From Flavobacterium indicum GPTSA100-9 = DSM 17447 (GTDB taxonomy: Bacteria > Bacteroidota > Bacteroidia > Flavobacteriales > Flavobacteriaceae): a stretch of 64,000 bases of DNA. Within the stretch, counting starts at the first letter, position 1; every line of letters begins with the position of its first letter. Below are positions 1 through 64,000 of this stretch, in pieces. The DNA is taken from positions 2,232,001 to 2,296,000 of the forward strand of contig NC_017025.1 in assembly GCF_000455605.1 (NCBI RefSeq), written 5' to 3'. The notes under the pieces are model-generated. The model was not told the origin of the DNA. It saw nothing but the letters and a program-made list of their open reading frames with translations, and did not search any database. Made by a program: the position numbers and the translations under genes.

Positions 1-983
1 CATTGTATTACAGTTTAAGACCCAATATTAACCTCGCAAAAGATTCGATTATTGGTAAAACTAAAGGCATGGGGTTTCATCCTGCGTTGCATTCTTTTGC
101 ACAAATACAACAAAACGGACACCTTTCTATAATCCAAAATGTAGGTTATCCAGAACCCAATCGTTCCCATTTTAGAAGTCAGGAAATATGGCAAACGGCG
201 TCCGCTTCTAATCAGTATTTAAACGAAGGATGGCTGGGAAGGTATTTAGATGTGCAATGCAAAGAGCATGTTCCTACTGCTGGGATAAACATTGATAACA
301 TTGACAACTTAGCTTTAAAAGGAATCGAACCTAATTTTATAACCGTTAAAGATCCGAACCGTTTTAAAAAGAAAAGCGAAAACGAAACTTCAATGCTTTC
401 GAATAACCCACAACTCGATTTTGTTCGGAAAATTGCAAATTCTGTTTCAGAAGGCTCTGATGAGATTCAAAAAGCATTAAGTCAATCCAAAACCGAAATT
501 ACTTATCCTAAAACTCAACTAGGAAAAAATTTAGAATGGATCGCTCGCTTAATCAAAGGAAATTTAAATTCGAAAGTGTATTATACTTCTCAAAACGGAT
601 ATGATACACACGATAATCAATTGGCAATTCACAACACTAAATTAACCGAATTAAATGATGCCATTTTCAGTTTCTATTCAGAAGTAAAACAAGCTAATTT
701 ACTGCAACAAGTAACGCTCGTTATTTTTTCAGAATTTGGAAGACGTGTGAAAGATAATGGAAATGGAACCGATCATGGAACTGCAGCTCCCCTATTCATT
801 ATTGGAGGAAATAATAAAAATTCCATTCTTGGCCAAAATCCTAATTTAGAAAACCTGGATGAAGGAGATTTAAAATATGAAATTGATTTTAGAAGTGTTT
901 ATGCTACCATTCTTAAAAACAAACTAGACTTTAATCCAATGGATATTGGTCTTAAAAACGCTCCTTTATCCAATCTATTTTAG
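1..983 (+). CDS. DUF1501 family protein, 5' end outside the window
   Basis: The reading frame is open from the left edge, so the N-terminus and any export signal are missing; the first in-frame TTG is unlikely to be the real start. About 326 C-terminal residues remain. The segments NRSHFRSQEIW near the visible N-terminus and EFGRRVKDNGNGTDHG about 80 residues before the end are typical of DUF1501 proteins, distant relatives of the sulfatase/alkaline phosphatase fold that are usually exported. The biochemical role is unknown. DUF1501 genes often sit beside a DUF1800 gene, which would lie to the left and cannot be checked here. The next gene starts 71 bp downstream with its own promoter box. 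Confidence 0.8.
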   Translation, partial: LYYSLRPNINLAKDSIIGKTKGMGFHPALHSFAQIQQNGHLSIIQNVGYPEPNRSHFRSQEIWQTASASNQYLNEGWLGRYLDVQCKEHVPTAGINIDNIDNLALKGIEPNFITVKDPNRFKKKSENETSMLSNNPQLDFVRKIANSVSEGSDEIQKALSQSKTEITYPKTQLGKNLEWIARLIKGNLNSKVYYTSQNGYDTHDNQLAIHNTKLTELNDAIFSFYSEVKQANLLQQVTLVIFSEFGRRVKDNGNGTDHGTAAPLFIIGGNNKNSILGQNPNLENLDEGDLKYEIDFRSVYATILKNKLDFNPMDIGLKNAPLSNLF

Positions 984-1024
984 AAAAATAATTTACTTAA
1001 ATCAACAAAATCAAACATTTTTTC

Positions 1025-1032
1025 TATCTTTG
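1025..1032 (+). promoter_or_regulatory. -7 promoter box TATCTTTG
   Basis: This is a perfect match to the Bacteroidota -7 consensus TANNTTTG, 22 bp before the ATG of the EamA transporter gene. No clear -33 TTG is present at 17-23 bp upstream, so only half of the promoter is supported. Confidence 0.55.
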
Positions 1033-1054
1033 CCGGCTTTTTAAAATTGAAAAT

Positions 1055-1954
1055 ATGTTAAAGAACAGTGTAATTAAAGGGGTGTTTTTAGTTGGTTTAG
1101 GTGCCACAAGTTATGGAATGTTAGCTACTTTTGTAAAATTAGCTTACAAAGATGGATTTACCACTGCTGAAGTAACAACTTCTCAATTTATCTATGGAAT
1201 ATTAGGCGTTTTAATAATTAATATTTTTCAAAAAATAAATACGAAAACAGTTTCGGTTAAAGCTACACCAAAGAACATTATGCAATTAATGTTAGCTGGA
1301 ACTTCATTAGGAATGACAAGTGTATTTTATTATTTATGTGTAAAATATATTAATGTATCTATAGCCATTGTATTACTAATGCAAACCGTTTGGATGGGCG
1401 TTTTATTAGAATGGTTTTTAGACAAAAAAGCACCTTCTATTCAAAAAATATTTTCTGTTGGAATTGTATTAATTGGAACAGTGTTAGCAACCAACATTTT
1501 AAAAAGTGAGATGAAACTTGATTGGCGAGGTATTTTCTGGGGATTATTAGCTGCTGCTTCATTCACCACTACTATGTTTACTGCCAATAAAATAGCATTA
1601 GGCGTGTCATCTGCTCAAAGAAGTTTGTATATGCTATTAGGTGGTGCAATTATTGTGTTCGGGTTTTCTGTTTACACACAAGTTACCCCTTTTAATCTAG
1701 AAATTTTTAAAGAATATGGCATATTTTTGGCCTTATTTGGAACAATTATTCCTCCACTATTAATGAATGCTGGTTTTCCTCACACGGGATTAGGTTTAGG
1801 CAGTATTGTATCATCCTTAGAATTACCCGTATCTGTACTAATGGCATTCATTATTCTTCATGAAAAAGTTGTTTTACTACAATGGACTGGTATTTTGTTG
1901 ATTATTTTAGCTATAGTTATCATGAATATTCAGTTTAAAGGTTCAAATAAATAA
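1055..1954 (+). CDS. EamA/DMT-superfamily transporter
   Basis: This 299-residue hydrophobic protein shows about ten predicted membrane segments arranged as two EamA repeats (roughly residues 8-145 and 155-293). The second half carries the usual 'PLLMNAGF...GLGSIVSSLELPVS' helix pattern followed by a conserved 'LHEKV' turn. Drug/metabolite transporters of this family export or exchange small metabolites such as amino acids, nucleotides or sugars across the inner membrane. The substrate cannot be read from the sequence. The gene stands alone behind its own -7 box and is followed by 108 bp before aqpZ, so it is probably monocistronic. The family call is safe; the substrate is open. Confidence 0.85.
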   Translation: MLKNSVIKGVFLVGLGATSYGMLATFVKLAYKDGFTTAEVTTSQFIYGILGVLIINIFQKINTKTVSVKATPKNIMQLMLAGTSLGMTSVFYYLCVKYINVSIAIVLLMQTVWMGVLLEWFLDKKAPSIQKIFSVGIVLIGTVLATNILKSEMKLDWRGIFWGLLAAASFTTTMFTANKIALGVSSAQRSLYMLLGGAIIVFGFSVYTQVTPFNLEIFKEYGIFLALFGTIIPPLLMNAGFPHTGLGLGSIVSSLELPVSVLMAFIILHEKVVLLQWTGILLIILAIVIMNIQFKGSNK

Positions 1955-2062
1955 CCTTTTTATGTTAATAAGTTCATAATCATAAACTTATACTTTTCTT
2001 AGTTTTTTTCTTAACTTAGTTTAATAACCAATTACTTGTATGTAATTAAAATCTATTAAACT

Positions 2063-2764
2063 ATGAGAAAACTATTTGCAGAATTTTTCGGAACCTTTTG
2101 GTTGGTATTTGGAGGTTGTGGAGCAGCTGTATTTGCAGCTGGAGTCCCAGACATCGGAATTGGATTAGTGGGTGTTTCACTTGCTTTTGGATTAACTGTT
2201 CTTACTATGGCTTATGCTGTTGGACATATTTCTGGTGGCCATTTTAATCCAGCCGTAACTTTAGGATTATGGGCCAGCGGAAGATTTCATCAAAAAGAAA
2301 TTTTACCTTATATCCTTTCGCAAGTTTTAGGCGCCACTGCTGCAGCTACCGTGTTGTATATAATTTTAAATGGAGGTAATGCTTTTTCAAGTGAAGGTGC
2401 AGGAGCTTTTGCCACAAATTTTTATGAATCGCCCGTATATAATGGAAAAAGTTTCAGTATGCTTACCGCCTTTTGTACCGAATTTGTTCTCACTCTTTTT
2501 TTCTTATTGGTTATTTTAGGCGCAACAGACAAAGTAGCCAACGGAAAATTTGCAGGAATTGCCATCGGATTAGCTTTAACTTTAATTCATTTAATTAGTA
2601 TTCCTATCACAAACACATCTGTAAATCCAGCAAGATCAACTTCACAAGCACTCTTTGTACAAGGAGAAGCTTTAAGCCAATTATGGTTATTCTGGGTTGC
2701 ACCGATTACAGGAGCGATAGTGGGTGGAATCCTTTATAAAAATTTGCTTCAAAACAATAAATAA
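2063..2764 (+). CDS. aqpZ: Aquaporin Z-type MIP channel
   Basis: This 233-residue membrane protein forms a water channel in the inner membrane. Both signature loops of the major intrinsic protein family are present: GGHFNPAVT with the NPA at residues 62-64, and SVNPARS with the NPA at residues 188-190. Six membrane helices surround them. R191 after the second NPA is the selectivity-filter arginine. The first helix begins right at the start ([14 protein letters not shown]), so the start codon is well supported. Length and motifs fit AqpZ rather than the longer glycerol facilitators. A terminator follows the stop codon directly, so the gene is a single transcription unit. Confidence 0.93.
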
Positions 2765-2786
2765 ATTAGAAGATTAAGTTTAAATT

Positions 2787-2812
2787 AGCGGTGTACATAC
2801 ATCGCTTTTTTT
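2787..2812 (+). terminator. Intrinsic terminator after aqpZ, abutting the next ATG
   Basis: An 8-bp stem (AGCGGTGT with ACATCGCT, one G-U pair) with an ACAT loop is followed by an unbroken run of seven T. The last T is immediately next to the ATG of the AlkB-like gene at 2813. Confidence 0.8.
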
Positions 2813-3415
2813 ATGTTAGATCTATTTAATTCAGAACCGATAGTATTAAACCTTCCCGATGCAGAATTTATATATTATCCCAACTTTTTTTCAAAAGAAG
2901 TGGCAGACACGCTGTTCCAAAAATTGCTAAATGAAACGCCATGGCAACAAGACGACCTAACCATTTTTGGCAATAAAATTGCACAGCCCAGATTAACTGC
3001 ACTTTTTGGAAATGAAGGCAAACCGTATGGATATTCCGGAATTATAATGCAACCTCATCCTTGGAATACAACATTAACGTTTATTAAAGAAAGTATTGAA
3101 AATCATACACAATTAACCTTTTCAACGGTTTTATTAAATCTATATAGAAACGAAAAAGACAGTAACGGATGGCATGCTGATAATGAAAAAGAATTAGGTA
3201 GAGATCCCATTATTGCTTCACTAAGTTTAGGTGAAGAACGAATTTTCCAACTAAAAAATAACTCAAATGCAACAATTAAACAAAACCTACTATTAGAACA
3301 TGGCAGCTTATTTTTAATGAAAAAAGGATCCCAAATTCACTACAAGCATCAATTACCCAAAGCTAGCCAACCAAAAAAGCAAAGAATAAATTTAACATTT
3401 AGAACCATTCTTTAA
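2813..3415 (+). CDS. AlkB-like 2-oxoglutarate/Fe(II) dioxygenase
   Basis: This 200-residue protein has the iron-binding HxD pair in GWHADNE (H121, D123), the distal histidine in YKHQLP (H179) and the 2-oxoglutarate-binding arginines in QRINLTFR (R191 and R197, with the family's six-residue spacing). The NLYRNEKDSNGWHADNEKEL region is characteristic of bacterial and animal ALKBH2/3-type enzymes. These oxidatively remove methyl adducts such as 1-methyladenine and 3-methylcytosine from DNA or RNA. The start codon lies directly against the T-run of the aqpZ terminator, so no ordinary 5' leader is visible. The next in-frame Met is far downstream, so this start is kept. Confidence 0.88.
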   Translation: MLDLFNSEPIVLNLPDAEFIYYPNFFSKEVADTLFQKLLNETPWQQDDLTIFGNKIAQPRLTALFGNEGKPYGYSGIIMQPHPWNTTLTFIKESIENHTQLTFSTVLLNLYRNEKDSNGWHADNEKELGRDPIIASLSLGEERIFQLKNNSNATIKQNLLLEHGSLFLMKKGSQIHYKHQLPKASQPKKQRINLTFRTIL

Positions 3416-3565
3416 TTATTTATCAATAATTTTTCATTATTATTGCTTTTTTATTAATTTTTTACAAAAAAAGCAAAAAGTATTTTTTCAATTTATTTTT
3501 TTATTAATATTGGCATATCATTTGATTTTATAAATTTAAATAACATTAATTGTACTTTTCGACTA

Positions 3566-3847
3566 ATGAAAAAAAGTAAAAGAGTAGAACTTAACAACGA
3601 AGATATTGAAAGAGTTGTTAGTATGGCTCAAGAGGAAAGAAAGCCTTTTGAAGTAATAAAAGAAGAATTTGGAATTTCAGAAAATGAGGTCACTGAAATT
3701 ATGCGCAAAAGACTTTCTAAAGACAATTTCGAACTTTGGAAAAAGAAAATTGCTGCAGGAAAGCCGAAACCGAAACCACAAAAATTTAACGATTTTGAAG
3801 ACGATGATTTAGACAGCAAATATTACATTAAAAATAAATTTGACTAA
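3566..3847 (+). CDS. TIGR03643-type small conserved protein
   Basis: This 93-residue basic protein begins with KKSKRVELNNEDIERVVSMA and contains an EEFGISENEVTEIMRKRLS segment resembling a helix-turn-helix, followed by FELWKK and a Lys/Pro-rich stretch. It matches the pattern of the conserved hypothetical family TIGR03643. No catalytic motif or membrane segment is visible and the function is unknown. The helix-turn-helix-like segment suggests nucleic acid binding, but this is inference. The gene has 150 bp of very A+T-rich DNA upstream and its own terminator downstream. Confidence 0.75.
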   Translation: MKKSKRVELNNEDIERVVSMAQEERKPFEVIKEEFGISENEVTEIMRKRLSKDNFELWKKKIAAGKPKPKPQKFNDFEDDDLDSKYYIKNKFD

Positions 3848-3851
3848 AAAA

Positions 3852-3882
3852 TAATCCCGAAAATATTCGGGATTATTTTTTT
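3852..3882 (+). terminator. Intrinsic terminator after TIGR03643 gene
   Basis: A perfect 10-bp stem (TAATCCCGAA / TTCGGGATTA) with an AATA loop is followed by six T and TG, starting 5 bp after the stop codon. Confidence 0.85.
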
Positions 3883-3936
3883 GTAACAAAATCAACAAAC
3901 AAACTACATATAACCAAATAGATAATCAATCATAAA

Positions 3937-5796
3937 ATGAAAAAAACCTTAATTACTTTGAGTTTTGCTTTGTTCTTAATGGCATGTAAAACAACCAATG
4001 TATCTACAGCTAAAAACAATGTAGATGTAAGTATTGATTTAGTAAATGTTAAAGACGATAAGGTACAAGTTACTATACTTCCTCCAACATTAACATCTGA
4101 AACCACAACATTTCACATTCCAAAAATTGTTCCTGGAACCTATTCTGAGGATAATTATGGAAGATTTATTGAAAATGTAAAAGCATTTGACAAAAAAGGT
4201 AATCCATTAAAAGTGGCTAAAATAGACGAAAATTCATATACCATATCTGAGGCTACTAAGCTTGCAAAAGTAACTTATTGGGTTAATGATTCTTTTGACA
4301 CTGAATCTGGAGAAGGTTTTGGAGAAGGAGAAGATATTTTTTCTCCAGCTGGTACTAATATTAAAGCAGGTGAAAATTTTGTTATTAACACACATGGTTT
4401 TGTTGGTTATTTTGACGACAAAAAAGAGGTTCCTTACGCTTTAGAAATTAAACATCCTGCAACTTTATGGGGTGCAACTTCAATGGTTGATGCCAATGCC
4501 AGTAATGAAATTGATGTATTTAATACCTCACGATATGCCGAATTAGTGGATCATCCAATAATGTATTCAAAACCTGATTACACGGAATTCAATGTTGAAG
4601 GAATGGATATAATTATTAGTGTTTATTCGCCTAAAGGAAAATACAAAGCTGCTGACATTACTCCTGAAACAGAAAAATTCATGCGTGCGCAAAAGAAATT
4701 CTTAGGAAAATTTAATGCCAATAAAAAATATACCGTTTTATTGTATTTATCGGATGTGATGGCTAAAGATGCTAAAGGTTTTGGTGCTCTAGAACACACG
4801 ACCTCTACAACAGTTGTAATGCCAGAAATGATGCCTCTTGAAGCCTTAAAAGAGCAATTAAAAGACGTAGTATCTCATGAATTTTTCCACATTGTAACAC
4901 CATTAAGTGTACACTCAAGAGAAATTCATTACTTTGATTATAACAACCCTAAAATGTCTGAACATTTATGGATGTACGAAGGTATAACTGAATACTTTGC
5001 CAATTTATTCCAAGTCAATCAAGGTTTAATAACTGAAGATGATTTCTACAAAAGAATGGCAGGTAAAATTGAGCAAGCGAACTCAATGAACGATAAAATG
5101 AGTTTTACAAAAATGAGTAAAAACGTTTTAAATCCGCCTTATAAAGAACAATATTTAAATGTATATCAAAAAGGAGCTTTAATTGCCATGTGTATTGATA
5201 TTCAAATGCGTGAGTTGAGTAATGGAAAAAGAGGTATTTTAAGTTTAATGCAAGATTTATCAAATGAGTTTGGTAGTAACAAACCTTTTAATGACGAAGA
5301 ACTATTTCCTACGATTACTAAACTAACTTACCCTGAAATTGGTGCTTTTTTAAACAAATATGTAGCTGGCGAAACACCAATTCCATATGATGAATACTTT
5401 GCAAAAATGGGAGTAAAAAACACAAAGGTGCAAATCCCTGGCAACCCATTCTTAAAAGACCAAAGAAAACCATACATCACCGTAGATCAATCAACAAAAG
5501 AAATTAAAGCTTTAGCTGATGTGTCTGAAAATATTTTCATGACTACCTTAGGAATTAAAGGTGACGATCACATTTTGGCCATCAATGGAACGGACTATAA
5601 TTTAGATAATATTTACGACTTAATCATGTCTAGCGAAAGTTGGAAAGACGGCGATGAAATGACGGTAAAAATTCGTAGAGCAGGTAAAGAACAAGTTTTA
5701 AAAGGTAAAGTGGTATTACCAAAAGAAGAAAAAGATGGTTTTATTGCAGTTGACAAATCTAAAGAAGCACTAAAAAATGCTTGGTTAAAAGGATAA
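3937..5796 (+). CDS. M61-family metallopeptidase lipoprotein with PDZ domain
   Basis: This 619-residue protein starts with a lipoprotein signal ending in LMACK, so Cys17 is the predicted lipidated residue and the protein is probably anchored in the envelope. The peptidase core contains HEFFH at residues 314-318 (two zinc ligands and the catalytic Glu), followed by LWMYEGITEYFANL, in which E352 is the likely third zinc ligand. This spacing is typical of peptidase family M61 (glycyl aminopeptidase type). Residues of about 505-600 (around GIKGDDHILAINGTDYNL) look like a PDZ domain, the usual C-terminal partner in this family. The likely role is aminopeptidase action on peptides in the periplasm or at the outer membrane. 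The gene is monocistronic. Confidence 0.87.
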   Translation: MKKTLITLSFALFLMACKTTNVSTAKNNVDVSIDLVNVKDDKVQVTILPPTLTSETTTFHIPKIVPGTYSEDNYGRFIENVKAFDKKGNPLKVAKIDENSYTISEATKLAKVTYWVNDSFDTESGEGFGEGEDIFSPAGTNIKAGENFVINTHGFVGYFDDKKEVPYALEIKHPATLWGATSMVDANASNEIDVFNTSRYAELVDHPIMYSKPDYTEFNVEGMDIIISVYSPKGKYKAADITPETEKFMRAQKKFLGKFNANKKYTVLLYLSDVMAKDAKGFGALEHTTSTTVVMPEMMPLEALKEQLKDVVSHEFFHIVTPLSVHSREIHYFDYNNPKMSEHLWMYEGITEYFANLFQVNQGLITEDDFYKRMAGKIEQANSMNDKMSFTKMSKNVLNPPYKEQYLNVYQKGALIAMCIDIQMRELSNGKRGILSLMQDLSNEFGSNKPFNDEELFPTITKLTYPEIGAFLNKYVAGETPIPYDEYFAKMGVKNTKVQIPGNPFLKDQRKPYITVDQSTKEIKALADVSENIFMTTLGIKGDDHILAINGTDYNLDNIYDLIMSSESWKDGDEMTVKIRRAGKEQVLKGKVVLPKEEKDGFIAVDKSKEALKNAWLKG

Positions 5797-5815
5797 ACAC
5801 AAATAAACAGTAACC

Positions 5816-5853
5816 AAAATCCTCAAATTACTTCCAATTTGAGGATTTTTTTT
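5816..5853 (+). terminator. Intrinsic terminator after M61 peptidase gene
   Basis: A perfect 14-bp stem (AAAATCCTCAAATT / AATTTGAGGATTTT) with a short loop continues into a run of T. A weak promoter box (TTACTTTG at 5855-5862) for the next gene lies immediately behind it. Confidence 0.85.
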
Positions 5854-5884
5854 ATTACTTTGCGACGAAATTTAGAATCTGAAA

Positions 5885-6601
5885 ATGAAAAAAATAATAG
5901 CTCTTACAGTAGCTTTTTTAGCTATTGCTTGTAATAAGGAAACAGAAAAAGAAGGTAATTTACATTTATCTGGTAATGTAGAAGGTTTAAAACAAGGTAA
6001 AATTTATGTTCAACAATTAAAAGATACTAGTTTAATCACTATAGATACAATAAAATTTGAAGGAAAATCTTCTTTCGATACTAAATTTACTATTGATGAA
6101 CCTCAAATGTTATATTTGTTTTTAGATAGAGGACAAACAAATTCTATTGATAATAATTTATCTTTTTTTGCAGAACCAGGTAAAATGACATTTAAAACCA
6201 CATTAAAAGAATTTTATGCTGATGCAAAATTCACAGGTTCCAAAAACCAAGAAACCTATGAAAAATACTTAAAGATAAGAACCAATTTAAGTAATGAAAA
6301 TGCTGAATTAATGGCTAAAGAAATTAAAAACTTAAAGATTAAAGACCCAGCAGTTTCTAGTAAAATTCAATCTGACAAAGAAAAATTGACCGTTAGAAAA
6401 TATTTATATACTGCCAATTTTGCTGTAGTAAATGGCACCTACGAAGTAGCACCTTATATTGCGCTTACCGAAATTCCAGATGCCAACTTAAAACTAATGG
6501 ACACCATTCAAAAATCAATGTCTCCAAAGGTAGCAAAATCAAAATATGGTAAAAGATTAACCGAATGGATTAAAGAAAGAAAACAAACCGAACAAGAATA
6601 A
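5885..6601 (+). CDS. DUF4369-domain lipoprotein
   Basis: This 238-residue protein has a lipoprotein signal (AFLAIACNK; Cys16 lipidated). Residues of about 25-125 have the pattern GNLHLSGNVEGLKQGKIYVQ...DTIKFEGKSSFDTKF...FFAEPGKMTF, typical of the DUF4369 beta-domain found at the N-terminus of Bacteroidota TlpA-like thioredoxin lipoproteins. Here the thioredoxin domain is absent: there is no CxxC motif, and the rest is charged and helical. The function is unknown; an envelope-associated binding role is the most that can be said. It is flanked by terminators on both sides and so is transcribed alone. Confidence 0.75.
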   Translation: MKKIIALTVAFLAIACNKETEKEGNLHLSGNVEGLKQGKIYVQQLKDTSLITIDTIKFEGKSSFDTKFTIDEPQMLYLFLDRGQTNSIDNNLSFFAEPGKMTFKTTLKEFYADAKFTGSKNQETYEKYLKIRTNLSNENAELMAKEIKNLKIKDPAVSSKIQSDKEKLTVRKYLYTANFAVVNGTYEVAPYIALTEIPDANLKLMDTIQKSMSPKVAKSKYGKRLTEWIKERKQTEQE

Positions 6602-6607
6602 CATGCC

Positions 6608-6636
6608 AACTGCTTACATTTAAGCAGTTTTTTTTT
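6608..6636 (+). terminator. Intrinsic terminator after DUF4369 gene
   Basis: A 9-bp stem (AACTGCTTA / TAAGCAGTT) with a CATT loop runs into a tract of nine T. The next start codon is only 6 bp further on. Confidence 0.83.
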
Positions 6637-6642
6637 ATTACT

Positions 6643-7209
6643 ATGCAAACGTATTACGACTTAGAGTTTATTAAACAAGAATTTAACCAAAGCTCTTTTA
6701 TAAAAGGGAATTATGAAAATTGTTTTTTTGAAAATTGTATATTTAACGAAACTGATTTAGCACAAGTTAGTTTTTCTGAATGCACCTTTAACAATTGCAA
6801 GTTTACGAATTGTAATTTATCTCTAACTGCTTTCAAAGAAGTTACAATTGAATCATGCAAACTAGTTGGCTTACATTTTGAGCATTGTGATGATTTTTTA
6901 TTTGAAATTAATTTTACGAATAGTACTTTACAGTTTTGCTCCTTTTATAAAATGAAATTAAAGTTTTGTAAATTTTTGAATTCTGAATTGCACGACATTG
7001 ATTTCACAAATGCAGACTTAAGCCATATTCAATTCAATCGTTGTGATTTAAGTCGAAGTACTTTTGATCAAACACTTTTAGAAAAAACCGATTTTACTAC
7101 CGCTACACATTTCAGCATTAATCTAGAGAAAAACAGAGTTAAAAAAGCAAAATTTGCTAAAGACAACTTAAGGGGTTTATTAGATAGCTTTGATATTATT
7201 ATAGAATAA
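6643..7209 (+). CDS. Pentapeptide-repeat protein
   Basis: This 188-residue cytosolic protein is built of five-residue repeats of the A(D/N)LXX type, for example FENCIFNETDLAQVSFSEC, in which every fifth position is Phe, Leu or Cys. Such sequences fold into a right-handed quadrilateral beta-helix. Some relatives (Qnr, MfpA) mimic DNA and protect gyrase, but most have no known function, and nothing here shows gyrase protection. The protein is unusually rich in Cys and Asn. The start lies just after a terminator T-run. It converges with the tRNA-Thr pair and shares a bidirectional terminator with it. Confidence 0.83.
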   Translation: MQTYYDLEFIKQEFNQSSFIKGNYENCFFENCIFNETDLAQVSFSECTFNNCKFTNCNLSLTAFKEVTIESCKLVGLHFEHCDDFLFEINFTNSTLQFCSFYKMKLKFCKFLNSELHDIDFTNADLSHIQFNRCDLSRSTFDQTLLEKTDFTTATHFSINLEKNRVKKAKFAKDNLRGLLDSFDIIIE

Positions 7210-7240
7210 AAAAAGAGGAACACTTTCGTATTCCTCTTTT
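7207..7240. terminator. Bidirectional terminator between pentapeptide gene and tRNA-Thr pair
   Basis: A perfect 10-bp stem (AAAAGAGGAA / TTCCTCTTTT) has A-runs on the left and T-runs on the right, so it can terminate the + strand protein gene and the - strand tRNA transcript. Confidence 0.75.
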
Positions 7241-7241
7241 G

Positions 7242-7315
7242 AGCCGATGGAGGGACTCGAACCCACGACCTGCTGATTACAAATCAGCTGCTCTAGCCAG
7301 CTGAGCTACACCGGC
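7242..7315 (-). tRNA. tRNA-Thr (anticodon TGT), copy 1
   Basis: This 74-nt gene folds as a complete cloverleaf: a 7-bp acceptor stem (GCCGGTG / CATCGGC), the T-arm segment GGTTCGAGTCC, and an anticodon loop TTTGTAA giving anticodon TGT, which reads ACA and other ACN codons. No CCA is encoded. It is identical to the genes at 7344-7417 and 62486-62559 and is the second gene of a two-tRNA transcript. Confidence 0.95.
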
Positions 7316-7343
7316 AAAATGCCTTTGATATTTAAAAAATTTG

Positions 7344-7417
7344 AGCCGATGGAGGGACTCGAACCCACGACCTGCTGATTACAAATCAGCTGCTCTAGCC
7401 AGCTGAGCTACACCGGC
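7344..7417 (-). tRNA. tRNA-Thr (anticodon TGT), copy 2
   Basis: This copy is identical to the tRNA-Thr 28 bp further left and has the same TTTGTAA anticodon loop. It is first in the two-gene transcript, 18 bp behind a strong promoter -7 box. No CCA is encoded. Confidence 0.95.
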
Positions 7418-7434
7418 GACTCATTTTTCGGTTG

Positions 7435-7465
7435 CAAATATAATAGAGTTATTGCAACTTCCAAA
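7435..7465 (-). promoter_or_regulatory. Promoter of the tRNA-Thr pair
   Basis: Read on the - strand this is TTTG, a 19-bp spacer and TATATTTG. Both boxes match the Bacteroidota consensus exactly, and the -7 box is 18 bp from the first tRNA. Confidence 0.8.
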
Positions 7466-7484
7466 GACTTTTTAAATATTTTTT

Positions 7485-7754
7485 TTAGTTTAATTCGTTA
7501 ACTTTTGCAACAAATTGATTAGCAGCATCTTCAAATTCTTTTCTGATTTGTTTAAAATGCGCTTTTTTATTTTCAACCCCTTTTTGGTTGATTTTTGTCA
7601 TTAAACTATCAAAAGTATCAAAGATAGAATCCAATAATGAATCTGAAGCTTCAGTTGGTTTTCCAGTAGTTGTCATTTCCCAAATGTAAACGATGTTGAT
7701 GATATCACCTAATACGTAGTTTACTTCTTTTTTCAAGTTTTTAACGCTTGCCAT
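7485..7754 (-). CDS. Small conserved hypothetical protein (89 aa)
   Basis: This small acidic, mainly helical protein begins MASVKNLKKEVNYVLGDII and has no signal peptide, Cys pair or recognised domain. Repeated hydrophobic residues at helical spacing (LGDIINIVYIW, FDTFDSLMTKI) suggest a helical bundle. I recognise the pattern as a conserved Flavobacteriaceae hypothetical but know no function. It has a well-formed promoter of its own and its ATG is preceded by an A-rich stretch, both supporting a real gene. Its high K/E/N content fits a soluble cytosolic protein. Confidence 0.7.
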   Translation of the reverse strand: MASVKNLKKEVNYVLGDIINIVYIWEMTTTGKPTEASDSLLDSIFDTFDSLMTKINQKGVENKKAHFKQIRKEFEDAANQFVAKVNELN

Positions 7755-7779
7755 TTTTTTTATTTTAAAAATTATGTTG

Positions 7780-7809
7780 CAAAATTATAATAATATATTG
7801 ATACAGCAA
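7780..7809 (-). promoter_or_regulatory. Promoter of the 89-aa protein gene
   Basis: On the - strand: TTG, a 19-bp spacer and TAATTTTG. The -7 box is 25 bp upstream of the ATG. Confidence 0.7.
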
Positions 7810-7812
7810 TAC

Positions 7813-8772
7813 TTAAATTGAAATTTCAAGTAAAGTTGCATTCCCTTTTATGTCAATTTGTTCTATTTCAGCAGGTAGTAATAATGTTTCACCTGTAGTA
7901 ACAAGAATGCTATCAGCATTATAATGCACCTCTACCTTTCCTTCAACACACATAAAAACTGTAAAGGCATTTTTCTTCTTTTTCCACAAATAATCTTTAT
8001 CAACGGCTAACACAGAAGTTGTAAAAAACGGACAAGTCACTATTTCCACACGTTGATTTGGTATTGAATTGTAATTTATTTTTGATTCGGTAGTTGTAAA
8101 ATTAATAGCATCTAAAGCCAAATCTGTATGCAATGCTCTACCCTCACCATTTGCATCTACCCTATCCCAATCATATAAACGATACGTAATATCACTTGTT
8201 TGTTGAATTTCCGCAATAACGGTCCCAGCACCTATAGCATGAACAGTACCCGTTTCTAAAAAAAACACATCCCCTTTTTGAACCCGATATTCTTCAAGCA
8301 AATTTAGTAGTGTATTTTGCTTCAAATTTGAAATATAGTCTTCCTTTGAGGAATCTTCTTTAAAACCAACAATTAATTTTGACGATGGATCTGCTTGAAT
8401 TACGTACCACATTTCGGTTTTACCAAAAGAATTATGCCTTTCTTTCGCTAAAGCATCATTAGGATGCACTTGTATAGACAAATCTTCTCTAGCGTCAATA
8501 AACTTAAAAAGCAAAGGAAAATTTAGTCCATATTTTGCCAGCACCTCTTCACCCAAAATTCCATCAGGGTACAACGCAATGATTTCATTTAAATTTTTTC
8601 CTTCTAAAGGACCATTTGTCACTACACTCACATCATTAGGAACATTAGATATTTCCCAACTTTCTCCAATAAAAGAACTCTTAGATTCCTTATTGAATAG
8701 TTCATGCAACTTAGTACCGCCCCAAATGCGTTCTTTCAAAATTGGCTTAAATTGAATGGGATACAACTTCAT
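7813..8772 (-). CDS. manA: Mannose-6-phosphate isomerase, type I
   Basis: This 319-residue cytosolic zinc enzyme interconverts mannose-6-phosphate and fructose-6-phosphate, linking glycolysis to mannose-containing polysaccharides. It has the zinc-site region DLSIQVHPND followed by FGKTEMWYVI, and the downstream FFLETGTVHAIGAG histidine segment that completes the site. The length fits the short bacterial type I enzymes. Its ATG shares one base with the queD stop codon (TAATG), so it is translated as the third gene of idi-queD-manA. The three products act in unrelated pathways (isoprenoid, deazapurine/pterin, sugar), so the operon looks like a housekeeping cluster rather than a pathway. Confidence 0.92.
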   Translation of the reverse strand: MKLYPIQFKPILKERIWGGTKLHELFNKESKSSFIGESWEISNVPNDVSVVTNGPLEGKNLNEIIALYPDGILGEEVLAKYGLNFPLLFKFIDAREDLSIQVHPNDALAKERHNSFGKTEMWYVIQADPSSKLIVGFKEDSSKEDYISNLKQNTLLNLLEEYRVQKGDVFFLETGTVHAIGAGTVIAEIQQTSDITYRLYDWDRVDANGEGRALHTDLALDAINFTTTESKINYNSIPNQRVEIVTCPFFTTSVLAVDKDYLWKKKKNAFTVFMCVEGKVEVHYNADSILVTTGETLLLPAEIEQIDIKGNATLLEISI

Positions 8773-9182
8773 TAATTTCCTTTATAAGTGACAAAATTAC
8801 GTGGTGTTTCATACAACACTACTTCCAAATCTAATTTAGCTGCAATATGATTTCTCAATTTATTCCAAATAACTACTACAATATTTTCAGCCGTTGGATT
8901 GAGTTCTGCAAATTCGGGAACATCCAAATTCAAATTCTTATGATCAAATTTATTTTCAATTTGTTCTTTAATTAAATCAGATAAAATCTTTACATCCATA
9001 ACAAATCCAGTTTCTGGATCAATTTCACCAGTAACACTTACTATCAATTCATAATTATGACCATGATAATTTGGATTATTACATTTCCCAAAAACAGCAT
9101 CATTTTGCTCCATGGACCAATCTTTCCTATACAACCTATGTGCTGCATTAAAATGAGCTTTCCTACTTACAGTTACTCGCAT
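8772..9182 (-). CDS. queD: 6-carboxytetrahydropterin synthase (QueD/PTPS family)
   Basis: This enzyme of about 136 residues converts 7,8-dihydroneopterin triphosphate to 6-carboxytetrahydropterin on the queuosine pathway. The zinc-binding histidines are visible in FNAAHRL and NYHGHNYEL, and the catalytic Cys in FGKCNNPNY. The open frame extends 11 codons further upstream into the end of idi, but the Met before RVTVSRKAHFNAAH matches the usual family start and lies 1 bp after the idi stop codon. The C-terminus (LYETPRNFVTY) is also typical. It is transcribed between idi and manA. Confidence 0.9.
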   Translation of the reverse strand: MRVTVSRKAHFNAAHRLYRKDWSMEQNDAVFGKCNNPNYHGHNYELIVSVTGEIDPETGFVMDVKILSDLIKEQIENKFDHKNLNLDVPEFAELNPTAENIVVVIWNKLRNHIAAKLDLEVVLYETPRNFVTYKGN

Positions 9183-9183
9183 A

Positions 9184-9702
9184 TTATTTTTCAAAATGAT
9201 GATAAAATTCCTCAAAAATTATTTTAAACCAAACTGTATATTCGTCCGGATTTAGCTTCATATCGCTTTTTACATCCTCTATTTTCATCCATTTCCAGCT
9301 TTCCACTTCCTCCTTATTAATAACCGGTTCTTCATTGGAATAACCAATCATAACATGATCTAATTCATGTTCAGTCAATCCATTATCAAAAGGCGCTTTG
9401 TAAATAAAATGAAACATTTCTGTCAGCTCAACTTTCATCCCCATTTCTTCCATTAATCGGCGAGAACCTGCTTCAATATTTGATTCTCCTTCACGTTGAT
9501 GACTACAACAAGTATTTGTCCACAACAAAGGAGAATGGTATTTATGATGTGCTCGTTGTTGCAGTAACAATTCTTGATTATCATTTAAAACAAAAACAGA
9601 AAAGGCTCTATGCAATAAAGCTTTCTCGTGAGCCTCTAATTTATTCATTAAACCAATTGGCCTATCGTTTTCGTCAACTAAAATTACTTTTTCTTCTTTC
9701 AC
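9184..9702 (-). CDS. idi: Isopentenyl-diphosphate delta-isomerase, type 1 (Nudix)
   Basis: This cytosolic enzyme interconverts isopentenyl and dimethylallyl diphosphate for isoprenoid synthesis. The catalytic Cys is in WTNTCCSHQREGE and the other active-site segment is HELDHVMIGY. LHRAFSVFVLN opens the Nudix-like fold. The open frame can be read from a TTG at 9723, but that TTG is the end of a TAATTTTG promoter box. The GTG at 9702 gives the usual N-terminus MKEEKVILVDEND and is chosen here (about 172 aa). It is the first gene of idi-queD-manA and diverges from parA. Confidence 0.88.
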   Translation of the reverse strand: MKEEKVILVDENDRPIGLMNKLEAHEKALLHRAFSVFVLNDNQELLLQQRAHHKYHSPLLWTNTCCSHQREGESNIEAGSRRLMEEMGMKVELTEMFHFIYKAPFDNGLTEHELDHVMIGYSNEEPVINKEEVESWKWMKIEDVKSDMKLNPDEYTVWFKIIFEEFYHHFEK

Positions 9703-9720
9703 TTTATGGAAATTTGGTCT

Positions 9721-9728
9721 CAAAATTA
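9721..9728 (-). promoter_or_regulatory. -7 box of the idi-queD-manA operon
   Basis: TAATTTTG on the - strand matches TANNTTTG and lies 18 bp before the preferred GTG start. It overlaps the alternative TTG start, arguing against that longer form. No clear -33 box. Confidence 0.5.
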
Positions 9729-9799
9729 CAAAAAAATAAATTTTAATCTTGCATTATCAATTCAAATAAGGACTTTAACGCTTTGTTAATAAATTTGGG

Positions 9800-9829
9800 T
9801 TGGTAATACCATAAATAATTGTATTTTTA
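9800..9829 (+). promoter_or_regulatory. Promoter of the parA-parB unit
   Basis: TTG, a 19-bp spacer and TATTTTTA (one mismatch to TANNTTTG), 24 bp before the parA ATG. Confidence 0.55.
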
Positions 9830-9853
9830 CGCTTCGAAAATTTTAAGATAAAA

Positions 9854-10618
9854 ATGGGTAAAATCATTGCAATTGCAAATCAAAAAGGCGGTGTTGGAAA
9901 AACAACTACATCTGTAAATTTAGCAGCAGCTTTAGGTGTTTTAGAAAAGAAAGTATTGTTAATAGATGCTGATCCACAGGCTAATGCTACTTCTGGATTA
10001 GGATTAGATGTAGAAACCGTTGAAATTGGAACATATCAAATTTTAGAACACAGTAACACACCTGAAGAAGCAGTAGTATCTTGTTCTGCACCTAATGTTT
10101 CTATTATTCCTGCTCATATCGACTTAGTTGCCATTGAAATTGAATTGGTAGACAAAGAAAACAGAGAATACATGCTTAAAGAAGCATTAAAAAATATTAA
10201 AGAAGAGTACGATTATATTTTAATTGACTGTGCGCCTTCTTTAGGATTGTTAACGTTAAATGCTTTGACTGCTGCGGATAGTGTTGTAATTCCTATCCAA
10301 TGTGAATATTTTGCATTAGAAGGGTTAGGAAAATTATTAAACACCATTAAAAGTGTTCAAAAAATCCACAATCCTAATTTAGACATTGAAGGACTATTAT
10401 TAACGATGTATGATTCTCGTTTACGTCTTTCAAATCAGGTGGTAGAAGAAGTACAAAAACACTTTAACAATATGGTTTTTGACACAATTATTCAAAGAAA
10501 TATTAAATTAAGTGAAGCGCCAAGTTTTGGAGAAAGCATTATCAACTATGATGCAACAAGTAAAGGAGCCGCAAATTATATTAATTTAGCAGAAGAAATT
10601 ATCAAGAAAAACAGTTAA
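9854..10618 (+). CDS. parA: Chromosome-partitioning ATPase ParA (Soj)
   Basis: This 254-residue ParA-type ATPase carries the deviant Walker A motif KGGVGKTTTS near residue 11, Walker A' in LLIDADPQANATSGL and Walker B in YDYILIDCAPSLGLL. It binds DNA in an ATP-dependent way and works with ParB on parS sites to segregate replicated origins. The protein starts directly at the fold (GKIIAIANQKGG) without an N-terminal DNA-binding extension, as in chromosomal rather than many plasmid ParA proteins. parB begins 6 bp after its stop, so they form one unit. parA/parB usually mark a position not far from the replication origin, but no origin is visible in this window. Confidence 0.95.
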   Translation: MGKIIAIANQKGGVGKTTTSVNLAAALGVLEKKVLLIDADPQANATSGLGLDVETVEIGTYQILEHSNTPEEAVVSCSAPNVSIIPAHIDLVAIEIELVDKENREYMLKEALKNIKEEYDYILIDCAPSLGLLTLNALTAADSVVIPIQCEYFALEGLGKLLNTIKSVQKIHNPNLDIEGLLLTMYDSRLRLSNQVVEEVQKHFNNMVFDTIIQRNIKLSEAPSFGESIINYDATSKGAANYINLAEEIIKKNS

Positions 10619-10624
10619 GAGAAG

Positions 10625-11524
10625 ATGACAAAAGCAGTAAAAAAACCTGTATTAGGAAGAGGATTATCAGCACTTTTAAGCGACCCATCTAACGATATAA
10701 AATCGGTTGAAGATGCTGGTGCAGACAAAGTTGTTGGTAATATTATTGAACTTGATATTAATACAATTGAAATTAACCCCTTTCAACCCAGAACTAATTT
10801 TAATGAAGAAACGCTACAAGAATTAGCAAAATCAATTAAAGAAGTTGGGGTAATTCAACCTATTACTGTTAGAAAACTTGAATTTAATAAATACCAATTA
10901 ATTTCTGGAGAAAGACGTTTACGTGCCTCAAAATTAATTGGCCTCGCTACTGTTCCAGCTTATGTTAGAATTGCAAACGATAACGAATCGTTAGTAATGG
11001 CATTAGTTGAAAACATTCAACGTCATGACTTAGATCCAATTGAAGTTGCCTTATCTTACCAACGTTTGATTGATGAAATTAATTTAACACAAGAAGAATT
11101 AAGTGACCGTGTAGGAAAGAAACGTTCTACTATTACAAATTACTTACGTTTATTGAAATTAGACCCAATCATCCAAACAGGAATGCGCGATGGTTTTATT
11201 TCAATGGGGCATGGTCGTGCTTTAATTAGTATCGAAGATTTAGATGTACAAAGTGATATATACCACAAAGTAGTAACACAAAATTTATCTGTTCGAGAAA
11301 CAGAAGCGCTTGTTAAAAAACACCAAGAAAGCTTAAAACCAAAAATAGGTAAAGCAAGCAGCGATAAATCTTTTGAAATAGATGACAACCAAAAGAAAAC
11401 ATTTGCAAACTTTTTTGGCACAAAGGTAGATGTAAATGTAGCTTCAAATGGAAAAGGAAAAATTACCATTCCTTTTCACTCAGAGGAGGATTTCAATAGA
11501 ATAATGAAATTAATTAATAACTAA
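10625..11524 (+). CDS. parB: Chromosome-partitioning protein ParB
   Basis: This 299-residue protein has the N-terminal segment LGRGLSALL used by ParB to contact ParA, a CTPase/ParB-N domain with NPFQPRTNF and SGERRLRASKLIG, and a helix-turn-helix with LTQEELSDRVGKKRSTITNY that reads parS. The C-terminal 60 residues form the dimerisation part. ENIQRHDLDPIE between them is the usual conserved linker. I did not identify a parS palindrome in this window. The DUF5683 gene starts immediately after its stop codon with no intergenic base, so translation is probably coupled. Confidence 0.95.
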   Translation: MTKAVKKPVLGRGLSALLSDPSNDIKSVEDAGADKVVGNIIELDINTIEINPFQPRTNFNEETLQELAKSIKEVGVIQPITVRKLEFNKYQLISGERRLRASKLIGLATVPAYVRIANDNESLVMALVENIQRHDLDPIEVALSYQRLIDEINLTQEELSDRVGKKRSTITNYLRLLKLDPIIQTGMRDGFISMGHGRALISIEDLDVQSDIYHKVVTQNLSVRETEALVKKHQESLKPKIGKASSDKSFEIDDNQKKTFANFFGTKVDVNVASNGKGKITIPFHSEEDFNRIMKLINN

Positions 11525-12088
11525 GTGAAGTACCTTTTTTACATCTTTTGTTTCTTTCTACTTGGTTTTCAATTTTCACAAGCTCAAAAATCACAAGAGA
11601 TTAAAATTGAAACCAAAAAAGTAGTAAAAGATTCTATAAATCCTTTAGCACCAGCAAAAGCAGCTTTTTATTCCGCTATTTTACCTGGATTAGGGCAAGC
11701 TTACAATAAAAAATATTGGAAAATTCCAATTGTTTATGCTGCATTGGGTGCAGGTGTATATTTTATTATTGACAACAATAATAAATACAATGATTATAGA
11801 AATGAATACAAAGCAAGATTATTAGGCACTAATAATCCAAACAACGGTACGTTTGGCAGATTAACTACTGAAAGCGTGTATCGTGGTCAAAAATTCTACC
11901 AAAAAAATAGAGATTTATCAATTTTAATCACAGGCGGTTTATATTTACTTAATATTTTAGACGCTAATATTGATGCGCATTTACTACAATTCAATGTAAG
12001 TGATGACTTAACTTTAAAGCCTAAAATCCAACAAAACTTCTTAACTAACAAACATGAAGTAGGTTTTACTTTAAGTTATAATTTTTAA
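11525..12088 (+). CDS. DUF5683 family exported/membrane protein
   Basis: This 187-residue protein begins with GTG directly after the parB stop. An N-terminal signal (YLFYIFCFFLLGFQFSQAQ) suggests export or membrane anchoring. The conserved core APAKAAFYSAILPGLGQAYNKKYWKIPIVYAALG is the signature of DUF5683, followed by a membrane segment (VYAALGAGVYFIID), a YRNEYKAR-type helix and a second hydrophobic segment (LSILITGGLYLLNILDANIDAHL). The function is unknown. Its position between parB and dapB is a common Flavobacteriaceae gene order. Confidence 0.83.
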   Translation: MKYLFYIFCFFLLGFQFSQAQKSQEIKIETKKVVKDSINPLAPAKAAFYSAILPGLGQAYNKKYWKIPIVYAALGAGVYFIIDNNNKYNDYRNEYKARLLGTNNPNNGTFGRLTTESVYRGQKFYQKNRDLSILITGGLYLLNILDANIDAHLLQFNVSDDLTLKPKIQQNFLTNKHEVGFTLSYNF

Positions 12089-12133
12089 CATTTCATTAAT
12101 TAACATTACTAAAAAAGAAGCTACTAACTTTAC

Positions 12134-12832
12134 ATGAAAATAGCATTATTAGGATACGGGAAAATGGGAAAAGTAATTGAAAAAATTGCTTTGGAAAGAG
12201 GACATCAAATTGTTTTAAGAAAAGGAAGTCAAGATACTTTTGAAGGACTATTAGATGCCGATGTAGCTATTGATTTCAGTTTACCAAATGTTGCTGTTGA
12301 AAACATTTCAGAATGTTTAAATCATTCTATTCCTGTAATTTCTGGCACTACTGGTTGGTTAGAACGTTATGAAGAAATGGTTCAACTGTGTAACGAAAAA
12401 AATGGTAGTTTTATTTATGGTTCTAATTTTAGTTTGGGCGTAAATATTTTTTTTGAATTGAATGAATTTTTAGCCAAAATGATGAAAAACTTAACACAAT
12501 ACAACGTGAGTATGGAAGAAATTCATCATACACAAAAATTAGACGCACCAAGCGGAACCGCCATTTCGTTAGCAGAAGGAATTATAAAGCATACCAATTA
12601 CAAAAAATGGACTTTAGAAAACCCTAATAATGATGAAATTTTAATTGACGCGAAAAGAATAGGAACAGTTCCTGGAACTCATAGCATATTTTATGATAGT
12701 GCTGTGGATCAAATAGAAATTAAACATACCGCGCATAGCCGAGAAGGTTTCGCTTTAGGATCTGTTGTAGCAGCAGAATGGTTAGTTGGCAAAAAAGGAG
12801 TCTTTACAATGAAAGATGTTTTAGGTATTTAA
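12134..12832 (+). CDS. dapB: 4-hydroxy-tetrahydrodipicolinate reductase
   Basis: This enzyme reduces the product of DapA to tetrahydrodipicolinate on the route to meso-diaminopimelate and lysine. The dinucleotide-binding GYGKMGKVIE is at the N-terminus, and the catalytic and substrate-binding segment EEIHHTQKLDAPSGTA is intact. At 232 residues it is shorter than the approximately 270-residue E. coli enzyme, as is usual for Bacteroidota. The start ATG is only 1 bp beyond a TAACTTTA sequence that resembles a -7 promoter box, so either this box is not used or the mRNA is leaderless. Confidence 0.93.
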   Translation: MKIALLGYGKMGKVIEKIALERGHQIVLRKGSQDTFEGLLDADVAIDFSLPNVAVENISECLNHSIPVISGTTGWLERYEEMVQLCNEKNGSFIYGSNFSLGVNIFFELNEFLAKMMKNLTQYNVSMEEIHHTQKLDAPSGTAISLAEGIIKHTNYKKWTLENPNNDEILIDAKRIGTVPGTHSIFYDSAVDQIEIKHTAHSREGFALGSVVAAEWLVGKKGVFTMKDVLGI

Positions 12833-12942
12833 AACGTATAGAAACAAAAAAATTTTAACAATAAAAAATAAATTATTTTATTCAACATAGAAATCATAAA
12901 TAAACTTATATGACTTATATGTTTTAAAAAAATTAACAAAGT

Positions 12943-14514
12943 ATGGAAACAACAAGTTGGGTTTTAACCATAATCATTTTAAGTACATTACATGGAATTT
13001 GTACTTGGAAGTTATATGTAACTGCTGGTAAAAAAGCATGGGAAGCGTTTATCCCTGTATACAATGGAATAAAATTAATGGAAATCATAAACCGACCAAA
13101 ATGGTGGGTGTTATTACTTTTTATTCCCGTAATAAACTTGTTGTTATTACCCGTAATTTGGATTGAAACTTTACGTTCGTTTGGAAGAAAATCGTCTACA
13201 GATATGTGGTTGGGAGTCCTAACTTTTGGATTTTATATTGGTTACATTAATTATACTCAATCCACAACTTACGAACCTAATAGAAGTACAAAACCGGCTA
13301 CTAAGGCGTTAGATACGCTTGGTTCAATAACTTTTGCAATCATTGTGGCTACTTTTGTACATACTTATTTTATTCAACCGTTTGTTATTCCAACTTCATC
13401 TTTGGAAAAAACATTAAAAATTGGCGACTTCTTGTTTGTAAGCAAATTTCATTATGGTGCGAGAACACCAATGACAACAGTTGCCGCACCAATGGTACAT
13501 GATACTTTGCCAATTATAAAAACAAAATCGTATTCTTCATGGCCAGAATTACCTTATTTCCGTTTTCCAGCACTTCAGAAAATAGAACGTAATGATATTG
13601 TTGTTTTCAACTGGCCCGTTGATACAGTTGCTAAATTTAGAGACAATTCTGGAATAAAATATTACAAACCGATTGACAAAAAATCGAATTATGTAAAACG
13701 TTGTGTGGGAATTCCTGGAGATGAAATTACAATTAAAAATAGTGATTTATATGTAAACGGAAAATTAGCTCAATTGCCTCATCGAGCAAAACCACAGTTT
13801 TCATACAAAGTTGCTTTTGACGGAACTAATACAACTACCACTTCTACACTTGATGCTACTTTAAGAGAATTAGAATGTTCGGATGGTTTTGGCGTTAATG
13901 ATACTCGCGATACTCTATTTATTAGAGCATTGACAGATGAAGGCGCGAAAGCACTTAAAGGAATTACAGGTGTAAAATCTGTAGAGAAAATTTTAGCTAA
14001 AGGAACTGAAAAAAGTATTTTCCCTTACACTAAAAATTGGAATGTAGATAATTTAGGCCCTATAAAAATCCCTTCACAAGGCGAAACAGTTACACTAAAT
14101 GCAGAAACAGTTCCGTTTTATAAAATGATAATAACTGAATATGAACACCATCAATTACAAGTTAATGGTAATGAAATAAGAATAGACGGAAAACCGGCTA
14201 CTTCTTACACTTTTAATCAAGATTATTACTGGATGATGGGAGACAACCGTCATAATTCAGAAGATTCAAGATATTGGGGATTTGTTCCTGCAGATCATAT
14301 CGTGGGAAAACCTATTTTTATATGGATGAGTTTTGATTTAAATAATGTTTTCCAAAAACCATTTTTAGATCGATTTAGACCTGAACGTTTCTTTACTACT
14401 GTGAGTGGCGACGGTGAACCACAATCATATTTTAAATATTTCTTGTTTGCTTTAGCTGGTTATTTTGTATGGGATTATTTCAACAAAAAGAAAAAGAAAA
14501 AAGAAGAAGCATAA
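12943..14514 (+). CDS. lepB: Signal peptidase I, long Bacteroidota form
   Basis: This inner-membrane serine protease removes signal peptides from exported proteins. About 110 residues at the N-terminus hold several extra membrane segments before the peptidase domain. The catalytic Ser lies in FVIPTSSLEKTLKIGD and the general-base Lys in KKSNYVKRCVGIPGDE. The conserved box YYWMMGDNRHNSEDSRYWGFVP follows near residue 430-450, and a further membrane segment ends in a Lys-rich tail. At 523 residues it is much longer than E. coli LepB (about 320), with a large insertion between the Lys box and the MGDNR box, as is common in this phylum. A terminator follows. Confidence 0.92.
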   Translation: METTSWVLTIIILSTLHGICTWKLYVTAGKKAWEAFIPVYNGIKLMEIINRPKWWVLLLFIPVINLLLLPVIWIETLRSFGRKSSTDMWLGVLTFGFYIGYINYTQSTTYEPNRSTKPATKALDTLGSITFAIIVATFVHTYFIQPFVIPTSSLEKTLKIGDFLFVSKFHYGARTPMTTVAAPMVHDTLPIIKTKSYSSWPELPYFRFPALQKIERNDIVVFNWPVDTVAKFRDNSGIKYYKPIDKKSNYVKRCVGIPGDEITIKNSDLYVNGKLAQLPHRAKPQFSYKVAFDGTNTTTTSTLDATLRELECSDGFGVNDTRDTLFIRALTDEGAKALKGITGVKSVEKILAKGTEKSIFPYTKNWNVDNLGPIKIPSQGETVTLNAETVPFYKMIITEYEHHQLQVNGNEIRIDGKPATSYTFNQDYYWMMGDNRHNSEDSRYWGFVPADHIVGKPIFIWMSFDLNNVFQKPFLDRFRPERFFTTVSGDGEPQSYFKYFLFALAGYFVWDYFNKKKKKKEEA

Positions 14515-14520
14515 ATAACT

Positions 14521-14551
14521 GTAGCGTTGGAATTATCCAACGTTACTTTTT
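14521..14551 (+). terminator. Intrinsic terminator after lepB
   Basis: An 11-bp stem (GTAGCGTTGGA / TCCAACGTTAC, one G-U pair) with an ATTA-type loop is followed by five T. Confidence 0.8.
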
Positions 14552-14563
14552 AGTAGAAATACC

Positions 14564-15175
14564 ATGAAGAATTTATTAATTTATCCTACGTATTTTCCAT
14601 CAATAAGTCATTATTGTGCATTAGTACAAGCAGAAAAAATTACTTTTGAAGTAGAAGACACATTTCAAAAACAAACCAACAGAAATAGAATGTACATTTA
14701 TAGTCCTAATGGCTTACAAATGTTAAACATTCCTCTTAAACACAGCGATACTCGTCAAAAATTTAAAGATGTAAAAATTGAATACGCGTTTGATTGGCAA
14801 AAAAATCATTTTAAATCTTTAGAAGCGGCTTACAGAACTTCTCCTTTTTTCGAATATTTTGAAGATGATATCCGACCATTATTTGAAAAGAAAACTCCTT
14901 ATATGTTGGATTTAAATTTTGAAATTTTTGAACTTATCAATCAGGCATTAGGTATTCAATTAGACTTTGAAAAAACAACAGAATATTTTCACGAAGCACC
15001 CGAATATAATGATTTACGACCTTTAGTAAATGGAAAAAAAGACAACACAAAATTAGAAGAATATACTCAAGTTTTTGAAGAAAAACACGGTTTCATCAAC
15101 AATTTATCTATTTTAGATTTATTATTTAATGAAGGAAGGTATGCTTTAGATTATTTAAAACAACAAAAACTATAA
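14564..15175 (+). CDS. WbqC family protein
   Basis: This 203-residue cytosolic protein starts with LLIYPTYFPSISHYCALVQA and has LNIPLKHSDTRQKFKDVKIEY and WQKNHFKSLEAAYRTSPFFEYFEDDI, all typical of the WbqC-like family. Members are found in O-antigen or sugar gene clusters, but their reaction is not established, so only the family name is given. The start codon follows a terminator closely. Its last 6 bases overlap the end of the convergent EEP-family gene on the other strand. Confidence 0.85.
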   Translation: MKNLLIYPTYFPSISHYCALVQAEKITFEVEDTFQKQTNRNRMYIYSPNGLQMLNIPLKHSDTRQKFKDVKIEYAFDWQKNHFKSLEAAYRTSPFFEYFEDDIRPLFEKKTPYMLDLNFEIFELINQALGIQLDFEKTTEYFHEAPEYNDLRPLVNGKKDNTKLEEYTQVFEEKHGFINNLSILDLLFNEGRYALDYLKQQKL

Positions 15176-16225
15176 TTTTTCTTTTGAAAAATTCAATCGT
15201 GCAAGTAAAGGAAAATGATCACTATTATAAAAATCATTGAGTGTTTCAAATTCTTTTACTTGCATTTTTTTATCCACTAGAATATAATCAATTCGAGCTG
15301 GATAATATTTAAAATTATAGGTTTTTCCAAAACCAGCTCCATTAGTTTCAAAAGCATCTTCCATAGAACCTTTAATAGTTCGGTATACATATGAAAATGC
15401 GCTATTATTCATATCACCACAAATTACTTTTTTGTACTTACAATCTTGATAATGTTGCTTTATTAATTCTGCTTGAATTTGTTGTTTTGTAAAAGCTTTA
15501 CTTATTCTTTTTAAAATAGTTCGAGTTTTATTTTCATCCATTTGCTGAATATCTTCATCATCTATAGCTGTACTAATTTTAATGGATTGCAAATGCATAC
15601 TATACACACGTAAGGTATCATTTTCTTTAACAATATCTGCATATACCACGTTATTATTAGATTCTGGAAAAGTTATTTTCCCTTTATCAATAATTTTATA
15701 CTTAGAAAAAATTGCATTTCCAACAATAATATTTTTACCTTCTTTAAATATATGTTGGTATTTATAGTTTGAAAATCTCGTTTGTTCAAAGTCGGAATAT
15801 TCTTGAATACACAAAATATCAGGTTTTTTTTCATCAACTAAATTGGCAATTTGTTTGGGTATATTTGCCTTTAAATCCCATTTAAATTTATTAAATAAAC
15901 GAACGTTATAACTCATAATGGTAAAATCTGAGTTTGAAACAGGCAAAACAGTTTCTTTAAAATTATAAAACTTATTTATAAAAGTAATTCCCAACAATAA
16001 TGCAATTCCAGAAATAAAAATATATTTTTTAAATTGGATGAACCAATAAATGAAAAACAACAAGTTAAATATTAAAAATAATGGAAGGAATAACGTTAAA
16101 ACACTTAATATAGGAAACCATTTTGGAGCTAAAAAAGGCAATAGATAAGCCATTAATGTAGTTAACACTAATACTACATTAAGCAACAACATTGTTTTAG
16201 AAATCCATGATAAACCTTTTAACAA
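15170..16225 (-). CDS. Endonuclease/exonuclease/phosphatase-family membrane protein
   Basis: This 351-residue protein has three hydrophobic segments in its first 95 residues, then a catalytic EEP domain starting FTIMSYNVRLFNKFKW. The usual metal-site pieces are present: CIQEYSDF, VICGDMNNSAFSYVYR, RIDYILVD and the terminal SDHFPLL. The fold hydrolyses phosphodiesters of nucleic acids, lipids or inositol phosphates; the substrate is unknown. The first usable start is a TTG 1 bp after the rhomboid stop; the first ATG lies 11 codons in. It is last in a unit with two rhomboids and mutL. Confidence 0.83.
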   Translation of the reverse strand: MLKGLSWISKTMLLLNVVLVLTTLMAYLLPFLAPKWFPILSVLTLFLPLFLIFNLLFFIYWFIQFKKYIFISGIALLLGITFINKFYNFKETVLPVSNSDFTIMSYNVRLFNKFKWDLKANIPKQIANLVDEKKPDILCIQEYSDFEQTRFSNYKYQHIFKEGKNIIVGNAIFSKYKIIDKGKITFPESNNNVVYADIVKENDTLRVYSMHLQSIKISTAIDDEDIQQMDENKTRTILKRISKAFTKQQIQAELIKQHYQDCKYKKVICGDMNNSAFSYVYRTIKGSMEDAFETNGAGFGKTYNFKYYPARIDYILVDKKMQVKEFETLNDFYNSDHFPLLARLNFSKEKL

Positions 16226-16226
16226 C

Positions 16227-17066
16227 TTATTTATTGATTTTAAATAAAAATTCTTTTTCTTCTTTGGTTAAACTATCATAACCCGATTTACTGATTTTAT
16301 CTAAGATATCATCAATTTGTTTTTGAGTCATATCTTTAGTAAATTCAGACTTATTTACTTTACGATTTACAGTTTCATTCTTGTAAATTTTCTTAAAAGT
16401 ACTCTTTTTTTTCTTATTTGAAAAATCAAACCATTTACTTAAATCAATTCCTCTTTTTAAACCTTGAACATTGAAGTAAGCAAAAAAAACTCCAGCCAAA
16501 TGAGCCACATGACCACCTGTATTTTCAATAGCAAAATAAACAATATTTAACAACAAAATTAATGCTCCAATATACCAAAGTTTAATATAGCCAATTAAGG
16601 GAATACGAACTACCATAAGAGGTGAGTAAAAAACCACCGTGAAAAAAATTCCTAAAATAGCAGCACTGGCACCAACTATACTGTTATCGATTCCAAAAAT
16701 ATTTTGATAAACAACATAAACAAATCCTGCAAATAGAGCACTAAAAAAATAGGTCGCCAAAAATTGTTTTGTACTAAAAAATGTAAAAAACAATCTTCCT
16801 GCAAAAAATAAGAACAACATATTAGACAACAAATGCAGCAAACCAGAATGAAAAAATGCATAAGTTATAAATGTCCATGGAAAAAACAGAAAACTATGGG
16901 TAGCAGAATTTAAAGCAATGAAATGGGGAAAATCGAAATATCCTAACTTAAATTGGTAAAACAAAGGCAATGACAAAACAAACAATCCTATGTTCCAAAA
17001 AATAATTTTTTGAGACATGTCGTTGTAGCGGTATTGTGTTTTAATATCTTTAAAAATTTCGTTCAT
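16227..17066 (-). CDS. Rhomboid-family intramembrane serine protease (first of a pair)
   Basis: This protein of about 279 residues has six membrane segments with the catalytic Ser in SIVGASAAILG and the catalytic His in GHVAHLAGVFFAY. HSGLLHLLSNMLFLFFAG is the conserved His/Asn helix of the oxyanion site. A soluble C-terminal tail (MTQKQIDDILDKISKSGYDSLTKEEKEFLF, in part) is the small domain that follows many Flavobacteriaceae rhomboids. The frame can be extended to a TTG inside the previous gene, but the ATG at 17066, just after the neighbouring TAA, gives the normal start MNEIFKDIKTQYR. The substrate is unknown. Confidence 0.88.
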   Translation of the reverse strand: MNEIFKDIKTQYRYNDMSQKIIFWNIGLFVLSLPLFYQFKLGYFDFPHFIALNSATHSFLFFPWTFITYAFFHSGLLHLLSNMLFLFFAGRLFFTFFSTKQFLATYFFSALFAGFVYVVYQNIFGIDNSIVGASAAILGIFFTVVFYSPLMVVRIPLIGYIKLWYIGALILLLNIVYFAIENTGGHVAHLAGVFFAYFNVQGLKRGIDLSKWFDFSNKKKKSTFKKIYKNETVNRKVNKSEFTKDMTQKQIDDILDKISKSGYDSLTKEEKEFLFKINK

Positions 17067-17068
17067 AT

Positions 17069-17875
17069 TTAATTCCAACGATTATGCGTAAACTTCTTAT
17101 TTTTCCAAATCCACATAAGAATAAATCCAGTAATTGCTCCACCTACGTGAGCAAAATGGGCTACATTTGCTCCACCTAAAATAGACGACCCTGAAATGCC
17201 GGAAAAAACATCAAAAGCAACTAATATGGGCACAAAATATTTAGCTTTTATAGGTACTGGAATAAACATCATTGCTAATTCTGCATTAGGAAACATAAAT
17301 GCAAAAGCTACCAATAATCCATAAATCGCTCCTGAAGCACCAACTGCTGGTATATAAGCATTGGAAACGGCTCCTAAAAAGGCATTACCATCAAAATTCG
17401 TTTCATTTAATTTATTAAACAACTCTAGATTATTTTCAATCATTGGTTTCAAAACCAATGTATTTCCTTCAACTATATCTGTTTGAAGTAGTGTTGAAAT
17501 ATCAGAATTGGTAAAAGCACCATTGGTCAATTCAATAATTTGAGAATGAATTTCATAAAAAGCTACCCCTTGATGTAATAATGCTGAACCAATACCGCAA
17601 ACAAAATAAAAAATCAAAAAGCGTTTGGCTCCCCAAAAATGTTCTAATACTGAACCAAAAGAAACCAAAGCAAACATATTAAACACAATGTGCAGCAAAC
17701 TTTCTTTAGAATGCATAAACATATGGGTGATGGGTTGCCAAATTCTAAAATGAGGATTTTCAAAATAATACATTGAGAAATGTTCATAAGAATTAGGCAC
17801 TACTTGGCTCATGATATAACAAATCACATTTATTATTAGCAGTTGCTTTACAACTGGTGTCATATTATTAAACAT
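17069..17875 (-). CDS. Rhomboid-family intramembrane serine protease (second of a pair)
   Basis: This 268-residue polytopic protein has the catalytic serine in AVGASGAIYGLLVAFAF and the catalytic His in ANVAHFAHVGGAITGF. HIVFNMFALVSFGSVLEHFWG is the conserved N-terminal His/Asn helix. It differs from its neighbour by a soluble insertion of about 60 residues between the third and fourth membrane segments (around HSQIIELTNGAFTNSD), probably facing the periplasm. It is encoded 2 bp downstream of mutL and immediately upstream of the other rhomboid, so the pair probably arose by an old duplication and is co-expressed. Confidence 0.88.
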   Translation of the reverse strand: MFNNMTPVVKQLLIINVICYIMSQVVPNSYEHFSMYYFENPHFRIWQPITHMFMHSKESLLHIVFNMFALVSFGSVLEHFWGAKRFLIFYFVCGIGSALLHQGVAFYEIHSQIIELTNGAFTNSDISTLLQTDIVEGNTLVLKPMIENNLELFNKLNETNFDGNAFLGAVSNAYIPAVGASGAIYGLLVAFAFMFPNAELAMMFIPVPIKAKYFVPILVAFDVFSGISGSSILGGANVAHFAHVGGAITGFILMWIWKNKKFTHNRWN

Positions 17876-17877
17876 AT

Positions 17878-19737
17878 TTAAAATCTTTTATCTAATTCGT
17901 CTGTAGTTAATGTTATAAAAATAGGTTGATTAAAAGGGGAAAAATTAGGTTCCTTACAAGCAAACAATCCATTAACTATGTTACTCAATTCTATTTCATT
18001 TAACGTTTTACCCGATTTAATTGCTACACTCTTAGCCATAAATTTCGCTATACTATCTGATAAAGAGAAACTATCTTCCGGAATATTTTGTTGTAAATTA
18101 TGAATTAAATCATTTAAAATTGCTACAACTTCACTTTCTTTAACTTGTACTGGTAAGCCAATAATCCGAACCTCATCTAATGCAATACTTTCAAATGCGA
18201 AACCTAACCCTTCTAAATTAGGCTGTAACTCTTTTAAGTACAACACTTCTTCCCTACCTAAATGCAAACATAAAGGAAATATCAGTTGCTGACTTGAGGC
18301 GTGATGTATGGTAATATTAGTTAAAAATTGTTCGTATAAAATACGTTGATGTGCTCTATTTTGATGAATAACTAATAAACCTGACTTAATACTATTGATG
18401 ATGTACTTTCTATTTAATTGGTACAACAGGGTTTTTGTTTCTGTAACTTCATCATCAAACAATTTACTTGTTACTGCTTCTTCCGTTTCGAAAGTATGAT
18501 TATCAACTTCAAAAGTATCTTGTTTTAATCCAACATACAAACTTTCCCAATTTGAAGTTGTATCTTGCTTTTTATAAATAGAAAATCCAGAACTAACATT
18601 TGATGAAGAACTACTTTTTTTAGTGTCTGTAACAAATGGATTAAAAGTACTATCAACCTGTATTAAAGGAACGTCTGACTTTATATCTTTATAAGCATAA
18701 GGCGTATCCAAAGTGGCATCGCGTTCAAAATCTAAAACTGGTGCCACATTAAACATTCCTAAACTATGTTTTACAGCTGAGCGTAAAATAGCATATAAGG
18801 CTTGTTCATCGTCAAACTTCACTTCAGTTTTAGTTGGATGTATATTAATATCTATGGTATGTGTAGGAACTTGTAAATACAAAAAATAACTGGGTTGATT
18901 CCCGTCTTTTAACAAACCATCATAAGCACTCATTACGGCATGATGCAAAAAACTACTTTTTATGAATCGGTCATTAACTAAGAAAAATTGCTCACTTCTA
19001 TTTTTTTTGGCAAACTCGGGTTTACCTACAAATCCGCTAATGGTAATGATTTCAGTTTCTTCATTAACAGGAACTAATTTTTCATTAGTTTTTCCACCAA
19101 AAATATTTACAATTCGTTGTCTGTAATTTGTACTTGGCAAATTAAAAATCTCAGCTCCATTACTTATTAACACAAAATGAATTGCAGGATGCGCAAGTGC
19201 AACCCGTTCAAATTCATCTATAATGTGTTTTAGTTCTACATTGTCTGATTTTAAAAAATTGCGACGAGCAGGAATATTAAAAAACAAATTTTTAACCAAA
19301 AAAGAAGTCCCCTTAGGTAAAACGGCTACTTCTTGAGAAACAAATTTACTTCCTTCAATTATGACATGTGTACCTAATTCTTCTTGGTCTTGCTTGGTTT
19401 TTAACTCCACATGAGCAACAGCTGCGATTGACGCTAAAGCTTCACCACGAAAACCTTTAGTATGTAAAGCAAATAAATCTTCCGCATGACGTATTTTGGA
19501 AGTAGCATGCCTTTCAAAACACAAACGTGCATCAGTAACATTCATTCCCTTACCATTATCAATGACTTGTATAAGGGTTTTACCTGCATCTTTAATAATT
19601 AATTTAATTTCAGTAGCATTGGCGTCGACAGCGTTTTCAACCAACTCTTTCACTACAGAAGCAGGGCGTTGCACTACTTCTCCAGCGGCTATTTGATTGG
19701 CAACATGATCAGGTAATAATTGAATAATCCCAGACAT
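17878..19737 (-). CDS. mutL: DNA mismatch repair protein MutL
   Basis: This 619-residue protein has the GHKL ATPase core: AGEVVQRPASVVKELVENAVDA, the nucleotide-binding DNGKGM, and HATSKI followed by GFRGEALASIAAV. MutL couples MutS mismatch recognition to downstream repair. The C-terminal domain is present, but the positions of the MutL endonuclease motifs are degenerate. HQNRAHQRILYE stands where DQHA(X2)E(X4)E is expected (about residue 455-470), and NFSPFNQP stands where CPHGRP is expected (about residue 600). It is therefore predicted to lack the nicking activity found in most MutL proteins from organisms without MutH. The rhomboid gene follows after 2 bp. Confidence 0.93.
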   Translation of the reverse strand: MSGIIQLLPDHVANQIAAGEVVQRPASVVKELVENAVDANATEIKLIIKDAGKTLIQVIDNGKGMNVTDARLCFERHATSKIRHAEDLFALHTKGFRGEALASIAAVAHVELKTKQDQEELGTHVIIEGSKFVSQEVAVLPKGTSFLVKNLFFNIPARRNFLKSDNVELKHIIDEFERVALAHPAIHFVLISNGAEIFNLPSTNYRQRIVNIFGGKTNEKLVPVNEETEIITISGFVGKPEFAKKNRSEQFFLVNDRFIKSSFLHHAVMSAYDGLLKDGNQPSYFLYLQVPTHTIDINIHPTKTEVKFDDEQALYAILRSAVKHSLGMFNVAPVLDFERDATLDTPYAYKDIKSDVPLIQVDSTFNPFVTDTKKSSSSSNVSSGFSIYKKQDTTSNWESLYVGLKQDTFEVDNHTFETEEAVTSKLFDDEVTETKTLLYQLNRKYIINSIKSGLLVIHQNRAHQRILYEQFLTNITIHHASSQQLIFPLCLHLGREEVLYLKELQPNLEGLGFAFESIALDEVRIIGLPVQVKESEVVAILNDLIHNLQQNIPEDSFSLSDSIAKFMAKSVAIKSGKTLNEIELSNIVNGLFACKEPNFSPFNQPIFITLTTDELDKRF

Positions 19738-19769
19738 TAGGCTTTGATGATTTTATTTTGGTTAAACCA

Positions 19770-19777
19770 CAAATTTA
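19770..19777 (-). promoter_or_regulatory. -7 box upstream of mutL
   Basis: TAAATTTG on the - strand matches TANNTTTG, 32 bp before the mutL ATG and downstream of the ribH terminator. No clear -33 box. Confidence 0.5.
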
Positions 19778-19817
19778 ATGAAAATAAGTCGGGTTTTTAT
19801 GTTTAGAAAATCATAAA

Positions 19818-19849
19818 AATAAAAAAAGCTGAATATTTCTATTCAGCTT
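19818..19849 (-). terminator. Intrinsic terminator after ribH
   Basis: A 10-bp perfect stem (AAGCTGAATA / TATTCAGCTT) with a 4-base loop is followed on the - strand by seven T. It separates the TPR-ribH unit from the mutL unit. Confidence 0.85.
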
Positions 19850-19871
19850 AAATTATATAAAATATATACCG

Positions 19872-20357
19872 TTATTTACGATTTAAATCTACCATTTTTA
19901 TAGCAGCAATTGCAGCTTCAACCCCTTTATTTCCGTGTTTTCCTCCACTTCTATCGATAGATTGTTGCATGGTATTATCTGTTAACACACAAAAGATGGT
20001 TGGCACATCATATATTACATTCATGTCTTTTATACCTTGTGTTACCCCTTCGCAAACAAACTCAAAATGCATGGTTTCCCCCTTAATCACACAACCGATT
20101 ACAATTATTGCATCAAGCTCAAGTTTTTCATGCATTTGGCGTGCTCCAAAAATCAATTCAAAACTTCCAGGTACATTCCAGCGAATAATGTTTTCAGGTA
20201 AAGCACCACAGTTGGTCAATGCACTAAAAGCACCATTATAGAGACCTTCTGTTACTTCTTCGTTCCATTCTGAAACAACAATCCCAAATCGAAAGTCTTT
20301 CGCATTTGGGATTGAGTTTTTATCGTAATTGGATAAATTTTTATTTTCTGTTGCCAT
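19872..20357 (-). CDS. ribH: 6,7-dimethyl-8-ribityllumazine synthase
   Basis: This 161-residue enzyme makes the lumazine precursor of riboflavin from ribityl-aminopyrimidinedione and dihydroxybutanone phosphate. Visible signatures are RFGIVVSEWNEEVTEGLYNGA, VPGSFELIFGARQM, VIGCVIKGETMHFEFVCE with the active-site His region, and GGKHGNKGVEAAIAAIKM at the C-terminus. The length fits icosahedral or pentameric lumazine synthases. It starts 3 bp after the stop of the TPR membrane protein and so is its operon partner; no flavin riboswitch is visible upstream. Confidence 0.94.
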   Translation of the reverse strand: MATENKNLSNYDKNSIPNAKDFRFGIVVSEWNEEVTEGLYNGAFSALTNCGALPENIIRWNVPGSFELIFGARQMHEKLELDAIIVIGCVIKGETMHFEFVCEGVTQGIKDMNVIYDVPTIFCVLTDNTMQQSIDRSGGKHGNKGVEAAIAAIKMVDLNRK

Positions 20358-20360
20358 TAA

Positions 20361-21155
20361 TTATTGTTCTAATGTAGCAATTAAAGCATCAATATTATAC
20401 CCTTCTTGAGAATTTTCATATTTCTCTTTAATGGTTTTTAAATAACCTAAAGCTTCATCTTTTTTATTTGCTGCGATGGCTAAGTTAGCTGCTTTGAATA
20501 AAAAGCGTGGTGTAATGAAATCATTATCATCTAAATTAGCTGCTTCTACATACAATTTAATTGCATCATCCTGTTTATTTAATTCAGACATAGCATCGCC
20601 TTTTGCACCAATAGCTAATGCTGCTAAAACTTGATCTTTTGTAGAAAACTTTTCTAAATGCTCAATAGCTTTATTGAAGTTCTTTAAGTTTAAATACGAC
20701 ATTCCAGCATAATATTCAGCTAAATTAGCTGCATTAGTACCAGAATATTCATTAATAATTCCTTCAAATCCTAATTTTCCTTCACCACCTTTAAGTGCTA
20801 AGTTATATAATGAATCCTGTTTTCCAGCCCCATCAACTGCTTGTTGGAAATATGTTTGTGCTTGAAACATTTCTTTAAATGCATCTTCCTCTTTTGGTGT
20901 AGCAACAAATTTATTGTAAAGAATGTATCCTAAAGTTAATACAGCTAAAACACCAATAACACCTAAAATAGATTTTTGATTTTTAATTACAAATTCTTCA
21001 GTTTTATTAGCAGTTTCATCTAACGCATTAAATACTTCAGCGGTTGTACTTTCGCTTTCATTAACGTTGATTTCTTCTACAGTTGTATCAAATGCTGGCT
21101 CTTTTTCTTCTTTTGGTTTAGGAGCCTTAAATCCTCTTTTATTGTACGTTGCCAT
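20361..21155 (-). CDS. TPR-repeat membrane protein (YfgM-like arrangement)
   Basis: This 264-residue protein has a charged cytosolic N-terminus of about 80 residues rich in Lys and Glu, a single membrane segment (SILGVIGVLAVLTLGYILYN, about residues 84-103) and a periplasmic part made of TPR-type helices, for example YYAGMSYLNLKNFNKAIEHL and DAMSELNKQDDAIKLYVEA. This layout resembles the YfgM/DUF2133 type of Sec-associated periplasmic TPR proteins; a chaperone-like role is inference. It is the first gene of the unit that ends at the ribH terminator, with a -7 box 25 bp upstream. Confidence 0.82.
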   Translation of the reverse strand: MATYNKRGFKAPKPKEEKEPAFDTTVEEINVNESESTTAEVFNALDETANKTEEFVIKNQKSILGVIGVLAVLTLGYILYNKFVATPKEEDAFKEMFQAQTYFQQAVDGAGKQDSLYNLALKGGEGKLGFEGIINEYSGTNAANLAEYYAGMSYLNLKNFNKAIEHLEKFSTKDQVLAALAIGAKGDAMSELNKQDDAIKLYVEAANLDDNDFITPRFLFKAANLAIAANKKDEALGYLKTIKEKYENSQEGYNIDALIATLEQ

Positions 21156-21179
21156 TTATCTAAACTTTTATTAGAGGTG

Positions 21180-21187
21180 CAAAAATA
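21180..21187 (-). promoter_or_regulatory. -7 box of the TPR-ribH unit
   Basis: TATTTTTG on the - strand matches TANNTTTG, 25 bp before the ATG. It faces away from the recF promoter. Confidence 0.5.
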
Positions 21188-21240
21188 TAACTTTTATTCA
21201 AATTTAAAAGTTCTTTACTCATATTTTTAAAAATTGACCT

Positions 21241-21248
21241 TACATTTG
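21241..21248 (+). promoter_or_regulatory. -7 box upstream of recF
   Basis: TACATTTG matches TANNTTTG exactly, 33 bp before the GTG start of recF. A TTTAC at 21214 is a weak candidate for the -33 box. Confidence 0.55.
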
Positions 21249-21281
21249 TAATCTCAAATTGAATTAGAAATAAATACGATT

Positions 21282-22361
21282 GTGTTTTTAAAATCCCTTT
21301 CACTTATAAATTACAAGAACATTGCTGAACATGCTTTTGAGTTTGACAGCAAGATTAATGCTATTGTAGGGAAAAATGGCATAGGTAAAACAACTATATT
21401 GGATGCAATTTATCATCTTGCAATTGGAAAAAGTTATTTCAACCCGTTAGCTACACAAAACATTAAACACGGGGAAGATTTTTTTGTAATAGATGGCCTT
21501 TTTGAAAAAGAAAATAGAACCGAACAAATTTTATGTAGTTTTAAAAAAGGACAAAAGAAACTATTAAAACGTAATGGTAAAATTTACGAACGCTTTTCTG
21601 AGCATATTGGATTAATTCCAATAGTGATTATTTCACCAAGTGATGTAGACCTAATTGTTGAAGGCAGTGAAACCAGACGAAAATTTATAGACAATGTTAT
21701 TTCTACTGCAGATACTTTATACCTCAACACGTTAATAAATTATCAAAAAACAGTTGCGCAACGAAATGCATTATTAAAATATTTTGCTGCCAATCAAGTT
21801 TTTGACAATGAAAATTTGGCTATTTATAACGAACAAATGTCTGAATTTGGAACTATAATTTATAACAAACGAAAAGTATTTTTAGAACAATTTGTTCCAA
21901 TTTTTCAGAAATATTACAGTATTATTTCAGAAAATGCAGAAGATGTAAACATTATCTATGATAGTCAGTTACATGAAGACCATTTTGAAAAGCTACTCCC
22001 CTTGTATGTTCAAAAAGATAGACTAGCTCAATATTCTACAGTAGGTATTCACAAAGATGATTTGATTTTTAACATAAACGAATATCCTGTAAAAAAATAC
22101 GGGTCACAAGGTCAACAAAAATCATTTTTAATCGCATTAAAATTAGCCCAATTTGAATTTGTAAAAAATCAAAGCAAAACTTTGCCTATATTATTATTTG
22201 ATGATATTTTTGATAAATTGGACGCGTACAGGGTACAGCAGATTGTAAATATGGTCAATGACGATGTATTTGGTCAAATATTTATTTCTGACACACATCC
22301 TGAACGAACAGAAGAAATCATAAAACAAACGCATAAAACATATAAAATTTATTCCTTATGA
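21282..22361 (+). CDS. recF: DNA replication and repair protein RecF
   Basis: This 359-residue ABC-type ATPase loads RecA at gaps during recombinational repair. It has an N-terminal beta strand typical of the family ([20 protein letters not shown]), Walker A in [13 protein letters not shown], the signature region [21 protein letters not shown] and Walker B in [14 protein letters not shown]. The start codon is GTG; no upstream ATG fits. Its last codons overlap the start of the rhodanese-thioredoxin gene by 4 bases (ATGA), so translation of the two is probably coupled although their functions look unrelated. Confidence 0.93.
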
Positions 22362-23047
22362 AAAAATTAAATTATTACATTGTATTAATACTTTTTGTAT
22401 TAAACACTGGTTGCACAAATAGTCAAAACTTTAAAAGTGTTGATGTAGCAGAATTCAAAACTACTCTTGAAAAAACAACTGATGCGCAATTACTTGATGT
22501 TAGAACTCCTGGAGAATTTGCAGGCGGACATATCTCTAATGCAAAAAATATGGATTGGAATGGTAGTGATTTCGATACACAAGTAGCCAATTTAGACAAA
22601 GAAAAACCTGTTTTTGTTTATTGTTTAAGTGGAGGAAGAAGTAAAAAAGCAGCTTCACACTTAAAAGATTTAGGCTTTAAAAACATTATTGAATTAAATG
22701 GAGGTTATTTAGCATGGAGCAAAGCTAATGCTAACACAAACGAAGCATGGATTGGCATGACTAAAGAGGCCTACAATCAATTATTAGTCTCAGACAAGAT
22801 TGTTGTAATTGATTTTTATGCAGAATGGTGTGCTCCTTGCAAAAAAATGGCACCTTATTTAGATAAAATGAGTAAGGAATTAGCGGATAAAGTTATTATT
22901 CATCGTATCGATGCTGATAAAAATAAATCATTATTTAACGCATTAGGATATGAAGGTTTGCCAGTGGTTTTAGTGTATAAAAATGGAAAAGAAACGTTCA
23001 AAAAAAACCAATTTGTTAGCGAAGAAGAATTAAGAAAGGCGCTTTAA
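22358..23047 (+). CDS. Rhodanese-thioredoxin fusion lipoprotein
   Basis: This 229-residue protein starts with a lipoprotein signal (VLNTGCTNS; Cys19 predicted lipidated). Residues of about 27-125 form a rhodanese domain with [15 protein letters not shown] and the active-site loop [12 protein letters not shown], whose Cys is the sulfur acceptor. Residues of about 130-229 form a thioredoxin domain with [20 protein letters not shown], an intact WCxxC active site, and the cis-proline segment GLPVVL. The protein probably handles thiols or sulfane sulfur in the periplasm. It overlaps recF by 4 bases. Confidence 0.9.
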
Positions 23048-23113
23048 TTAAGCATTCCCATAAAAACAAAACACACAACATCATTCTATTCACTTTTCTT
23101 ATAAACCAAAAAC

Positions 23114-24127
23114 ATGAATATTATACAAAATCAATCGTTAAAAAAATACAATACTTTTGGTATTGAAGCATCAGCAAAAGAATTTATTGCCATTGAAAAT
23201 GAAAGTGAATTAGCAACAGTATTGAAAGAAAATCAAAATAAAAAACTTTTTGTATTGGCTGGTGGAAGCAATATGCTTTTAACTAAAGATATTGATGCTT
23301 TAGTGATTCATATTAACAACAAAGGAATCAATATTATTGATGAAAACGATGATTATGTTTGGGTTAAAGGAAATGCAGGAGAAGTTTGGCATGAATTTGT
23401 GATGTGGTGTATTGACCAAAACTTTGGTGGAATTGAAAATTTATCTTTAATACCTGGTAATGTTGGCGCAACACCTGTACAAAATATTGGTGCTTATGGC
23501 GTTGAAATCAAAGATACTTTTGTTTCGTGCGAAGCCATGGAAATTGTTACACAAAAAATAAGAACTTTTTCCAAAGAAGATTGTCAATTTGGATACAGAG
23601 AAAGTATTTTTAAAGGTGAATTAAAAAACCAATATATTATTTTGTCGGTTACTTTTAAATTGAACAAAAAGAACCATAAAACCAACACTTCATATGGCGC
23701 TATTGATTTAGAATTAGAAAAAATGGGAATTCAAAACCCTAGCATTAAAGATGTTAGTAATGCTGTCATAGCGATTAGACAAAGTAAATTGCCGAACCCT
23801 AAAGAATTAGGAAATAGTGGTAGTTTTTTTAAAAATCCAATTGTGCCCATTGAAACATACAACAAAGCCAAAATTAACTATCCAGAGATGCCTCATTATC
23901 CAGTTTCAAACACACAAGTTAAAGTTCCTGCAGGTTGGCTTATTGAGCAAGCCGGATTTAAAGGCAAACGTTTTGGCGACGCCGGTATTCATACAAAACA
24001 AGCATTGGTACTTGTAAATTATGGCAACGCCACAGGGAGTGAGATTTGGGCTGTTGCGCAAAATATTCAAAAAACAATTAAAGAAAAATTCGGAATTGAA
24101 ATTGAAGCTGAAGTAAATGTTATTTAA
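23114..24127 (+). CDS. murB: UDP-N-acetylenolpyruvoylglucosamine reductase
   Basis: This 337-residue flavoenzyme makes UDP-N-acetylmuramic acid, the second step of peptidoglycan synthesis. It opens with the usual NQSLKKYNTFGIEASA. FAD contacts are in LAGGSNMLLTKD and LIPGNVGATPVQNIGAYGVE. The catalytic Ser lies in LGNSGSFFKNPIV, and PAGWLIEQAGFKGKRFGDAGIH is the substrate-loop region. The length and the presence of a YRES segment fit type I MurB, as in E. coli. It is flanked by short non-coding stretches on both sides and is probably a single transcription unit. Confidence 0.95.
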   Translation: MNIIQNQSLKKYNTFGIEASAKEFIAIENESELATVLKENQNKKLFVLAGGSNMLLTKDIDALVIHINNKGINIIDENDDYVWVKGNAGEVWHEFVMWCIDQNFGGIENLSLIPGNVGATPVQNIGAYGVEIKDTFVSCEAMEIVTQKIRTFSKEDCQFGYRESIFKGELKNQYIILSVTFKLNKKNHKTNTSYGAIDLELEKMGIQNPSIKDVSNAVIAIRQSKLPNPKELGNSGSFFKNPIVPIETYNKAKINYPEMPHYPVSNTQVKVPAGWLIEQAGFKGKRFGDAGIHTKQALVLVNYGNATGSEIWAVAQNIQKTIKEKFGIEIEAEVNVI

Positions 24128-24159
24128 AATCAGAATCGAAAACATTACATTTTAAAAAC

Positions 24160-24189
24160 TTGAAATTTTAACAAATTAAAGTAACTTTG
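24160..24189 (+). promoter_or_regulatory. Promoter of the glycosyltransferase-sigma factor unit
   Basis: TTG, a 19-bp spacer and TAACTTTG: both boxes are perfect for a Bacteroidota promoter, with the -7 box 19 bp before the ATG. Confidence 0.75.
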
Positions 24190-24208
24190 CTCATCTTTTA
24201 AAAGGAAT

Positions 24209-25324
24209 ATGGAAACGGTTTTATTTGTACTATTTATCGCTTTTTTAGCTTTTTTTACCTTACAGTTTATTTATTATGCTTTTATTTTTAGTCGCTTTAG
24301 TTTTGCTAAAATTCAAAATGGGACTCCAAAAAGTATTCCTGTTTCAGTGATTATTTGTGCTAAAAACGAATTTGAAAATTTGCAAAAAAATCTTCCTCAT
24401 TTTGTATCTCAAAATTATCCAAATTTTGAACTTGTCCTAATTGACGATGCATCTAGTGACGATTCATTAGAATTGTTAGAAGAATACGAACGCAATTATC
24501 CTTTTATTAAATTAGTCAAAGTAAAAAATAACGAAGCTTTTTGGGGCAACAAAAAATTCGCCTTAACATTAGGTATTAAAGCTGCAAAAAATGAATATTT
24601 ATTATTTACAGATGCCGACTGCTATCCTGCAAACAATAATTGGATAAATGAAATGACCACACATTTTACTTCTAAAAAAACAATTATTTTAGGCTATGGT
24701 GCTTATGAAAAAGTAAATGGCTCTTTTTTAAATAAATTAATTCGTTATGAAACCGTTTTAACCGCTATTCAATATTTTTCTTGGGCAAAAATAGGACGTC
24801 CTTATATGGGTGTAGGACGAAATTTAGCCTATAAAAAAAGTGAATTTTTCAATGTAAATGGTTTTATCAACCATATGAAAATCCGCTCTGGTGATGACGA
24901 CTTATTCATCAATCAAGCGGCAAATGCAAACAATACTACTGTAAATTTCAATCCAGAAAGTTTCACCTTTTCAGAAGCAAAGAAAACCTACAAAGAGTGG
25001 TTCAAACAAAAAAGACGTCACGTCTCAACGGCAAAATATTACAAAGGTTTTGATAAATTTCAATTAGGAACTTATTTTATTTCTCAATTCTTTTTTCTTA
25101 TATTGGCAATAATATTATTAGCATTTCAATATAATTGGATTATTGTAGCATCAATTTTAGGATTCCGTTATATCTTTAATTGGATTATTATTGGATACGG
25201 TTGTTCAAAATTAAAAGAGAAAGATCTTATTTGGGCTTATCCATTATTTGAATTACTACTAATGGTTACACAAATAAATGTATTCATTACTAACTTATTT
25301 TCTAAACCTGTACATTGGAAATAA
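24209..25324 (+). CDS. GT2-family glycosyltransferase with membrane anchors
   Basis: This 371-residue protein has an N-terminal membrane segment, then a GT-A domain: SVIICAKNEFENLQKN, LVLIDDASSDDSLEL, the DxD-type metal site in LLFTDADCYPANN, and a catalytic-base region near HMKIRSGDDDLFINQ. The QxxRW-like segment appears as WFKQKRRHVSTAKYY. Two or three hydrophobic segments follow toward the C-terminus. It probably adds a sugar to a membrane-linked acceptor on the cytosolic face; donor and acceptor are not evident. The downstream sigma factor begins within its last codons. Confidence 0.85.
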   Translation: METVLFVLFIAFLAFFTLQFIYYAFIFSRFSFAKIQNGTPKSIPVSVIICAKNEFENLQKNLPHFVSQNYPNFELVLIDDASSDDSLELLEEYERNYPFIKLVKVKNNEAFWGNKKFALTLGIKAAKNEYLLFTDADCYPANNNWINEMTTHFTSKKTIILGYGAYEKVNGSFLNKLIRYETVLTAIQYFSWAKIGRPYMGVGRNLAYKKSEFFNVNGFINHMKIRSGDDDLFINQAANANNTTVNFNPESFTFSEAKKTYKEWFKQKRRHVSTAKYYKGFDKFQLGTYFISQFFFLILAIILLAFQYNWIIVASILGFRYIFNWIIIGYGCSKLKEKDLIWAYPLFELLLMVTQINVFITNLFSKPVHWK

Positions 25325-25878
25325 AGCAAGAACAAATCGTTAAAAATATACAAAAGGCAAAAATGGGAGACCAAGTAGCCTTTACGTTTTTGTTGGACCA
25401 TTATTGGAACGAAGTGTATGGCTACATGCTTAAACGCACCGAAAACGAAACGGATACCGAAGATATTGTTATTGAAACTTTCGCCAAAGCCTTTGATAAA
25501 ATCAACACCTATAATCCCGAATTTGGTTTTAATACATGGTTAATTACCATTGCTAAAAATGTTCATATTGACTTATTACGAAAGAAAAAATCTTCTTTAT
25601 TTTTAGACATTACCAATGAAGAAGAGGAATATGCATATAATTTAGCAGACGACACACCTTCGGCGGAAGATGCTATTATTACAGAACAAAACCTGTCTCG
25701 ACTGTTGCGATTTATCAAAGAGCTGAAACCCGCCTATCAAGAAGTAATTCAATTGCGTTATTTTCAAGAAATGAGTTATCAAGAAATGGCCGACCATCTT
25801 AATGAGCCATTAAATAATATCAAAATAAAACTCTTAAGAGCTAAAAAATTACTCGCAGAAATCATCATTCAAAAATAA
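25315..25878 (+). CDS. RNA polymerase sigma factor, sigma-70 (ECF type)
   Basis: This protein of about 187 residues has the region 2 segment TEDIVIETFAKAFDKINTYNPEFGFNTWLITIAKN followed by the region 4 helix-turn-helix VIQLRYFQEMSYQEMADHLNEPLNNIKIKL, quoted here in parts; regions 1 and 3 are absent, as in ECF sigma factors. The best start is a TTG that overlaps the glycosyltransferase gene by 10 bases, because the first ATG would cut 16 residues before region 2. No anti-sigma factor gene is next to it, so its control is unclear. It is co-transcribed with the glycosyltransferase. Confidence 0.85.
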   Translation: MEIKQEQIVKNIQKAKMGDQVAFTFLLDHYWNEVYGYMLKRTENETDTEDIVIETFAKAFDKINTYNPEFGFNTWLITIAKNVHIDLLRKKKSSLFLDITNEEEEYAYNLADDTPSAEDAIITEQNLSRLLRFIKELKPAYQEVIQLRYFQEMSYQEMADHLNEPLNNIKIKLLRAKKLLAEIIIQK

Positions 25879-25915
25879 TTTTAGACCGTACATTTTATAT
25901 TTTGAAAAATTTCAT

Positions 25916-25923
25916 TAGGTTTG
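25916..25923 (+). promoter_or_regulatory. -7 box upstream of the MFS transporter gene
   Basis: TAGGTTTG matches TANNTTTG, 19 bp before the ATG. No well-spaced -33 TTG. Confidence 0.5.
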
Positions 25924-25942
25924 AAACAAACTAACCAAACCA

Positions 25943-27193
25943 ATGAAAAACTATACTCCAAAAGAACGAATAAAACATTTATTTTCATTACCTGTAATTA
26001 TAGCTGCCTTAGGCTATTTTGTAGATATTTATGATTTATTATTATTTGGAATTGTTCGAGTTCCAAGTTTAGAAACACTGCATTTAGACGTTGACCAAGT
26101 AGGCACTTTAATAATCAATTGGCAAATGAGTGGTTTACTCATTGGAGGTATTCTTTGGGGAATACTAGGCGATAAAAAAGGACGACTTTCAGTATTGTTT
26201 GGCTCTATTTTAGTGTATTCCCTTGCCAACATTATGTGTGGTTTTTTACCACAATTACCCCAAGAAAATATCATTGGAATTTATGCTGCATTACGTTTTA
26301 TAGCTGGTATTGGATTAGCCGGAGAGTTAGGAGCAGGTATAACTTTAGTTTCTGAATCATTACCTAAAGATTTAAGAGCAATAGGAACATCTATAGTCGC
26401 CGGGTTTGGATTATTAGGCGCTGTAGCAGCACAACTTTCTGTTCAATTAGCCTCGAATTGGACTATCGCCTATTTTATTGGAGGCGCTATGGGATTGGCT
26501 TTATTAATTCTTAGAATTAGCGTTTCAGAATCGGGGATTTATAAAGAAATCGAACACGATAAATCTGTTAAAAAAGGGAATTTCATTCTATTTTTCACCA
26601 ATAAAGAACGATTTTTAAAATATATAAAGTGCATTTTTATAGGTTTACCTACTTGGTATTGCATTGGAATTTTAGCGGTAATGGCGAATCAATTTGCCCC
26701 CGCTATGGGAATTGAAAAATTAGAACCCGGTAAGGCTATTATGTGGGCATACATTGGTATTTCTGCAGGAGATTTTTTAAGTGGATTTATATCCCATTAT
26801 TTTCATTCTCGAAAAAAAGCAATTCTTTACATGCTTTTATTCACTATTGTTGGTGTAGTACTATTATTAAGTGGAATGGCAAAAACAGAGGTTACTTATT
26901 ACTTTTTCTGTGTTTGGCTTGGACTAGGTACCGGCTATTGGGCAATGTTTGTAACTGTTGGCGCAGAACAATTTGGAACAAATATTAGAAGTACTGCTGC
27001 CACAACAATTCCGAATATGGTTCGTGGGCTATTACCCTTAATGCTTCTAGGATTCGATACTTTTAAAACCACCAATGGTGTAATTATTAGCGCATTAGTT
27101 GTTGGAATCATTGTTTTTTTCCTGGCTATTTATTCCACCTTAACCATACCTGAAACACACAATATTGAATTGAACTACAACGAAGAAAGTTAA
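25943..27193 (+). CDS. MFS transporter
   Basis: This 416-residue protein shows twelve membrane segments in two halves. The loop between helices 2 and 3 reads GGILWGILGDKKGRLSVLFGS, a clear major-facilitator motif A, and ELGAGITLVSESLPKDLRAIG lies after helix 4. A shorter motif is repeated at the matching point of the second half (FLSGFISHYFHSRKKA). The pattern resembles the sugar/aromatic acid:proton symporter branch, but the substrate cannot be read. It stands alone between its own -7 box and the tonB gene. Confidence 0.87.
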   Translation: MKNYTPKERIKHLFSLPVIIAALGYFVDIYDLLLFGIVRVPSLETLHLDVDQVGTLIINWQMSGLLIGGILWGILGDKKGRLSVLFGSILVYSLANIMCGFLPQLPQENIIGIYAALRFIAGIGLAGELGAGITLVSESLPKDLRAIGTSIVAGFGLLGAVAAQLSVQLASNWTIAYFIGGAMGLALLILRISVSESGIYKEIEHDKSVKKGNFILFFTNKERFLKYIKCIFIGLPTWYCIGILAVMANQFAPAMGIEKLEPGKAIMWAYIGISAGDFLSGFISHYFHSRKKAILYMLLFTIVGVVLLLSGMAKTEVTYYFFCVWLGLGTGYWAMFVTVGAEQFGTNIRSTAATTIPNMVRGLLPLMLLGFDTFKTTNGVIISALVVGIIVFFLAIYSTLTIPETHNIELNYNEES

Positions 27194-27298
27194 AATTTAT
27201 CATTTTTTCAAACTTTAACGAATTTCATTGAATTTTGGCACGATAATTTCATAAGGTTAATTAACTATTCGCAAGTATTAACCTTAAAAACTTATATT

Positions 27299-28123
27299 AT
27301 GTCAAATTTTAACGTACAAAAAGACAGTTGGCTTGAACTTGTTTTTGAAGATAAAAACAAAGCCTATGGCGCGTATCAATTAAGAAAAGAAAACGACACT
27401 ACTACCTTAAAAGCTTTATTTTTCGCGATAGTTTTAGTTGCCTCAGGAGTTGGTTTACTTTCATTTACAACTCCAAAAACAGAAACAAAACCACCAATTG
27501 TAGGTCCAACTTTAGAACCCTCTGTTGTTTATGTTGAACCCAAAAACGACCAACCGAAAGAGGAAGAAAATTTTGGAAAAGAAAACACTAAAAAGAATGA
27601 TACTCCTAAACCAAGTGACATTCCGGAAATAGTGAATATCAATACTACAAAACCTGATATCCCAACAAATAACTTACCTTACAATCCTAATGGAACAGAA
27701 AACGGAGGAAATAATGGAACTGAAGGCAACCCTAGTAAACCAAATCTAGGAAATAATGAAAACCCAGAAGGTGGAAATGGTGGAAACGGCACAAATTCAA
27801 ATCCCGTTAATATTTTAACAGAAGGCGCAAGTTTTCCTGGAGGAATAGATAAATTTAGAACACTAGTTGCTGAAAAATTCAAGACTCCAGATGAATTTGA
27901 TAAAGATTTCCTAACCTTCGAATTGGCGTTCATAATTGAAGAAGACGGAAGTATGTCTGATATCAGAATGATTAGTAAAGCAGACAAAGCATTAGAAAAA
28001 GAAGCAATTCGGGTTTTAAAATCAATCTCAAAAAAATGGACGCCTGGAAAAGTAAACGGTGTACCTGTTAAAAGTGAGAAAACAATGAAAATCAAAATTG
28101 ATTTAAGAGAAATTGAAGAATAA
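27299..28123 (+). CDS. Energy transducer TonB
   Basis: This 274-residue protein transfers inner-membrane energy to outer-membrane receptors. It has a cytosolic N-terminus with DKNKAYGAYQLRK, typical of Bacteroidota TonB, one membrane anchor (ALFFAIVLVASGVGLLSF), and a long periplasmic linker rich in Pro, Asn and Gly (about residues 60-175). The C-terminal domain begins near PGGIDKFRTLVAEKF and has ELAFIIEEDGSMSDIRMIS and LKSISKKWTPGKVNGVPVKS. No exbB or exbD gene is nearby. A strong terminator follows, so it is probably transcribed alone. Confidence 0.9.
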   Translation: MSNFNVQKDSWLELVFEDKNKAYGAYQLRKENDTTTLKALFFAIVLVASGVGLLSFTTPKTETKPPIVGPTLEPSVVYVEPKNDQPKEEENFGKENTKKNDTPKPSDIPEIVNINTTKPDIPTNNLPYNPNGTENGGNNGTEGNPSKPNLGNNENPEGGNGGNGTNSNPVNILTEGASFPGGIDKFRTLVAEKFKTPDEFDKDFLTFELAFIIEEDGSMSDIRMISKADKALEKEAIRVLKSISKKWTPGKVNGVPVKSEKTMKIKIDLREIEE

Positions 28124-28145
28124 ATTGGGTTTATATTAATTCTAG

Positions 28146-28180
28146 AACCACAAAGTGATGATCATTTTGTGGTTTTTTTA
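28146..28180 (+). terminator. Intrinsic terminator after tonB
   Basis: Inverted repeat AACCACAAAGTGAT / ATCATTTTGTGGTT (one G-U pair) ends in a run of seven T. Confidence 0.83.
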
Positions 28181-28235
28181 ATTTTTAATTAACAATTTTC
28201 CATTTTTCAACATTAGAAATCTAATTTTCAAGTTG

Positions 28236-28243
28236 TATCTTTG
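28236..28243 (+). promoter_or_regulatory. -7 box upstream of lipA
   Basis: TATCTTTG matches TANNTTTG, 15 bp before the ATG; no clear -33 box. Confidence 0.55.
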
Positions 28244-28258
28244 TAGTTCAAATTTAAA

Positions 28259-29131
28259 ATGAGCATGGCTACAGAAAATGTTTTTCCTCCTCAACCCAAA
28301 CCAAAATGGTTGCGTGTAAAATTACCCACTGGGCAAAAATATACCGAATTAAGAGGTTTAGTTGACAAATACAAACTAAACACCATTTGTACCTCTGGAA
28401 GCTGCCCAAATATGGGTGAATGTTGGGGGGAAGGAACCGCAACTTTTATGATTTTAGGAAATATTTGCACGCGTTCTTGCGGCTTTTGTGGTGTAAAAAC
28501 GGGAAGACCAGAAGATGTGGATTGGGAAGAACCAGAAAAAGTGGCTCGATCAATTAAATTAATGAACATTAAGCATGCCGTAATAACTAGTGTGGATAGA
28601 GATGACATAAAAGACATGGGATCTATTATTTGGGCGGAAACGGTAAAAGCCATCCGAAGAATGAACCCCACTACCACTTTAGAAACTTTGATACCAGACT
28701 TCCAAGGTAATCACAAAATTATTGATAGGATTGTTGCTGTAGCGCCTGAAGTGGTTTCTCATAACATGGAAACTGTGAAACGTTTAACGCGTGAAGTTCG
28801 TATTCAAGCTAAATACGAAAGAAGCTTAGACGTTCTTCGCTACTTAAAAGAACAAGGCATTAAGAGAACAAAATCTGGTATTATGTTAGGCCTAGGTGAA
28901 ACCGAAGAAGAAGTAATTGAAACTTTACATGATTTGGCAGCAGCAAAAGTTGACATTGTAACTATTGGTCAATATTTACAACCCAGCAAAAAACACTTGC
29001 CTGTAAAAGAATTTATTACTCCAGAACAATTTGCTAAATACGAACAAATTGGAAAAGATTTAGGTTTTAGGCATGTAGAAAGTGGCGCGTTGGTTCGTTC
29101 CTCATATCATGCTGAAAAACACATACATTAA
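28259..29131 (+). CDS. lipA: Lipoyl synthase
   Basis: This 290-residue radical-SAM enzyme inserts two sulfur atoms into octanoyl groups bound to lipoyl domains. Both iron-sulfur clusters are marked: the auxiliary cluster by [12 protein letters not shown] and the radical-SAM cluster by CTRSCGFC (CxxxCxxC). [11 protein letters not shown] and the terminal [15 protein letters not shown] (the RSSY motif whose Ser binds the auxiliary cluster) are present. The N-terminus is short, as expected for a bacterial enzyme. The downstream gap gene starts 36 bp later and may be co-transcribed. Confidence 0.96.
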
Positions 29132-29167
29132 ACAATTTATTTAACCTTTAAAAGTTAAAATACAATA

Positions 29168-30178
29168 TTGAACACAAGTAAAAAAACAAGAATTGCCATC
29201 AATGGTTTTGGACGAATAGGACGAAACTTATTCCGATTACTGCTGAATCATCCTTCAATAGAAATTGTAGCCATCAATGATATAGCAGACCTAAAAACCA
29301 TGAGTCACTTGATAAAGTACGACAGTATTCATGGTGTTTTGCAGGAAGATGTTTCGTTTGATGAAAATCACTTAATCGTGGCACATCAAAAATTTGTTTT
29401 TTTACATGAAAAAGAAATAAACCAGTTACCTTGGAATAAACTAGCTATTGATGTTGTAGTAGAAGCAACGGGTAAATTCAAAACATTTGAATTGGCTAAT
29501 CAACACATTGTTGCAGGATCAAAAAAAGTGCTCCTTTCTGCCCCACCTGAAGACGACAAAATAAAGACAGTTGTTTTAGGCGTAAATGAATCGATTATAG
29601 ATGGTACGGAAAAAATTATCTCAAATGCAAGTTGTACAACAAACAATGCTGCACCCATGATAAAAGTTATTCAGGAGCTTTGTGAAATTGAACAAGCCTA
29701 TATTACCACTGTACACTCCTATACTACCGATCAAAGTTTACACGATCAACCTCATAAAGATTTACGCAGAGCAAGAGGTGCTGCGCAATCCATAGTTCCT
29801 ACAACGACAGGAGCTGCAAAAGCCTTGACAAAAATATTCCCTGAATTAGAAGGGAAAATTGGCGGTTGTGGCATACGTGTACCAGTACCCGATGGCTCTT
29901 TAACTGACATCACATTCAACGTAAAAAGAGAAGTTTCTATAGAAGAAATCAATTTAGCCTTTAAAAAAGCTTCAGAAACTAATTTAAAAAACATAATTGC
30001 CTACACGGAAGACCCAATTGTTTCAGTTGATATTATCGGAAACAAAAACTCTTGTTTATTTGATGCACAACTTACATCTGTCATAGATAAAATGGTAAAA
30101 ATTGTAGGATGGTACGATAACGAAATTGGTTATTCTTCACGTATTATTGATTTAATTGTTTTTATATCAAAAAAATAA
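29168..30178 (+). CDS. gap: Glyceraldehyde-3-phosphate dehydrogenase, type I
   Basis: This 336-residue enzyme oxidises glyceraldehyde-3-phosphate to 1,3-bisphosphoglycerate with NAD(P). The Rossmann start INGFGRIGRNLFRLL and the active site SNASCTTNNAAPM with the catalytic Cys are clear; HSYTTDQSLHDQPHKDLRRARGAAQ and GWYDNEIGYSSRIIDL complete the family pattern. The only suitable start is TTG. The sequence SSKKV-type turn is replaced by GSKKVLLSAPPEDDKIKTVV. It could instead be a paralog used for gluconeogenesis or erythrose-4-phosphate; sequence alone does not decide. Confidence 0.9.
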   Translation: MNTSKKTRIAINGFGRIGRNLFRLLLNHPSIEIVAINDIADLKTMSHLIKYDSIHGVLQEDVSFDENHLIVAHQKFVFLHEKEINQLPWNKLAIDVVVEATGKFKTFELANQHIVAGSKKVLLSAPPEDDKIKTVVLGVNESIIDGTEKIISNASCTTNNAAPMIKVIQELCEIEQAYITTVHSYTTDQSLHDQPHKDLRRARGAAQSIVPTTTGAAKALTKIFPELEGKIGGCGIRVPVPDGSLTDITFNVKREVSIEEINLAFKKASETNLKNIIAYTEDPIVSVDIIGNKNSCLFDAQLTSVIDKMVKIVGWYDNEIGYSSRIIDLIVFISKK

Positions 30179-30226
30179 GTATTACATTTATACTTTTTAC
30201 AAGTAAAGGTAAGTTTTATTACAAGA

Positions 30227-32395
30227 ATGAAAAAAATACTAATCTTATTTTATTTTATAACACTTTTTTCTTTTTCCCAAGAAAAAAAGGTACCTCAAGA
30301 TAGTATAGATTATTATTTAGAATTGGCAAGTTTTAATGCTGAAGACAAACTGCAAACAGAAAAAGCAATTAAATATACAAACAAGGCAATTTCCTTCGCA
30401 AAAAATATAAAAAATGAATTAAAACTTCATGATTCCTATTACTTTTTAGGCACTATTTATTATCAAAATAATAAATTTGAAGACGCCATTTTTTATTTTA
30501 TTCGTTGTACCAATTTTTATCAAAGTAACAAATTAATAACTGCAAAATTAGCAAAATCATACTACTCATTAGGGTTATGTTATTTAGCTAAAAATAAAAT
30601 TAATTTAGCCAATACTTATTTCAATAAATCATACGATATTTATAATAATTTAAATATTTCAGACGCTTTACAATTAGTTGAATTACAAAAAGGCCTATCT
30701 TTAAAAGCAGCCAAAAAATACGATGAAGCTTTAAGTATTTTTAAACGAATTGGCACTCAAAATGCGGATTATGAAAATGCAAAACTAGAAGCCTATTTTC
30801 AAGTATCAGCTATTTATTCCATTCAAAAAAAATACAGTCATGCATACTCTGCAATAAAAAAAGCTTTTGATATTGCTGAAAAGAATAATAATTCATTAGC
30901 TAAAAATAAAATTTTAAATCAGTTAATTTTTCTTGCTGAAAAGAATGATGATTTTAAATCTGCTAACCAATATTTAAAAAAAATAATCCAACAAAAAGAC
31001 AAACCTTTATCATCAAATGAAGAATATATTCTAGACAAAAAGGATTATGACAATCAATTAGATTTAGTTGAAAAATTAGAACGAGAAAAGAAAGATCAAA
31101 TCAAATCGATTCGTTTTTCAAGATTAATTAGTATTTTAAGTATTGCTTTGATTTCAATATTATCATTATTAAGTTTTTCACTCTATAAAAACAATAAAAT
31201 CAGAAACAATACCTACCGATTATTACAAGAAAAAAACAAAGAACTAACCGAACAAAAAGAAAAAGCGGAACAAGCTTCTAAAGCTAGAGCTGAATTCTTA
31301 TCAACCGTGAGTCATGAATTACGAACACCATTAAATGCAATTAACGGCATCACGTACTTATTACTTCAAGAAAAACCAAAAGTAAGTCAATTAAACTATT
31401 TAAAATCATTAGAGTTTTCTGGAAATTACCTTCTAAACTTCATTAATGATATACTTGAAATCAACAGATTAGAATCAAACACAGTACAAGTTGAAAAAAT
31501 TAATTTCAACATTATTGAATTAATAGCGAACATTAAACAATCCTTTAACGAATTTATCCAAAAAAACAATGTGAATTTTCAAACGGAAATTGATTTAGAA
31601 GGAAATGAATATTTAATTGGTGATCCAACAAAATTGTCCCAAATTTTAATCAATTTAATTAACAATGCAATTAAATTCACAAAAAATGGAGACGTTTTAC
31701 TAAAAATTGGTACGACTAAAACAGATGATAAAAACATTACCTTATCTTTTGTAATAAAAGACACTGGAATTGGAATTCCTGATGATAAAATAGCTAATAT
31801 TTTTGATAGTTTCACTCAAGGTTCAGTTGAAATTAATAGAACTTTTGGAGGTACTGGATTAGGATTGTCTATTGTCAAAAAAATCATTGAATTATTAGGA
31901 AGCGATATTAAACTTGAAAGCATTCAAGGCAAAGGAAGTACCTTTAGTTTTGATTTGGTTTTTGAAAAATCTCCACTACTTGAAAACGAAACAATTAAGA
32001 GTAAAGAAGAAAACAACTTAGATTGCTTAAAAGATAAAAAAGTTTTACTAGTTGAAGACAATAAAATCAACCAAATGATTACCAAGAAAATGGTTGAAAA
32101 CAAAGGTATGATTTGCACTATAATAGATAATGGAGAAGATGCCATAACTGAAATGGCAAAAAACGATTATGATTTAGTACTTATGGACGTCCATTTACCA
32201 GGAATTAATGGAACAGAAGCTACTGAACAAATAAGAACATTCAATAATCATACTCCAATAATTGCATTAACTGCTATTTCATTAAATGAGAACAGAGAAA
32301 TGCTCTTATCTTTTGGTATGAATGATGTCATTACTAAACCATTTGAACCAGAGCATTTCTATAAAGTTATAGCTTCTTATTTAACTAACAATTAA
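30227..32395 (+). CDS. Hybrid sensor histidine kinase with N-terminal TPR sensor
   Basis: This 722-residue protein starts with a signal sequence (ILILFYFITLFSFSQ), then about 250 residues of TPR helices (DSYYFLGTIYYQNNKFEDA, SYYSLGLCYLAKNKINLA) likely in the periplasm. A membrane segment near residue 300-315 (LISILSIALISILSLLSF) leads to a coiled coil. The HisKA domain has SHELRTPLNAING with H363 as the phosphorylated His, and the ATPase domain has NLINNAIKFT, DTGIGIP and FGGTGLGLSI. A C-terminal receiver domain has the acceptor D654 in DLVLMDVHLPG. No partner response regulator is adjacent. Its 3' end overlaps the convergent phosphorylase gene by 15 bases. Confidence 0.9.
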   Translation: MKKILILFYFITLFSFSQEKKVPQDSIDYYLELASFNAEDKLQTEKAIKYTNKAISFAKNIKNELKLHDSYYFLGTIYYQNNKFEDAIFYFIRCTNFYQSNKLITAKLAKSYYSLGLCYLAKNKINLANTYFNKSYDIYNNLNISDALQLVELQKGLSLKAAKKYDEALSIFKRIGTQNADYENAKLEAYFQVSAIYSIQKKYSHAYSAIKKAFDIAEKNNNSLAKNKILNQLIFLAEKNDDFKSANQYLKKIIQQKDKPLSSNEEYILDKKDYDNQLDLVEKLEREKKDQIKSIRFSRLISILSIALISILSLLSFSLYKNNKIRNNTYRLLQEKNKELTEQKEKAEQASKARAEFLSTVSHELRTPLNAINGITYLLLQEKPKVSQLNYLKSLEFSGNYLLNFINDILEINRLESNTVQVEKINFNIIELIANIKQSFNEFIQKNNVNFQTEIDLEGNEYLIGDPTKLSQILINLINNAIKFTKNGDVLLKIGTTKTDDKNITLSFVIKDTGIGIPDDKIANIFDSFTQGSVEINRTFGGTGLGLSIVKKIIELLGSDIKLESIQGKGSTFSFDLVFEKSPLLENETIKSKEENNLDCLKDKKVLLVEDNKINQMITKKMVENKGMICTIIDNGEDAITEMAKNDYDLVLMDVHLPGINGTEATEQIRTFNNHTPIIALTAISLNENREMLLSFGMNDVITKPFEPEHFYKVIASYLTNN

Positions 32396-33193
32396 ATTTT
32401 TAATCAAATTACGAACATGAGGTTCAGCTTTTTTGGCTGCTTGCAACACTTCTTCATGATTAACGGCTTCAATTTCTTCTTCATTTCCCATATCTGTAAT
32501 GACAGAAATACCAAAACAGTTTAAATCCATATGACGTGCTACAATTACTTCAGGAACAGTAGACATTCCAACACAATCCGCTCCCACATTTTTAACATAT
32601 TTGTATTCTGCTAAAGTTTCAAAAGTTGGACCTTGTAATGCTAAATAAATCCCTTCTTTTACCTCAATATTTAAATTTAAAGCAATTTCTTTAGCCTTAG
32701 CAATTAAAGATTTTTTATACGGCTCACTCATATTTACAAAACGAGGACCAAAACGCTCATCGTTGTGTCCACGTAACGGATGATCAGGAATCATATTAAT
32801 ATGATCTTTGATAATCATTACATCACCTACTTTAAAAGTTGGATTTACTCCCCCAGACGCATTGGAAACTATTAATAATTGTATCCCTAAATAGTTCATT
32901 ACACGAACGGGGAATGTTACTTGTTTGCTATCATAGCCTTCATAATAATGAAATCTGCCTTGCATAGCAACAACTTTCTTCTCCCCTACTTTCCCAAAAA
33001 CAAGCGCACCCTTATGTCCTTGAACGGTTGAAATTGGAAAATTAGGAATGTCTTTATATTCAACCACAAATTCAATTGCAATATCTTCAACAAAATTACC
33101 TAAACCAGAGCCTAATATTACCCCAAACTCAGGATTATAATTTTTAGTTTTTTCATTTAAAAACGCAACAGTTTCTTGAACCTTATCCCACAT
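32381..33193 (-). CDS. punA: Purine-nucleoside phosphorylase, trimeric type
   Basis: This 270-residue enzyme splits purine nucleosides with phosphate for purine salvage. GVILGSGLGNFVEDI is the N-terminal phosphate site, QGRFHYYEGYDSKQVTFPVRV carries the His and Tyr of the active site, and VSNASGGVNPTFKVGDVM with IKDHINMIPDHPLRG is typical of the trimeric PNP-I family (mammalian PNP, bacterial PunA) and not of hexameric DeoD. VGMSTVPEVIVARH with the conserved Glu/Asn region ends the active site. Its start overlaps the end of lpxK by 11 bases, so the two form a unit. Confidence 0.92.
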   Translation of the reverse strand: MWDKVQETVAFLNEKTKNYNPEFGVILGSGLGNFVEDIAIEFVVEYKDIPNFPISTVQGHKGALVFGKVGEKKVVAMQGRFHYYEGYDSKQVTFPVRVMNYLGIQLLIVSNASGGVNPTFKVGDVMIIKDHINMIPDHPLRGHNDERFGPRFVNMSEPYKKSLIAKAKEIALNLNIEVKEGIYLALQGPTFETLAEYKYVKNVGADCVGMSTVPEVIVARHMDLNCFGISVITDMGNEEEIEAVNHEEVLQAAKKAEPHVRNLIKNLIVS

Positions 33194-34178
33194 AATTTTT
33201 TATTTTTTGATTAAACTCTGATTCACTTTCTAAAAATCGAACCAAAATAGGTAAATAAAATAAATTGAATTGAATTTTATCTTTTAATCGGACATAATCT
33301 TTTTCAGTAGTTACTATTGGTTTCGACTTTGCCCACTCCCTTAATTCTTCAACCTCAGCAGCTGTAAAATTATGATGATCCGAATATATTTTAATATGAT
33401 CTTTATCAGTTTTTACTTTTTCTATAAAATAATCTGGTTTAGCTATTCCGACTACAATCATCTTTTCTAGATTCTTAAAATCATTTAAAGTAACGGCTTG
33501 GTCTTTTCCATAAACATAGGTTTCATATGAAATGGAAGTAAAATATACTGGAACCTTAACATCAATTTTCTTTATCATTTTCAATCTTTCCTCTTTGGAC
33601 AAATCTTCAGGACATTTGGTTACAATTACAACATCAGCCCTTTTTTTCCCGATTGCAGATTCACGCAAATTACCAAAAGGCAAAATACAATCATTTACAA
33701 ATAAATCATCATAAGCTGTAAGCAAAATATAGAATCCGGCGTTTACTTTTCGATGTTGAAAGGCGTCGTCTAACAAAATTACATCTGGATTTACGTTTTG
33801 GATTAAAGTCTCAATCCCCGTTCTTCGATCTTCACAAACGGCGACTGAAATGGCTGGAAATTTTTCATGAATTTGAAAAGATTCGTCTCCTAAAACAGCC
33901 GCATTAACGTCTTTATTTGCTAACACAAATCCCTTTGATTGACGTTTATACCCTCTACTTAATACCGCTAATTTATACTGGTTCTTCAACAAGCGTATTA
34001 AATATTCCGTATGCGGTGTTTTACCCGTACCACCAACACTTAAATTTCCAATAGCAATAACTGGTAAATGATACGATGTACTTTTTAATAGTCCCCAATC
34101 AAAACATTTATTTCGTATATAAGTAACAATCCAATAGATAATAGCTACTGGAAAAAGTATTTTTCTTAATAAATTCAT
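33183..34178 (-). CDS. lpxK: Tetraacyldisaccharide 4'-kinase
   Basis: This 331-residue membrane-associated kinase phosphorylates the lipid A disaccharide precursor. A short N-terminal membrane helix (LFPVAIIYWIVTYIRN) is followed by the P-loop IGNLSVGGTGKTPHTEYLI and by LSRGYKRQSKGF. The Walker B-like DVILLDDAFQHRKV contains the conserved DDxxQHR. The C-terminal half has VVGIAKPDYFIE and TTEKDYVRL, both family-typical. It confirms a Gram-negative lipid A pathway. The gene diverges from the Nif3-like gene, and a weak -7-like element (TAACTTCG on the - strand) lies in the short gap. Confidence 0.93.
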   Translation of the reverse strand: MNLLRKILFPVAIIYWIVTYIRNKCFDWGLLKSTSYHLPVIAIGNLSVGGTGKTPHTEYLIRLLKNQYKLAVLSRGYKRQSKGFVLANKDVNAAVLGDESFQIHEKFPAISVAVCEDRRTGIETLIQNVNPDVILLDDAFQHRKVNAGFYILLTAYDDLFVNDCILPFGNLRESAIGKKRADVVIVTKCPEDLSKEERLKMIKKIDVKVPVYFTSISYETYVYGKDQAVTLNDFKNLEKMIVVGIAKPDYFIEKVKTDKDHIKIYSDHHNFTAAEVEELREWAKSKPIVTTEKDYVRLKDKIQFNLFYLPILVRFLESESEFNQKIKNYVG

Positions 34179-34199
34179 ACTACGAAGTTAGCATTTTTT

Positions 34200-34207
34200 T
34201 ATCTTTG
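34200..34207 (+). promoter_or_regulatory. -7 box upstream of the Nif3-like gene
   Basis: TATCTTTG matches TANNTTTG, 12 bp before the ATG at 34220. It overlaps a TTG that could otherwise serve as a start, which argues for the ATG. Confidence 0.55.
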
Positions 34208-34219
34208 GTAAAAAAAGTT

Positions 34220-35311
34220 ATGCAACTATCTTCTATACTTACTCATTTACAAAATTTAGCTCCGCTGGCTTATGCTGAAGACTTCGACAATGTGGGTTTA
34301 TTAACCAGTCACAACAATGAAATAACTGGAATTTTAGTAGCTCATGATGCCTTAGAGGAAGTCATAGACGAAGCCTTAGAAAAAAAATGCAATTTAGTAG
34401 TCTGCTTCCATCCCATTTTATTTTCGGGAATTAAAAAAATAACGGGTAAGAATTATGTGGAAAGAGCTCTAATTAAAGCAATTAAACATGATATCGCAAT
34501 TTATGCCATTCACACCGCTTTAGACAATCACCAAAAAGGCGTTAACAAAATATTTTGCAATGCTTTAGGATTAAAAAACACCAAAATATTAGTCCCAAAA
34601 GAACAATACATATACAAACTCGTTACCTATACGCAACCCGACAATGCTGATAAGTTACGAAATGCCTTATTTGATGCAGGTGCAGGCAGTATTGGAAATT
34701 ATGAATGTTGTAGCTTCAATTCAAAAGGTATTGGTACCTTCATGGGAAATGAAAACAGCAACCCAGAATATGGGGATCGTTTTGAATTTGTTGAAACAGA
34801 AGAAGTAAAAATTGAAGTTACTTTTGAAAAACACTTACAATCAAAAATTCTAAGTACTCTATTTAAAAATCATGTTTATGAAGAAGTTGCCTATGAAATT
34901 TACAAATTAGAAAACCCACATCAAAATATTGGATTAGGCATGGTTGGTGAGTTTGAAGAAGCGATGAGTGAACAAGATTTTCTACAATTCGTAAAAGATA
35001 AAATGCAATGTGGAGGAATTCGTCACAGTTCATTTTTGAATAAACCTATAAAAAAAGTAGCGGTATTAGGTGGTAGTGGAAGTTTCGCAATTAAAAACGC
35101 GATTGGTGTTCAAGCAGATGCATTTTTAACAGCTGATTTAAAATACCATCAATTTTATGAAGCCGAAAAACAGTTACTTTTAGCGGATATTGGACATTTT
35201 GAAAGTGAAAGATTTACAAAAAATTATATTGTTGATTATCTTAAAGAAAAAATCACTAATTTTGCAATCATTTTATCAGAAGTAAATACAAATCCGGTTA
35301 AATATTTTTAA
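34220..35311 (+). CDS. Nif3-like dinuclear metal centre hexameric protein (DUF34)
   Basis: This protein of about 363 residues starts QLSSILTHLQNLAPLAYAEDFDNVGLL, the classical opening of the Nif3/DUF34 family. The metal site is built from HPILFSG and HTALDNHQKGVN in the N-terminal half and ADLKYHQFYEAEKQLLLADIGHFESE in the C-terminal half. A central domain of about 120 residues (CutA-like insert) is present, as in long bacterial members. The biochemical role is not settled; a GTP cyclohydrolase-like or metal-insertion function has been proposed for the family. The downstream coiled-coil gene starts 4 bp after its stop. Confidence 0.88.
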   Translation: MQLSSILTHLQNLAPLAYAEDFDNVGLLTSHNNEITGILVAHDALEEVIDEALEKKCNLVVCFHPILFSGIKKITGKNYVERALIKAIKHDIAIYAIHTALDNHQKGVNKIFCNALGLKNTKILVPKEQYIYKLVTYTQPDNADKLRNALFDAGAGSIGNYECCSFNSKGIGTFMGNENSNPEYGDRFEFVETEEVKIEVTFEKHLQSKILSTLFKNHVYEEVAYEIYKLENPHQNIGLGMVGEFEEAMSEQDFLQFVKDKMQCGGIRHSSFLNKPIKKVAVLGGSGSFAIKNAIGVQADAFLTADLKYHQFYEAEKQLLLADIGHFESERFTKNYIVDYLKEKITNFAIILSEVNTNPVKYF

Positions 35312-35315
35312 CACT

Positions 35316-36095
35316 ATGGCAAATACAAAAGAACTAAACGTAGAAGAAAAATTAAGAGCATTATACTCTTTACAACTTATTGATTCTAAAATTGATGAGA
35401 TTAGAAATGTTAGAGGTGAATTACCTTTAGAAGTTGAAGATTTAGAAGATGAAGTAACAGGATTATCTAAACGTTTAGAAAAATTGAATGGTGATTTAGA
35501 CACTATTGACCATCAAATTAAAGAAAAAAAGAACAATATTGAGGAATTCAAATCTTCAATAAAGAAATATGCTGAGCAACAAAAAAATGTTCGTAACAAC
35601 AGAGAGTTCAACTCTTTAGCTAAAGAAATTGAGTTTCAAGAATTAGAAATTCAATTATCAGAAAAGCACATTAAAGAAATGAAAGCTCAATTAGAAGGCA
35701 AAAAAGCAGTTGTAGCTGAAACAAAAGAAAAATTAGCTGCAAAAGAAAACCATTTAAAACATAAGAAAGCGGAATTAAGCGATATTATGGCTGAAACAGA
35801 AAAAGAAGAAAACTTCTTATTAGAAAAATCAGCTGAATACAGAGCAAAAATTGAAGAGCGTTTATTAGCCGCTTATGATCGAATCAGAGGAAATGTTAGA
35901 AATGGTTTAGCGGTTGTATCTATTGAAAGAGGAGCTTCTGCTGGTTCTTTCTTCACTATTCCACCACAAACACAAATGGAAATTGCTGGAAGAAAAAAAA
36001 TCATCACTGATGAGCACAGTGGTAGAATTTTAGTAGACAGTGTATTAGCTGAAGAAGAAAAAGAAAAAATGGAACAATTATTTGCAACATTATAG
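35316..36095 (+). CDS. Coiled-coil zinc-ribbon-type protein lacking all cysteines
   Basis: This 259-residue protein has a long antiparallel coiled coil (about residues 12-185, rich in Glu and Lys) followed by a small domain with GASAGSFFTIPPQTQMEIAG and DEHSGRILVD. The layout and the PPQ...GRIL pattern match bacterial CdsZ/DUF164-type proteins with a C4 zinc ribbon, but where those have CxxC pairs this one has SxxS-like SAGS and DEHS. The protein contains no Cys at all, so it cannot hold zinc this way. The family's role is uncertain. It follows the Nif3-like gene at 4 bp, a widespread pairing, and is followed by a strong terminator. Confidence 0.82.
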   Translation: MANTKELNVEEKLRALYSLQLIDSKIDEIRNVRGELPLEVEDLEDEVTGLSKRLEKLNGDLDTIDHQIKEKKNNIEEFKSSIKKYAEQQKNVRNNREFNSLAKEIEFQELEIQLSEKHIKEMKAQLEGKKAVVAETKEKLAAKENHLKHKKAELSDIMAETEKEENFLLEKSAEYRAKIEERLLAAYDRIRGNVRNGLAVVSIERGASAGSFFTIPPQTQMEIAGRKKIITDEHSGRILVDSVLAEEEKEKMEQLFATL

Positions 36096-36116
36096 TTTCT
36101 GAATAAAATAATAACG

Positions 36117-36154
36117 AAACCCTTTTAGCATCAACTAAAAGGGTTTTATTTTTT
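36117..36154 (+). terminator. Intrinsic terminator after the coiled-coil gene
   Basis: A 12-bp perfect stem (AAACCCTTTTAG / CTAAAAGGGTTT) with a CATCAA loop leads into a T-rich tail. The rluF -7 box begins 2 bp further on. Confidence 0.87.
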
Positions 36155-36156
36155 AG

Positions 36157-36164
36157 TATCTTTG
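36157..36164 (+). promoter_or_regulatory. -7 box of rluF, 4 bp before the ATG
   Basis: TATCTTTG matches TANNTTTG. The ATG begins 4 bp after the final G, so transcription would start at or next to the start codon and the mRNA would be leaderless. Confidence 0.55.
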
Positions 36165-36168
36165 CCAC

Positions 36169-36957
36169 ATGGAAGAACAATTAGTACGTATCAATAAATT
36201 TTTATCCGAATCTGGATTTTGTTCTAGAAGAGAAGCGGACAAATTATTAGAACAAGGCCGAATTACCATAAATGGAAAACTTCCTGAATTAGGCACTAAA
36301 GTTGCTCCAGGTGATGAAGTTCGAGTAAACGGAAAATTAGTAACTAATGCCAATAAAAAACACATTTACTTGGCTTTTCACAAACCTGTTGGCATAGAAT
36401 GTACCACGAATCAAAAAATCAAAGACAATATTGTTGACTACATTGCCTATCCTGAACGAATTTTTCCTATTGGAAGACTCGATAAAGCAAGTGAGGGATT
36501 AATTTTTATGACGAGTGATGGTGATATTGTAAACAAAATTCTTCGAGCAAGAAACAATCACGAAAAAGAATACATTGTTACTGTTGATCATCCTATTACC
36601 GATGAATTTATACAACGCATGAGTAATGGATTACCAATTTTAGATACCATTACAAAAAAATGTAAAGTTGAAAAAATAAGTCAGTTTGTATTTAGAATTA
36701 TACTTACTCAAGGTTTGAATAGACAAATTCGACGTATGTGTGACTATTTGAATTATGAAGTTACTGCATTAAAAAGAATTCGAATTATTAATATTACATT
36801 AGATGTTCCTGTTGGTAAATACCGACACTTAACAGAACAAGAAATTAAACAATTAAACGATTTAATTGCACCGTCTAGCAAAACTGAAGAAGCAAGTATA
36901 CCTAAAAACAAAAAAACAAATTACGGAAGTAGAAATTACGACAAAAGAAATCGATAA
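36169..36957 (+). CDS. rluF: 23S rRNA pseudouridine synthase, RluF type
   Basis: This 262-residue enzyme converts a uridine of 23S rRNA to pseudouridine. An S4 RNA-binding domain (VRINKFLSESGFCSRREADKLLEQGRI, in part) is followed by the catalytic motif IGRLDKASEGLIFMTSDG with the essential Asp. RARNNHEKEYIVTVDHPIT and TKKCKVEKISQFVFRIILTQG are much closer to RluF (U2604) than to RluB or RluE, hence the name. The C-terminal tail is Lys- and Asn-rich. The next gene starts 1 bp after its stop. The start is supported by the S4 domain beginning within ten residues. Confidence 0.88.
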   Translation: MEEQLVRINKFLSESGFCSRREADKLLEQGRITINGKLPELGTKVAPGDEVRVNGKLVTNANKKHIYLAFHKPVGIECTTNQKIKDNIVDYIAYPERIFPIGRLDKASEGLIFMTSDGDIVNKILRARNNHEKEYIVTVDHPITDEFIQRMSNGLPILDTITKKCKVEKISQFVFRIILTQGLNRQIRRMCDYLNYEVTALKRIRIINITLDVPVGKYRHLTEQEIKQLNDLIAPSSKTEEASIPKNKKTNYGSRNYDKRNR

Positions 36958-36958
36958 A

Positions 36959-37441
36959 ATGAATAAAAAAGATATAAACTTTGAAGTTGAACGCTTTTTA
37001 AAAGGCAATTATCAAAAAAGTGTTGCGTTAGAATTATTAAGAAAAGACGGCTTTTCTGAAGAAGAAATTCAACAACACGCCCATAAATTTGATCAATTAA
37101 GAAAAAATCCAGATAATAGTTTATCCTATTTTCCTCCTTTTCTATTTTTGGTTTTAGCAAGCATTACTTCTTTAACTTTAACCTTAAAAGAAGAAATCGA
37201 TTTTAAACCATTTTTTTTGGTATTGTTTTTATTTACAATAACCACAACTTATTTTTTTAGCAAGAAAAACAAAACAGCAATAATCGCTACTGCTTTTTTA
37301 ACGATTTTATCCATGCTACTCTTAGTTTATTTGTATATCATTTCATTTTTAGGATTAGGAAAACTACTATTGATTGAATTATTTTTAATATTAGCTTTGT
37401 TTTCTGTGAAACGGTTTTATACTAAAATCGCTAAAAGCTAA
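36959..37441 (+). CDS. Small four-helix membrane protein of unknown function
   Basis: This 160-residue protein has a soluble N-terminus of about 55 residues (NFEVERFLKGNYQKSVALELL, with DGFSEEEIQQHAHKFDQL resembling a small helical domain), followed by four hydrophobic segments (about residues 60-77, 82-100, 106-128, 131-150) and a basic tail. I do not recognise a named family. The ATG chosen lies 1 bp after the rluF stop; an upstream in-frame start inside rluF would be a shadow. It is the last + strand gene before the accessory region and has no visible terminator. Confidence 0.72.
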   Translation: MNKKDINFEVERFLKGNYQKSVALELLRKDGFSEEEIQQHAHKFDQLRKNPDNSLSYFPPFLFLVLASITSLTLTLKEEIDFKPFFLVLFLFTITTTYFFSKKNKTAIIATAFLTILSMLLLVYLYIISFLGLGKLLLIELFLILALFSVKRFYTKIAKS

Positions 37442-37466
37442 TTGTACTCGGAATTCAATAAAATAG

Positions 37467-38561
37467 CTATCCGTTTATTAAATCTTGCAAACCATAGTAT
37501 TGAATTGCTTTTTGTTTTAAGGGATTAGTGCTCCAATCTTCCCATTTATTAGAATAGGGATTATAACCGCATTTTAATGGTTTAGACAAATCTATGTCTT
37601 CTTTAAAATGAGTCCGTTCGGTGTAAGCCCTACAATCTGTACAAATATGACGAAACTCACAGTCTTTACATACTTGCACCTCATCTTTACTAACACTCCA
37701 GTATTTTTTAAAATCTGGATGATTAATTGCTTCTATTAATGTTGTTTTACTGATGTTTCCAAAATGCTGAAGCATAGAGGGACAATTACGAATATATCCC
37801 TCTTTATCAATAGAAACTTTAAGATTCAAGCAAGAATTAAATTTTTGAGATTCAGAAATTAGCTTTAATGATGGATTTAAATATTCTAAAGAAACAATTC
37901 CGCAATTGTGTTCATTTATTATATTCTTTGTTTTTAACACTACATGACCTCTTTTGTAGAATAAGTCATTATAAGTAACCTCATTAGGTGCATTATATAA
38001 CAGTAAGGTATCCAGTCTTTGATTTTCAAAAAACAGAGGTTTAATGTCATCAATAGTAAATTCTTCATAAAATGGAGCTATAATGCTAATTGATTTAATT
38101 CTTGATTTATGAATCCTAAACAATTTGATACATTCCTCTATTTCATTTAAAGTGATTTCCTTGTAAAATCTCAATTGCAAATAAGAACATTTTAGAATTT
38201 CAAATTGATCTAGCAAAGAATTCAAGTCATGCTTAATTAAGTCAAAATCTACAATCACATTCGTTATTTTTGCATTTGAAAAAAAATCTAATTGAATTTT
38301 TGGAAAAAAATCTATAGTATCATTAAAAAAGACCAATTTATTTTCAATTAAAAAATGAAAGTATTCATCAATAATATCATCAAATTCATTATTGAATTTT
38401 TCTTTAATAGCACTAATTTTAAAGCCGTTATACTTACTTAAAATCTCATACAAACCATTAGGAATATAAAAATAGCTTTTGTTTTGCGTATCACTTATTA
38501 TACTTCTATTATAACCTTTTGTTAAAATACAATCTGAAAATAAAATTACATTACTTTCCAT
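37467..38561 (-). CDS. Grasp-with-spasm SPASM-domain peptide maturase (no radical-SAM motif)
   Basis: This 364-residue protein starts at an ATG giving ESNVILFSDCILTKGYNRS and has a short N-terminal domain with NKSYFYIPNGLYEIL. Its middle part has the strand/helix rhythm of a radical-SAM barrel, but the CxxxCxxC motif is missing. The C-terminus is a SPASM domain: NCPSMLQHFGNI, the cysteine cluster CKDCEFRHICTDC and a final KPLKCGYNPYSNKWEDW. This layout matches the SPASM proteins of the grasp-with-spasm RiPP systems of Bacteroidota. It probably binds the precursor peptide and iron-sulfur clusters rather than making a 5'-deoxyadenosyl radical. It is the last gene of the locus, 146 bp behind the ATP-grasp gene. 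Confidence 0.8.
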   Translation of the reverse strand: MESNVILFSDCILTKGYNRSIISDTQNKSYFYIPNGLYEILSKYNGFKISAIKEKFNNEFDDIIDEYFHFLIENKLVFFNDTIDFFPKIQLDFFSNAKITNVIVDFDLIKHDLNSLLDQFEILKCSYLQLRFYKEITLNEIEECIKLFRIHKSRIKSISIIAPFYEEFTIDDIKPLFFENQRLDTLLLYNAPNEVTYNDLFYKRGHVVLKTKNIINEHNCGIVSLEYLNPSLKLISESQKFNSCLNLKVSIDKEGYIRNCPSMLQHFGNISKTTLIEAINHPDFKKYWSVSKDEVQVCKDCEFRHICTDCRAYTERTHFKEDIDLSKPLKCGYNPYSNKWEDWSTNPLKQKAIQYYGLQDLING

Positions 38562-38707
38562 CAATTTATAAAATTTTAGAAATTGGTTTGTAAAATGTTT
38601 TAGTAATATTTTTAGAATTTTGATACCCCTTAATATCGATTAAATTACTAAAGACTTTATTTTGATTGGATTCTTTTATTTTTTCTAATTTTAACCCATT
38701 ATGCACA

Positions 38708-39646
38708 TTAACTGGATGCCTCATACTTCAATTCTAATTTTTTAGCAATAATCTTTTCTAAATAATAATTACACTTATTATTAATAAAACTTATTTGTCC
38801 GGTTGGATTTAATTCTAAAAAATAAAACTCACCCGCTGAGAAAAGTAAGTCAATGGACCCATAATTTAGATTAAAAAAATCAAATAATTTAAGCAACTTA
38901 TGTTTTATAGTATTAGGCAATTTAAACGGAATAATTCTCAAGTTTTTCATGTCTCTAAAACCACTTCTACAATCCACATAATTATTATAATCATGAATTG
39001 ATGCCGAAAATAATTCTCCATCAATATTTATTACTCGAATTTCAAATTCAGAAATTATTCGTTCTTGAAAAAAAGATAAAGCAAAATTATCTGGAAGTTT
39101 GTTTAAAATTTCTTCCGTAATTTCAAAAGTTAAATTAAAATTATACTCATAATTCTCATCTTCATAAAAAAAATCATCTAATATTCGTTTACAAATAATT
39201 CCATTTTTGTCTTTAAATGAATTATAAAATTCAGATAATTTAGCTTTTGAATCTACTATTAATGTTTCGGGAATTTTAAGACCTTGCTTTTTTGCTTCCA
39301 GCATTACATCGAGTCTATTTATTTTAAAATCGGAATAACGCGAGCCTAGTTTATATACTCTTTTTTGCAGTAAATAACTATCAAAAAGCACCTCAAAACA
39401 CTTTCTTTCATATAAACTACCAACACCACGTATACCACCCCCATTAAACCAAATTGCATTTATATCTTGAAAATTAATTTCGTCACAATAATCCGTTTTA
39501 ACTCTAAAGTTTTCCGATGTATTTTCAAAACTAATTTGCTCAACTTGTACCAAATTAGATTCATTAATTCTAATGAACTTAACATTCAAAAAATCGATTA
39601 CATTATTAATAAAATCATCAACATCTTTACTGTAAATCAATATCAT
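38708..39646 (-). CDS. Grasp-with-spasm ATP-grasp peptide maturase
   Basis: This 312-residue protein has the ATP-grasp fold: an N-terminal domain (ILIYSKDVDDFINNVIDFL; NAIWFNGGGIRGVG), a central part with GIICKRILDD and SFFQERIISEFEIRVINIDG that binds ATP, and the metal/ATP site YGSIDLLFSAGEFYFLELNP with LNPTGQ. These features resemble MvdC/MvdD-type ligases that form ester or amide bonds between side chains of a precursor peptide. Unlike D-Ala ligase-type relatives it has no standalone substrate domain. It lies 8 bp downstream of the secreted-protein gene in the same transcript and is the probable cyclising enzyme of the locus. Confidence 0.83.
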   Translation of the reverse strand: MILIYSKDVDDFINNVIDFLNVKFIRINESNLVQVEQISFENTSENFRVKTDYCDEINFQDINAIWFNGGGIRGVGSLYERKCFEVLFDSYLLQKRVYKLGSRYSDFKINRLDVMLEAKKQGLKIPETLIVDSKAKLSEFYNSFKDKNGIICKRILDDFFYEDENYEYNFNLTFEITEEILNKLPDNFALSFFQERIISEFEIRVINIDGELFSASIHDYNNYVDCRSGFRDMKNLRIIPFKLPNTIKHKLLKLFDFFNLNYGSIDLLFSAGEFYFLELNPTGQISFINNKCNYYLEKIIAKKLELKYEASS

Positions 39647-39654
39647 ACTTAAAT

Positions 39655-41400
39655 CTATTTATCATAAAACTCCCAATCATCAGAAAGTTTCAAAACATAC
39701 GTAAAATTATTTTCGTAATAATTATCAAAGTCTTCCGGATTATCTTTATTGTATTCTGAAATAATATAATTATCCGTATGAATAAAAAAATGATGTGGAT
39801 TATTGAAAATGAATTTCATTTTCCTTACTGCAAATTCATTTATACCACACGAATTAGAATGGTATAAATTCCCCTTATAAATATGAAAACAAGAGTTATA
39901 ATAAAAATTATAAATTTGACTTCTTTTGTTATCATGTTCTAACTTTTTTTCACTAGCACTTAAAAATTCTTCTAATTTTTCCAAATTTTTTGGTTGTTTT
40001 TGTATTGCATGTCTAAAGAGTACATGGAATTCAGGAGAAATCATCATGATCGTATCATTTATAGTATAAACTCCAATTTTTTCTTCTGTTGGATACCCTT
40101 CTTCTTTCAATAATGAAATTAATTTATCTGAAACTCGATCTGTGGTTTCAAATAATACTCTAGAATCTTTCCTATTGGCTAGTCCATAATCCGCTTGATC
40201 TTCATCAACCAATTTCTCTAATTCCGATTTCAATTTTATGTTTCTGTTTTTCTGAAATTCATTATAAATCGAATCATAGGTAATACTAAAACGGTTCCAT
40301 TGCTTTTGTTTTTTTAGCGAAATGAAAACTTTTGAATTAAAATAATTAATACTAATACCTTTATTCGCTAATTTTTCTGCCCATAAAAATGCGTTATTAT
40401 AATCTCTAGAAAATAGTGCACATCGAATAGCATTATGAATATCTCGTGCAAAAATGACATTGTATTTTTTATTTAATAAGGCATACTGTTCCTTTGCTTT
40501 AGCATATTGTCGCAACACAATATAATTTTCAGCTTCCTCAGTATAAAAATAATAATCTTGCTTTCTTTCTTTTATTTTATCTTTATCAGCTAATACTATA
40601 TTATCTTTAATAAGTACTTTATAGGCGGGCAACTCTTTTTTATTTACTTTTTTTCTCTTATTTTTTTTTGGACTATACACCATTGAACCGATGTCAAAAA
40701 TTTCTGCATAGCAACCAATATCACCTAAAGCTAATAAAGAATTGGGGGTAACTTTACCTTGAATTTTAAAATAGCGTTTACCTTGAGATGCAGTTTTATA
40801 ATGCGCGCTATGTTTAAAATAAAAAGCTGGAAAAGTATCTAAAACAGTAGTATTAGAAACATCTTTGCCTTTATATTTTACCTCAATTTTTTCTTCATTA
40901 ACAACTTTATTGTAATAATGATAAACAAAAGTATCCCGTTTTACTCCAATAAAAATATCGATATTGTTTTCAATTTTAATTTTTCTTTTTTTCTTTATGT
41001 TACTATTTCCCCATCCACCATTCACGTATCCTTCTATTTCAATTATACTGTCTCTTGGATTAAATACTGCTTTTTCAAAATCAACCTTTAAATACCACTT
41101 TTCGTGATGTTGAAAAATATTAAAAACACTTAAATCCTTGGATTTAAATTGAACACCATAATTCACAAGAGAATTTATTTGTCTATCGTCAACAAAAATG
41201 GATGGATTTAGCGTATCTTTAACCTCCGCAGAATTTAAATATTTATATTTCCACAAATCAAAGGTTTCTTCTGCTATTTTATTTTTATCAAAGTCTGATT
41301 GTAAAAATTTAGTTTTTACAAGCTTATTTTGACCATAAGAAAGATTTGTGTACAGTGTTATGTGAAATATAAAAAATAATAAGAAAGATTTATAAGTCAT
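39655..41400 (-). CDS. Secreted protein of unknown function in the RiPP locus
   Basis: This 581-residue protein has a signal peptide (YKSFLLFFIFHITLYTNLSYGQ) and no lipobox, so it is predicted to reach the periplasm or beyond. Residues of about 30-245 look beta-rich (IIEIEGYVNGGWGNSNIKKKRKIKI region); residues of about 285-410 are TPR-like (YYFYTEEAENYIVLRQYAKA, AIRCALFSRDYNNAFLWAEKL). A segment LVDEDQADYG near residue 400 is reminiscent of a DQ motif seen in some Bacteroidota hypotheticals, but this is weak. The last part has IYNFYYNSCFHIYKGNLYHSNSCG with two Cys pairs. No family is recognised. Seven TTAAAA hexamers end 3 bp before its ATG, and the ATP-grasp gene follows 8 bp after its stop. 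Confidence 0.75.
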   Translation of the reverse strand: MTYKSFLLFFIFHITLYTNLSYGQNKLVKTKFLQSDFDKNKIAEETFDLWKYKYLNSAEVKDTLNPSIFVDDRQINSLVNYGVQFKSKDLSVFNIFQHHEKWYLKVDFEKAVFNPRDSIIEIEGYVNGGWGNSNIKKKRKIKIENNIDIFIGVKRDTFVYHYYNKVVNEEKIEVKYKGKDVSNTTVLDTFPAFYFKHSAHYKTASQGKRYFKIQGKVTPNSLLALGDIGCYAEIFDIGSMVYSPKKNKRKKVNKKELPAYKVLIKDNIVLADKDKIKERKQDYYFYTEEAENYIVLRQYAKAKEQYALLNKKYNVIFARDIHNAIRCALFSRDYNNAFLWAEKLANKGISINYFNSKVFISLKKQKQWNRFSITYDSIYNEFQKNRNIKLKSELEKLVDEDQADYGLANRKDSRVLFETTDRVSDKLISLLKEEGYPTEEKIGVYTINDTIMMISPEFHVLFRHAIQKQPKNLEKLEEFLSASEKKLEHDNKRSQIYNFYYNSCFHIYKGNLYHSNSCGINEFAVRKMKFIFNNPHHFFIHTDNYIISEYNKDNPEDFDNYYENNFTYVLKLSDDWEFYDK

Positions 41401-41403
41401 CAA

Positions 41404-41445
41404 TTTTAATTTTAATTTTAATTTTAATTTTAATTTTAATTTTAA
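41404..41445. repeat. Seven tandem TTTTAA hexamers (TTAAAA on the coding strand)
   Basis: Seven perfect copies of a 6-bp unit lie in the leader of the secreted-protein gene, beginning 3 bp upstream of its ATG (41400) and ending just downstream of the precursor-peptide terminator. Confidence 0.95.
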
Positions 41446-41449
41446 TTAT

Positions 41450-41482
41450 TAATAAAAACAAACCTAAATTTTAGGTTTGTTT
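41450..41482 (-). terminator. Terminator between precursor peptide and downstream genes
   Basis: Inverted repeat AAACAAACCTAAA / TTTAGGTTTGTTT is followed on the - strand by TTTTTATT. It starts about 20 bp after the precursor stop codon. Partial read-through here would give more precursor than maturase mRNA, as is usual for RiPP loci. Confidence 0.75.
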
Positions 41483-41502
41483 ATTTTGATATACTTTAAT
41501 TA

Positions 41503-41787
41503 TTAAAGTCCAATACAATTTGCGGGATTAATTTCATACATATTACTTCTATCGTGATATGTGGTATAAGTAGTTCCATCTGAATTTGTTCGAATTACAT
41601 CATATCCATAATCAATATGATAGACTCCAGTAGGGTTTGATGAATTGAGACCTGGACCACAACCTGAACCTGCAGGAGTAACTGTATTTCTAGCAGCATC
41701 AATTAAACCTCCGTTTAAAACAGACATTTGTTCATTATCCATTTTAGCATCTAAAAAATTTTGCAATTTTAAACTTTCTAACTTCAT
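41503..41787 (-). CDS. Grasp-with-spasm type RiPP precursor peptide
   Basis: This 94-residue peptide has a 27-residue leader starting MKLESLKLQNFLDAKM and ending in the double-glycine motif SVLNGG, then a 67-residue core. The core has GSGCGPGLNSSNPTG, a middle part rich in Asp, Tyr and Thr (IDYGYDVIRTNSDGTTYTTY) and the ending NPANCIGL. Thr/Ser and Asp/Glu side chains are what ATP-grasp ligases join in graspetides. The open frame continues to an ATG at 41838 and a TTG at 41868, but the shorter form matches the normal leader. A -7 box about 105 bp upstream and a terminator just behind bracket it. No GG-cleaving peptidase or exporter gene is in the window. Confidence 0.8.
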   Translation of the reverse strand: MKLESLKLQNFLDAKMDNEQMSVLNGGLIDAARNTVTPAGSGCGPGLNSSNPTGVYHIDYGYDVIRTNSDGTTYTTYHDRSNMYEINPANCIGL

Positions 41788-41891
41788 TTTTGTACATTTA
41801 AGTATTAAACATTTTTTTAAACGATCTAAACTTATCATTTGTATCACCTGTGCACTGGTTTCAAACAAAAAATAGTCCTTTGTTCATGTTT

Positions 41892-41899
41892 CAAAACTA
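41892..41899 (-). promoter_or_regulatory. -7 box upstream of the precursor peptide gene
   Basis: TAGTTTTG on the - strand matches TANNTTTG, 105 bp before the preferred ATG and just downstream of the XRE-family regulator gene. No -33 box. The space between it and the regulator gene is where the regulator could bind. Confidence 0.4.
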
Positions 41900-41940
41900 A
41901 GATGAATTTTTATTAATCTAGAAGTTAAAAGTGTACTATT

Positions 41941-42240
41941 TTACACCATTTTAGTTTGCTTTTCTCTTATTTCGCAGATTAATTGTTTAACTTGATCTAA
42001 TAAATCGTTTAAGTGAAGTAGTACCTCATCACTTTCAACATCATTATTTTCTTCAAACCAATAAGTCATTTTTACATTATAAAATTGGGAGAGTTTATTT
42101 AAATTATCAAAAGTTGGAATACTTTCTGCAGCTTCCCATTTACGTAAAGTAGTTTTAGAAATGCCGATTTCATCAGCAACATATTCTTGAGAGAATCTAA
42201 ATTGTTTGCGTAGTTGTAGTAGTTTGAGACCAATTTTCAT
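41941..42240 (-). CDS. XRE-family helix-turn-helix regulator
   Basis: This 99-residue protein has a classical Cro/C1-type helix-turn-helix: LLQLRKQFRFSQEYVADEIGISKTTLRKWE in parts, with VADEIG before the turn and TLRKWEAAESIPTFDNLNKL as the recognition and support helices. A C-terminal helical tail of about 35 residues (ESDEVLLHLNDLLDQVKQLI) probably dimerises it. It lies 153 bp upstream of the precursor start, in the same direction, and could regulate the RiPP locus, but no operator is recognised. XRE regulators also sit next to toxin-antitoxin pairs; no toxin gene is adjacent. Confidence 0.85.
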   Translation of the reverse strand: MKIGLKLLQLRKQFRFSQEYVADEIGISKTTLRKWEAAESIPTFDNLNKLSQFYNVKMTYWFEENNDVESDEVLLHLNDLLDQVKQLICEIREKQTKMV

Positions 42241-42487
42241 AGTTACATAATTAATTATTTTTACAATGGTTTAGCAAAATCAACCTACCATTAATGTAAT
42301 TTTCTTAAAATAAATAGACTACGAAATCATTATATATTAATTTCATTATTCTTTTAGAAATTGAGGCAGGCTTTATTTGTAATTAAAGTAGTGCAAAATA
42401 AAAATTATCTAACAACAAAAGAACTAATAAACTTGTTAATTTTTTGTTAAAATTATATAAATTTATTACAAAACGCTGTTTAACGAT

Positions 42488-42985
42488 TTAAAACAATGGT
42501 AATTCCATAACATAATCATCCATTACAAAATTATTTCCAATATCGATAACTTCATCTTTAACAATAGTAAAACCAAGCTTCTCATAAAAAAATTGAGCTT
42601 TATTGAATTTATTTACATTTAAGAAAACCCCTTTTTGCAGCTTCCTTTTTGCAGTTTCAATAGCAAAATCTATTAATAGCCTCCCTACTCCTTTACCTTG
42701 ATAAGTATCTAAGACATATATTTTATGAATCTTCAATTGATTTGATTCATTGCAATTTATCTCATAAGCAAGAAAACCAATAGCTTCACTATTATCTTCA
42801 ATTATAAAAAAACATTGACCCTTTTGCAATTGCTGTACTAATGCATCAATACTGTAAAATTTATTTAGCATATATTCTAATTGTTCACTTGATAAAATTT
42901 GACCATAAGCATTTGGCCAAATTTTAAAAGCTAGATCTCTTACAATGCTTAATTGATTATCTTTTAATGGGGATATTGAATACAT
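42488..42985 (-). CDS. GNAT-family N-acetyltransferase
   Basis: This 165-residue protein has the GNAT core: IIEDNSEAIGFLAYEIN (beta strand), KIHKIYVLDTYQGKGVGRLLIDFAI with the acetyl-CoA binding QGKGVG, and VFLNVNKFNKAQFFYEKLGFTIV at the C-terminus. It transfers an acetyl group from acetyl-CoA to an amine, but the substrate is unknown. It is a single gene with its own promoter, whose boxes lie against the terminator of the giant secreted-protein gene on its upstream side. No link to the RiPP locus is evident apart from proximity; 247 bp separate it from the XRE regulator. Confidence 0.85.
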   Translation of the reverse strand: MYSISPLKDNQLSIVRDLAFKIWPNAYGQILSSEQLEYMLNKFYSIDALVQQLQKGQCFFIIEDNSEAIGFLAYEINCNESNQLKIHKIYVLDTYQGKGVGRLLIDFAIETAKRKLQKGVFLNVNKFNKAQFFYEKLGFTIVKDEVIDIGNNFVMDDYVMELPLF

Positions 42986-43004
42986 ATCAAATTCATTTTG
43001 CTTT

Positions 43005-43035
43005 CAAAAATACTAAATAAAAAAAGGGCCACCAA
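43005..43035 (-). promoter_or_regulatory. Promoter of the GNAT gene
   Basis: TTG (43033-43035), a 20-bp spacer and TATTTTTG (43005-43012) on the - strand, 19 bp before the ATG. The -33 box lies in the loop region of the preceding terminator. Confidence 0.6.
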
Positions 43036-43048
43036 TTGGCAGCCCTTA
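43018..43048 (-). terminator. Terminator after the giant T9SS protein gene
   Basis: Stem AAGGGC / GCCCTT with an inner palindrome CCAATTGG (CA/CA internal loop), followed on the - strand by seven T. Confidence 0.75.
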
Positions 43049-43065
43049 ATTTTACTGAATTAATG

Positions 43066-46000
43066 TTATTTTTTGATAACTTTTAATTCTGTGTAATTAT
43101 CATCAGCATAAACTTTTAAGATATAGATAGAAGAAGATAATTCTACCAAATCCACTTGAACTTCATTTGCAAAAGGCTTAATCACTTTAACTAATTTTCC
43201 ACCTAAATCAAATATTTCAATAGTTGTAATTTCTTTACTATATCTAATTGTTAACTGATCAACAACTGGATTAGGATAATACGTTAATTGTGTTAAATCA
43301 AACGATTCTTTTCCTAATACTACGGTTACAGTAACTGCTAATGGAGAACTCACACATGTACCATTTACAGATACTGCATAGTAAGTAGCACCATCCACTA
43401 ACTGTGTTCCTGCTGGAATTGCATTTGTTCCTGCTGCTGCATCAGCTGCTGATGGATACCAAACTATTCCAGTTCCAGTAACAACAATATCCTCTATCGT
43501 TACATCAGAAGCCACACCACCATTAATAGTTTGATTAGAAGCTCCTGTTGGAGTAGTTGCCGTATTTATTGTTAAGTTTAATGTCTCTGTATGACAACCT
43601 ACAGTATTGGTATATGTACCTGAAGTCGTATACGTAGTTCCATTAACAGCCCAAGTGTACGAATCACAAGCCGAAACGGTAGTAGTATTAGTTGTACTTG
43701 GTGTAATTGTTAAGTTTAATGTTTCTGTATGACATCCTACTACATTCGTATACGTACCAGAAGTAGTATATGTAGTTCCATTAACAGCCCATGTGTACGA
43801 ATCACAAGCCGAAGCAGTAGTAGTATTAGTTGTACTTGGTGTAATCGTTAAGTTTAACGTTTCGGTATGACATCCTACTACATTCGTATACGTACCAGAA
43901 GTAGTATACGTAGTGCCATTAACAGCCCAAGTATACGAATCACAAGCCGAAGCGGTAGTAGTATTAGTTGTACTTGGTGTAATCGTTAAGTTTAATGTCT
44001 CTGTATGACAACCTACAGTATTGGTATATGTACCAGAAGTAGTATACGTAGTGCCATTAACAGCCCAAGTATACGAATCACAAGCCGAAGCAGTAGTAGT
44101 ATTAGTTGTACTTGGTGTAATCGTTAAGTTTAACGTTTCGGTTTGACAACCTACAGTATTGGTATATGTACCAGAAGTAGTATATGTAGTTCCATTAACA
44201 GCCCAAGTGTACGAATCACAAGCCGAAGCAGTAGTAGTATTAGTTGTACTTGGTGTAATCGTTAAGTTTAACGTTTCCGTATGACATCCTACTACATTCG
44301 TATACGTTCCAGAAGTAGTATATGTAGTTCCGTTTACAGCCCAAGTATACGAATCACAAGCCGAAGCAGTAGTAGTGTTAGTTGTACTTGGTGTAATCGT
44401 TAAGTTTAACGTTTCCGTATGACATCCTACTACATTCGTATACGTACCAGAAGTAGTATACGTAGTGCCATTAACAGCCCAAGTGTACGAATCACAAGCC
44501 GAAGCAGTAGTAGTGTTTGAAGTACTTGGAACAAATGTGATTACCGAAGTATTTGATTTTGTACAAGCACCTAATGTCGCAGTAGCAGTATAAGTTATAT
44601 TACCTGTAGGTTTAGTATAAACTATATTAGTTGCAGTTCCAGTATATGGAATAGTTGCAGCTGAATCTGTATACAAATCCGTTTGAGGAGACCAAGTAAT
44701 TGGTGCGCTATTAATAACATCAAAAGTTAGATCATTTCTTGAGCTATATGTATAACTTGCTGTTCCTACATAGGCATCAATTGCTGCCGCTGATGTATTA
44801 TCAGCTCTATAAAAAATTGTACTAACAAATGAAGTTGGACTATGTTTTGCGGTGTTATAATTTGAAGCAGCACCAGTGTTATTATTACTATAATTCATTT
44901 CAACAACTAAATTACTTGAACCATCCCAACTAAATGGTGCATCAAAAGTAAAAGTATTTAAACCGGCAACTGGTGTATAATTTGCAGCAGCTTTTACAGT
45001 CGTTAATCCTGTTTCCCAAGCAGTTGTAGAAGCAAAACTTCCAGTTGCTGTATTTTTCATTTTAACTACTAAACTTGATAATGCTACAGAAGTATTGGCA
45101 TTAGCCAAATCTAATTTTATTGAATTAATTTGCGTTCCAGCAACAAAACCTAATGCAGATAATTCAGCTGCCGTATAGATCCATTGTTGTTTAGTTCCCC
45201 CATAAAAATTTTGAAGAGGATTTGGCCCTAAAGTGGCTGTAGTAGAACTACCTGAAGTTGTACTAGCACCAGATCCTAACAATGAAGACACAATATAAGT
45301 TCCTCCAGAAGCATTTAATTGCTGAATAGTTCCAGAACATACTGAGGCAGTTGCTGGAGTTAACACAACATTAGAAGGTATAGGATTAACAGTCACAACT
45401 ATTGTACCTGTTGTTGTACATCCTCCAATCATATCGGTTGCTGTTACAGTATAAGTAGTGGTAGTAGTTGGATTTGCAGTTACACTTGATCCAGTTGTAG
45501 CACTTAAACCTACAGCAGGAGACCAAACATAACTATGATTAGGATCATTTGCACTAGAAACCGTCAAAACAGTTGAATCTCCATTACAAATTGCAACATT
45601 TGGAGAAGTTGTGATCGATTGAGGCCCACTACATAATAAACTTATGGATACATTATCTAGCCCAATATCAAAACTTCCATTATCACCTGTTGCTCTAAAT
45701 CTAATTACAGAGGTAGCAGAAGTAGTTGCTAAATTTGCCTTAACATTTGTCCAACTCGTTACCGCAGTTGTAGGAGCAGCTAGTGCTGGTGTAGTAGTTA
45801 ATGGATTAAAAGTTACCCCTCCATCAGTTGATAATAACAATTCTAATTGATCAATTCCTGTACTAGGAGTAATGTAATAAAATGACAACTCTTTTGAACC
45901 CGGAGCAGATAAATCTACATATAAATCTAAAGAACCTTTATCTCCAGCAGGGAAAACATTAAATGAATGGAATCTTGCAGATCTTGCTCCATTTTGTGCT

Positions 46001-48963
46001 ATTGGGGTGTACGCTCCTCCTGTTGAGGACCATCCACTTAGTGTAGTTGTAGTATTATCTGCCCTCCAAGACGCATCAGCATCTACACCTTTAATCATTC
46101 TCCAAGAATTATTTGGAGCATCTTGTCCTAATGGTGCAGTTACACAAGTTGTAGTCCATACATTTTCAAAGCTTTCAGTTAAAGGAATTGTTGCATAAGT
46201 TGGTGAATTAATAATCACCTGAACTGGATTTGATGTTATTGAAAATCCTGAATTTGTACAAGTTACAATACATCTATACCATGTTGAAGCAATTGGAGTA
46301 ACTGAATAAGTTGAAGAATTGGCACCTCCAATAGTATTATATAAAATATTGTCTGAAGAAGATTCCCATTGATACGTTATATTTAAAACCGAATAAGCAA
46401 CATCTAAAGAAAGAATAGTTGAACTTCCTAAACAGAAATTGTTATTTGAAGTTACCGTATTTGCAGATGCTGGTGTACCAGTACAAACTGGTAAATTTGA
46501 AACACCATTAAATTCATCTGCACCAATATCTGGAGTAGCATTATTTCTAACATCTCCATCATAATCAGTTGTTACTAATGCTATAACGGATGCACCCCCT
46601 TCTACAAAAGTAGGTGTAACTGTGTCTATATGTAAATAAGTTGCATTCGCTCCAGTTGTAGAAACAAATGTCGGATTTTCTTCTACAGACACTTGATCTC
46701 TATTCACCATAAATGCTTTAAGATTAGCAACAGTATTTAGGGAATTTGTAATTGTTGTAGTACCTTCAACATAAGATGAATGATTATTAGTACCAGCAGT
46801 TGGGTTTACCCAAAATAAATTATTATTACTTGTAGTTGCATAATTAGTAGGAACTGTACCTGCTGTACCACTTATTCTTCTTATAGCTGCAGCAACACCA
46901 TTGGTCGCTACATTTAATCCATTTTGAGCTGGAGTAGATAAATTAACAAAAATATTATTTCTAACATCAACAGCTGTAGGTGTTAGGTTAAAATATAAAC
47001 ATGAAGTTCCAAAAGTAGTTACTGAACTTGAAGTTGCGTCTAATCGAACAGTATTATTATAAACATTATTTGTTGTAGCACCAGTTAAATTTATTCCAAT
47101 TACTGCATTTAAACCTGTAGCTGTTGGTGTATATAAATTTCCAACTAAATTATTAAAAACTGTTGCTGTTGTACCTCCAGAAACTGAAATTCCTAATACT
47201 GAAGCACCTGTACCAGTTGAAGTAATGTTAAATAATTTATTTTTAGAAATCGAAATAGTACCAATTGATGGATTTATACCAGTAAAAGCAACACCGGTCC
47301 CAGAATATCCAGAAACATTTTGCAAATTACTTATAGTATTTCCTATAAAGTTTTTATTACCAGCTATTCCAAATTCAACAATAGCTTTTATTGCACCATT
47401 TGCAGTTAAGTTATTTAAAATATTATTTGATATAGTAACATCTACAGATGAAGAAAGACCATAAATACCATCAATTGTACCTGTTGAAGCAGCATTTGAA
47501 TAAGCTAAACCAGCAATAGTATTTCCATTAATAGTAGTAGAAGTTGGACTTGTTATAACCAACCCTCTTAAAGTACCTGTTGTTGCAGAAGATCTTATAA
47601 ATGGACCAATTATATTATTATTAGCATTAAGTGTTACAGGCGAACCACATCCAATTAATATATGTGTCCCAGTACCTGGAATAGCAGAACCTGCACTTAC
47701 ATTATTGTTATTTATATTAGCAGTAGTAGGTGTAGCGCTATTAACAATACCATTTATTGTTGCACCTGTTGCTGAAGCATAATTTAAAACAACAGAATTA
47801 TTGTTTATACTTACAGTATTTGAAGCTGCTGTAGACCCAATACCGTTAGAAATTCCGTCTAATTGTGAAGTTGTACCACCACCAAATAAAGTTATATTGT
47901 TATTGTTAATTGTAATATTTGCAGAAGTACCTGCCCCAGCTAAAATTCCTCTCAAAGTTGAGGGATGATTTACTCCAGAACCATTATTATTATTGATTAT
48001 GTTGTAAGATACATTTGCTCCCCATTGGTTATTAATTCTGATTGCTGCAGCTGGATTTGTTGCACCAGTTGCTCCACCAAAATTCAGTAAAGTATTACCC
48101 GTTAAATTACTTACTCCACCAATATCATTATTTGAATCTGCTAATGTAAAAGGAGTAGCAGCAGCAAAACCATTCATTCCAATTCCTATGTTTCCACCAT
48201 TTATTGTATTTCCATAGATTTTATTATTAGAACTTGCCCCACTTGTCGCAGTAATGGTTAAATTAGTTGTGGCTGCTGTCGCTGTAGAATTAATAAACAT
48301 AATACCAACAGAACCATCAAACATTGGAGTTGTTCCTGCCGCATTATTAACACGTTGCATATTAAAAGTACAGTTTTGTACTGTATTGTTATTACAACCA
48401 TCGGTAGCTGAAGCTTTGTAAAAAACTAGCCCTGCTTCCATAGTAGCAGGATTCGTAGTATTACCATCGGTAAAAGTAACATTTTGGATAGTTAAAAAAT
48501 CTAAACCTGATACTTTAAAAATAGCATCTTGAACTGCAGTCCCCGGCGTTCCGGTTCCAGCTGAATAAGCTTGTAAAATAGAAGTACCTGGTGTACCATT
48601 GATTGTTATGGTATTAGTCACACTCGTAGCTGCATTTAAAGTAGCAGAACCAAGAATAAAACCTAATGTTGGTGCAGTCTCAGTACCTGCTCCTAAATTT
48701 AGCACAACTGGTCCAGTCATAGCTGTTACTGCATTTAAATCTGTAATTGCAGATGCTAAACTAGTATAAGAACCAGCTAATGCAGGAGTAGTATTTGCAT
48801 TACCTGTAACTGTTACTCCAATTTGTGCAAAAGCATTTGAAAAACAAAATATTGTTAAAAAAACAAAAACTATTTTTTTAAAAACACTTTGAATACCAAA
48901 CACTTTATTCTTTTTTGTGAATGCATCACTTAAAGAATTTTCTGAAAAGTAATTTTTACTCAT
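43066..48963 (-). CDS. Giant T9SS-secreted beta-helix protein with tandem repeats
   Basis: This 1965-residue protein has a long-headed signal peptide ending near residue 47 (FVFLTIFCFSNAFAQ). Residues of about 130-800 are rich in Asn and Gly and look like a right-handed beta-helix (FLTIQNVTFTDGN, NNNTVQNCTFNMQ). Residues of about 930-1110 resemble a choice-of-anchor J domain (SWRMIKGVDADASWR...FDIGLDNVSIS), and Ig/PKD-like parts follow (YVWSPAVGLSATTGS). Residues of about 1482-1803 are seven copies of a 46-residue unit with CDSYTWAVNGTTYTTSGTYT and GCHTETLNLTI. The last 75 residues are a type A T9SS sorting domain (LTYYPNPVVDQLTIRY...IYILKVY). It is probably a surface adhesin or cell-envelope protein; no enzyme motif is evident. 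Confidence 0.85.
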   Translation of the reverse strand: MSKNYFSENSLSDAFTKKNKVFGIQSVFKKIVFVFLTIFCFSNAFAQIGVTVTGNANTTPALAGSYTSLASAITDLNAVTAMTGPVVLNLGAGTETAPTLGFILGSATLNAATSVTNTITINGTPGTSILQAYSAGTGTPGTAVQDAIFKVSGLDFLTIQNVTFTDGNTTNPATMEAGLVFYKASATDGCNNNTVQNCTFNMQRVNNAAGTTPMFDGSVGIMFINSTATAATTNLTITATSGASSNNKIYGNTINGGNIGIGMNGFAAATPFTLADSNNDIGGVSNLTGNTLLNFGGATGATNPAAAIRINNQWGANVSYNIINNNNGSGVNHPSTLRGILAGAGTSANITINNNNITLFGGGTTSQLDGISNGIGSTAASNTVSINNNSVVLNYASATGATINGIVNSATPTTANINNNNVSAGSAIPGTGTHILIGCGSPVTLNANNNIIGPFIRSSATTGTLRGLVITSPTSTTINGNTIAGLAYSNAASTGTIDGIYGLSSSVDVTISNNILNNLTANGAIKAIVEFGIAGNKNFIGNTISNLQNVSGYSGTGVAFTGINPSIGTISISKNKLFNITSTGTGASVLGISVSGGTTATVFNNLVGNLYTPTATGLNAVIGINLTGATTNNVYNNTVRLDATSSSVTTFGTSCLYFNLTPTAVDVRNNIFVNLSTPAQNGLNVATNGVAAAIRRISGTAGTVPTNYATTSNNNLFWVNPTAGTNNHSSYVEGTTTITNSLNTVANLKAFMVNRDQVSVEENPTFVSTTGANATYLHIDTVTPTFVEGGASVIALVTTDYDGDVRNNATPDIGADEFNGVSNLPVCTGTPASANTVTSNNNFCLGSSTILSLDVAYSVLNITYQWESSSDNILYNTIGGANSSTYSVTPIASTWYRCIVTCTNSGFSITSNPVQVIINSPTYATIPLTESFENVWTTTCVTAPLGQDAPNNSWRMIKGVDADASWRADNTTTTLSGWSSTGGAYTPIAQNGARSARFHSFNVFPAGDKGSLDLYVDLSAPGSKELSFYYITPSTGIDQLELLLSTDGGVTFNPLTTTPALAAPTTAVTSWTNVKANLATTSATSVIRFRATGDNGSFDIGLDNVSISLLCSGPQSITTSPNVAICNGDSTVLTVSSANDPNHSYVWSPAVGLSATTGSSVTANPTTTTTYTVTATDMIGGCTTTGTIVVTVNPIPSNVVLTPATASVCSGTIQQLNASGGTYIVSSLLGSGASTTSGSSTTATLGPNPLQNFYGGTKQQWIYTAAELSALGFVAGTQINSIKLDLANANTSVALSSLVVKMKNTATGSFASTTAWETGLTTVKAAANYTPVAGLNTFTFDAPFSWDGSSNLVVEMNYSNNNTGAASNYNTAKHSPTSFVSTIFYRADNTSAAAIDAYVGTASYTYSSRNDLTFDVINSAPITWSPQTDLYTDSAATIPYTGTATNIVYTKPTGNITYTATATLGACTKSNTSVITFVPSTSNTTTASACDSYTWAVNGTTYTTSGTYTNVVGCHTETLNLTITPSTTNTTTASACDSYTWAVNGTTYTTSGTYTNVVGCHTETLNLTITPSTTNTTTASACDSYTWAVNGTTYTTSGTYTNTVGCQTETLNLTITPSTTNTTTASACDSYTWAVNGTTYTTSGTYTNTVGCHTETLNLTITPSTTNTTTASACDSYTWAVNGTTYTTSGTYTNVVGCHTETLNLTITPSTTNTTTASACDSYTWAVNGTTYTTSGTYTNVVGCHTETLNLTITPSTTNTTTVSACDSYTWAVNGTTYTTSGTYTNTVGCHTETLNLTINTATTPTGASNQTINGGVASDVTIEDIVVTGTGIVWYPSAADAAAGTNAIPAGTQLVDGATYYAVSVNGTCVSSPLAVTVTVVLGKESFDLTQLTYYPNPVVDQLTIRYSKEITTIEIFDLGGKLVKVIKPFANEVQVDLVELSSSIYILKVYADDNYTELKVIKK
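43556..44520. repeat. Seven tandem 138-bp repeats inside the giant secreted-protein gene
   Basis: The sequence ACAAGCCGAA recurs at 43666, 43804, 43942, 44080, 44218, 44356 and 44494, exactly 138 bp apart. The copies are almost identical at DNA level; the main variation is a TNVVGC versus TNTVGC class switch and His/Gln in the next position. Outer boundaries are approximate. Confidence 0.93.
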
Positions 48964-49092
48964 GTTTTGTTATATATTTTAAAAAAAGCTATCTAATTTC
49001 AATAATATTTAACAATAACTAATAAAAATTCGACGAAATGTATTTTAATAACGATATAAAACATAAAAGCCCTTAAAAAGAGCTTTTATAAA

Positions 49093-49401
49093 TTATGCCT
49101 GACCTGTTGGACCAAAATTTAGTGGAATATTAGGTTGTTCAGTTTCCTTGATTTCACCGTGTTGATTTTCAAAACGTTTAATATTTTCATGTAATGCTCC
49201 CAACAATCTTTTTGCATGTTGAGGCGTTAACACTATTCTCGATTTAACTTTTGCTTTTGGCACACCGGGCATGATACTGATAAAATCTAAAACAAACTCA
49301 GTATTTGAATGATTAATAATAGCTAAATTAGAATAAATACCTTCAGCCGTTTTTTCATCTAATTCAATATTTAATTGTCCTTCTTGATTATTATTTTCCA
49401 T
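49093..49401 (-). CDS. DUF3467 domain-containing protein
   Basis: This 102-residue acidic protein begins ENNNQEGQLNIELDEKTAEGIYSNLAIINHS and has EFVLDFISIMPGVPKAKVKSRIVLTPQHAKRLLGALHEN (given in parts), the complete pattern of DUF3467. The domain is a small beta-sandwich-like protein of unknown function. It lies directly after rpoC but behind that gene's terminator. A -7-like sequence (TATATTTG, 49459-49466) lies upstream of the terminator, so its expression may depend on read-through. Some shorter members of the family are encoded next to rpoC in Bacteroidota, so the location is probably conserved. Confidence 0.85.
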   Translation of the reverse strand: MENNNQEGQLNIELDEKTAEGIYSNLAIINHSNTEFVLDFISIMPGVPKAKVKSRIVLTPQHAKRLLGALHENIKRFENQHGEIKETEQPNIPLNFGPTGQA

Positions 49402-49413
49402 TTGTATATGATT

Positions 49414-49447
49414 TAAAAAAACCTAACAGTATAAACTGTTAGGTTTT
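49414..49447 (-). terminator. Intrinsic terminator of the rpoBC operon
   Basis: Perfect 13-bp stem (AAAACCTAACAGT / ACTGTTAGGTTTT) with an ATAA loop, followed on the - strand by six T. It lies between rpoC and the DUF3467 gene. Confidence 0.87.
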
Positions 49448-49473
49448 AAATTATTTATCAAATATAAGAATTC

Positions 49474-52400
49474 TTAGTAATTGAACTCTTCTTTTGCAGC
49501 CATTAATTCGCTGTATTCATCTTTTGAACCTACAAGAATGTTATCATAATCTCTCATACCTGTACCTGCAGGGATTCTGTGACCAACAATAACGTTTTCT
49601 TTCAATCCTTCTAGAGTATCAATTTTACCAGCAACTGCTGCTTCATTTAACACTTTAGTAGTTTCCTGGAACGAAGCCGCAGATATAAACGACTTAGTTT
49701 GTAATGAAGCTCTTGTAATACCTTGAAGAATTGGAGTAGCCGTTGCAGGAACAACATCTCTTGCAACTACTAAATTTTTATCTTCACGTTTTAACAATGA
49801 GTTTTCATCTCTTAATTCTCTAGGAGAAACTATTTGACCAGGTTTTAAATTAGTAGAATCGCCAGCATCTTCAATTACTTTCATTCCATATAATTTATCG
49901 TTTTCAACAATAAAGTCACTTGTATGAACTAATTGATCTTCTAAGAATAAAGTATCTCCTGGATCTTGGATTTGTACTTTTCTCATCATTTGACGAATCA
50001 CAACTTCAAAGTGTTTGTCGTTGATTTTTACCCCTTGTAAACGATATACTTCTTGAATTTCGTTTACTAAGTATTGTTGTACAGCAGAAGGACCTTGAAT
50101 TCTTAAGATATCATCTGGAGTGATTGCTCCGTCTGATAATGGCATTCCAGCTCTAACAAAGTCATTTTCTTGAACTAAGATTTGGTTAGAAAGTTTAACT
50201 AAATATTTCTTCACTTCACCAAATTTAGACTCAATAGATAACTCTCTATTACCTCTCTTCACTTTACCAAAAGTAACTACACCATCAATCTCAGAAACTA
50301 CAGCTGGATTAGAAGGATTACGCGCTTCTAACAACTCTGTAATTCTTGGTAAACCTCCTGTAATATCACCTGCTTTAGAAGAACGACGTGGAATTTTAAC
50401 TAAAACTTTACCTGCTTTAATTTTTTCACCGTCATCAACCATTAAGTGGGCACCTACTGGTAAGTTATACGATCTAATTAATTCACCATCTTTACCATAA
50501 ATATGTAAGGTTGGAATTAATTTTTTATTACGTGCTTCAGAAATTACTTTTTCTTGGAAACCAGTTTGTTCGTCAATTTCTACTAAGAACGATTGTCCTT
50601 GTTCGATATCTTCGTAACCTACTTTACCTGTAAATTCAGATACAATTACACCATTATAAGGATCCCATTTACAGATTGTAGCTCCTTTTTCAACCACATC
50701 ACCATCATTTACATAAATAGTTGAACCGTAAGGTATATTATGCGTATTTAAAACAATTCCAGTTTTAGCATCAACTAATTTTAATTCTGTTGAACGAGAA
50801 ATAACAATATCAATTGTATTTCCTTCTGCATCTTCACCTTTAACTGTTTTTAAATCTTCAATTTCTAATCTACCTCCAAAACGAGCAACAATACTAGAAT
50901 CTTCTGAGATACCTCCAGCAACCCCTCCAACGTGGAACGTACGAAGTGTTAACTGTGTACCTGGCTCACCAATTGACTGTGCAGCAATAACTCCAACAGC
51001 TTCACCTTTTTGAGCCATTTTACCAGTTGCTAAGTTTCTACCATAACATTTAGCACAAATACCTTTTGTAGCTTCACATGTTAATGCCGAACGAACTTCC
51101 ACTTTTTCAACTGGAGAACCTTCAATTTTCTTAACAATTGCTTCTGTAATTTCTTCACCTGCATGAACTAAAATTTCAGAATCTAAAGGATTAACAACAT
51201 CTTGTAAAGCCACACGACCTAAAATTCTTTCTCCTAAAGACTCAACGATTTCTTCGTTTTTCTTCAATGCAGTTACTTCAATTCCTCTCAATGTACCACA
51301 ATCTACTGAATTAATGATAACATCTTGAGATACGTCATGTAATCTTCTCGTTAAATATCCAGCATCGGCAGTTTTCAAGGCCGTATCGGCAAGACCTTTA
51401 CGAGCACCGTGTGTTGAGATGAAGTATTCTAAGATTGATAAACCTTCTTTAAAGTTTGATAAAATCGGATTTTCAATAATTTCACCTCCAGCAGCAGTAG
51501 ATTTTTTAGGCTTAGCCATCAATCCACGCATACCTGTTAACTGACGGATCTGTTCTTTTGAACCCCTTGCTCCAGAGTCAAGCATCATATACACAGAGTT
51601 GAATCCTTGTTGGTCTTCTCTAATGTTTTTCATGGCATACTCTGTTAATTTTGCATTAGCAGAAGTCCAAACGTCAATTACCTGATTATAACGCTCATTA
51701 TTTGTAATAAGACCCATGTTATAGTTCATTGTAATTGCATCTACTTCTTCTCTTGCACTAGCAATTAAAGGCTCTTTTTCATCTGGAACTTTAATATCAC
51801 CTAAGCTGAATGATAAACCACCTTTGAAAGCAAATTTATACCCCATATCCTTAATATTATCAAGGAAAGCAGCCGTTGTAGGAACATCAGTTACAGCCAA
51901 GATTTTACCAATAATATCTCTTAAAGATTTTTTAGTTAAAACCTCGTTAATATATCCAGCTGCTTCAGGTACTACTTCATTAAATAATACTCTACCTGCA
52001 GTTGTTTGAATAACTTTATAAACTAATTCTCCTTCTTCGTTGAAGTCTTTTGTTCTTACTTTAACACGAGCATTTAAGTCTAAACGTCCTTCATTTAAAG
52101 CAATGTGAACTTCTTCAACTGAATAGAATGTTAAACCTTCACCTTTAATAGGATATTCAGGTGTAGACAATCTTTCTTTAGTCATGTAATATAGACCCAA
52201 TACCATGTCCTGAGAAGGTACTGTAATAGGAGCACCATTTGCAGGGTTTAAGATATTGTGAGAAGCTAACATTAACAATTGAGCTTCTAAGATTGCTTCA
52301 GGTCCTAAAGGTAAGTGAACCGCCATCTGGTCACCATCGAAATCGGCGTTGAAAGCCGTACATGTCAATGGGTGTAACTGGATTGCTTTTCCTTCAATTA

Positions 52401-53772
52401 ATTTAGGTTGGAATGCTTGAATACCTAATCTGTGAAGTGTAGGAGCACGGTTTAGTAATACTGGATGTCCTTTGATTACATTTTCTAAGATATCCCATAC
52501 TACTGGCTCTTTTTTATCGATAATTTTCTTAGCCGACTTAACTGTTTTAACAATTCCTCTTTCGATTAATTTACGAATAACGAATGGTTTGTACAATTCT
52601 GCAGCCATATCTTTTGGAAGACCACACTCATACATTTTCATTTCTGGTCCAACAACAATTACCGAACGAGCAGAATAATCCACACGTTTACCTAATAAGT
52701 TTTGACGGAAACGTCCTTGTTTACCTTTTAATGAATCTGATAAAGATTTTAATGGTCTATTTGATTCTGTTTTAACTGCAGAAGCTTTTCTTGTATTATC
52801 GAATAATGAATCAACTGCTTCTTGTAACATACGTTTTTCATTACGTAAGATTACTTCAGGAGCTTTAATTTCCATTAAACGTTTTAGACGGTTATTACGT
52901 ATAATAACTCTTCTATATAAGTCATTTAAATCTGAAGTTGCAAAACGACCTCCATCAAGTGGCACTAACGGACGTAATTCAGGTGGAATAACCGGGATTA
53001 CTTTTAAAATCATCCATTCAGGTAGATTTTCTCTGTTTTTGTTAGCCTCACGGAATGATTCAACAACATTTAAACGCTTTAAAGCTTCCGTTTTTCTTTG
53101 CTTAGAAGTCTCATTATTAGCAGCGTGACGTAATTTATATGACAAGTCATCTAAATCGGTACGAGCTAGTAAATCCATAATACATTCAGCACCCATTTTA
53201 GCGATGAATTTATTAGGATCGTTATCATCTAAATATTGATTTTCCATTGGTAATGAATCAGCAATATTTAAATATTCTTCTTCAGTTAAGAAATCTAATG
53301 CATTTAAAGATTCTCCATCTGGCCCTTTAGCAATACCTGGTTGAATAACTACATATCTTTCATAGTAGATAATCATATCTAATTTCTTAGAAGGCAAGCC
53401 TAATAAGTAACCGATTTTGTTAGGTAATGAACGGAAGTACCAAATATGAGCAATAGGCACCACTAAATTAATGTGACCTACTCTATCTCTTCTAACTTTT
53501 TTCTCTGTAACTTCTACACCACAACGGTCACATACGATTCCTTTGTAGCGAATTCTTTTATATTTACCACAAGCACATTCGTAATCTTTAACTGGACCAA
53601 AAATTCTTTCACAGAAAAGACCATCACGCTCTGGTTTATGCGTACGATAGTTGATTGTTTCAGGCTTTAAAACTTCACCTCTTGATTCTGCCAAGATTGA
53701 TTCTGGAGAAGCCAAACCTATTGTGATTCTGTTAAATCTTTTAACGGTATTTTTATCTTTTAATTTTGTCAT
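49474..53772 (-). CDS. rpoC: DNA-directed RNA polymerase subunit beta'
   Basis: This 1432-residue core polymerase subunit carries the catalytic magnesium motif NADFDGDQM. The N-terminal zinc finger ([20 protein letters not shown], with its pattern of Cys pairs) and the second zinc site [15 protein letters not shown] are intact. The family segments [19 protein letters not shown] and [14 protein letters not shown] are also present. The length matches Bacteroidota beta' subunits. It is 97 bp downstream of rpoB and ends just before the operon's terminator. No inteins or frame breaks are visible. Confidence 0.98.
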
Positions 53773-53823
53773 GATATGAATACTATCGATTTATTAAAAT
53801 TCAATTGTAAATTTTTTTGTTTT

Positions 53824-53859
53824 GAAATCAGTTGCCATTTAAATAAGACAACTGATTTC
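53824..53859. other. Hairpin between rpoB and rpoC
   Basis: An 11-bp perfect stem (GAAATCAGTTG / CAACTGATTTC) with a 14-base loop lies in the 97-bp rpoB-rpoC gap. It is not followed by a T-run on the - strand, so it is not a normal terminator; it may be an RNA processing or stability element. Confidence 0.6.
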
Positions 53860-53869
53860 ATAAACTAAT

Positions 53870-56800
53870 TTATTCTTCTAATCTAATGTCTAATCCAAGA
53901 CCTTTTAATTCATGCATTAATACATTGAATGATTCAGGTAATCCTGGCTCTGGCATAGTTTCTCCTTTAACGATTGCTTCGTAAGTTTTTGCTCTACCAG
54001 TTACATCATCAGATTTTACCGTTAATATCTCTCTTAAAGTACTAGAAGCACCATAAGCTTCAAGAGCCCAAACCTCCATCTCTCCAAAACGCTGACCTCC
54101 GAACTGAGCTTTACCTCCTAATGGTTGTTGCGTAATTAATGAGTATGGACCAATAGAACGTGCGTGCATTTTATCATCAACCATGTGACCTAACTTAAGC
54201 ATATAAATTACACCTACTGTAGCCGGTTGGTGGAAACGCTCTCCTGTTCCTCCATCATATAAATAAGTATGACCAAATCTTGGGATTCCAGCTTCGTCTG
54301 TTAAGGCATTAATTTGGTCTAAAGTTGCACCATCAAAAATTGGAGTTGCAAACTTTTTACCTGTTTTTAATCCAGCCCATCCTAATACTGTTTCATAAAT
54401 CTGACCAATGTTCATACGTGAAGGTACCCCAAGTGGATTCAATACGATATCTACTGGTGTTCCATCTTCTAAGAATGGCATATCCTCTTGACGAACAATT
54501 TTAGCTACAATACCTTTGTTACCGTGACGACCTGCCATCTTATCACCTACTCTTAGTTTACGTTTTTTAGCGATGTAAACTTTAGCTAATTTTAAGATAC
54601 CTGATGGTAATTCGTCCCCAACAGTAATTGTGAATTTCTCTCTTCTTAATACACCTTGTAAATCATTTAATTTGATTTTATAGTTGTGTACTAAATCATT
54701 GATTAATTCATTTGTATGATCATCTGTTGTCCATTGACCTTTTGTTAAGTGTGCAAAATCTTCAACACCTTGTAACATTTTCTTAGTGAATTTTTTACCT
54801 TTTGGCAATACTTCTTCACCTAAATCATTTAAGACACCTTGCGATGTTTTTCCGTCTACGATTAAGAATAATTTATCGATCAATCTGTCTTTAAGTTCAA
54901 CGAATTTCACCTCGAACTCCATTTCAAGTTTATCTAAATCTTCTTTATCTTTAGAACGTTTACGTTTATCTTTAACCGCTTTAGCAAATAATTTTTTATC
55001 TAAAACTACACCATGTAAAGAAGGAGAAGCTTTTAAAGACGCATCTTTCACATCACCTGCTTTATCACCAAAGATAGCACGTAATAATTTTTCTTCTGGA
55101 GTTGGATCTGATTCCCCTTTTGGTGTGATTTTACCAATTAAGATATCACCAGGTTTAACTTCAGCTCCAATTCTGATCATACCGTTTTCATCTAAATCTT
55201 TAGTAGCTTCTTCAGAAACGTTTGGAATATCATTAGTTAACTCTTCGTTACCTAATTTTGTATCTCTAACTTCTAGAGAATAATCATCTACGTGGATTGA
55301 TGTAAAGATATCATCACGAACCACCTTTTCAGAAATTACAATAGCATCCTCGAAATTATACCCTTTCCAAGGCATGAAGGCTACTTGTAAATTTCTACCT
55401 AAAGCTAACTCTCCATTTTGAGTTGCATATCCTTCACAAAGTACCTGACCTTTAACTACTTTATCCCCTTTTCTAACAATAGGTTTTAAGTTAATAGTTG
55501 TACTTTGATTGGTTTTTCTAAATTTAATTAATTGGTATGTTTTTTCATCAGTATCAAAACTTACCATTCTTTCTTCTTCAGTTCTATCGTACTTAATTGT
55601 GATTTCATTTGCATCAACATAAGTAACTACACCAGAACCTTCAGCATTGATTAACACCCTTGAATCAGAAGCTACTTGTCTTTCTAATCCAGTACCAACA
55701 ATTGGCGCTTGAGGTCTTAATAAAGGAACGGCTTGACGCATCATGTTAGATCCCATCAACGCACGGTTCGCGTCATCATGCTCTAAGAATGGAATTAATG
55801 AAGCTGAGATAGAAGCGATCTGGTTTGGTGCCACGTCAGTATAATGAACCGCTGTAGGATCAACTACTGGGAAGTCACCTTCTTCACGAGCAATTACTTT
55901 ATCAGCTGTAATTGTTCCTTCATTGCTCATTTCAATATTTGCTTGAGCAATTAATTTACCTTCCTCCTCTTCAGCACTTAAATAGATAGGTTCAGAAGTT
56001 AAATCTACTTTACCGTTTTCTACTTTTCTATATGGGGTTTCAATGAATCCCATTCCGTTTACTTTAGCATAAACACCTAAAGAAGAAATCAAACCAATGT
56101 TTGGTCCCTCTGGTGTTTCAATAGGACATAAACGACCATAATGCGTGTAGTGAACGTCACGAACCTCGAAACCAGCTCTTTCTCTTGATAAACCACCAGG
56201 TCCTAACGCAGATAAACGACGTTTATGTGTAATCTCAGCTAAAGGATTGGTTTGATCCATAAATTGAGACAACTGATTTGTACCAAAGAACGAGTTAATT
56301 ACTGAAGATAATGTTTTTGCATTAATCAAATCAATTGGAGTAAACACCTCGTTATCACGCACATTCATTCTTTCACGAATTGTACGAGCCATACGCGCTA
56401 AACCAACACCAAACTGAGCCGACAATTGCTCTCCTACTGTTCTAACACGACGGTTAGATAAGTGGTCGATATCATCGATTTCAGCTTTTGAATTAATTAA
56501 TTCAATTAAATATTTTACGATAGTGATAATATCTTCTTTAGTTAAAACTTGTTTATCCATTGGAATATCTAAGCCTAACTTTTTATTCATTCTGTAACGA
56601 CCTACATCACCTAAATTATAACGTTGGTCTGAGAAGAATAATTTATCAATAATACCACGAGCAGTTTCCTCATCAGGTGGTTCTGCATTACGTAATTGTC
56701 TATATATATGTTCTACAGCTTCTTTTTCAGAATTAGTAGGGTCTTTTTGCAATGTATTGTGGATAATAGCAAAATCAGCTTGATTATTATCCTCTTTGTG

Positions 56801-57682
56801 TAATAAAATTGATTTTACATCTGCTTCAATAATTTCTTCAACATTATCTTTATCTAAGATAGTGTCACGATCTAAAATAATTTCATTACGTTCGATAGAA
56901 ACTACTTCTCCAGTATCTTCATCTACGAAATCTTCATGCCAAGTATTTAAAACACGAGCAGCAAGTCTTCTACCGATATATTTTTTAATTCCAGTTTTTG
57001 AAACTTTTATTTCCTCTGCAAGGTCAAATATTTCAAGAATATCTTTATCTCTTTCAAAGCCAATAGCTCTAAAAAGAGTTGTAACAGGTAACTTTTTCTT
57101 TCTATCAATGTACGCATACATTACGTTATTGATATCAGTAGCAAATTCAATCCAAGAACCTTTAAAAGGAATAATTCTTGCTGAATATAATTTAGTTCCA
57201 TTAGCGTGGAAAGATTGTCCGAAGAACACCCCTGGAGATCTATGTAATTGAGAAACTACAACACGTTCTGCACCGTTGATAACAAAAGTACCACTAGGTG
57301 TCATATATGGAATAGTACCTAAATAAACATCTTGAACAATAGTTTCAAAATCTTCATGTTCAGGATCAGTACAATATAATTTTAAACGAGCTTTTAAAGG
57401 CACACTATATGTTAAACCTCTATCGATACATTCTTCGATAGTATATCTAGGAGGGTCAATAAAATAATCTAGAAATTCTAATACGAATTGATTTCTAGTA
57501 TCAGTTATTGGAAAATTTTCCATGAAGGTGTTGTAAAGACCCTCGTTACCTCTCTCATCAGATTTGGTTTCTAATTGGAAAAAGTCTCTAAATGATTTAA
57601 CTTGAATATCAAGAAAATCCGGATAATTAGGGATATTTTTCGTTGAGGCAAAATTGATTCTTTCAGTCTGATTAGCAATCAT
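53870..57682 (-). CDS. rpoB: DNA-directed RNA polymerase subunit beta
   Basis: This 1270-residue core subunit starts [22 protein letters not shown]. The rifampicin-pocket region has [33 protein letters not shown] (in parts) with no resistance-type substitution that I can recognise. The DNA/RNA-contacting [13 protein letters not shown] and the C-terminal [27 protein letters not shown] (in parts) are intact. An apparent longer start by one codon is a TTG; the ATG at 57682 is chosen. It follows rplL after a 246-bp gap holding a strong hairpin and is followed by rpoC. Confidence 0.98.
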
Positions 57683-57869
57683 CAATGGACAAAATTTTGA
57701 TTTGAAAAAAAGTAATTTTTTGTGTATACTACACTGATTATTTCTACTTCCTTTGTAATAACCATAACATCTTTTAAAAAAAACCAGGAAAGCAAGATTA
57801 ATTTCTTTCTTCGTTAATGGTTACTTATTTTTTGCTCTAATAAAACATAAATTTTAATATACGCAAAAT

Positions 57870-57907
57870 GGTTTAGACCTTTGAGAGAATATCTCAAGGT
57901 CTAAACC
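57870..57907 (-). promoter_or_regulatory. Long hairpin between rplL and rpoB
   Basis: GGTTTAGACCTTTGAGA pairs with TCTCAAGGTCTAAACC in a 16-bp stem with one bulged T. The - strand tail is only ATTTTG, so it may be an attenuator or a processing site rather than a full terminator. Confidence 0.65.
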
Positions 57908-57928
57908 TAGCTTTATCTGATAAGTTAA

Positions 57929-58300
57929 TTATTTTAACTCAACTACAGCTCCTGCTTCTTCTAATGCTTTCTTAAGACCTTCAGCTTCGTCTTTAGAAAC
58001 ACCTTCTTTAACATTTGTTGGAGCAGCATCAACTAAATCTTTAGCTTCTTTTAATCCTAATCCAGTTAATTCTTTAACAGCTTTAACTACACCTAATTTA
58101 GAAGCACCAGCATCTTTTAATACTACTGTAAACTCAGTTTGCTCAGCAGCACCAGCACCAGCATCACCACCACCAGCTACAACTACAGCTGCAGCAGCAG
58201 GCTCGATACCATACTCATCTTTTAATATTGTTGCTAACTCGTTAACTTCTTTAACTGTTAAGTTAACTAATTGTTCTGCGAATTGTTTTAAATCTGCCAT
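57929..58300 (-). CDS. rplL: 50S ribosomal protein L7/L12
   Basis: This 123-residue stalk protein recruits translation factors to the ribosome. The N-terminal dimerisation helices ([20 protein letters not shown]) lead to an Ala/Gly hinge and the C-terminal domain with [37 protein letters not shown] (in parts), closing with [11 protein letters not shown]. The length and composition are normal. It is the fourth gene of the rplK-rplA-rplJ-rplL cluster; the long gap and hairpin behind it separate it from rpoB. Confidence 0.97.
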
Positions 58301-58356
58301 TTTTTCTATCTTTAATGTGTTTTAAAAAATATTATAATTTATAAGTGCGTTTGCGA

Positions 58357-58860
58357 TTATTCTGCTGCTTCTTCACCTTTTGATTCTGCATTATTTAATA
58401 AAGCAGAAATGATGCGTTTAGCAGGAGATTGAAGTAATCCAATGATATCTCCAATAACTTCTTCTTTAGATTTGATTGCAACTAAGCTATCTAACAAGTT
58501 GTCACCGATATAGATTTCTTGGTTAATATAAGCTCCTTTTAAAACAGGTTTTTCACCTTTTTTACGGAACTCTTTAATAATTTTTGCTGGAGCATTTGCT
58601 ACATCAGCAATTAAAATTGAAGTATTACCTTTTAAAGTTGTTGGTAATTCACCATACTCATTAGCAGAAGCTTCCATAGCTTTCTCTAATAATGTATTTT
58701 TAACAACTTCTAATTTGATACCTGCTTTAAAACAAGCTCTTCTTAAATCTGAAGTTGTACCTGCATCTAAACCTGAAATGTCAGCTAAATATACAATATT
58801 TGCATCTGCTAACTGTGCAGTTAAATCTTCAATAGCAATTGATTTTTCTTCTCTAGTCAT
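58357..58860 (-). CDS. rplJ: 50S ribosomal protein L10
   Basis: This 167-residue protein is the base of the L7/L12 stalk. It begins REEKSIAIEDLTAQLADANIVYLADISGL and has TSDLRRACFKAGIKLEVVKNTLLEKAM (in parts), the normal 23S rRNA-binding domain; the C-terminal helix with LLQSPAKRIISALLN binds L12 dimers. It lies 22 bp downstream of rplA. No clear leader hairpin for L10 autoregulation is visible in that short gap. Confidence 0.97.
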   Translation of the reverse strand: MTREEKSIAIEDLTAQLADANIVYLADISGLDAGTTSDLRRACFKAGIKLEVVKNTLLEKAMEASANEYGELPTTLKGNTSILIADVANAPAKIIKEFRKKGEKPVLKGAYINQEIYIGDNLLDSLVAIKSKEEVIGDIIGLLQSPAKRIISALLNNAESKGEEAAE

Positions 58861-58882
58861 ACTAAATATTTTTAACTACCAA

Positions 58883-59572
58883 TTATACCGCTTTAGGATC
58901 TAAAGCAATAGCAGGACTTTGTGTACTTGATAAGTGAATAGACTTAATGTAAGTACCTTTAGCTGCAGTTGGTTTTAATTTGATTAATGTTTGAACAATT
59001 TCATGTGCATTGTCATAGATCTTATCTGCATCGAAAGAAACTTTTCCAATACCAGCATGAACGATACCAGTTTTATCAACTTTAAAGTCAATTTTACCAG
59101 CTTTTACTTCTTGAACAGCTTTAGCAACATCCATAGTTACAGTACCTGTTTTAGGATTTGGCATTAAACCTCTTGGACCTAAAACACGACCTAATGGACC
59201 TAATTTACCCATAACAGCTGGCATAGTAATGATTACATCAATATCCGTCCAACCGTCTTTAATTTTTTGTAAATAGTCATCTAAACCTACGTGATCTGCA
59301 CCAGCAGCTTTAGCTTCAGCTTCTTTATCTGGAGTTACAAGAGCTAATACTCTTACATCTTTTCCTGTTCCATGAGGTAATGTTACTACACCTCTAACCA
59401 TTTGATTCGCTTTTCTAGGATCTACACCTAAACGTACTGCGATATCAACAGACTCATCAAATTTAGCAGAAGCAACATCTTTAATCAAAGCAGAAGCTTC
59501 TCTTAAAGTATAAAGTTTATTCTTCTCAATTTTTGATGCAGCCACTTTTTGCTTTTTTGTCAATTTTGCCAT
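58883..59572 (-). CDS. rplA: 50S ribosomal protein L1
   Basis: This 229-residue protein binds 23S rRNA at the L1 stalk and helps release tRNA from the E site. It starts [20 protein letters not shown] and has [28 protein letters not shown] (in parts) and [25 protein letters not shown], the conserved L1 core. In many bacteria L1 also represses its own rplK-rplA mRNA. The order rplK-rplA, with a 19-bp gap, is normal. An inverted repeat upstream of rplK is a possible target. Confidence 0.97.
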
Positions 59573-59591
59573 GTCTAATTCTTTTTAAAGA

Positions 59592-60029
59592 TTAAAAAGG
59601 AGCGTCTCCTGTTACAGTAATACCCATAGATCTTGCTGTACCAGCGATCATACTCATTGCTTTTTCTAATGTAAAAGCATTTAAATCAGCCATTTTATCT
59701 TCAGCGATAGCTTTAATTTGATCCCAAGTAACACTTGCAACCTTTTTACGATTTGGCTGACCCGAACCAGACTTTAATTTAGCTGCCTCTAATAATTGAA
59801 TTGCAGCAGGTGGCGTTTTAACAACAAAGTCGAAAGACTTGTCTTTATACACAGTAATTTGTACTGGTAAAACTTTGCCAGGTTTATCTTGTGTTCTTGC
59901 ATTAAACTGCTTACAGAACTCCATGATGTTAACCCCAGCAGCCCCCAAAGCAGGTCCAACCGGTGGCGACGGATTCGCAGCACCTCCCTTAACTTGTAGT
60001 TTAACTACTTTACTAACTTCTTTTGCCAT
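59592..60029 (-). CDS. rplK: 50S ribosomal protein L11
   Basis: This 145-residue protein forms the GTPase-associated centre with 23S rRNA. It has the N-terminal [36 protein letters not shown] (in parts), where the [10 protein letters not shown] segment binds factors and thiopeptides, and the C-terminal rRNA-binding part with [20 protein letters not shown] and [13 protein letters not shown]. The length is normal. It follows nusG after 66 bp, where an inverted repeat is present. Confidence 0.97.
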
Positions 60030-60045
60030 TTTTAAAAAAATTTAG

Positions 60046-60075
60046 CACATCTATCAATTGGAAGCGATTGATGTG
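60046..60075 (-). promoter_or_regulatory. Inverted repeat upstream of rplK
   Basis: CACATC-A-ATC pairs with GAT-A-GATGTG on the - strand around a 10-base loop, 17 bp before the rplK ATG. It is a candidate leader for autoregulation by L1, but the match to a known L1 site was not tested. Confidence 0.4.
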
Positions 60076-60095
60076 AATATATTTGTAACTAATAT

Positions 60096-60647
60096 TTATA
60101 CTTTTTCAACTTGCATAAAACTCAATTCTAATGGTGTTTTTCTACCGAAAATTTTAACCATAACCTCAAGCTTACGCTTTTCTTCGTTTACTTTTTCAAT
60201 AGAACCATTAAATCCATTGAAAGGACCATCAATAACCTTAACAGTTTCACCAACAGAATAAGGTATATTAACATTCTCAGTTTTGATTGATAATTCATCA
60301 ACCTTACCTAACATTCTATTAACTTCAGCCTGTCTTAACGGAACCGCATCACCACCTTTAGTTTCACCTAAAAATCCGATTACCCCAGTTATTGATTTAA
60401 TAATATGAGGAATTTCACCAGTTAAGTTAGCCTCAATCATAACATAACCAGGAAAATAAACTCTTTCTTTTGATATTTTTTTACCATCTCTAACCTGAAC
60501 TACTTTTTCAGTAGGAACAAGTACTTGAGAAATATAGTCAGCCATTCCAACTCTGTTAATTTCTTGCTCAATATAAGCCTTAACTTTGTTTTCTTGTCCG
60601 CTAACAGCTCTTACAACATACCACTTCTTTACGTTATTATCAGCCAT
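60096..60647 (-). CDS. nusG: Transcription termination/antitermination protein NusG
   Basis: This 183-residue protein binds RNA polymerase and couples transcription to translation or Rho. It starts KKWYVVRAVSGQENKVKAYIE, the NGN domain, with VYFPGYVMIEANL and IKSITGVIGFLG typical of that domain; the C-terminal KOW domain has YSVGETVKVIDGPFNGFNGSIEKVNEE in parts. It is the housekeeping NusG (located in secE-nusG-rplK), not one of the UpxY-type paralogs that control Bacteroidota capsules. Confidence 0.97.
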   Translation of the reverse strand: MADNNVKKWYVVRAVSGQENKVKAYIEQEINRVGMADYISQVLVPTEKVVQVRDGKKISKERVYFPGYVMIEANLTGEIPHIIKSITGVIGFLGETKGGDAVPLRQAEVNRMLGKVDELSIKTENVNIPYSVGETVKVIDGPFNGFNGSIEKVNEEKRKLEVMVKIFGRKTPLELSFMQVEKV

Positions 60648-60653
60648 TATAAA

Positions 60654-60842
60654 TTAACCTTTTAATAAATTAAAGAAACCATTTAGTATCTTAGTAAAAG
60701 ACACATCTACACCCCAAGTTGCTAAAGCAAAAATAACTGAGAATAACGCAACTATAATAGTATACTTTTGAACTTCGTCCCAAGTAGGCCAAGTTACATT
60801 AGACTTTAATTCTTCGAAAGCTTCAGAAAAATATTTTAACAT
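60654..60842 (-). CDS. secE: Preprotein translocase subunit SecE
   Basis: This 62-residue protein has one amphipathic helix (YFSEAFEELKSNVTWPTWDEVQ) and one membrane segment (YTIIVALFSVIFALATWGVDV), the short single-span form of SecE common outside the Enterobacteria. It stabilises SecY in the inner-membrane channel. NVTWPTWDE is the conserved cytosolic segment. It lies between tRNA-Trp and nusG, the standard location. Confidence 0.95.
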   Translation of the reverse strand: MLKYFSEAFEELKSNVTWPTWDEVQKYTIIVALFSVIFALATWGVDVSFTKILNGFFNLLKG

Positions 60843-60861
60843 GATCTTTTACTTTATTTTG

Positions 60862-60932
60862 CACGAGCGGAGGGATTCGAACCCCCATCAATGGTTTTGG
60901 AGACCACTATTCTGCCCTTGAACTACGCTCGT
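60862..60932 (-). tRNA. tRNA-Trp (anticodon CCA)
   Basis: A 71-nt cloverleaf with acceptor stem ACGAGCG / CGCTCGT, anticodon loop CTCCAAA (anticodon CCA) and T-arm GGTTCGAATCC. It lies between tuf and secE, the usual place for this gene; no CCA end is encoded. Confidence 0.96.
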
Positions 60933-60934
60933 TT

Positions 60935-60968
60935 ATTAAAAACTGTGTCGTCGTTTAACGACACAGTT
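60935..60968 (-). terminator. Terminator or attenuator after tuf
   Basis: Perfect 11-bp stem (AACTGTGTCGT / ACGACACAGTT) with a 6-base loop, followed on the - strand by five T. It lies between tuf and tRNA-Trp, so partial read-through must feed tRNA-Trp, secE and nusG unless an unseen promoter exists. Confidence 0.75.
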
Positions 60969-60986
60969 ATATAAATTGACTATTAA

Positions 60987-62174
60987 TTAGTCTAAAATTT
61001 CTGTTACCTGACCAGCACCTACTGTTCTACCACCTTCACGAACAGCAAAACGTAAACCTACTGATAAAGCGATTGCAGATAATAATTCCACTTCAATAGT
61101 TAAGTTATCACCTGGCATAACCATGTCTCTTCCAGCTGGTAACGAAATAGTACCAGTTACGTCAGTTGTACGAACGTAGAACTGTGGACGGTAGTTATTG
61201 TGGAATGGAGTGTGACGTCCACCTTCTTCTTTTTTCAAGATATAAACCTCAGCTTTGAATTTAGCATGTGGTTTTACTGAACCTGGTTTACAGATTACCA
61301 TACCTCTTTTGATATCTGCTTTATCAATACCTCTTAATAATAAACCAACGTTATCACCAGCTTCACCTCTATCTAAGATTTTACGGAACATCTCAACCCC
61401 TGTAATTGTAGAAGTTAATTTATCAGCTCCCATACCAATGATTTCAACAGCATCACCTGTATTAGCAACTCCAGTTTCGATACGTCCTGTAGCAACAGTA
61501 CCACGACCTGTAATTGTAAATACATCTTCAACTGGCATTAAGAATGGCTTATCAACATCACGAGCTGGTAACTCAATCCAGTTATCAACCGCTTCCATTA
61601 ATTCCATAACAGTAGCAACCCATTTTGGATCTCCATTTAAAGCTCCTAAAGCAGAACCTTGAACTACAGGACCATTATCACCATCATACTGATAGAAAGA
61701 TAATAAATCTCTGATTTCCATTTCTACTAACTCTAATAATTCAGCATCATCAACCATGTCAACTTTGTTCATGAATACAACCATTCTAGGCACACCAACC
61801 TGACGACCTAATAAGATATGCTCACGAGTTTGTGGCATTGGACCATCAGTAGCAGCAACTACTAAGATAGCTCCATCCATTTGCGCAGCACCAGTTACCA
61901 TGTTCTTTACGTAATCCGCGTGACCTGGACAGTCAACGTGAGCATAGTGACGGTTAGCTGTTGAATACTCAACGTGAGATGTATTAATTGTAATACCTCT
62001 TTCTTTTTCTTCTGGTGCATTATCAATTTGATCAAATGATTTTGCTTCAGATAAACCAGCATCAGCTAATACTTTAGTGATTGCAGCAGTTAACGTAGTT
62101 TTCCCGTGGTCTACGTGTCCGATAGTACCAATATTTAAATGGGGCTTCGAACGATCAAATGTTTCTTTTGCCAT
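60987..62174 (-). CDS. tuf: Elongation factor Tu
   Basis: This 395-residue GTPase brings aminoacyl-tRNA to the ribosome. [10 protein letters not shown] is the P-loop, [12 protein letters not shown] the switch I region, [13 protein letters not shown] the DxxG switch II region and NKVDMVDD the guanine-specificity motif. [14 protein letters not shown]-type contacts in domain 3 (here [20 protein letters not shown], where kirromycin-type antibiotics also contact) and the end [11 protein letters not shown] are standard. Only one tuf is in the window. It is downstream of the Thr-Tyr-Thr tRNA cluster. Confidence 0.98.
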
Positions 62175-62232
62175 GATTTTAAAATTTTAATCTTAGTTAT
62201 ATATTAGTGTTCAAAAAATTATTTCAAACTTG

Positions 62233-62304
62233 AGCCAATGACGGGATTTGAACCCGTGACCTCTTCCTTACCAAGGAAGCACTCTACCCCTGAGCTACAC
62301 CGGC
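62233..62304 (-). tRNA. tRNA-Thr (anticodon GGT)
   Basis: A 72-nt cloverleaf with acceptor stem GCCGGTG / CATTGGC, anticodon loop TTGGTAA (anticodon GGT, reading ACC and ACT) and T-arm GGTTCAAATCC. It is co-transcribed just before tuf. Confidence 0.96.
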
Positions 62305-62375
62305 TAGTGTAAATCAGAAGTTAGAATTCAAAATTCAGAAATCTCTAAATTTCTTTTTCTAAATTCTTAAAATTG

Positions 62376-62456
62376 TGGGGAGAGCAGGATTCGAACCTGC
62401 GAAGGTTTCCCAGCAGATTTACAGTCTGCCCTCGTTGGCCGCTTGAGTATCTCCCC
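62376..62456 (-). tRNA. tRNA-Tyr (anticodon GTA)
   Basis: An 81-nt gene with acceptor stem GGGGAGA / TCTCCCC, anticodon loop CTGTAAA (anticodon GTA) and the long variable arm expected for tRNA-Tyr. Confidence 0.96.
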
Positions 62457-62485
62457 GCCTTAATTTTATTTTCAATATTTCAAAG

Positions 62486-62559
62486 AGCCGATGGAGGGAC
62501 TCGAACCCACGACCTGCTGATTACAAATCAGCTGCTCTAGCCAGCTGAGCTACACCGGC
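62486..62559 (-). tRNA. tRNA-Thr (anticodon TGT), copy 3
   Basis: This 74-nt gene is identical to the two tRNA-Thr genes at 7242-7315 and 7344-7417. It is the first gene of the tRNA-tuf transcript. Confidence 0.96.
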
Positions 62560-62564
62560 AACTA

Positions 62565-62593
62565 TAAAAAAAGTCCGCTATTTCTAACGGACT
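62565..62593 (-). terminator. Terminator after hpf, overlapping the tRNA-tuf promoter region
   Basis: A 6-bp stem (AGTCCG / CGGACT) is followed on the - strand by seven T, 55-80 bp after the hpf stop. Its first arm coincides with the expected transcription start of the tRNA-tuf unit. Confidence 0.7.
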
Positions 62594-62594
62594 G

Positions 62595-62624
62595 CAAATG
62601 TATGGATTTTATTTATTAATCAAA
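62595..62624 (-). promoter_or_regulatory. Promoter of the tRNA-tuf unit
   Basis: On the - strand: TTTG, an 18-bp spacer and TACATTTG, both boxes perfect; the -7 box is 36 bp from the first tRNA. Confidence 0.78.
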
Positions 62625-62647
62625 ACTTTTTTAAACTTTTTTTTCAA

Positions 62648-62950
62648 TTAACTATGTGCCCTAACTTTTTCTTTACGTTTTACCAACACTCTTTCTAATG
62701 ATTCGGCAGCTAAATCAGTGGCTTCCTCAAATGATTTACCGATTTTTTTAACCATAAATTCATCACCAGGAACATTTATTTTTAATTCTACTATTTTATT
62801 TTCTTTATCACTTGTGTTTTCTACTTTTAAAAACACATCCGACGCTACTACTTTATCATAAAATTTTTCCAATTTAGTTAATCTTTCTTCAATAAAACTC
62901 ACTAATTTTTTGTCAACATTAAAATTAACAGCATGAACATTAACTTTCAT
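62648..62950 (-). CDS. hpf: Ribosome hibernation-promoting factor, short form (HPF/RaiA)
   Basis: This 100-residue protein begins KVNVHAVNFNVDKKLVSFIEERL and has EKFYDKVVASDVFLKVEN and KIVELKINVPGDEFMVKKIGKSFEEATDLAAESLER (in parts), ending in a basic KRKEKVRAHS tail. It is the beta-alpha-beta fold of HPF/RaiA that lodges in the 30S decoding region and inactivates ribosomes in stationary phase. The long-form C-terminal dimerisation domain is absent. It lies 31 bp downstream of the Xer-type gene and next to rpsU, so the locus groups ribosome-state genes. Confidence 0.88.
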   Translation of the reverse strand: MKVNVHAVNFNVDKKLVSFIEERLTKLEKFYDKVVASDVFLKVENTSDKENKIVELKINVPGDEFMVKKIGKSFEEATDLAAESLERVLVKRKEKVRAHS

Positions 62951-62981
62951 ATTTTTTTAGGTTTTAAAAATTAAACAATCA

Positions 62982-63875
62982 CTACTTGCTTCTCGGATGG
63001 GCGTCTTGATATATTTTTTTTAATTCAGACAAGCTACTATGAGTATAAATCTGAGTTGACGACAAACTTGCGTGACCAAGTAGTTCTTTTACAGAATTTA
63101 AATCAGCACCATTATTCAACAAATGTGTTGCAAATGTATGCCTAAGAACGTGAGGGCTTTTTTTTACCTTTTCTGATACACTACTAAAGTAATCATTTAT
63201 CAAACGATAAACAAATGTTTCACTTATTTTATTTCCTTTTTTTGACAAAATTAACAAATCAACCTCTTTGACTTCCTCAAGTTTCTCTCTTTTAGACATA
63301 TACAACTTTAACAATTCAATAGTTGAAGTAAGCAACGGAACAATCCTTTCTTTATTTCTCTTTCCAAGCACTTTGATGGTTTTTGAAAAAAAATCAACGG
63401 AACTATTTTTAAGCAGAATTAATTCCGCTCTTCGTATACCAGTTGTGTAAAACAACTCAACAATCAATCGATTTCTGACCGATTCAAAATCATCATCCAA
63501 AAAATACACATCAAATAATTGGTCAATTTCATTTTCAGAAAAAGGAATTTGTATTTTTTTAGCCACTTTTAAAGATTTATGTTTTAAAAAAGGATTTTCA
63601 TGAATCTGTCTTGTTTTAAGCAAAAATTTATAAAACGATTTTAAAGAAGATATTTTTCTATTAATTGAAGTAGCCAATAAACCAGAATCAGACAAAAAAA
63701 CAATCCATGAACGAATTTGAGTATATTTTACTTTTTCAAGAGAACATTCAGAATCAAAATCATTCAAAAAAGATTCAAAAAGTAAAACATCATCACTATA
63801 TGCTTTTAATGTATGTTTAGAATATTTTTTTTCTTTTTCTAAATAATCACAATAGGCTTGAAAATTTGTACGCAT
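62982..63875 (-). CDS. Tyrosine recombinase, XerC/XerD type
   Basis: This 297-residue protein has an N-terminal SAM-like domain (FQAYCDYLEKEKKYSKHTLKAYSDD, in parts) and a catalytic domain with all core residues: Arg in YTTGIRRAELI, the HxxR in SPHVLRHTFATHLLNNG, the second His in LLGHASLSSTQIYTHSS, and the nucleophile Tyr in TQIYTH. Members resolve chromosome dimers at dif with XerC/XerD. A dif site was not found in the window. The location between rpsU and hpf is conserved housekeeping context rather than that of an integrated element. Whether it is XerC or XerD is not decided. Confidence 0.87.
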   Translation of the reverse strand: MRTNFQAYCDYLEKEKKYSKHTLKAYSDDVLLFESFLNDFDSECSLEKVKYTQIRSWIVFLSDSGLLATSINRKISSLKSFYKFLLKTRQIHENPFLKHKSLKVAKKIQIPFSENEIDQLFDVYFLDDDFESVRNRLIVELFYTTGIRRAELILLKNSSVDFFSKTIKVLGKRNKERIVPLLTSTIELLKLYMSKREKLEEVKEVDLLILSKKGNKISETFVYRLINDYFSSVSEKVKKSPHVLRHTFATHLLNNGADLNSVKELLGHASLSSTQIYTHSSLSELKKIYQDAHPRSK

Positions 63876-63922
63876 AAAAAAACCGTTAGAGACAAATTTA
63901 CAAAATGTCTACTAACGGTTTT
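63870..63922 (-). terminator. Terminator after rpsU
   Basis: Stem AAAACCGTTAG / CTAACGGTTTT (11 bp), extended by AGACA / TGTCT after a 1-base bulge, followed on the - strand by seven T. Its T-run touches the ATG of the recombinase gene. Confidence 0.83.
63893..63900 (-). promoter_or_regulatory. -7 box for the recombinase-hpf unit, inside the rpsU terminator
   Basis: TAAATTTG on the - strand matches TANNTTTG and lies in the loop of the rpsU terminator, 17 bp before the ATG. No clear -33 box. Confidence 0.4.
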
Positions 63923-63944
63923 ATATTTTATTCAAAAAAAAGAA

Positions 63945-64000
63945 CTATCCTTCGAAAGAATCTCTTAATTTTTGGATGTACTGTGCTTTTTGAATTTCAG
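63945..64000 (-). CDS. rpsU: 30S ribosomal protein S21, C-terminal end only
   Basis: Only the last 17 whole codons before the stop at 63945-63947 are inside the window. They read EIQKAQYIQKLRDSFEG, the C-terminal end of bS21 of the Flavobacteriaceae type; the rest lies beyond the right edge. In Flavobacterium johnsoniae this tail has been shown to help hide the anti-Shine-Dalgarno sequence of 16S rRNA, which fits the A-rich, SD-free leaders seen here. The gene is upstream of the Xer-type recombinase and hpf. Confidence 0.85.
   Translation of the reverse strand, partial: EIQKAQYIQKLRDSFEG

Follow-up and report, generated by a model that had tools for sequence, protein, structure and literature searches.

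A compact cluster of genes in Flavobacterium indicum GPTSA100-9 = DSM 17447 raises the question of what is done to the peptide encoded there, and whether the ATP-grasp ligase encoded beside it would act alone or with partners. Leaving aside the XRE gene, the cluster spans 37,467-41,787 on the minus strand of the window, by which we mean the whole stretch of 64,000 nucleotides analysed. Its ligase and SPASM genes are adjacent and co-directed, with a double-glycine (GG) precursor upstream, the arrangement that marks grasp-with-spasm loci, and the cassette probably cross-links a ribosomally made peptide.

Genes of the cassette and their recurrence

The initial annotation listed genes for a precursor, a secreted protein, an ATP-grasp ligase, a SPASM protein and an XRE regulator, and all five are where it put them, on the minus strand (Table 1). 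It missed, however, a conserved 52-aa gene between the ligase and SPASM genes, and the start codon of the precursor (94 aa) is the ATG at 41,787 rather than the upstream TTG. Of the surroundings, which it described as mostly housekeeping genes, we looked at about 33-49 kb of the window; a repetitive secreted protein of 1965 aa is encoded next to the cassette. The XRE gene does adjoin the cassette, but is not conserved with it: a search of 12 loci (L060, L065, L068-L077) gave, at E <1e-3, only distant HTH proteins; these were in L069 and L077, and their genes lay on the opposite strand. The XRE protein may nonetheless regulate the locus in the F. indicum genome.

Table 1. Features of the cassette, with positions in the window
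Feature	Position	Strand	Evidence or remark
SPASM protein, 364 aa from ATG	37467..38561	-	TIGR04193 334 bits (cut-off 175); Pfam SPASM 22.8 bits
Putative small partner protein, 52 aa, C-terminus FYKPISKIL	38566..38724	-	window and 10/10 loci of the same type
ATP-grasp ligase, 312 aa (divergent GRASP_w_spasm)	38708..39646	-	TIGR04192 1.1e-44, 153.1 bits; PDB 5ig9 5.8e-19
Secreted protein, about 581 aa from ATG	39655..41400	-	conserved in cassettes; profile links to DUF6624
Hexamer repeat (AATTTT) x 8.5	41402..41453		start of secreted-protein gene
Stem-loop 3' of precursor gene, possible read-through terminator or attenuator	41456..41482	-	12-bp stem
Precursor peptide, 94 aa	41503..41787	-	TIGR04149 26.1 bits (cut-off 25); 12 homologous precursors
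XRE gene	41941..42240	-	adjoins cassette

The gene set is more than a chance grouping, because the same succession of genes, from precursor through secreted protein, ligase and small protein to SPASM protein, recurs elsewhere. The cassette was found in 11 other genomes, where its proteins have 36-59% identity to those of the window (lower in Yeosuana marina, at 37% for the secreted protein). Some copies are damaged or cut by a contig end: one (G052) has lost most of the ligase, small protein and SPASM protein, in another (G322) the SPASM gene is interrupted, and a third (G199) has an internal SPASM deletion. More broadly, a single scan matched 394 stretches with a relative of the window SPASM protein, 80 of which were kept, all with Bacteroidota names; these are the 80 loci referred to below.

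A divergent ligase and an invariant core motif in the peptide

A search with TIGRFAM models, proposed in the initial annotation, placed the SPASM protein well above the TIGR04193 cut-off, whereas the ligase reached 153.1 bits with TIGR04192, its best model, against a cut-off of 230, and the locus is therefore filed as a variant and not as a typical grasp-with-spasm member. The double-glycine precursor called there was also recovered, marginally, by TIGR04149. The ligase matches the solved graspetide ligases 5ig9, 7m4s, 7mgv and 5ig8 (E 5.8e-19 to 1.4e-9), which we take to be MvdD, AMdnB, CdnC and MvdC. Together, the NCBIfam/TIGRFAM matches and this homology mean that the original grasp-with-spasm reading stands, as a divergent variant.

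How far the ligase has diverged is apparent from a tree of 80 rows (L081, L119 and L142 dropped), in which the window ligase groups with ten from other genomes in a single clade (100/100). The stem of this clade is long, at 1.13 changes per column, compared with 0.36 for the SPASM protein. Residues K153, Q194, R204, D225, R227, R237, D266, E278 and N280, presumably the catalytic, ATP and metal residues, are kept in 11/11 clade members and in 68 or 69 of the 69 others. The DxR motif expected of graspetide ATP-grasp ligases is likewise kept, the DFR motif being described as critical in passages of PMC13097080. In contrast, Lys199, present in 69/69 other ligases, is replaced by Ser or Ala throughout the clade, and Arg68-Arg69, kept in most relatives, is also lost. 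Given these losses and the score below the cut-off, the activity or the substrate class of the ligase could have changed.

The same substitutions, together with the broken cassettes in G052, G322 and G199, are what would be expected if the window held a decaying or non-functional copy, from a ligase family that has drifted and whose product is no longer made. We regard this as very improbable, however, because every cassette gene in the window is an open reading frame, the core motif of the peptide is invariant across 12 precursors, and the substitutions at Lys199 and Arg68-Arg69 are fixed in 11/11 clade ligases, and so are not random decay.

The precursor has a leader of the form MKLESLK...EQMSVLNGG and a core containing YGYD...TYHDR, which generalises to [YF]G[YF]D...TxH[DN]R in 12/12 precursors. 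Across these 12, no acid of the core is invariant except the Asp of YGYD, which suggests an Asp-Thr ester as the cross-link. The Thr of TxH is the only core hydroxyl invariant as a single letter, but a second, Thr/Ser37 near the start of the core, is kept in 12/12 as well, and the acceptor hydroxyl is therefore not fixed to the Thr of TxH. That the enzymes modify the precursor of their own cassette is something we infer.

The SPASM protein and the small protein

The SPASM protein has been called a radical SAM enzyme in descriptions of grasp-with-spasm systems (PMC8939145). Its N-terminus is weakly PqqD/RRE-like and its C-terminus is an Fe-S SPASM domain (PF13186, 22.8 against a cut-off of 21.5; matched in 72/77 members), without a radical-SAM motif. 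CX3CX2C was found in 0/80 SPASM relatives as against 28/30 positive-control proteins, and by alignment neither the window protein nor its two own-genome paralogues carry it; one of the two control misses is a paralogue from the F. indicum genome. A radical-SAM role for this protein is thus ruled out. Against the radical SAM/SPASM maturase profile it aligns in the SPASM part only (2.1e-9 over 94 columns), while its N-terminus aligns weakly with the PqqD profile (hhalign E 0.0014 over 60 columns, probability 17%; seven control segments gave 0.054 to 0.63). Of the 52 Pfam families matched in 77 SPASM members, the 25 listed include no PqqD model. When solved structures were searched with the SPASM profile, the only matches were three that looked unrelated, at E 0.0072 and worse.

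The protein might instead be a SAM-independent Fe-S enzyme making a second, redox modification, for example at Cys or Tyr, beside the ester made by the ligase. Eight cysteines (C221, C245, C261, C299, C302, C308, C311 and C332) are invariant in a 77-row alignment (L077, L098, L113 and L145 dropped), enough for two clusters, for which a passage of PMC10352776 gives seven or eight; the Pfam SPASM domain is nearly universal among these members, at least two core cysteines are present in 10/12 precursors, and thioether or carbon-carbon chemistry has been proposed for the grasp-with-spasm SPASM protein (PMC8939145). However, the core of L074 has one cysteine and that of L072 none, CX3CX2C is missing, and a separate radical-SAM gene nearby was not found, a loose motif occurring in 1/555 ORFs (>=250 aa, 80 loci), in L096. 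We consider this second chemistry unlikely.

The C-terminus of the SPASM protein may also have a history of its own. In F. macrobrachii, within-genome exchange is clear, and in the window the protein ranks point the same way. Recent gene conversion of the window sequence, however, is not supported at fourfold synonymous sites, which are identical to the own-genome paralogues at 6/18 and 6/17 positions and to two orthologues at 5/17 and 6/14.

The gene missed in the initial annotation shares 17 bases with the end of the ligase gene and stops 2 bases short of the SPASM open frame. A profile of its product matches 6 further loci, in every case at the position between the ligase and SPASM genes. 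A search of all 80 loci for small proteins found 64, with a tail motif [KR][PSH]I[ST][KR], a pattern written after the sequences had been seen, in 55/64 compared with 8/2604 control ORFs. In 7/80 loci (L119, L123, L127, L128, L133, L135 and L137), a small ORF ending in this way was looked for and not found. An LPL-like motif is present in 39/54 small proteins outside the window's clade (and so missing from 15/54 there), but in 0/10 inside it, and the window protein lacks it. Since the ten loci without it form one clade, its loss may be a single event. On these sequence patterns, a small partner would be near-general in grasp-with-spasm loci, and the C-terminus appears to define it better than the LPL motif.

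It is possible, but on the doubtful side, that this is an ordinary graspetide locus of the grasp-with-spasm type, whose ligase closes the ring unaided while the SPASM and small proteins have a part in stability, regulation or export. Other characterised graspetide ligases work without such a partner, as stated in parts of PMC13097080, and the active-site positions are kept, but the small and SPASM genes stand in fixed order with the ligase, and the small ORF is found in 64/80 loci.

A proposed pathway and its relation to known systems

The explanation that we favour is a graspetide-type RiPP pathway with a multi-protein, partner-dependent ligase, to which we give an even chance. Starting from the gene set, the homologies, the conserved residues, the missing radical-SAM motif and the hairpins, we infer the cross-link, the roles of the partners, leaky termination, export in trans and the role of the secreted protein as follows. 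A leaky terminator between the precursor and the other genes would leave the precursor in excess. A terminator-pattern scan gave two sites, both strands of the same hairpin, with 1.2 expected in shuffles, and the gap between the precursor and secreted-protein genes has stem-loops in 8/8 cassettes folded (those other than L071, L074, G322 and G052), with z from -1.85 in the window to -5.25. The SPASM protein would bind the leader through its RRE-like N-terminal domain, its Fe-S domain being structural or electron-transferring and not a radical-SAM catalyst. The 52-aa protein would tether it to the ligase; motif correlation, in that the LPL-like motif is absent from the clade whose ligase stem is longer than its SPASM stem, suggests that the variable N-terminal motif of the small protein docks on the ligase and that the SPASM protein takes up the conserved KPISK tail. 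The ligase, dependent on these partners and not acting alone, would activate the side chain of the Asp in YGYD and couple it to a hydroxyl, giving a product with at least one macrolactone (-18 Da). The Thr of TxHDR is the likeliest acceptor, ahead of the Thr/Ser close to where the core begins.

The cassette has no exporter gene, and C39 proteins are encoded elsewhere in the F. indicum genome; a C39-peptidase transporter among them would cut after GG and export the peptide. The secreted protein could then act on, or protect against, the exported peptide. It has a signal peptide (by eye), a TPR-like middle and a DUF6624-like region, and belongs, as an enlarged version, to a TPR/DUF6624-like family found upstream of the ligase in 59/80 loci. 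It had no Pfam or NCBIfam match, and its profile matched none of the solved structures. From its own seed the DUF6624 link is weak (hhalign E 0.0051, probability 7%), but after iteration via homologues upstream of other ligases it reaches 7e-30, with six control profiles at 0.22 to 0.83. A comparison with PHROGs turned up unknown families only, at E 0.06 and worse. DUF6624 is named for graspetide groups 18, 20, 23 and 42, and group 14 is given as SPASM-associated, in passages of PMC13097080.

More tentatively, and with rather low confidence, the locus might represent a three-part ligase in which leader recognition has moved off the enzyme. What is left of a radical-SAM maturase, its RRE and SPASM parts, SAM-less but still cofactor-bearing, would together with a 52-residue adaptor bring the peptide to a rewired ATP-grasp enzyme, with the Fe-S half exchanged between paralogous pathways of one genome and the recognition half pathway-specific.

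Grasp-with-spasm loci are common, but the excerpts of the literature covered yielded no report of a product that has been characterised. The locus is of a known but little-studied kind, with a rewired ligase, an overlooked 52-residue gene and a putative Fe-S partner that lacks the usual radical site. Like grasp-with-spasm systems (TIGR04192 plus TIGR04193; ATP-grasp 'branch 5', PMC8939145), it has adjacent ATP-grasp and SPASM genes, a GG precursor and a Bacteroidota host, the SPASM gene is immediately preceded by a small gene, and the ligase gene by one for a secreted protein. It differs in that the ligase scores below the model cut-off and forms, with its relatives, a separate clade with a long stem, the small protein has no LPL motif, the secreted protein is larger (about 581 aa, compared with 301 and 310 aa at the two other loci of the F. 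indicum genome) and the SPASM protein has no radical-SAM motif, at odds with the published label. Radical SAM/SPASM maturases resemble that protein in the C-terminal SPASM domain but differ in having CX3CX2C. The microviridin and chryseoviridin ligases (5ig9, 7m4s, 7mgv, 5ig8) are homologous to the window ligase, which keeps their DxR pair; 5ig9, 7m4s and 7mgv have Lys at the Lys199 position, unlike the window clade, and no relation of the window core to microviridin precursors was seen.

The analysis predicts that the YGYD-TxHDR core carries an Asp ester, that the SPASM protein cannot work as a radical-SAM enzyme and that a small partner is near-general. A precedent for partner dependence is the rosaritide ligase MirB, which, in the parts of PMC13097080 that deal with it, needs MirC, a protein with a weakly RRE-like N-domain. 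MirC, which comes from Micromonospora, is predicted to be PPIase/SurA-like and is not a SPASM protein, but the need of MirB for a partner resembles the dependence that we propose here from the genes. If partner dependence is true of this cassette, its ligase could be a second kind of partner-dependent graspetide ligase.

The cassette and its genomic setting

The initial annotation proposed a grasp-with-spasm RiPP locus at this site; the locus is real, and we place it as a variant within that known kind. Against NCBIfam, the SPASM protein matched TIGR04193 at 334 bits (cut-off 175) and the precursor TIGR04149 at 26.1 (cut-off 25), the ligase reached 153 bits with TIGR04192, below its cut-off of 230, and the secreted and small proteins had no match. 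The window ligase also matched the solved graspetide ligases 5ig9 (5.8e-19), 7m4s, 7mgv and 5ig8. Gene starts were taken as the first ATG throughout the cassette, and the ligase, small-protein and SPASM genes overlap or almost abut. We found no known product of grasp-with-spasm loci in the accessible portion of the open-licence literature.

Genes of the cassette, in window positions
Product	Length (aa)	Position	Strand
Precursor, double-glycine	94	41,503-41,787	minus
Secreted protein	581	39,655-41,400	minus
ATP-grasp ligase	312	38,708-39,646	minus
Small protein	52	38,566-38,724	minus
SPASM protein	364	37,467-38,561	minus

The window's genome, a single contig of 2.99 Mb, carries two more grasp-with-spasm loci, both with ligases above the model cut-off. 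Ligase matches occurred in 41 of 398 genomes of the genus, close ones in only seven including the window's own (56-59% besides itself). In a scan of named genomes, for which the best 80 of 394 SPASM-protein relatives were kept, 10 of the 80 kept loci combined the secreted protein, the ligase and the small protein of this cassette (L068-L077, which with the window make up the ligase clade discussed below); their hosts are eight named Flavobacterium strains, a Flavobacterium MAG and Yeosuana marina. L068, L072, L075, L076 and L077 appear to coincide with genomes from the genus search. With genome G322 added, 11 genomes besides the window's have the cassette. The L070 cassette ends at a contig edge, so its precursor is not visible. 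The SPASM gene has an internal deletion in L077 (genome G199) and is interrupted in G322 (locus L060), and genome G052 (locus L065) retains the precursor and secreted protein with little left of the enzymes. Across the L077 (also L063), G322 and G052 cassettes it is the SPASM gene or the three enzyme-side genes that are hit, the precursor and secreted-protein genes being open. Genome G520 likewise encodes the secreted protein.

The cassette is accessory: it was missing in all three relatives examined (L261, L262, L263) in which the flanking rluB-like and GNAT genes lie close together. The gap between these genes (window 36957-42488) looks like a variable site, since in the three relatives it holds different cargo or none. 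G+C is about 23-28% in the locus and 30-38% in flanking stretches. Adjoining the cassette, window 43066-48963 encodes a secreted-looking protein of 1965 aa with near-identical tandem repeats (ASACDSYTWAVNGTTYTTSGTYTN...).

Precursor, expression and export

Twelve precursors were compared (the window's, those of nine of the ten named loci, G322 and G052). They have in common a leader, M[KNE]LE[SK]LK...EQ[ML]xxL[NK]G[GD], and the core elements [YF]G[YF]D and T-[FYL]-H-[DN]-R. Asp63 (window numbering, in YGYD) is the sole core acid invariant in 12/12, acids near it being variable (D/E/N at 59, D/N at 79). Thr76 never varies, and a hydroxyl residue occupies position 37 in every case (Thr in five, Ser in seven). 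Core cysteines number two in nine precursors, three in L076, one in L074 and none in L072.

In all eight cassettes that were folded, a stem-loop lies between the precursor and secreted-protein genes, with z from -1.85 to -5.25. The weakest is the window's, with 7/200 shuffles reaching the same; control folds of two window stretches gave z of -1.06 and -0.07. At the secreted-protein gene's start codon is an (AATTTT) x 8.5 repeat (window 41402-41453), and shifts in its length could affect expression of that protein. No C39 exporter was found within the cassette. Three C39 matches in the window's genome pass the cut-off; their frames are 733, 751 and 504 aa long, the 504-aa one scoring 23.3 bits against a cut-off of 22. 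All three adjoin the genome's other two grasp-with-spasm loci. Beside one of these, L004:1116-2982 encodes a protein of 503 aa that combines C39-like, VKOR and thioredoxin parts; a separate 103-aa GG-type peptide is also there.

The SPASM, secreted and small proteins

The radical-SAM cluster motif CX3CX2C was absent from all 80 SPASM-protein relatives, and CX2CX5CX2C and CX9-15GX4C were present in all 80. As a control, CX3CX2C was found in 28 of 30 proteins retrieved with TIGR04085 and fetched as loci, the two that lack it being the paralogue from the window's genome and a fragment of 117 aa. The local profile match between the SPASM protein and the TIGR04085-found enzymes covered the SPASM part only (2.1e-9). 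Pfam SPASM was found in 72 of 77 members, and PF04055 was absent among the matches listed (25 of 52 Pfam families, 77 members). The label of radical SAM enzyme, which PMC8939145 gives to the grasp-with-spasm SPASM protein, is unsupported by these sequences. Residues 21-80 matched a PqqD profile of 29 sequences at E 0.0014 and 17% probability (seven control segments, E 0.054 to 0.63), which is suggestive, rather than proof, of an RRE.

The SPASM genes appear mosaic. The window protein is closest to the clade over residues 1-220 (ranks 1-10 of 80), but over residues 271-357 to the two paralogues in its own genome (ranks 1 and 2; 83% and 77%). In F. macrobrachii (L071), neighbouring SPASM genes have 20-47% identity per 30-residue block to about residue 246 and are 93-100% identical beyond it; a 558-bp DNA stretch that is 92% identical, between genes otherwise so unlike, points to gene conversion in that species. 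For 6 of 11 within-genome pairs, the C-terminal identity is matched by fewer than 4% of between-genome pairs with like N-terminal identity; the other five (the window with its L005 paralogue, strain 9AF, two Kordia and one Chryseobacterium) have no such excess. Shared genus may account for part of this likeness; C-terminal identity already averages 72% in between-genome Flavobacterium pairs, against 80% in within-genome pairs. Synonymous sites in the window's genome gave no sign of recent exchange. The loci in the C-terminal observation are window 37467-38561, L004, L005, L069, L071, L095 and L104.

A profile of residues 270-500 of the secreted protein, with the window and ten homologues as seed, matched 35 of 546 proteins at 1e-3. 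Thirty-one lie just upstream of the ligase, in 30 loci including the ten seed loci; of the others, two lie elsewhere and two are the lipoproteins from the other grasp-with-spasm loci of the window's genome (3.8e-7, 7e-4). Of the 82 proteins in the converged search, 63 lie directly upstream of the ligase, spread over 59/80 loci (74/80 have at least 600 bases there), and 17 lie elsewhere in these loci. DUF6624 members matched the converged family at 7e-30, and the clade seed alone at 0.0051. Further TPR/DUF6624-like members occur downstream of SPASM genes (L139:8172-9110, L110:8384-8968, L111:8376-8960, L130:8355-8939). PMC13097080 describes DUF6624 in the vicinity of other graspetide groups and proposes a role as a biosynthetic enzyme. 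The signal peptide, recognised by eye, points to a role after export instead. From its position and lipoprotein signal, the family is likely the 'cluster 23' of PMC8939145.

PMC8939145 places an LPL family directly upstream of SPASM genes, a position elsewhere occupied by 'unrelated small proteins'. A profile from seven clade small proteins also matched six others (L086, L088, L091, L094, L126, L132), all between ligase and SPASM gene and none elsewhere (E 2e-7 to 3e-4, 3338 ORFs). A loose tail pattern, drawn up post hoc from sequences already seen, finds a small protein in 64/80 loci vs 25/2604 other small ORFs of the same loci; the strict form, [KR][PSH]I[ST][KR], finds 55 of these 64 (10/10 in the clade, 45/54 outside) vs 8/2604. 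Several of the 16 remaining loci have a related tail by eye (e.g. L078, L096, L145), and none was seen in L119, L123, L127, L128, L133, L135 or L137. An LPL-like motif occurs in 39/54 small proteins outside the clade and 0/10 inside. Our interpretation is that these small proteins share the tail and that the N-terminus changed along with the ligase; it is weakened by the 15 small proteins outside the clade that also lack LPL.

The ligase clade

A phylogeny of 80 ligases groups the window with L068-L077 (n=11) as one clade with 100/100 support, and its stem measures 1.13 changes per column. The SPASM tree unites the window with L068-L076, also at 100/100, on a stem of 0.36. Ligase positions 153, 194, 204, 225, 227, 237, 266, 278 and 280 are identical between the clade and the others. 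Replaced in 11/11 clade members are Arg68 (66/69 other ligases; Asn in the clade), Arg69 (61/69; Gly), Glu83 (61/69; Cys) and Lys199 (69/69; Ser/Ala). Going by the presumed roles of these residues, the clade has probably retained the chemistry and altered its recognition. The solved ligases 5ig9, 7m4s and 7mgv, when aligned, likewise have Lys at position 199, in contrast to the Ser/Ala of the window clade. The locus thus represents a grasp-with-spasm variant whose ligase belongs to a clade of its own and whose partner set is now better defined.
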